From Planctomycetota bacterium (GTDB taxonomy: Bacteria; Planctomycetota; Phycisphaerae; WQYP01), in NCBI GenBank assembly GCA_021838985.1, contig JAKCCC010000008.1, positions 1-15,910 on the forward strand: DNA of 15,910 nucleotides, read 5' to 3'. A program made the translations under genes and the position numbers. Below are positions 1-15,910 of the stretch, in pieces; position 1 is the first letter of the stretch, and the number at the start of each line of letters is the position of its first letter. The notes beneath the pieces are model-generated. The model did not search any database, had not been told where the DNA came from, and saw only the letters and a program-made list of their open reading frames with translations.

Positions 1-171
1 CGCCGCGCTCTGCGCGCCGCCGGGGCGTTGGTCTTCGCCGCGGGCCGGGCGGTGGGCCTGAAGAGTTACACCGTCCCGGCCGCGGGCCGGCTACGCCGCG
101 GTCTGCGCTGGGTTGATCGCCCAGCGCCGTCCACCCCGAGGCGGGTGGCGGACATGGCTCCAGCCTCTTGA
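1..171 (+). CDS. C-terminal fragment of an unidentified protein (5' end outside window)
   Basis: Frame 1 is open from the window edge to a TGA at 169-171, giving 56 residues rich in Ala, Arg and Gly, with third-position GC use like the following genes. The tail contains VGLKSYTVPAAG and ends RVADMAPAS. No domain can be recognised from so short a piece. It reads in the same direction as the exporter and glycan genes that follow, so it could be the last part of a glycosyltransferase or another envelope-biosynthesis gene, but that is only context. It could also be a chance open frame in GC-rich DNA. The 184 bp between its stop and the exporter hold two repeat elements. Confidence 0.35.
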   Translation, partial: RRALRAAGALVFAAGRAVGLKSYTVPAAGRLRRGLRWVDRPAPSTPRRVADMAPAS

Positions 172-204
172 CCGCCGGGCTCAGCGCCAAGGAAGTCAAA
201 AGGA

Positions 205-288
205 CCCAGTGCGGCGAAGCCGTAACCAATACATAGTCTCCGGTCCGCGCGGAGGCTGTATGTTTTGGTTGCAGCGCCGCCGCGCTGG
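205..288. repeat. 84-bp imperfect inverted repeat (family P4)
   Basis: The left arm (205-236) contains GCGGCGAAGCCG followed by ACCAATACATAG. The right arm (256-288) is its degenerate reverse complement, reading CTGTATGTTTTGGTTGC and then a GC-rich end. The centre holds a small CTCCG/CGGAG stem. Folded, it would make one long hairpin. A solo left arm recurs at 15437-15469, so this is a dispersed element and not a one-off structure. It may be a REP- or MITE-like unit; no target-site duplication was recognised. Confidence 0.7.
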
Positions 289-315
289 CGCTTAGGCGGG
301 GACCAATCCGGGCCA

Positions 316-345
316 GGTCGCCGAAGGAGGCGACTCGACAAGGCG
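316..345. repeat. 30-bp palindromic repeat copy (family P2)
   Basis: The core is GTCGCC, a 6-nt loop, then GGCGAC (317-334), extended by TCGACAAGGCG. The 30 bp match the reverse complement of 14877-14906 at 28 of 30 positions. It lies just upstream of the exporter start. The AAGGAGG inside it (324-330) resembles a ribosome binding site but is 25 nt from the ATG, too far to serve. Confidence 0.75.
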
Positions 346-355
346 AGACGAGCCG

Positions 356-2158
356 ATGCGGATGAATGCGAGTTTTTTCCGACGACTCTGGCCGTTCGTG
401 AAACCGGCGTCGGGCCGTCTGGCCTTGATTGGCCTGCTGACGCTGGCCCAGATGACGGTTACCTTGCTGCGCCCATGGCCGTTGCAATTCGCCGTCGACG
501 GTCTATTGGCCCATAAGCATGATCTGCCCGCGTGGTGGTTCAGTTGGACCATGACCTGGCCGGACTTAGCCAAACTCGCGGCGGTGTGCGGCGCTCTGGT
601 TATTATTGTGGCGGCGCAGGGCTTGCTCGACCTGGTCATGCTCTACCACAGCGTTAAGCTGGGCCACGGCATGGTGGCCGGCCTGCGCGCCGCCTTGTAT
701 CAACACCTGCAGAAATTATCGCTGGTGTTTCACCGCCGCCGCCGCACCGGCGACCTGATCAAGCGCCTGGCCGTGGACACCTTCTCCATTCAGAGCCTGA
801 TCAACAGCCAGTTCATTCCGACGCTGGGCGCTGCGGTGACGGTGGTGCTGATGTTCGCCATCATGCTGCGGATGGACTGGATGCTGGCCCTGGTGGCGAT
901 GGCCGTGATTCCCCCCCTGCTGTTGAGCATTTTCCGCTTGAGCGGCCGCATGGAGGCGGTGGCGGCCCAGGCCCAGGAAGAGGACAGCAAAGTTTATAAC
1001 ACCATTGAAGAGGGGCTTAACGCCATGGCCCTGGTGCAGGCGCTAAGTCAGGAACCGCGCCAGGCCCAGCGTTTTCAGAAAGCCAGCGACGCCGGGCTGG
1101 CGGCCAATCTGCGGCTCTACCTCACCCAAAGCACCTTCTCGCTGCTGGTGGATATCATTACCGCCTTGGGCACCGCCGGGCTGTTATATCTGGGGGTGGT
1201 GCACGTCTGGCAAGGCCGGCTGACCGTCGGCCAACTGCTCGTGTTCCTGGCCTACCTGGCGTCGCTTTATGCACCGATTAACACCATCGTGCAGAGTTAT
1301 TCCCATGCCGCCGAATCCGTCGCCGGTCTGCATCGCGTGTTCCAGATTCTGGACGTACGCCCCGACGTGCAGGATGCTCCCCACCCCCGACCGCTGTCGT
1401 CGGCCCGGGGCCGGATTACGCTGGAGAAGGTGTGGTTCGGCTATGAACCGGGCCGTCCGATTCTGCGCGACTTGAGCCTGCAGATCGCCCCCGGCGAACA
1501 TTTGGCCGTGGTCGGCGAAACCGGCTCCGGCAAGACCACCCTGTTGGGCCTGCTGATGCGGTTTTATGATCCGTGGCAGGGGCGCATTCTGTTGGATGGT
1601 GTGGATTTGCGCGAGATCCGCCTGCGCGACCTGCGCGCTCAGAATACGCTGGTTCTGCAGGATCCAATTCTCCTGGCGGCTTCGGTGCGGGACAATCTGC
1701 GCTTCGGGCACGATCAGGCCGATGACAGCGCTGTCCAACGGGCGGCGCAGCGGGCGCGGGCGGACGGCTTCATCCGGGACCTTCCGGAGGGCTACGCCAG
1801 CGTGCTGGGCGCCAACGGCATGACCCTTTCCGGGGGGCAGCGCCAGCGCCTCGGCGTGGCCCGCGCCTTTCTGCAACGTACGCCAGTCTTCCTGCTGGAC
1901 GAACCGACCAGCGCTTTGGATGTGGCCACCGAAGCCGAATTGACCGCGGAGCTGTGCCGGCATATGCGCGGCTGCACGGTTCTGATGGTCACCCACCGCT
2001 ACAGTCTGGCCCGGCTGGCGGACCGCGTGGCGGTGGTGCGCGATGGCAGGGTGGTTGAGCACGGTACACCTGTCGAATTGATGGCCGGCGAAAGCCTCTA
2101 CCGCCGCATGGCCCAGCCGGCGCCCGGGGCGGGTGATCTGGCGACGGCGATAGTGTAG
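356..2158 (+). CDS. ABC transporter, fused permease and ATP-binding protein (MsbA-like exporter)
   Basis: A 600-residue half-transporter of the type that works as a homodimer in the inner membrane and exports lipids, lipid-linked glycans or other hydrophobic cargo. Residues 15-320 form the membrane domain with about six hydrophobic helices (roughly 21-45, 73-95, 153-172, 175-195, 262-284, 292-312). The nucleotide-binding domain follows: Walker A GETGSGKT (387-394), Q-loop Gln435, signature LSGGQ (491-495), Walker B VFLLDEP (511-517, catalytic Glu516) and switch His547. All ATPase residues are present, so it should be active. Length is normal for the family. The start could be ATG 356 or ATG 362; neither has a strong ribosome binding site. 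The acyltransferase and glycosyltransferase genes downstream suggest a modified glycan or glycolipid as cargo, but the substrate cannot be read from the sequence. Confidence 0.93.
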   Translation: MRMNASFFRRLWPFVKPASGRLALIGLLTLAQMTVTLLRPWPLQFAVDGLLAHKHDLPAWWFSWTMTWPDLAKLAAVCGALVIIVAAQGLLDLVMLYHSVKLGHGMVAGLRAALYQHLQKLSLVFHRRRRTGDLIKRLAVDTFSIQSLINSQFIPTLGAAVTVVLMFAIMLRMDWMLALVAMAVIPPLLLSIFRLSGRMEAVAAQAQEEDSKVYNTIEEGLNAMALVQALSQEPRQAQRFQKASDAGLAANLRLYLTQSTFSLLVDIITALGTAGLLYLGVVHVWQGRLTVGQLLVFLAYLASLYAPINTIVQSYSHAAESVAGLHRVFQILDVRPDVQDAPHPRPLSSARGRITLEKVWFGYEPGRPILRDLSLQIAPGEHLAVVGETGSGKTTLLGLLMRFYDPWQGRILLDGVDLREIRLRDLRAQNTLVLQDPILLAASVRDNLRFGHDQADDSAVQRAAQRARADGFIRDLPEGYASVLGANGMTLSGGQRQRLGVARAFLQRTPVFLLDEPTSALDVATEAELTAELCRHMRGCTVLMVTHRYSLARLADRVAVVRDGRVVEHGTPVELMAGESLYRRMAQPAPGAGDLATAIV

Positions 2159-2172
2159 CCGCGACCCGTGAC

Positions 2173-2305
2173 GGAAGTTGGAAGTCGGCAGTTAGAGGTT
2201 AGGAGTTAGGAGTTAGCAGTTAGAAGCTGGGAGCTCGAAGTTAGAACTCAGAAGTCCGCCCCCATCTATTCCAACTTCCAACTTCTGACTTCTTGCTCCT
2301 AACTT
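2173..2305. repeat. Two opposed arrays of phased 7-bp repeats (family H7)
   Basis: From 2173 to 2256 there are twelve contiguous heptamers in exact 7-bp phase, with a consensus close to RGRAGTT (for example AGGAGTT twice at 2201-2214). From 2271 to 2305 there are five heptamers of the reverse complement type (CCAACTT, CCAACTT, CTGACTT, CTTGCTC, CTAACTT), perhaps preceded by a degenerate one at 2264. The two arrays face each other across a short GC-rich spacer and could pair into a hairpin. They fill the gap between the exporter and the first acyltransferase. Confidence 0.85.
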
Positions 2306-2325
2306 CTCCGCGGTGTCCAGTGGTC

Positions 2326-2360
2326 AGAAACCAGAAACCAAAAACCAAAAACCAGAAACC
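2326..2360. repeat. Array of five 7-bp repeats, RAAAACC type (family H7)
   Basis: Five perfectly phased heptamers: AGAAACC twice, AAAAACC twice, AGAAACC once. If the downstream acyltransferase started upstream of here, the array would be translated as a QKPKTKNQKP-like run, which argues for a start at GTG 2371 instead. Confidence 0.85.
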
Positions 2361-2370
2361 CGCCAACGGC

Positions 2371-2913
2371 GTGTGGGATTCCGGTCCGCTGCCCACAGGG
2401 GTGCGGGCGGGGTCCAATACCCGCATCATCGGCAGCCAGGCGTTCCGGCGTTTTCGCGCCCATGGCGGGGCGGCTCTGCAAATCGGGGCCAACTGCACCT
2501 TGGACGGAGTGCAGTTCTCTGTCGGCCCGGCGGGCCGGGTAGGCATCGGCGACTACTGCTACTTCACCAGCGCCATCCTGATGTGTGAACAGGAAATGCG
2601 CATCGGCAACTATGTGCTGATCGGCTGGAATGCGGTCATTGCCGACAGCGATTTCCACCCGCTGGAACCAGCGCAGCGCATCGCCGACGCCATCGCCTGC
2701 GCCCCCGGCGCGGCGGAAAAAACGCGCCCCCCGGTATTGTGCCGGCCGGTGGTGATTGAAGATGACGTCTGGATCGGGCCGAACGTGGTCATCCTGAAAG
2801 GCGTACATGTCGGGCGCGGCGCCTGGATCAGCCCTGGCAGCGTGGTGACCCGTGATGTACCGGCCGGGGCAGCCGTCGCCGGCAATCCCGCCCGGCTGGT
2901 GGAGCCGCCATGA
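2371..2913 (+). CDS. Acyltransferase, left-handed beta-helix (hexapeptide repeat) family, catalytic copy
   Basis: About 180 residues from GTG 2371. The frame stays open to TTG 2293, with another GTG at 2320, but that extension is made of 7-bp repeats and no start has a clear ribosome binding site. The similarity to the next gene begins at the Trp just after GTG 2371 (WDSGPLP versus WHPGTIP). Hexapeptide turns such as VGIGDYCYF, MRIGNYVLIGWNAVI, VVIEDDVWIGPNVVI and VHVGRGAWIS form the helix, and it ends with the family's VTRDVPAGAAVAGNPARLV. The DSDFHP motif after the first coils carries the probable catalytic histidine of the maltose/galactoside O-acetyltransferase group. Such enzymes move acetyl or another acyl group from CoA to a sugar and act as cytoplasmic trimers. 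The neighbours suggest a glycan substrate. Confidence 0.85.
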   Translation: MWDSGPLPTGVRAGSNTRIIGSQAFRRFRAHGGAALQIGANCTLDGVQFSVGPAGRVGIGDYCYFTSAILMCEQEMRIGNYVLIGWNAVIADSDFHPLEPAQRIADAIACAPGAAEKTRPPVLCRPVVIEDDVWIGPNVVILKGVHVGRGAWISPGSVVTRDVPAGAAVAGNPARLVEPP

Positions 2914-3530
2914 CCGCCCGCACTCTTCCTTGGGACTGGCATCCAGGGACGATTCCCGACAATGTCAGCCTGGCTGACGGCGCCTATCTGGAAACGACGT
3001 ACAGTTTTCATCGGTTTCGCAGCCGGCGGCGGGATGCCCTTATTTTGGGCGCGCACAGCGCTGCCTATATGGGTTGCATGTTTGATCTTGGTCCCCGGGC
3101 GACTTTTCACGTGGGGCGCTACAGCCTGCTTAATGGCTTGTGGCTGATCTGCGATCAAAGCGTGACCGTCGGCGATTATTGCCTGATCGCCTGGAATGTC
3201 GTGATCATGGACAATTACCGCGCCAGCCGCGTTGCTCAGCGGCGGCGCCGGATGCTGCGGCACTTTGCGCTGCGGCGCGATTCGGATATACTCCAAGCCG
3301 TAAGACCCCGTCCCGTGCACCTGGGCCGGAACGTCTGGGTGGGTTTCGACAGCTGCATTTTGCCCGGGGTACATATTGGCGATGGCGCGGTGATCGGCGC
3401 CCGGTCAGTGGTGGATCAGGATGTGCCGCCGTATGTGGTCTGGGCCGGCAATCCGGCCCGGCTGATTCGCCGTCTGACCGTCCCGGGAGATGGAAGTTGT
3501 CCGAACCCAGCTCAACCCAACCGCGCGTGA
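2910..3530 (+). CDS. Acyltransferase paralogue, left-handed beta-helix family, lacking the usual histidine
   Basis: 206 residues, starting at an ATG that overlaps the previous stop (ATGA), so translation of the two is probably coupled. It aligns with the preceding protein along its length: GDYCLIAWNVVIMD matches GNYVLIGWNAVIAD, VHLGRNVWVGFDSCIL matches VVIEDDVWIGPNVVIL, and both end WAGNPARL or VAGNPARL. The segment that carries DSDFHP in the first copy reads DNYRASR here, so the expected catalytic histidine is absent and a basic insert (AQRRRRMLRHF) follows. It could be a non-catalytic partner in a mixed trimer, an enzyme using a different residue, or a copy with altered specificity. The last codons overlap the start region of the glycosyltransferase. 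Confidence 0.85.
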   Translation: MTARTLPWDWHPGTIPDNVSLADGAYLETTYSFHRFRSRRRDALILGAHSAAYMGCMFDLGPRATFHVGRYSLLNGLWLICDQSVTVGDYCLIAWNVVIMDNYRASRVAQRRRRMLRHFALRRDSDILQAVRPRPVHLGRNVWVGFDSCILPGVHIGDGAVIGARSVVDQDVPPYVVWAGNPARLIRRLTVPGDGSCPNPAQPNRA

Positions 3531-4672
3531 TCGTGTTCGGCCTTCTGTTCTGGTTTCCACTGGCCGGAGTGACCTGGCAATTCCTGCATTTTCTGCTGGG
3601 ACTCCGCCGGCTTGGTTACGACCCGTATTATGTCGAAGACTCCGCCCGCTGGGTCTATGATCCGAACCGACGTGATTTGACGCCAGATGCCAACGCCAAT
3701 ATCCGCGCGGTGGCGCCCGTTCTGGAGGCCTACGGGTTGGGCGAGCGTTGGGCGTACCGCGGCTGCTATGAAGGCGGGCAATGTTACGGCTTAACCGAGC
3801 CGCAACTGGCCGAACTTTATCGCAACTGCGACGTGCTGTTTAATGTTACCGGGGCCCAGGAATTGCGGAATGAGCATCGACAATGCCCGGTGCGGGTATA
3901 TCTGGAAACCGATCCAGTGGTTTCGCAGATTCAGGTGGCCCAGGGCGAGGCGAAGACCATCGCCGCGCTTGATGCGCACACGCATCATTTCACATATGGG
4001 GAAAATTTAGGCGCCCCGGACTGCCGGCTGCCGGTGGGCCGCTATCACTGGCGCCCGACGCGCCAACCGGTGTTGCTGGATTGGTGGGATAATGGCCAGG
4101 CGCTCGGCGGGGAAGCTTACAACACCATCGCGACGTGGAAAAATATCGGACGCGATATTATCTATCGGGGAGAAACTTATTACTGGTCCAAAGACCGGGA
4201 GTTTTTGAAATTTATTGAGCTGCCGCAACGTGTCCGCAGCCCGCTGGAGCTGGCGGTGGGTGTGGACGCGCCCACCCGGCGGCTCCTGGAATCCCAGGGC
4301 TGGCGGTTGGCCGACCCGGTTCATATTTCACGTGATATGGATCGCTATCGGCAATACATCCAGCAGGCCCGCGGAGAATTCACCGTGGCCAAAGATCAAA
4401 ATATCCGCCTGCGCAGCGGTTGGTTTTCCGACCGCAGCGCCTGTTACCTGGCGGCCGGTCGGCCGGTGATTACCCAGGCCACGGGTTTTCACCATCAGCT
4501 GCCGACGGGGCGCGGCCTGTTCGGATTTGAAACGCTGGGAGATATTATCACGGCAATGGAGGCCATCGAAAGCGATTACGCCGGCCATTGTCGTGCCGCG
4601 CGCGAAATTGCCGCCGAATATTTCGCGGCGGAAAAAGTGCTGAGCCGGGTGCTAGCCGAAATCGGATGTTAA
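3497..4672 (+). CDS. Glycosyltransferase (GT-B-like, group 1 type C-terminal domain)
   Basis: About 391 residues from TTG 3497, which has GGGAG at 3484-3488 at suitable spacing. GTG 3527 is the alternative; it overlaps the previous stop as GTGA and would give 381 residues beginning MIVFG. The N-terminal part has a nucleotide-fold-like opening (VIVFGLLFWFPLAGVTWQ) and a motif LRRLGYDPYYVEDS. The C-terminal part has the donor-binding pattern of GT-B enzymes: LRSGWFSDRSACYLAAGRPVI, then TGRGLFGFETLGDIITAMEAI and a terminal helix. It probably adds a sugar from a nucleotide-sugar donor to the glycan modified by the adjacent acyltransferases. Donor and acceptor cannot be told from the sequence. The frame is open far upstream of 3497, but that part overlaps the acyltransferase and is not real. 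Confidence 0.82.
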   Translation: MSEPSSTQPRVIVFGLLFWFPLAGVTWQFLHFLLGLRRLGYDPYYVEDSARWVYDPNRRDLTPDANANIRAVAPVLEAYGLGERWAYRGCYEGGQCYGLTEPQLAELYRNCDVLFNVTGAQELRNEHRQCPVRVYLETDPVVSQIQVAQGEAKTIAALDAHTHHFTYGENLGAPDCRLPVGRYHWRPTRQPVLLDWWDNGQALGGEAYNTIATWKNIGRDIIYRGETYYWSKDREFLKFIELPQRVRSPLELAVGVDAPTRRLLESQGWRLADPVHISRDMDRYRQYIQQARGEFTVAKDQNIRLRSGWFSDRSACYLAAGRPVITQATGFHHQLPTGRGLFGFETLGDIITAMEAIESDYAGHCRAAREIAAEYFAAEKVLSRVLAEIGC

Positions 4673-4809
4673 AAGCCGCCCGGTCCACTCCGCCGCCCGG
4701 CGCCGGGAAGCCGAAGGTGGCGCCACGGCGCGGCCTGCGGGCTACGAAAAGGACTGGTCCGATGGTGCATCTCATGGGCGCGAAACTCTTTCGCTGGAAA
4801 CGGCGCTAG
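4666..4809 (+). CDS. Possible small basic protein, 47 residues
   Basis: An ATG at 4666 overlaps the last 7 bp of the glycosyltransferase, and the frame runs to TAG 4807-4809, four bases before the first possible start of the deacetylase, so it fills the gap exactly. The product is strongly basic (KAARSTPPPGAGKPKVAPRR, ending GAKLFRWKRR). It resembles no family I know, has no clear ribosome binding site, and includes a GTGGCGCCAC palindrome. It may be a real small gene in the operon or just GC-rich spacer; I favour spacer slightly. Confidence 0.2.
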   Translation: MLKAARSTPPPGAGKPKVAPRRGLRATKRTGPMVHLMGAKLFRWKRR

Positions 4810-4818
4810 GAATTGTCC

Positions 4819-5640
4819 GTGGCTTCCAGACAAAGTTTAGCCCAAGGTCCTTGCGTGCGGTCTGGCGATCGGGAGATTCCGACGGCGGTCCACCGGCTGC
4901 CCCGCGTGATCGTCAATGCGGATGACTTTGGTAAAAGCGCCGGCATTAATCGCGGCATCATCCAGGCCCACGAGCAGGGCCTCGTTACGAGCGCCAGCCT
5001 GATGGTCTGGAAGGCGGCGGCCGAGACGGCGGCCCGGCTGGCCTTGGAGCATCCCCGGCTGGGGGTGGGCTTGCATCTGGATTTCGGTTCATGGACTTTG
5101 CGCGATGGGCAATGGGTTCCGGTGGATACGGTCGTGGAGCTTGGCGATGCCGCCGTCGTGCGCCGGGAATTACAGCGCCAGCTGGATCGTTTCACGGATC
5201 TGCTGCGTCGGCCGCCCAGCCACCTGGATTCGCATCAACATCGACATTTAGAAGAGCCGCTGCGCTCCCTCGCGGGCGCCATGGCGGCGGATTTACAAAT
5301 TCCCCTGCGGCAGGTGTCGGGGCCGGTGCACTACTGCGGCCTGTTCTTCGGGATGGATGAACATGGCCGCGCGTTTCCGGCTAACATTACCCCCGCCGCT
5401 CTGGTGCGGTTGCTTGAAAATCCGCCGGCGGACCTTACCGAGATCGCCTGCCACCCGGCGGCGGCGATTGATTTCGTGTCGCTCTACGCGGAACAACGCC
5501 TGCAGGAATTGCAGACGCTCTGTGATCCCCAGGTACGCGCCGCGGCGGCACGGGTGCATCTGTGTTCGTTTGCCGACCTGCCGGCCGGCGCCCTGCCCGC
5601 GCCCGCTTCCCCAAGCACCGCGTTTCAACGCGGTGAATGA
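4819..5640 (+). CDS. YdjC/ChbG-family carbohydrate deacetylase
   Basis: A polysaccharide-deacetylase-like (beta/alpha barrel) metal enzyme that removes acetyl groups from N-acetylated sugars; relatives act on chitooligosaccharides (ChbG) or in hopanoid side-chain synthesis (HpnK). Counting from TTG 4813 (275 residues), metal and catalytic motifs are NADDFG (35-40), GLHLD with His88, SHQHRH with His141 and His143, and CHP with His214, so the active site looks complete. GTG 4819 is preferred because AGGA lies 7 nt before it; GTG 4906, just before IVNADDFG, is another option because ChbG proteins often begin there. It follows the glycan genes on the same strand and may trim a sugar for them. The last ten codons and the stop lie within or beside a CACCGCG hairpin repeat, so the extreme C-terminus looks repeat-derived. 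Confidence 0.88.
   Translation: MASRQSLAQGPCVRSGDREIPTAVHRLPRVIVNADDFGKSAGINRGIIQAHEQGLVTSASLMVWKAAAETAARLALEHPRLGVGLHLDFGSWTLRDGQWVPVDTVVELGDAAVVRRELQRQLDRFTDLLRRPPSHLDSHQHRHLEEPLRSLAGAMAADLQIPLRQVSGPVHYCGLFFGMDEHGRAFPANITPAALVRLLENPPADLTEIACHPAAAIDFVSLYAEQRLQELQTLCDPQVRAAAARVHLCSFADLPAGALPAPASPSTAFQRGE
5613..5640. repeat. CACCGCG hairpin repeat (family P3), overlapping a gene end
   Basis: CACCGCG (5616-5622), loop TTTCAA, CGCGGTG (5629-5635): a perfect 7-bp stem, in the opposite orientation to the copies at 5894 and 5985 (its complement reads TTCACCGCGTTGAAACGCGG). It covers the last codons of the deacetylase. A decayed copy lies at 5701-5721 (CACCGCG...CGCAGCA). Confidence 0.7.
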
Positions 5641-5787
5641 ACCTGGCGAGATTGCGGTGATGGAAGGTCTGTTCGGTGTCGCTGGGCGCCCGTATAAAAG
5701 CACCGCGATTTAACGCAGCACTTGAACTCGGGCGCTGCGCGGTACTCCAAGTGGCGCCGCAGCGCACCGCAAGCACCGAGGCTGCGG

Positions 5788-5801
5788 GTCGCCGTAGCGA
5801 C
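5788..5801. repeat. GTCGC palindrome (family P2)
   Basis: GTCGC, CGTA, GCGAC, followed by TCG. With its flanks it closely matches the reverse complement of 13491-13510 (GGTCGCTGTAGCGACTCG there, GGTCGCCGTAGCGACTCG here). Confidence 0.65.
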
Positions 5802-5890
5802 TCGTCCGCGGCGACCTGGCGAACGGCCGTGGCCGGAACGCACGGTACCCTCGCGGCCCGGCAGCGCGAGGAAAATACAGCGTCCCTCCC

Positions 5891-5971
5891 GTTCACCGTG
5901 CTGAAGCACGGTGCTTGCTATTCTGTTCGCCTTCAGCACCCTTAAAAGCTGGAACCTAAAACCTAAAACCC
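5891..5971. repeat. Composite repeat unit 1: P3 hairpin plus 7-bp array
   Basis: A perfect 8-bp stem CACCGTGC/GCACGGTG with TGAA loop (5894-5913), a 37-bp spacer (5914-5950), and four H7 heptamers (5944-5971: AAAAGCT, GGAACCT, AAAACCT, AAAACCC). The same order of parts follows directly in unit 2. Confidence 0.75.
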
Positions 5972-5981
5972 ACTTGCTTCC

Positions 5982-6089
5982 GTTCACCGTGCTGAAGGTC
6001 GCCCTAGCGACTCTTCGACACGGTGCTTGCAATTCCGTTAACTTTTAGCATCCTTGAAATCTAAAACCTGGAATCTCAAACCTAACCTC
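5982..6089. repeat. Composite repeat unit 2, with a P2 palindrome inside the hairpin loop
   Basis: Same arrangement as unit 1. The left arm CACCGTGC and TGAA (5985-5996) match unit 1 exactly. Then 21 extra bases (5998-6018), including the palindrome GTCGC-CCTA-GCGAC, separate it from the right arm CACGGTG (6019-6025). The 37-bp spacer (6026-6062) matches unit 1 at about 28 of 37 positions, and five H7 heptamers run from 6055 to 6089. Confidence 0.75.
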
Positions 6090-6106
6090 ACCTTTATCGG
6101 TTCCGC

Positions 6107-6355
6107 GGGTGTGGCCAGATTTTGTGGGCGGGGCACCCGGGGCGGCGCTGCACTCTGCCCCGGTCCGCGCAGGGGCGGAGTAGTTTACTCGCTCCCGGCG
6201 ACCTTCGGCGGACTTGTGCTAAGCCGCAAGTCGCCGCCGAGAGACCGTTAGGCGACTCGACAAACCCTGCCCGCCCGCTGGCGGGGTGAGCGGCTTGGCA
6301 GCGGAGGCCGTGGTTGGCCGCCGCCCCGGCTTTGCCACAAATTATCACCACACCC
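6107..6355. repeat. 249-bp element with 21-bp inverted ends (family P5)
   Basis: The left end reads GGGTGTGGCCAGATTTTGTG (6107 on) and the right end CCACAAATTATCACCACACC (6335 on). The two 21-bp ends match as inverted repeats at about 17 of 21 positions. A second, shorter element with the same ends lies at 8004-8092. The interior is GC-rich and contains P2-like palindromes. It encodes nothing recognisable, so it is MITE-like in form. Confidence 0.6.
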
Positions 6356-6397
6356 GGTTCTGCTGCCCGTCGGCAGCGCCGGTGGCCATTTTCACGG

Positions 6398-6418
6398 TGG
6401 AAATCTAAAATTGAAATG
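6398..6418. repeat. Short 7-bp repeat array (family H7)
   Basis: Three phased heptamers, TGGAAAT, CTAAAAT and TGAAATG, just before the dehydrogenase leader. They are degenerate compared with the other arrays. Confidence 0.4.
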
Positions 6419-6431
6419 TGGCGAGATAGAC

Positions 6432-6436
6432 GGAGG
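6432..6436 (+). promoter_or_regulatory. Shine-Dalgarno site deciding the dehydrogenase start
   Basis: GGAGG lies 9 nt before GTG 6446. This favours that start over ATG 6416 or the longer open frame from 6314, whose first codons lie in the P5 element. Confidence 0.65.
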
Positions 6437-6445
6437 CTTGGCAAC

Positions 6446-7372
6446 GTGATCCCCACGGTAGTGTTAACCGAAGATTTAGCGGAAGAACCACTGGCCTGGC
6501 TGCGCCAGCGCGCCCAGGTGGTGGAATGTCCCTGGAAAAACGCCGGGGAACTGATCCGGAAACTTTCCTCCGCCGACGGCTTGATCGTGCGCACCTATAC
6601 CCGGGTGACCGCGGAGTTGCTCGCCGCGGCGCCGCGTCTGAAAGTTGTCGGCCGGGCCGGCGTGGGACTGGATAACATTGATCTAGCGGCGTGTGAAAAG
6701 CGGGGCATCCGCGTGGTCTCCACGCCCAACGCCAATACCCATGCCGTCTGCGAATATGTATTTAATCTGATCTTCCACCTGGTGCGGCCGGTGGTGACGA
6801 TGCCGGCGGCGTGGCCGGCGGAGGAATTTTATCGTTGCCGCAAGATCACCCGCGGCTTGGAACTTTACGGCCGCACGCTGGGCGTTCTGGGCATGGGGCG
6901 CATCGGGCGGGCGGTGGGGCGCGTGGGGAACGCCTTCGGGATGGCGGTCATCTATAATGATCTGCTTGATGTGGCAGCCCAGGTTGATTTTCCCGGCCGC
7001 AGTGTAAGCAAGGCTCAGCTGTACCGCCAGGCCGATATTCTGACCGTACACGTGGACCATCAACCTGGCAACCGGCATCTGATCAATCGGGAAGTTTTGG
7101 CCCGGCTGCGCCCCACCGCCATTCTGATCAATACGGCCCGCGGAGAAGTGGTGGATGCAGCGGCTTTGGCGGAGGCTTTGCGCCGCGGCCAGCTGGCTGG
7201 CGCCGCGCTCGACGTGCATGATCCCGAACCACCTGGGCCGGATTACCCGTTATGGGGTTTGCCGAAGATTCTGCTGGCGCCGCACTTGGCCGCGCGCACC
7301 GACGGCGCCCTGGAAGCGATGAGTTGGGTCGTGCGCGACGTGGTGGACGCGCTGCAAGCAGGTGGGCGGTGA
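6446..7372 (+). CDS. D-isomer-specific 2-hydroxyacid dehydrogenase (phosphoglycerate dehydrogenase-like)
   Basis: 308 residues from GTG 6446. NAD(P)-dependent enzymes of this family interconvert a 2-keto acid and a D-2-hydroxy acid in the cytoplasm. The N-terminal substrate domain has VVGRAGVGLDNIDL (67-80). The Rossmann motif is GMGRIG (149-154), with Asp172 at the end of the second strand (VIYNDL), which favours NAD. The catalytic set is complete: Arg232 in NTARGEVVD, Glu261 in DPEPP and His280 in APHLAART. It has no C-terminal ACT or regulatory domain, so it is not a full-length SerA; it could be a short phosphoglycerate, hydroxypyruvate or glyoxylate reductase, or act on a sugar-derived acid. 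The upstream repeats separate it from the deacetylase. It ends 8 bp from the convergent toxin remnant, with no terminator visible between. Confidence 0.9.
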   Translation: MIPTVVLTEDLAEEPLAWLRQRAQVVECPWKNAGELIRKLSSADGLIVRTYTRVTAELLAAAPRLKVVGRAGVGLDNIDLAACEKRGIRVVSTPNANTHAVCEYVFNLIFHLVRPVVTMPAAWPAEEFYRCRKITRGLELYGRTLGVLGMGRIGRAVGRVGNAFGMAVIYNDLLDVAAQVDFPGRSVSKAQLYRQADILTVHVDHQPGNRHLINREVLARLRPTAILINTARGEVVDAAALAEALRRGQLAGAALDVHDPEPPGPDYPLWGLPKILLAPHLAARTDGALEAMSWVVRDVVDALQAGGR

Positions 7373-7380
7373 CGCAGAGG

Positions 7381-7631
7381 TCAGATGCCGCGGTAGATGT
7401 CGCGGCGATTACCCGCCGCCACAATCAGCACAATCAGGCGGTTATGTTCAACCGCGTGGATCACGCGGTAATCCCCCACGCGGATGCGGTATAGCACGTC
7501 TTCCCGGCCGCGCAATTTTTGGGCGCCCGGCGGGCGCGGATCCTCAGCCAAAGCTTCGACTTTCTCCGCACTGCGGCGACGTATATATTCTGGTTGCTTC
7601 TCGAGCCAGCGTTTGAGATGCGGTAGCTCAT
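7381..7631 (-). pseudogene. RelE/ParE-superfamily toxin with frameshifted 5' end
   Basis: The minus-strand frame ending at TGA 7381-7383 carries a clear RelE-type C-terminus: EKVEALAEDPRPPG, LRGREDVLYRIRVGDYRVI, and a final strand IVLIVAAGNRRDIYRGI. The natural start, ATG 7631, overlaps the antitoxin stop as ATGA and opens with the family-like MSYRI, but that frame runs into unrelated sequence and stops at 7461. The good frame resumes about five codons later (LKRWLEKQPEYIRRRSAEK) and has no usable start nearby; the closest GTG is deep inside the antitoxin. Compared with typical members, about five residues after MSYRI are missing and the frame is shifted. It is most likely an inactivated mRNA-cleaving toxin; a sequencing error is possible but would not explain the missing residues. 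Confidence 0.7.
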
Positions 7632-7930
7632 CGCAACCCGCATTTCCTTCTGACCTCTTCCCAGGGAATGGTTGGCACACGGCCCGATCGGATGTCTCTA
7701 AGCGCGGCCTCCGCCACGGCAACGTCGTGGGCATCTTCCAACGCCTGCATGTACTGGGCATCCTCCACCGGGACCACCGCGGCGAGGCGCTTGCCATGCT
7801 GTCTGACGATGGTCCGTTCTCCCCGCGCGGCGCGCCTCATGGCGTCTCGAAGAGACGCCGCCGCAGGCACGACACCCGTGCGGCGATGAGCTTTTGATCG
7901 TGGGGGTCTAGCGCCGGCCAAAATCGTCAT
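7628..7930 (-). CDS. Type II antitoxin, Phd/YefM-like
   Basis: 100 residues. The start at ATG 7930 is supported by AGGAGAGGTGG just upstream (about 7934-7944). The region SLRDAMRRAARGERTIVRQHGKRLAAVVPVEDAQYMQALED follows the Phd/YefM pattern (alpha helix, GERxxxxxHGKxxAxxVPxED). This N-terminal part would bind operator DNA as a dimer, and the C-terminal tail (about 70-100) would wrap and neutralise the toxin. Residues 1-25 are an unusual basic leader, so a later start cannot be excluded. The stop overlaps the toxin ATG. Such antitoxins usually repress their own promoter, which would lie in the 247-bp spacer that also holds a P5 element. It appears intact although the toxin is broken. Confidence 0.75.
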   Translation of the reverse strand: MTILAGARPPRSKAHRRTGVVPAAASLRDAMRRAARGERTIVRQHGKRLAAVVPVEDAQYMQALEDAHDVAVAEAALRDIRSGRVPTIPWEEVRRKCGLR

Positions 7931-8003
7931 AAACCACCTCTCCTGGGATTATCCAGTTCTCCGGGTGGTTGGTCAACCCTGTGGAGATCGTTTCGATTCC
8001 AGA

Positions 8004-8092
8004 GGGTGTGGCAATAATTTATGGCATTGGTGGCCCCTATGCCTGGCCAGACCGGTCCCGGCGCGCCGGGACCACAAATTATTACCGCACCC
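8004..8092. repeat. 89-bp element with 21-bp inverted ends (family P5)
   Basis: The ends, GGGTGTGGCAATAATTTATG (8004 on) and CCACAAATTATTACCGCACC (8072 on), match as inverted repeats at 18 of 21 positions. Inside is a perfect 20-bp palindrome made of GGTCCCGGCG and its complement (8054-8073). The ends match those of the element at 6107-6355. It lies upstream of the antitoxin and downstream of the HD-GYP gene. Confidence 0.65.
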
Positions 8093-8164
8093 ATTGGGAA
8101 TGCGTGCGGCCGATCCGCCGGTTCTATCCTCGGTGCCGTGATGTCCTCGTGGTTTGGCCGCGGC

Positions 8165-8189
8165 AAAAAAATCCGGCTTACGAGGCCAG
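8165..8189 (-). terminator. Intrinsic terminator overlapping the HD-GYP stop codon
   Basis: On the minus strand, CTGGC (8189-8185), a 7-nt loop containing the TAA stop (8180-8178), and GCCGG (8177-8173) form a 5-bp stem, followed by seven T (8171-8165). The stem is short but the T-run is clear, and the position fits the end of the kinase/regulator operon. Confidence 0.5.
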
Positions 8190-9287
8190 CTTGGGGCAAG
8201 CCACGGCCGGCGCCGCCATGCTTAGCCCTCGAATCGGCCGCAACCAGGCGGTCTGGGTCGGCGCGGACCCTTCGGGCGCCTGCTCCCATTGCAACGATTG
8301 TTGATGGAAAGCCCATATGTCTTCTTCTCTTTGCGCGAAGGCCTCAACCAAACCGGGATTGAAATGCCGGCCGGCCTGGGCGCGTATTTCGGTGCGGGCC
8401 TCTTCGCGGCTGCGGGCTGCCTTATAAACGCGTTTGGACGTGATGGCGTCGTAGGCGTCGGCCAGAGCCATCAATTGGCCGCACCAGGGAATGGCTTCTC
8501 CCGCCAGCTTTTTCGGGTAGCCGCTGCCGTCAAATTTTTCGTGATGCGTGGCAATGATATCCCGGGCCATTTCCAGGAAACGGGCATCCGGGTAGTGGTG
8601 CAGCACGTCTTCGACGGTGGCCACCCCAATCTCCACATGGCGCTTCATCGTTTCATATTCGGGCGGGGTCAGTTTACCGGGCTTAAGCAAAATCGCATCG
8701 GGAATAGCCACCTTGCCGATGTCGTGCAGCGGGCTGGTGTCGTAAAGCAACTGGATGAAATCGGCGGTGACGGCGCTGGTTCCGTCCGCCAACTCCTCGG
8801 CCAGAATACGCACATAATTGCGCACCCGTTCCAGATGCAGGCCGGTTTCCGTGTCGCGTGATTCCGCCAGCCGGGCCAGGGCAAAGATGGTCACATCGCG
8901 CATTTCCAGCGAGAGGATACGCTGGCCGGCCTTAATCCGCGCCGCCAGCTCCGCGGGATCAAACGGTTTGGTGACAAAATCATCGGCGCCCGCCGCCAAT
9001 CCCTGGGCGATATTGGCCTGCTCGTCCCGGGCGCTTAACATGATGATGTACACATAATGGCTGAAATGGCGACTGCGGATCGCCCGACACAGCTGCAAAC
9101 CGTCCATTGGCTCCATAACCCAGTCGGTGATGACCATACGGATCGGCTCCCGCTCCAGCCGGGCCAGGGCCTCATGGCCGTTGCGGGCACTGGAAACCTT
9201 ATGGCCGGCTTTTTCCAGCGTCGTCTGGAGCATCTCCAGCGCGATAGGATCGTCATCTACGATAAGAATCTGCGGTCTTGTCAGCAT
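8178..9287 (-). CDS. Response regulator with receiver and HD-GYP (cyclic-di-GMP phosphodiesterase) domains
   Basis: 369 residues from ATG 9287, which lies 10 bp after the kinase stop; ATG 9341 would overlap the kinase by 44 bp and is less likely. The receiver domain (about 5-125) has the acidic pair in ILIVDDDP, phosphoacceptor Asp55 in VITDWVM and the conserved Lys in FVTKPFDP. The HD-GYP domain (about 130-340) has ESRDTETGLHLERV, LHDIGK (188-189 HD), HHEKFDGSGYP (248-258) and LADAYDAITSKRVYK. All metal and GYP residues are present, so hydrolysis of cyclic-di-GMP is likely. It resembles RpfG in layout. It is cotranscribed with the hybrid kinase, whose Hpt domain is the obvious phosphate donor. 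A possible terminator overlaps its stop. The last 35 residues are low-complexity and unassigned. Confidence 0.93.
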   Translation of the reverse strand: MLTRPQILIVDDDPIALEMLQTTLEKAGHKVSSARNGHEALARLEREPIRMVITDWVMEPMDGLQLCRAIRSRHFSHYVYIIMLSARDEQANIAQGLAAGADDFVTKPFDPAELAARIKAGQRILSLEMRDVTIFALARLAESRDTETGLHLERVRNYVRILAEELADGTSAVTADFIQLLYDTSPLHDIGKVAIPDAILLKPGKLTPPEYETMKRHVEIGVATVEDVLHHYPDARFLEMARDIIATHHEKFDGSGYPKKLAGEAIPWCGQLMALADAYDAITSKRVYKAARSREEARTEIRAQAGRHFNPGLVEAFAQREEDIWAFHQQSLQWEQAPEGSAPTQTAWLRPIRGLSMAAPAVACPKLAS

Positions 9288-9297
9288 GCCTGCATTC

Positions 9298-12200
9298 TCA
9301 AGTGGAAACAGCGTCGCCGGCATCGGCACGGCGTTGGTCAATCCATTCCAGGCAGCGCTGCATCTGGGTGGTCAGCTCGGCCAGGGCCGCCGCGGCCCCG
9401 GCGGGCGGCAGCGAACCCCGGCAGAGCATCTCCAGCCGCTCCGCGGCCAGGTGCAGCGGTTGGGCGAAAAGATACGCCGCGGTTCCTTTGATCTGGTGCG
9501 CGGCCCGCGCCGCCGCTTCCCAATCGCCCGCGGCGATACGGTCGGTCAAATGAGCCAGTTCTTGTCGGCCTTGTGGAAGGAATTTTTGCAGCAGTCGCTC
9601 GACCAACTGGCGATCCTGTCCGCAATAGGATAACAAGCGGCCTAAATCAATGGGTTCTTCCGACCCGGTCCGATTATCAGCTTGCGCAACCAGAAGGGCG
9701 GGCGCTGGCGATGGGGCGACGGGTTCCGCCAGCGCCGCCGGAGCTGCGGTGAGCTGCTCGGCTTGTCCCAACCCGCTCGGAAGTGGCGCGGCGCTGGCCG
9801 AAGCGGGCGCGACGGATGTCCCGGCCGGCCGAGCGCCGGCTGCGGCGGCCGTGACCAGTGTCGCCGCCGGTCCCACGGTTGCGCCGTCGTCCGCGGGGGC
9901 GGGCGACGCACGGGGTGCGATGAGCCTTTCGATTTCCTTCAGCAAAGCCGCCCGATCCAACGGTTTGATCAGGTAACCGTCCGCTCCAAGCTCATGGCAA
10001 CGGCGCTGATCCTCCGGATTGGCGTTGGCCGTCAGCATGATGATGGGAAGTTTGCCGCGCCCCCCGGCGGTGAAACACTTTCCCGCGGCTTCCCGCCGGC
10101 GAATTTCCCGGACCGTTTCGCAACCGCTCAACACCGGCATGAAATTATCCATAAGCACCAGGTCGAAAGGCTCTTTTTCCAGCGCTTGCAAACACACCTG
10201 GCCGTTGTTGACCACCTGACAGGACAGCTGCAGCCCGTGGAGCACCTCCCGCGCCACGAATTGATTGATCTCGTTGTCTTCGGCCACCAGAATCTTCAGT
10301 CCCTTCAGCTCGGGCCGGATGCGCAGCGCCGGTCGCGGAGCGGCCTCCGTTCGGCTGGCATCCCGGTGGGCGGAGCCGTCGCCGAGAATCTGCATAAGCG
10401 CGTCAAAAAGCTGGGACTGCCGGATGGGCTTATTCAACACGCTGACAATGTCATGGGCGCGCAGCAACTGGGGCGGTAATTCGGCGCCGGCCCGCGTAAG
10501 CAGCACGGCGGCGGGCTTTTTAACGTCCGTCTGCTCGCGAACACGGCGAAGCAGTTCCAAGGTATCCACCGTGCTGGACTGGTGATCGGCGAACAGAATG
10601 TCCGCCGGAGCGCCCTCCTGCCGCATCTGCCGGAGGTTTTGCAGAGCGGTTTCGATGGTATCGGCCTGGCGAACCGTAAGCCGCCAGTAGGTCAGCTGCT
10701 CGGCCAGCGCCTCCCGCACGGTGGCGCTGGGGATCACCAGAAGCACATGCAGGGCGCGTAGCGCCTCCGGCAGCGCCTCGGCATCCAGCCAGATGTTAGG
10801 CTGCCGTTGCAGCTTTACGCTAAACCAAAAACAACTGCCGCGGCCCGGCTGGCTTTCGTAGTTGATAACGCCGCCCATCATTTCCACTAATTGCTTGCAG
10901 ATCGCCAGACCCAAACCGGTCCCGCCATGGAACTTGGCGCCCCCGCCGCGCACCTGGGTAAAGGCGGTAAACAACTTGCGGCCATGCTCCGGTGGAATAC
11001 CGATACCTGTGTCGTGCACTTCAAATCGCACCACCATATCGTGTTCATGCACCAGCGCCGGCGTGACTTTCACCGCGATCTCACCGGCATCCGTGAATTT
11101 GATGGCGTTATTGATCAGGTTGATCAATACCTGCCGCAGGCGGGCCGGATCCCCGCGCACCAGCGAGGGTAAATCTGGTGCGATCCGGCAAGTCACATCC
11201 AGCCCTTTGGCGGTGGCGATGGGGGTAAGCATGAAAACGGTGTTTTCGGTCGCCACGCGCAGATCGAAATCCTGGATGTCCAGTTCCAGCCGCCCGGCTT
11301 CAATCTTGGAAAAGTCGAGAATGTCGTTGATCACGCTCAACAGCGCGTCCGCGGAGGAACGGGCAATGTGGGTGTAGTTGGTCTGCTGCCGGGTCAGCGG
11401 CGTTTCGCCGAGCAAGTCCAGCATGGCGGTGACGCCGTGCAAAGGCGTGCGGATTTCGTGACTCATGTTGGCCAGAAATTGGCCTTTGGCCCGTGTGGCT
11501 TCCTCCGCCGTGGCGCGGGCTTGAATCAAATCCCGCTGCGCGATCTGCAATTTCTCAATGGTTTCATGGCGGGCCTGGACGGTTTTATCGATCATGATCG
11601 CCGCCCCCCAGACCATGCCGCCGAGCATCACCACCGTTACGATGGCCACCAATCCCGCCGCCACGCCCGCACCGATCAGATGCATGCGGAACGCCACGAT
11701 GGCCGGCCCGATCAACGCCGGTGGAAGCAGCAGCACCGCCGGCAGAAGGCGGCGCATGATCATGCCGCCGGGCAGCGGGCTGCGCAGGTTTCTCGACAGA
11801 CCGTAGTTGGGCTCCAGGCTCAGCAACCCCGCGGTGAGCAGCAGAAATCCCAACGCGGCACTGAAAGGCATGGGCATGAATCGGCCGTGATGGCCCGACC
11901 AGTGCCCGCCGAATAAATAGTTTGTCAGTCCGAATAAATGGCTGGTCAGTCCGAAAATCACCACCAGCAACACCGTCAGGCCGAAAGCCTGCACCCAGAA
12001 CTGTCGCCGCCGGCGCCGGAGCGACAAGCCAGCCAGCAGGCCCAGTCCGGCCACGATAAAGGCCGTGGCCGTTTCCGGCGCCATGCGATTGGGGGCGAAA
12101 GGCACGTGGTTAAGCCGGGCGGCGAATAGCCAGCGATCAACATACAACGGGGCGCCGGTCAGGTAACGCCAAAGGCGGGCGGCGGCCAGGATGATCGTCA

Positions 12201-12489
12201 CGGCGGCGCCCCCGGCGATCCATGGAACCAACCGGCGGTTTCGCCGGGCGGGTTTTTGCAGAGCCAGCACCACGGCGCAGAGCAGAAATAACACCGCCAC
12301 CAGCGGATTCATGGGAACCGTGCCGGGAATAAAGCTGATCAGCGTATTATTGGCAACGGTCCAGCCGAGCAGCACCAAAACGCCAATAAGGGCTACGCCG
12401 AAGGCCCAAAGGCGCTCCCTGCGCCAGCGACTTTTCCCGGTTGGTTCGGAAACGGATTCCATGGCGGTATTCGGCTCAATATGTCGCAT
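9298..12489 (-). CDS. Hybrid sensor histidine kinase with multi-pass membrane domain, two receivers and Hpt
   Basis: 1063 residues from ATG 12489 (GTGAGGG just upstream; ATG 12462 is the alternative). Residues 30-300 contain about eight hydrophobic helices and no evident periplasmic domain, with three similar segments of the form M-x-P-x-x-A-x-x-F-L-L (near 60, 136 and 205). A coiled linker leads to the HisKA domain (FLANMSHEIRTPLHG, His344), then the ATPase domain (N-box LINLINNAIKF, DTGIG 493-497, GGTGLGL 522-528). Receiver 1 (about 579-700) keeps Asp635 and Lys687, but the N-terminal acidic pair is replaced (LLVIPSA), so it is probably inactive. Receiver 2 (731-856) is complete: AEDNE, Asp781 and Lys842. 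An Ala/Pro-rich linker (858-940) joins it to Hpt (AAHQIKGTAAYL, His998). The flow His344-Asp781-His998 to the downstream HD-GYP regulator is inferred. The signal is unknown. Confidence 0.92.
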   Translation of the reverse strand: MRHIEPNTAMESVSEPTGKSRWRRERLWAFGVALIGVLVLLGWTVANNTLISFIPGTVPMNPLVAVLFLLCAVVLALQKPARRNRRLVPWIAGGAAVTIILAAARLWRYLTGAPLYVDRWLFAARLNHVPFAPNRMAPETATAFIVAGLGLLAGLSLRRRRRQFWVQAFGLTVLLVVIFGLTSHLFGLTNYLFGGHWSGHHGRFMPMPFSAALGFLLLTAGLLSLEPNYGLSRNLRSPLPGGMIMRRLLPAVLLLPPALIGPAIVAFRMHLIGAGVAAGLVAIVTVVMLGGMVWGAAIMIDKTVQARHETIEKLQIAQRDLIQARATAEEATRAKGQFLANMSHEIRTPLHGVTAMLDLLGETPLTRQQTNYTHIARSSADALLSVINDILDFSKIEAGRLELDIQDFDLRVATENTVFMLTPIATAKGLDVTCRIAPDLPSLVRGDPARLRQVLINLINNAIKFTDAGEIAVKVTPALVHEHDMVVRFEVHDTGIGIPPEHGRKLFTAFTQVRGGGAKFHGGTGLGLAICKQLVEMMGGVINYESQPGRGSCFWFSVKLQRQPNIWLDAEALPEALRALHVLLVIPSATVREALAEQLTYWRLTVRQADTIETALQNLRQMRQEGAPADILFADHQSSTVDTLELLRRVREQTDVKKPAAVLLTRAGAELPPQLLRAHDIVSVLNKPIRQSQLFDALMQILGDGSAHRDASRTEAAPRPALRIRPELKGLKILVAEDNEINQFVAREVLHGLQLSCQVVNNGQVCLQALEKEPFDLVLMDNFMPVLSGCETVREIRRREAAGKCFTAGGRGKLPIIMLTANANPEDQRRCHELGADGYLIKPLDRAALLKEIERLIAPRASPAPADDGATVGPAATLVTAAAAGARPAGTSVAPASASAAPLPSGLGQAEQLTAAPAALAEPVAPSPAPALLVAQADNRTGSEEPIDLGRLLSYCGQDRQLVERLLQKFLPQGRQELAHLTDRIAAGDWEAAARAAHQIKGTAAYLFAQPLHLAAERLEMLCRGSLPPAGAAAALAELTTQMQRCLEWIDQRRADAGDAVST

Positions 12490-12807
12490 CCCTCACACCC
12501 GGCCACAGAGTGCGTGAGGATCACAGCGTAATCATGTGCCAAAATATATCGTGATCTATCGTATGGCTTTTACGGTGGCGTGGTTTCATCCCGGCATGCT
12601 GAATCCTCCGGAACCATACTCTGCCTATACCTATCTATCGGCTATTGTAGGCATGGTTATGAGGAATTTCTTGACAAAAGTGGAAAATGGTCTCGCCTGC
12701 CCGCCGGGGGTTGGTCCGCAAACAGGCGTAGCCCCAAGGTCGCGGCGGGCGACTAAACTGTAGCGCGGGGTCAGGTGCGGCTCGTGAACGGCTACGGAGA
12801 ATATGAA
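12490..12807. other. 318-bp spacer between mreD and the kinase
   Basis: Contains no credible gene. The half next to the kinase (about 12525-12690) is unusually AT-rich for this window and presumably holds the kinase promoter, but no well-spaced -35/-10 pair could be assigned. A P2-like palindrome GTCGC-GGCGG-GCGAC lies at 12739-12753 near the mreD end. Confidence 0.5.
12739..12753. repeat. GTCGC palindrome (family P2)
   Basis: GTCGC, GGCGG, GCGAC. Its loop differs from that of the other copies, so it is a more distant member or a chance palindrome. Confidence 0.4.
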
Positions 12808-13335
12808 TCAGACCCGTCGTAGCCTGGTCTCAAAGCCCAGCAGCGATCCTAGCAGGAATAACAGGCGGAACAATCCCGGCGCTACGAGGGCCGTGTACAG
12901 GGTGCTGCTGGCGATCAGCCCGGCTTGGGTGGCCAGGCCGATGCGCCCCCACGCCCCGCCCGCCATCGGAAATACCAGCCATTCCACCAGGCTCCGCGCG
13001 ATCATAAACAGCAATACTCCAAGGCAGGTCAGGACCGCCTGGCTGACCGGATTGGCGCGGAAAATATGTTTGCGGATGGGGATGATTCCCAGACCGATCA
13101 TGGCCAGCAGGATGGCCTGCAAGCCCAGTGGGCCGGAACTGGTCAGATCATAGACCAGCCCACACCAGAAGCACGCCAAGGGGGCCGAATCCGTTGCGGC
13201 GAACATGGCGTAAAAAATGGCGAGCAGGGGAAGATATTCGATATGAAAATAGCCGGCCGCGCTGAGTTGGCCCAGATGCGCTGCTTGCAGCGCTGTGGCC
13301 AGGTAAAGCAGAATAAAAAAAGGAATCCAACGCAT
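12808..13335 (-). CDS. mreD: Rod shape-determining protein MreD
   Basis: 175 residues, almost entirely membrane-embedded with about five hydrophobic segments. The diagnostic stretch is CGLVYDLTSSGPLGLQAILL, matching the MreD pattern G-x-x-x-D-x-x-x-x-x-x-G-x-x-A near the middle of the protein, and the length is usual. MreD is an inner-membrane part of the elongasome that works with MreB and MreC to guide lateral peptidoglycan synthesis. Here it stands alone: the divergent gene upstream is a BamD-like protein, and no mreB or mreC is in the window. The start at ATG 13335 has no ribosome binding site and comes 9 bp after a 7-bp repeat array. Confidence in the family is fairly high; it is short and hydrophobic, so other small membrane proteins remain a minor alternative. 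Confidence 0.8.
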   Translation of the reverse strand: MRWIPFFILLYLATALQAAHLGQLSAAGYFHIEYLPLLAIFYAMFAATDSAPLACFWCGLVYDLTSSGPLGLQAILLAMIGLGIIPIRKHIFRANPVSQAVLTCLGVLLFMIARSLVEWLVFPMAGGAWGRIGLATQAGLIASSTLYTALVAPGLFRLLFLLGSLLGFETRLRRV

Positions 13336-13344
13336 GGCAATAAC

Positions 13345-13372
13345 AAGTTTTCGGTTCCAGGTTTTCGGTTTT
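13345..13372. repeat. 7-bp repeat array upstream of mreD (family H7)
   Basis: Four phased heptamers: AAGTTTT, CGGTTCC, AGGTTTT, CGGTTTT. Read on the minus strand this is AAAACCG, AAAACCT, GGAACCG, AAAACTT, the same type as the arrays at 5944 and 6055. It ends 9 bp before the mreD ATG, so it would lie in the mreD leader. Confidence 0.7.
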
Positions 13373-13493
13373 CAGCAGCTTAACCCGGAACACTTTAGCC
13401 GGTAAGTGCCCCGTCGCAAAACCTGGCCGCAGCCGTGGTGTGCCCCCGCATCTGAGGTCCCCGGGGCGGCGGTTCACCGGTCGCCGCCGGCGA

Positions 13494-13507
13494 GTCGCTA
13501 CAGCGAC
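13494..13507. repeat. GTCGC palindrome (family P2)
   Basis: GTCGC, TACA, GCGAC, followed by CTGAAG. It is the reverse-orientation counterpart of the copy at 5788-5801, with one difference in an 18-bp match. Confidence 0.65.
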
Positions 13508-13626
13508 CTGAAGTCAGGGGGCTTCCGATGAGGGCTTTTCAATCGAACCCCTGCGATCTAAGATCCGCCACGGTGGACTGAGAATCGAAAGCCACCCAGA
13601 GGCTGGCTGCGGCGGGCGGGCGGCTT

Positions 13627-13632
13627 TATACT
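13627..13632 (+). promoter_or_regulatory. Possible -10 box for the bamD-like gene
   Basis: TATACT lies 9 bp before ATG 13641, in otherwise GC-rich DNA. No matching -35 is visible. If used, the transcript would begin at or next to the ATG (leaderless), which fits the absence of a ribosome binding site. Confidence 0.25.
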
Positions 13633-13640
13633 TCCATGCC

Positions 13641-14645
13641 ATGGACCACAGACACCGATGGATAATCTGTTCCCTGCCGGTCGTGCTGCTGATTTTAAGC
13701 GGCGCGGCGTGCGGGCATGCCGCGCCGGCAGTCAGGCGACTGAATCCCACCTGGCTGCTGAAAAACGGCGTGTGGATTCCGCTGGTGGCGCCGGGGCAAA
13801 ATACGCCCGAAGCCCAGGTGGCGCTGATGGTGCGGAATCTGAATTCCGGCCATTATTCGTCGGTGACGTCGCAAGCGAAGGCCTGGTTGAAAAAAAAGGC
13901 CAATAAGACCAATCCACTGGTTCCGGAGGTGCTGCTTCTACGTGGCGATGCCTTCAACGCCATGGGCGACAAATACGCCGCGTTGTTCCCCTACGAAGAT
14001 TTGCTGGACAACTTCCCCAACAGCCCGCTCTACGGTCCATGCCTGGAACGCGAATATAATATCGCCTGCGCCTTCCTCCGCGGCTACAAGCGGCGTTTCC
14101 TGGGGATGCGCATCCTGCCCGTTGGCGGTGACGCTCTGCGTCTACTGCGGCGAATCCAGAATCGGCAGCGCGGCTCGCCATTGGCGGAATTGGCCGGTAT
14201 GCGCGTGGCCGATTATTACTACCAGCAGGGCCGCTTCCGACGGGCGCTGGAGTCTTATCAAGGCTTTCTGCGCCGTTATCCCTACAGTCAATTTGTGGTC
14301 AAGGCGACTATCCGGAAGGCGGAATGCCTTTTGGGCACCTTTCGGGGCGTGCGCTTCGACATGACCCCGCTGCGGAATGTGCAGGTGCAACTGCAAACGC
14401 TGCGGCGACGCTATCCGCAGCAGGCTGCCGCTCTGCAGGTGGGGGCTATTTTGGAGCGAATCTACCAGTTGGAGGGCGAAAAGGAACTGCAGATCGCGCG
14501 ATTTTATATAAGATTCGGTAAGCCACACGCGGCACAATTTTATTACCAGCGCGTGATCAATGGGTGGCCGGAAACCATCTGGGCCAAGCGCGCCAAACGC
14601 GAATTCAGGGAGCATTTTCCACAGGCGAAAGGGGCCAGAAAATGA
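13641..14645 (+). CDS. BamD-like outer-membrane assembly protein (TPR repeats)
   Basis: 334 residues. Residues 1-27 form a signal peptide with a hydrophobic core (IICSLPVVLLILSGAAC). Cys24 could be a lipidation site, but the preceding GAA is a poor lipobox, so cleavage after the following AHA-type site is an alternative. The rest is helical TPR sequence: LLRGDAFNAMGDKYAALFPY, LAELAGMRVADYYYQQGRF, ALESYQGFLRRYPYSQFVV, and a last repeat with FYIRFGKPHAAQFYYQRVI. The run of GRFRRALESYQGFLRRYPYS followed by a GTFRG(V)RFD motif is typical of planctomycete BamD-type proteins. BamD supports folding of beta-barrel proteins at the inner face of the outer membrane. The LptE-like gene follows directly, a pairing that fits outer-membrane biogenesis. 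The start has no clear ribosome binding site. Confidence 0.75.
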   Translation: MDHRHRWIICSLPVVLLILSGAACGHAAPAVRRLNPTWLLKNGVWIPLVAPGQNTPEAQVALMVRNLNSGHYSSVTSQAKAWLKKKANKTNPLVPEVLLLRGDAFNAMGDKYAALFPYEDLLDNFPNSPLYGPCLEREYNIACAFLRGYKRRFLGMRILPVGGDALRLLRRIQNRQRGSPLAELAGMRVADYYYQQGRFRRALESYQGFLRRYPYSQFVVKATIRKAECLLGTFRGVRFDMTPLRNVQVQLQTLRRRYPQQAAALQVGAILERIYQLEGEKELQIARFYIRFGKPHAAQFYYQRVINGWPETIWAKRAKREFREHFPQAKGARK

Positions 14646-14774
14646 GGCTGCCATTTCGGGACATTCGCTCCTGCCTAGCCCTGGCGTCCGCGGAGGTTGG
14701 GGATGCTCATTCTCCCCCGCGTCAGGGCGGGGTCGGGGCGCTTGACGGCCAACCGGATCTGTCGCTGCAGTTTA

Positions 14775-14788
14775 GTCGCCGCGGCGAC
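14775..14788. repeat. Perfect 14-bp P2 palindrome
   Basis: GTCGCCGCGGCGAC, followed by CTCC. It lies 10 bp before the likely ATG of the lptE-like gene, in its possible leader or N-terminal extension. Confidence 0.55.
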
Positions 14789-14797
14789 CTCCAGGCC

Positions 14798-15388
14798 ATG
14801 AAAAAATCCTGCGTCTTTCCTGGCCGCGACGCCGCTATGGCGACGTTCGGGCCGCGCTGGGGCCGGTTTCGCCGCTCGCCTTGTCGAGTCGCCCTCTTCG
14901 GCGACCTGGCCGTGCTGGTGCTGTTTTTACTGGCCCCATTGGCCGGGTGTGGTTATTCCAGCTCGTCTTTATACCCCACCGACATTAAGACGGTGGCGGT
15001 TCCCATCTGGAGAAACGACACCTTCCGTCGCCAACTGGAGTTCAGTCTTACCGAAGCGATTGACAAAAACATCGAGGCCCGCAGTCCCTACCGGCTGGCC
15101 TCGCGGAACCGTGCGGATTCCATATTGACGGGCCGCATTATCAATGTCACCGAGAACGTGCTGACCAATCGTTTCGCCACCAATCTGCCCCAGGAAAGTC
15201 AAATCACGATTGCGGTTAATTTCACCTGGAAGGACCTGCGTAACGGAAAAATTCTGCTGCGGCGAAAGTCGTTCAGCGCCACCAGCGCTGAAATTCCCCA
15301 GATCGGCCAGCAACTCTCCGATGCCGAACAGATCGCGGTGGAGCGGCTGGCGCGGGCCATCGTCAATCAAATGCAAAAATCCTGGTGA
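14798..15388 (+). CDS. LptE-family lipopolysaccharide-assembly lipoprotein
   Basis: 196 residues from ATG 14798 (MKKS). A lipoprotein signal ends in LAGC (Cys51). The mature part begins CGYSSSSLYPTDIKTVAVPIW and continues RRQLEFSLTEAI and DSILTGRIINV, the typical LptE opening, with a C-terminal helix EQIAVERLARAIVNQM. LptE plugs the LptD barrel that places lipopolysaccharide in the outer leaflet. Three starts compete: ATG 14642 overlaps the previous stop (ATGA, AAGGGG upstream) but gives a 102-residue leader before the Cys; 14798 gives 50; ATG 14837 gives 37. The leader is abnormally long for a lipoprotein because a P2 repeat copy (14877-14906) encodes SPCRVALFGDL immediately before the hydrophobic core. 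LptE is a variable family, but the motif set makes the call fairly safe. Confidence 0.8.
   Translation: MKKSCVFPGRDAAMATFGPRWGRFRRSPCRVALFGDLAVLVLFLLAPLAGCGYSSSSLYPTDIKTVAVPIWRNDTFRRQLEFSLTEAIDKNIEARSPYRLASRNRADSILTGRIINVTENVLTNRFATNLPQESQITIAVNFTWKDLRNGKILLRRKSFSATSAEIPQIGQQLSDAEQIAVERLARAIVNQMQKSW
14877..14906. repeat. 30-bp P2 repeat copy inside the lptE-like signal peptide region
   Basis: GTCGCC (14888-14893), CTCTTC, GGCGAC (14900-14905), with left flank CGCCTTGTCGA. The 30 bp match the reverse complement of 316-345 at 28 of 30 positions. The reading frame stays open through it. Confidence 0.8.
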
Positions 15389-15436
15389 AAGCGGGGCCTT
15401 ACCCCGAACATTTCACCGGCGGGGGACACGGATGAA

Positions 15437-15469
15437 CCCAGCGCGGCGAAGCCGCGACCAAGTATATAG
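15437..15469. repeat. Solo arm of the P4 inverted repeat
   Basis: Contains CAGCGCGGCGAAGCCGC followed by ACCAAGTATATAG and closely matches the left arm at 205-236. No right arm follows. The GCGGC-GAA-GCCGC core can itself form a 5-bp hairpin. It lies where the missing 5' part of the next toxin gene should be. Confidence 0.7.
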
Positions 15470-15534
15470 CCCCTCTTGATGGCCATCGGGACTGGGGTTG
15501 GCGGGTCCGCCGGACAATCAAGGTTTTCCCTGAA

Positions 15535-15747
15535 TTGGGCAGGCGCTTCTACGACGAAATTGAGCGGCTCATCACAGAAGTGCGCCGCCAGCCCAAACGT
15601 TTCCCCCGGTTCGGTCCGTCCGCCCGGCGCGCGCTGGCGCGCCGATTCCCGCACTCAGTCGTGTATCTTGATCAACCCGATCGCATATGGATCATCGCAG
15701 TGATGCACGCCAAACGCCGTCCGTACTACCGGCGGGAGCGACTGTGA
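15535..15747 (+). pseudogene. 5'-truncated ParE/RelE-family toxin
   Basis: The 70 codons from TTG 15535 match the C-terminal two thirds of ParE-type toxins: LGRRFYDEIERLI, RFPRFGPSARRALARRFPHSVVY, and the final strand IWIIAVMHAKRRPYYRRERL. Normal members have about 25-30 more N-terminal residues, including the first strand and a WYE-type helix. Those are absent in all three forward frames; the open frame upstream reads through a P4 repeat arm instead and has no ATG. No antitoxin gene is adjacent. It is most likely a remnant of a toxin-antitoxin pair. Expression from TTG 15535 as a short protein cannot be excluded, but no ribosome binding site supports it. Confidence 0.65.
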
Positions 15748-15827
15748 GCCCCCCGGCTACCGACAGGGCCGTTGGTATCGGGGAATAGAAGGCGGAAAAC
15801 TGAACCCCGACAACAGGAAACTTGAGG

Positions 15828-15910
15828 CTATACCCCGCGGGCCAGAAAGCCGCCGTCCACCACAATAGTTTCGCCGGTGGTAAAGCTGGCGGCCGGCGAG
15901 ATCAGATAGA
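15828..15910 (-). CDS. C-terminus of a short-chain dehydrogenase/reductase (continues past window)
   Basis: Minus-strand frame entering at the window edge and ending at TAG 15830-15828. Its 26 complete codons read YLISPAASFTTGETIVVDGG and end FLARGV. The SxxASFxTGxxxxVDGG pattern is the standard C-terminal signature of classical short-chain dehydrogenases such as the FabG-like group. These are NAD(P)-dependent Rossmann-fold oxidoreductases; the substrate cannot be told from this end. It converges on the toxin remnant across an 80-bp spacer in which nothing else was recognised. Confidence 0.85.
   Translation of the reverse strand, partial: YLISPAASFTTGETIVVDGGFLARGV

What the first reader, a model, noticed from the sequence alone, without database searches (positions are those of the whole stretch)
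2173..13372. Dispersed arrays of exactly phased 7-bp repeats in spacers
Arrays at 2173-2256, 2271-2305, 2326-2360, 5944-5971, 6055-6089 and 13345-13372 (and weakly 6398-6418) consist of contiguous degenerate heptamers with unbroken 7-bp phase. Two related types occur: RGRAGTT and RAAAACC. All lie between genes, in either orientation. The unit drifts in sequence but the period does not, which suggests growth by slippage or selection on spacing. Cyanobacteria are known to carry heptanucleotide tandem repeats, but whether these are related is unknown.
Basis: seen in the sequence. Interest (0 to 1): 0.7.

Follow-up and report, generated by a model that had tools for sequence, protein, structure and literature searches.

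The report
Heptamer arms of S23 mobile elements
The odd 7-letter repeats in this genome look like the mirrored ends of small mobile DNA elements that, in many bacterial phyla, carry a gene for a small four-helix protein called S23, which may explain a long-noted excess of 7-bp repeats in bacteria.

Summary
The arrays are real: 2173-2256, 2269-2305 and 2326-2360 are strong, 5946-5970 moderate, 13345-13373 weak, 6055-6089 very weak, 6398-6418 unsupported. The first two are an inverted pair folding as one hairpin. In 10 of 10 relatives examined the flanking genes overlap, so the arrays look inserted. [quoted passage not shown] Of 110 such loci from many phyla, 86 have 7-bp and 15 have 8-bp arms. 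The two arms of a locus share a word that differs between loci. Control genes and ParE lack them. Five S23-free genomes sampled have almost no 7-bp arrays. One Mesorhizobium site is empty, carries S23, or carries arms alone in different genomes. I read the window arrays as gene-less and solo arms of S23 elements. That S23 reads the arms unit by unit, fixing the period, is inference. No paper found makes this link; Coxiella's intervening sequence is a partial precedent.

The parts
2173..2256 (+). left arm, about 12 degenerate GAAGTTA-type heptamers, purine-rich on the + strand
   Evidence: 7-lag 57 of 77; TRF period 7; spacer score 57 vs shuffle maximum 9
2257..2268 (.). short unique core between the two arms; no S23 gene
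   Evidence: sequence
2269..2305 (-). right arm, about 5 heptamers, reverse complement of the left-arm type (AACTTCT)
   Evidence: pairs with the outer part of the left arm in one long stem, -51.9 kcal/mol, z -2.67, 3 of 200 shuffles as good; G001 lacks exactly one heptamer here
2325..2360 (+). solo array of AAACCAR heptamers, in frame with the acetyltransferase ORF 2293-2913
   Evidence: 26 of 28 for 2326-2360; same word type as the arms of an S23 gene of G001, C29:718-1035
2159..2370 (+). whole extra spacer between ABC transporter and acetyltransferase genes
   Evidence: absent in 10 of 10 relatives, whose two genes overlap at ATGA
5946..5970 (+). solo array of AAAACCT heptamers
   Evidence: 12 vs shuffle maximum 11
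6055..6089 (+). very weak, degenerate AAAACCT-type array, assigned by likeness only
   Evidence: 16 of 28; below the score cut-off
13345..13373 (-). short weak array, GTTTTCG on the + strand, just upstream of the mreD start
   Evidence: 13 of 21; 12 of 500 shuffles as good; unchanged in G001; like the GTGTTCG/GTTTTCA arm of the own-genome S23 gene at C505:662-964

Best explanation
The 7-bp-phased arrays are the terminal inverted arms of small mobile elements that encode the S23 / 23S-rRNA-intervening-sequence protein (PF05635, a four-helix bundle akin to the Avd protein of diversity-generating retroelements). In the window, 2173-2305 is a gene-less copy (two inverted arms and a tiny core), and the other arrays are solo or decayed arms. 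SHOWN: S23 genes across phyla are flanked, about 40 bp from the S23 domain, by inverted arrays of 7-bp (less often 8-bp) units; both arms share a word that differs from locus to locus; five S23-free genomes sampled nearly lack such arrays; one site exists empty, with S23, or with arms alone; units are duplicated and lost locally. INFERRED: the element moves as arms plus gene (or arms alone), and the period is held because S23, seen as five chains in both solved structures, contacts one unit per subunit while tolerating drift of the word. Arms are about 33 nt, near 5 x 7. When transcribed the arms can fold into an imperfect duplex, as in rRNA intervening sequences, which would make insertion into transcripts tolerable. 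The enzyme that cuts and joins the DNA is not identified.
For: 30 S23 loci fetched without regard to repeats: 7-bp arrays in 42 of 60 flanks (one flank only 1 bp long) against 1 of 56 for control genes. 80 loci from many phyla: 115 of 160 flanks. Best period of 110 loci: 7 in 86, 8 in 15, 6 in 1, 9 in 1, none in 7. Same word in both arms 43 of 92, at most one mismatch 68 of 92, against 2.2% and 9.1% between loci. Arm complementarity 23.1 own vs 10.5 between loci, 0 of 5000 permutations, 107 of 110 loci used; in the first 29 loci alone 5 of 20000. ParE genes 0 of 60 flanks. Five S23-free genomes 1 array in 317 kb vs 14 in 335 kb of five S23-rich ones. Both S23 genes of the own genome have such arms, of word types seen in the window. 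Mesorhizobium site, 62 genomes: 31 empty, 18 with S23, 2 S23 remnants, 9 gene-less inserts (4 with clear inverted arrays, 1 with a roughly inverted 7-bp array, 4 with little or no repeat), 2 other hairpins. Window site empty in 10 of 10 relatives. Solved S23 structures 2gsc and 2rld have five chains each.
Against: The window holds no S23 gene, and only one of its arrays has an inverted partner. No target-site duplication was recognised. Empty against occupied does not say whether gain or loss occurred, and homologous exchange between strains could move alleles. One genome without a PF05635 hit (G021, 76% complete) still has 2 GAAGTT-array matches, and 7 of 110 S23 loci have no detectable arms. 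The period is not fixed for ever: 7 and 8 interchange about 6 times on the protein tree. Arm length is about the same for period 7 (33 nt) and 8 (35 nt), which fits a fixed length as well as a fixed unit number. No binding data. Two further gene families show other arm grammars, so S23 cannot be the only gene with arms.
Confidence: 0.75

Rival explanations
1. Plain replication-slippage satellites: any 7-bp duplication may grow, and heptamers are favoured by the polymerase footprint; nearness to S23 is incidental.
For: Unit identity falls with lag; arm lengths vary freely among orthologues in Mesorhizobium; the footprint idea is quoted in PMC4692102 (passages read).
Against: Arrays come as inverted pairs sharing one word per locus, surround S23 in most of 110 loci, are almost absent from five S23-free genomes sampled and flank none of 30 ParE genes. 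Free slippage predicts none of this.
Confidence: 0.1
2. Pre-existing inverted arrays are the target into which S23 genes insert, rather than part of the moving unit.
For: Arms without gene are common; in the Mesorhizobium set eight genomes outside the main clade have gene-less inserts at the same site, four of them clear inverted arrays.
Against: 31 of 62 genomes lack arms and gene alike at that site, and empty and occupied genomes are interleaved on the flank tree (14 changes with the 2 other hairpins counted as empty; starred branches force at least 5 for 'empty').
Confidence: 0.15
3. The arms are regulatory hairpins (RNase III processing sites, terminators or protein-binding sites) that hosts keep around S23 and other genes, not the ends of a mobile element.
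For: The rRNA intervening sequence of Coxiella is excised by RNase III in its terminal stem (PMC4990558, passages); S23 is mostly co-oriented with its neighbours (58 '++' vs 10 '--').
Against: Presence-absence variation at one site, solo and gene-less copies in unrelated spacers, and in-frame copies inside glycosyltransferase genes fit mobility better.
Confidence: 0.12

Closest known systems
23S rRNA intervening sequences (IVS) encoding S23
   Same: Encode PF05635; ends are inverted repeats forming a stem; Coxiella's IVS has two or three GACAGAT heptamers, by strain, before the S23 start (PMC4990558, passages).
   Different: Those lie in rRNA genes; here the elements are found in operon spacers and inside protein genes, the arms are tandem arrays with a locus-specific word, and gene-less copies occur. 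In the passages seen, the paper treats the heptamers as a local variable repeat.
Heptanucleotide repeats of Xanthomonas and Nostoc (GGGNATC, GGGGAYT) and cyanobacterial STRR
   Same: 7-bp units, mostly intergenic; in Xanthomonas often in convergent inverted pairs (70 cases in Xcc, 75 in Xac; few in Nostoc); lengths vary between relatives (PMC4692102, passages).
   Different: That paper read them as G-quadruplex repeats and says they were generally not associated with mobile elements; XCC0516 (the Xanthomonas S23) is not named in it.
TAACTGA direct repeats of Beggiatoaceae
   Same: Intergenic heptamer arrays spread patchily over phyla, suggested to be horizontally transmitted with no evident mechanism (PMC4679880, passages).
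   Different: Mainly direct repeats before start codons; no S23 link in the passages seen.
[quoted passage not shown]
   Same: Gene-less, short, inverted ends, dispersed.
   Different: Ends are tandem arrays whose word differs per locus; no parent transposase and no target duplication found.
Rickettsia palindromic elements
   Same: Inverted elements inserted in frame in protein genes (recalled; only titles and abstract starts seen in a listing).
   Different: Here some insertions contain a gene read in another frame, and the sequence is a tandem array.

Membership tests
S23 / IVS element | encodes a PF05635 protein | tested here: not met
   No PF05635 hit falls on the window contig C404. The window copies can only be gene-less derivatives. 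Both PF05635 genes found in the own genome lie elsewhere (C263, C505) and carry arms.
S23 / IVS element | terminal inverted repeats that form a stem | tested here: met
   2173-2305 folds as one stem, z -2.67. The other window arrays have no inverted partner nearby.
S23 / IVS element | location in an rRNA gene | tested here: not met
   No Rfam match at gathering score in the window.
S23 / IVS element | excision of the transcript by RNase III | not testable with these tools
   needs RNA work
S23-element arm (as defined here) | inverted 7- or 8-bp arrays, same word in both arms | tested here: met
   2173-2256 / 2269-2305: GAAGTTA against AACTTCT
MITE | inverted ends, no gene | tested here: met
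MITE | target-site duplication | tested here: inconclusive
   none recognised by eye at the window site or in the Mesorhizobium sites
MITE | ends shared with an autonomous transposon | tested here: inconclusive
   shared word types with S23 genes of the same genus, but S23 is not known to be a transposase
Heptanucleotide STRR / SSR | tandem 7-bp units in spacers | tested here: met
Diversity-generating retroelement | reverse transcriptase gene | tested here: not met
   no RVT_1 match in G000 (genome 69.5% complete) or in G018, which had the most GAAGTT matches of the 61 genomes

The most novel reading that the evidence does not exclude
S23, GxxExxY (PDDEXK_3) and DUF559 genes are the cargo of one unrecognised superclass of bacterial mobile elements. 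Their ends are inverted arrays whose spacing is a property of the encoded protein: contiguous 7-mers (8-mers) for S23, CRCARAG-like units every 8-10 bp for GxxExxY, GGGAGAGGG/GGGTGAGGG for DUF559. The protein reads its arms unit by unit, so spacing is conserved while the word drifts. Some copies are 'transparent' insertions: they sit inside host genes such as dnaE and carB, and the host frame runs open through the S23 gene in its +2 frame, so that both proteins can be made. These elements would be the source of much of the long-noted excess of heptamers in bacterial genomes.
Probability: 0.4. Interest if true: 0.95.

Novelty: new variant of a known kind. Interest (0 to 1): 0.86.

Why it matters
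Heptamer repeats have been reported piecemeal for decades in cyanobacteria, Xanthomonas, Geobacter and giant sulfur bacteria, with over-representation noted in 2007 (as quoted in PMC4692102) but no settled cause. A specific partner gene turns 'why seven?' into a question that can be tested by binding and mobility assays. It also gives a genomic home to S23, a protein with solved structures and, as far as I know, no assigned function, and warns that some short odd ORFs and protein insertions in environmental genomes are element arms read as protein.

Tried and rejected
A protein alignment query failed for lack of conserved stretches and was replaced by one consensus protein. Reverse transcription as the needed engine: no RVT_1 match in several S23-carrying genomes, including G018, G012, G042, G044 and G054; dropped, though draft genomes limit this. 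Period as a strict function of S23 clade: 7 and 8 cluster on the protein tree (6 changes vs 14 shuffled), but close relatives share descent, and Mesorhizobium holds 7 inside an 8 clade; kept only as weak support. Array 6398-6418: rejected. Rfam: nothing in the window. The 9-bp phrases near the G018 arrays first looked like a variant of the same thing; they resemble GxxExxY arms instead. Selection for an open +2 frame in S23 generally: outside host genes only 7 of 95 genes are open, so the excess (21 of 110 against 5.2 expected) comes from the 14 copies inside host ORFs. Rows dropped: two of 110 S23 proteins with internal stops were left out of the tree; three of 110 loci were left out of the complementarity test for short flanks or N; one of 30 ParE loci likewise. 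In one search runs of N were counted as matching, which inflates L180 and L171; one search excludes N and is the figure to use. For DUF559, 15 of the 16 strongest of 33 hits were examined, 14 of them in the arm test. I did not examine PF05635 hits beyond the 30 loci handed out and the 80 (which kept 80 of 431 confirmed), apart from further copies of G000, G001 and G018. Genome-level tally: GAAGTT matches in 24 of 51 genomes with PF05635 and in 1 of 10 without; only one word was searched, so this is weak.
Full report
OBSERVATION. The arrays were tested by 7-lag matching, Tandem Repeats Finder and dinucleotide shuffles. Arrays 2173-2256, 2269-2305 and 2326-2360 are far beyond chance (spacer score 57 against a maximum of 9 in 500 shuffles). 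5946-5970 is significant (12 against a maximum of 11). 13345-13373 is weak (12 of 500 shuffles as good). 6055-6089 stands only by likeness, and 6398-6418 is not supported. The first two arrays are reverse complements and fold as one long stem (-51.9 kcal/mol, z -2.67, 3 of 200 shuffles as good); the two solo arrays folded there, 2320-2366 and 13335-13380, do not fold better than shuffles. Array 2326-2360 is in frame with the acetyltransferase ORF rather than cleanly between genes.

SAME SITE IN RELATIVES. In the same-genus genome G001 (93-96% identical) the arrays are present. The right arm lacks exactly one heptamer, and the left arm is interrupted by other repeat sequence where the assembly breaks. 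Of the 15 family members searched, 10 besides G001 gave a locus matching the acetyltransferase region. In 10 of these 10 the upstream ABC transporter (41-45% amino-acid identity over its C-terminal part) overlaps the acetyltransferase start codon as ATGA, leaving no room for an array. The spacer with its three arrays therefore looks like an insertion in this genus. The caveat is that synteny was judged from that moderate protein identity.

WHAT THE ARRAYS BELONG TO. In relatives, many hits came as convergent pairs. In G018, array-armed units lie densely around an S23 gene (PF05635) that is itself bounded by arrays. I therefore searched PF05635 in 61 genomes (51 have it) and took the 30 loci handed out, unselected for repeats. 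42 of 60 flanks (one only 1 bp long) carry a 7-bp array, against 1 of 56 flanks of 28 control genes; both sides do, at the lower threshold of 9, in 21 of 30 against 0 of 28. Four of the loci without 7-bp arrays have 8-bp inverted arrays by eye (L130, L143, L145, L147). 80 more loci from named genomes of many phyla gave 115 of 160 flanks with period 7 and 23 of 160 with period 8; other periods from 5 to 12 gave 2-7. Together, with N excluded, the best period is 7 in 86, 8 in 15, 6 in 1, 9 in 1 and none in 7 of 110 loci. Arms are about 33 nt long (median 4.7 units for period 7), lie a median of about 40 bp from the S23 domain, and are on average purine-rich upstream and pyrimidine-rich downstream.

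ONE WORD PER LOCUS. Among 92 loci with both arms, 43 have the identical word in both and 68 differ by at most one base; between loci the figures are 2.2% and 9.1%. There are 102 distinct words. Own arms are complementary (23.1) far beyond arms of different loci (10.5), 0 of 5000 permutations, for 107 of 110 loci. Identity between units falls steadily with distance (0.78 to 0.45), the mark of local duplication. So slippage is how arms lengthen, but not why they exist.

OWN GENOME. The incomplete genome G000 has two PF05635 hits. One gene (C263) is flanked by GAAGTTA-type arrays. The other (C505) has arms of the GTGTTCG/GTTTTCA and AAACCAA type, like 13345-13373. An S23 gene of G001 (C29) has GTTTCTG/AAACCAG arms like 2326-2360, and another (C60) has AGGTTAT/ATAACCT arms, one base from the AAACCTA of 5946-5970 (by eye). 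Each word type of the window thus has a close counterpart among S23 arms within the genus.

CONTROLS. ParE toxin genes in the same genomes: 0 of 60 flanks with a 7-bp array, and own-flank complementarity (9.6, 29 loci) no higher than between loci (12.1). Five genomes without a PF05635 hit: 1 seven-bp array in 317 kb at score 13 and none at 16. Five S23-rich genomes: 14 and 10 in 335 kb. G018: 29 and 18 in 289 kb. The stretches were chosen by contig number, not at random, so this is a sample. Against the rule, one genome without a PF05635 hit (G021, 76% complete) has 2 GAAGTT matches.

PRESENCE AND ABSENCE. At one operon spacer in 62 Mesorhizobium-group genomes, 31 have a bare 24-40 bp spacer, 18 an S23 element, 2 S23 remnants, 9 a gene-less insert, and 2 an unrelated hairpin; I assigned the states by hand from the printed sequences. 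Of the 9 gene-less inserts, 4 have clear inverted arrays (G070, G106, G117, G118), 1 a long 7-bp array whose halves are only roughly inverted (G111), and 4 little or no repeat. On a tree of the flanking genes, occupied against empty (other hairpins counted as empty) needs 14 changes, and starred branches force at least 5 for 'empty'. Gain, loss and strain-to-strain exchange are not told apart. S23 genes are mostly co-oriented with both neighbours (58 '++' vs 10 '--' of 99 with both called, by longest-ORF calls).

INSIDE GENES. In G018 and three relatives, one interdomain loop of a glycosyltransferase holds a different in-frame insert in each species, array material being plain in G018, G013 and G025. 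The parts on either side are 79-88% identical in two of the relatives; the third was aligned through the insert at 66%. Of 110 S23 loci, 14 lie inside an ORF on the same strand that extends at least 50 codons on both sides and stays open through the whole element in another frame; one more is open on the other strand only (L134). Some of the 14 may be chance in GC-rich DNA. Nine were scanned: Pfam finds host domains in all nine, Eco57I-type methylases in five, N6_N4 methylase in two, DNA polymerase III alpha and carbamoyl-phosphate synthase in one each. The domains lie on both sides of the insert in three (L145 polymerase, L188 synthase, L176 methylase). The +2 frame of S23 is stop-free in 21 of 110 genes against 5.2 expected after synonymous shuffling; 14 of the 21 are these embedded copies, and only 7 of the other 95 are open. 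That the host protein is made is not shown.

MECHANISM. The two solved S23 structures have five chains each. Avd kinship is supported by a PF22296 match below cut-off and by a passage of PMC10053308. My preferred reading is that S23 contacts one unit per subunit, so that spacing is selected and the word is free to drift. Nearly equal arm length for periods 7 and 8 is a point against a strict one-to-one rule. A genome-encoded reverse transcriptase is not required. The recombinase is unknown.

WIDER CLASS. GxxExxY (PF13366) genes have inverted arms of about three units spaced 8-10 bp (best period 9 in 10, 8 in 7, 10 in 2, 7 in 1, none in 10 of 30; own 22.4 vs 10.8, 0 of 20000 permutations). Of 15 DUF559 loci examined (of 33 hits), 9 have GGGAGAGGG- or GGGTGAGGG-type words upstream and their complements downstream; own complementarity 30.9 vs 14.5 for 14 of them. 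Each family has its own spacing, which supports the idea that the protein sets it.

LITERATURE. Heptamer repeats are known from Xanthomonas, Nostoc, Beggiatoaceae and Geobacter (PMC4692102, PMC4679880, PMC2700814; passages only). The Coxiella intervening sequence has heptamers before S23 (PMC4990558, passages). CPR rRNA insertions can encode S23 (PMC11270868, passages). I found no paper joining heptamer arrays with S23 genes genome-wide; the library lacks most subscription journals, so this is not proof.

Noticed in passing
window 6107-6357; also 7999-8090 by its ends: Dispersed MITE-like elements with ends GGGTGTGG..; the first has many partial copies at 75-95% identity in G001.
   Followed up: partly
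window 5615-5640, 5890-5930, 5979-6030: Several REP-like palindromes (CACCGCGTTTCAACGCGGTG and kin); a similar one stands where the G001 contigs break beside the array.
   Followed up: no
L145, L188 and 12 more S23 loci: S23 elements inside longer ORFs (dnaE, carB, Eco57I-type methylases among them) with that frame open through the S23 gene in its +2 frame.
   Followed up: partly
L404-L433: GxxExxY (PDDEXK_3) genes, many flanked by inverted CRCARAG-like units every 8-10 bp.
   Followed up: partly
L434-L442, L454-L457, L461, L463: DUF559 genes, 9 of 15 flanked by inverted GGGAGAGGG/GGGTGAGGG-type arms.
   Followed up: partly
window 7393-7605, - strand: ParE-like toxin gene; the ORF 7628-7930 just upstream on the same strand may be its antitoxin (not tested).
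   Followed up: no
window 11909-11955: Imperfect 21-bp tandem repeat inside the histidine kinase gene.
   Followed up: no
L088:4040-4110 and 4360-4405 (G018): CACAGATTA- and CACAAAGA-like phrases of about 9-bp period beside the heptamer arrays, resembling GxxExxY arms.
   Followed up: partly
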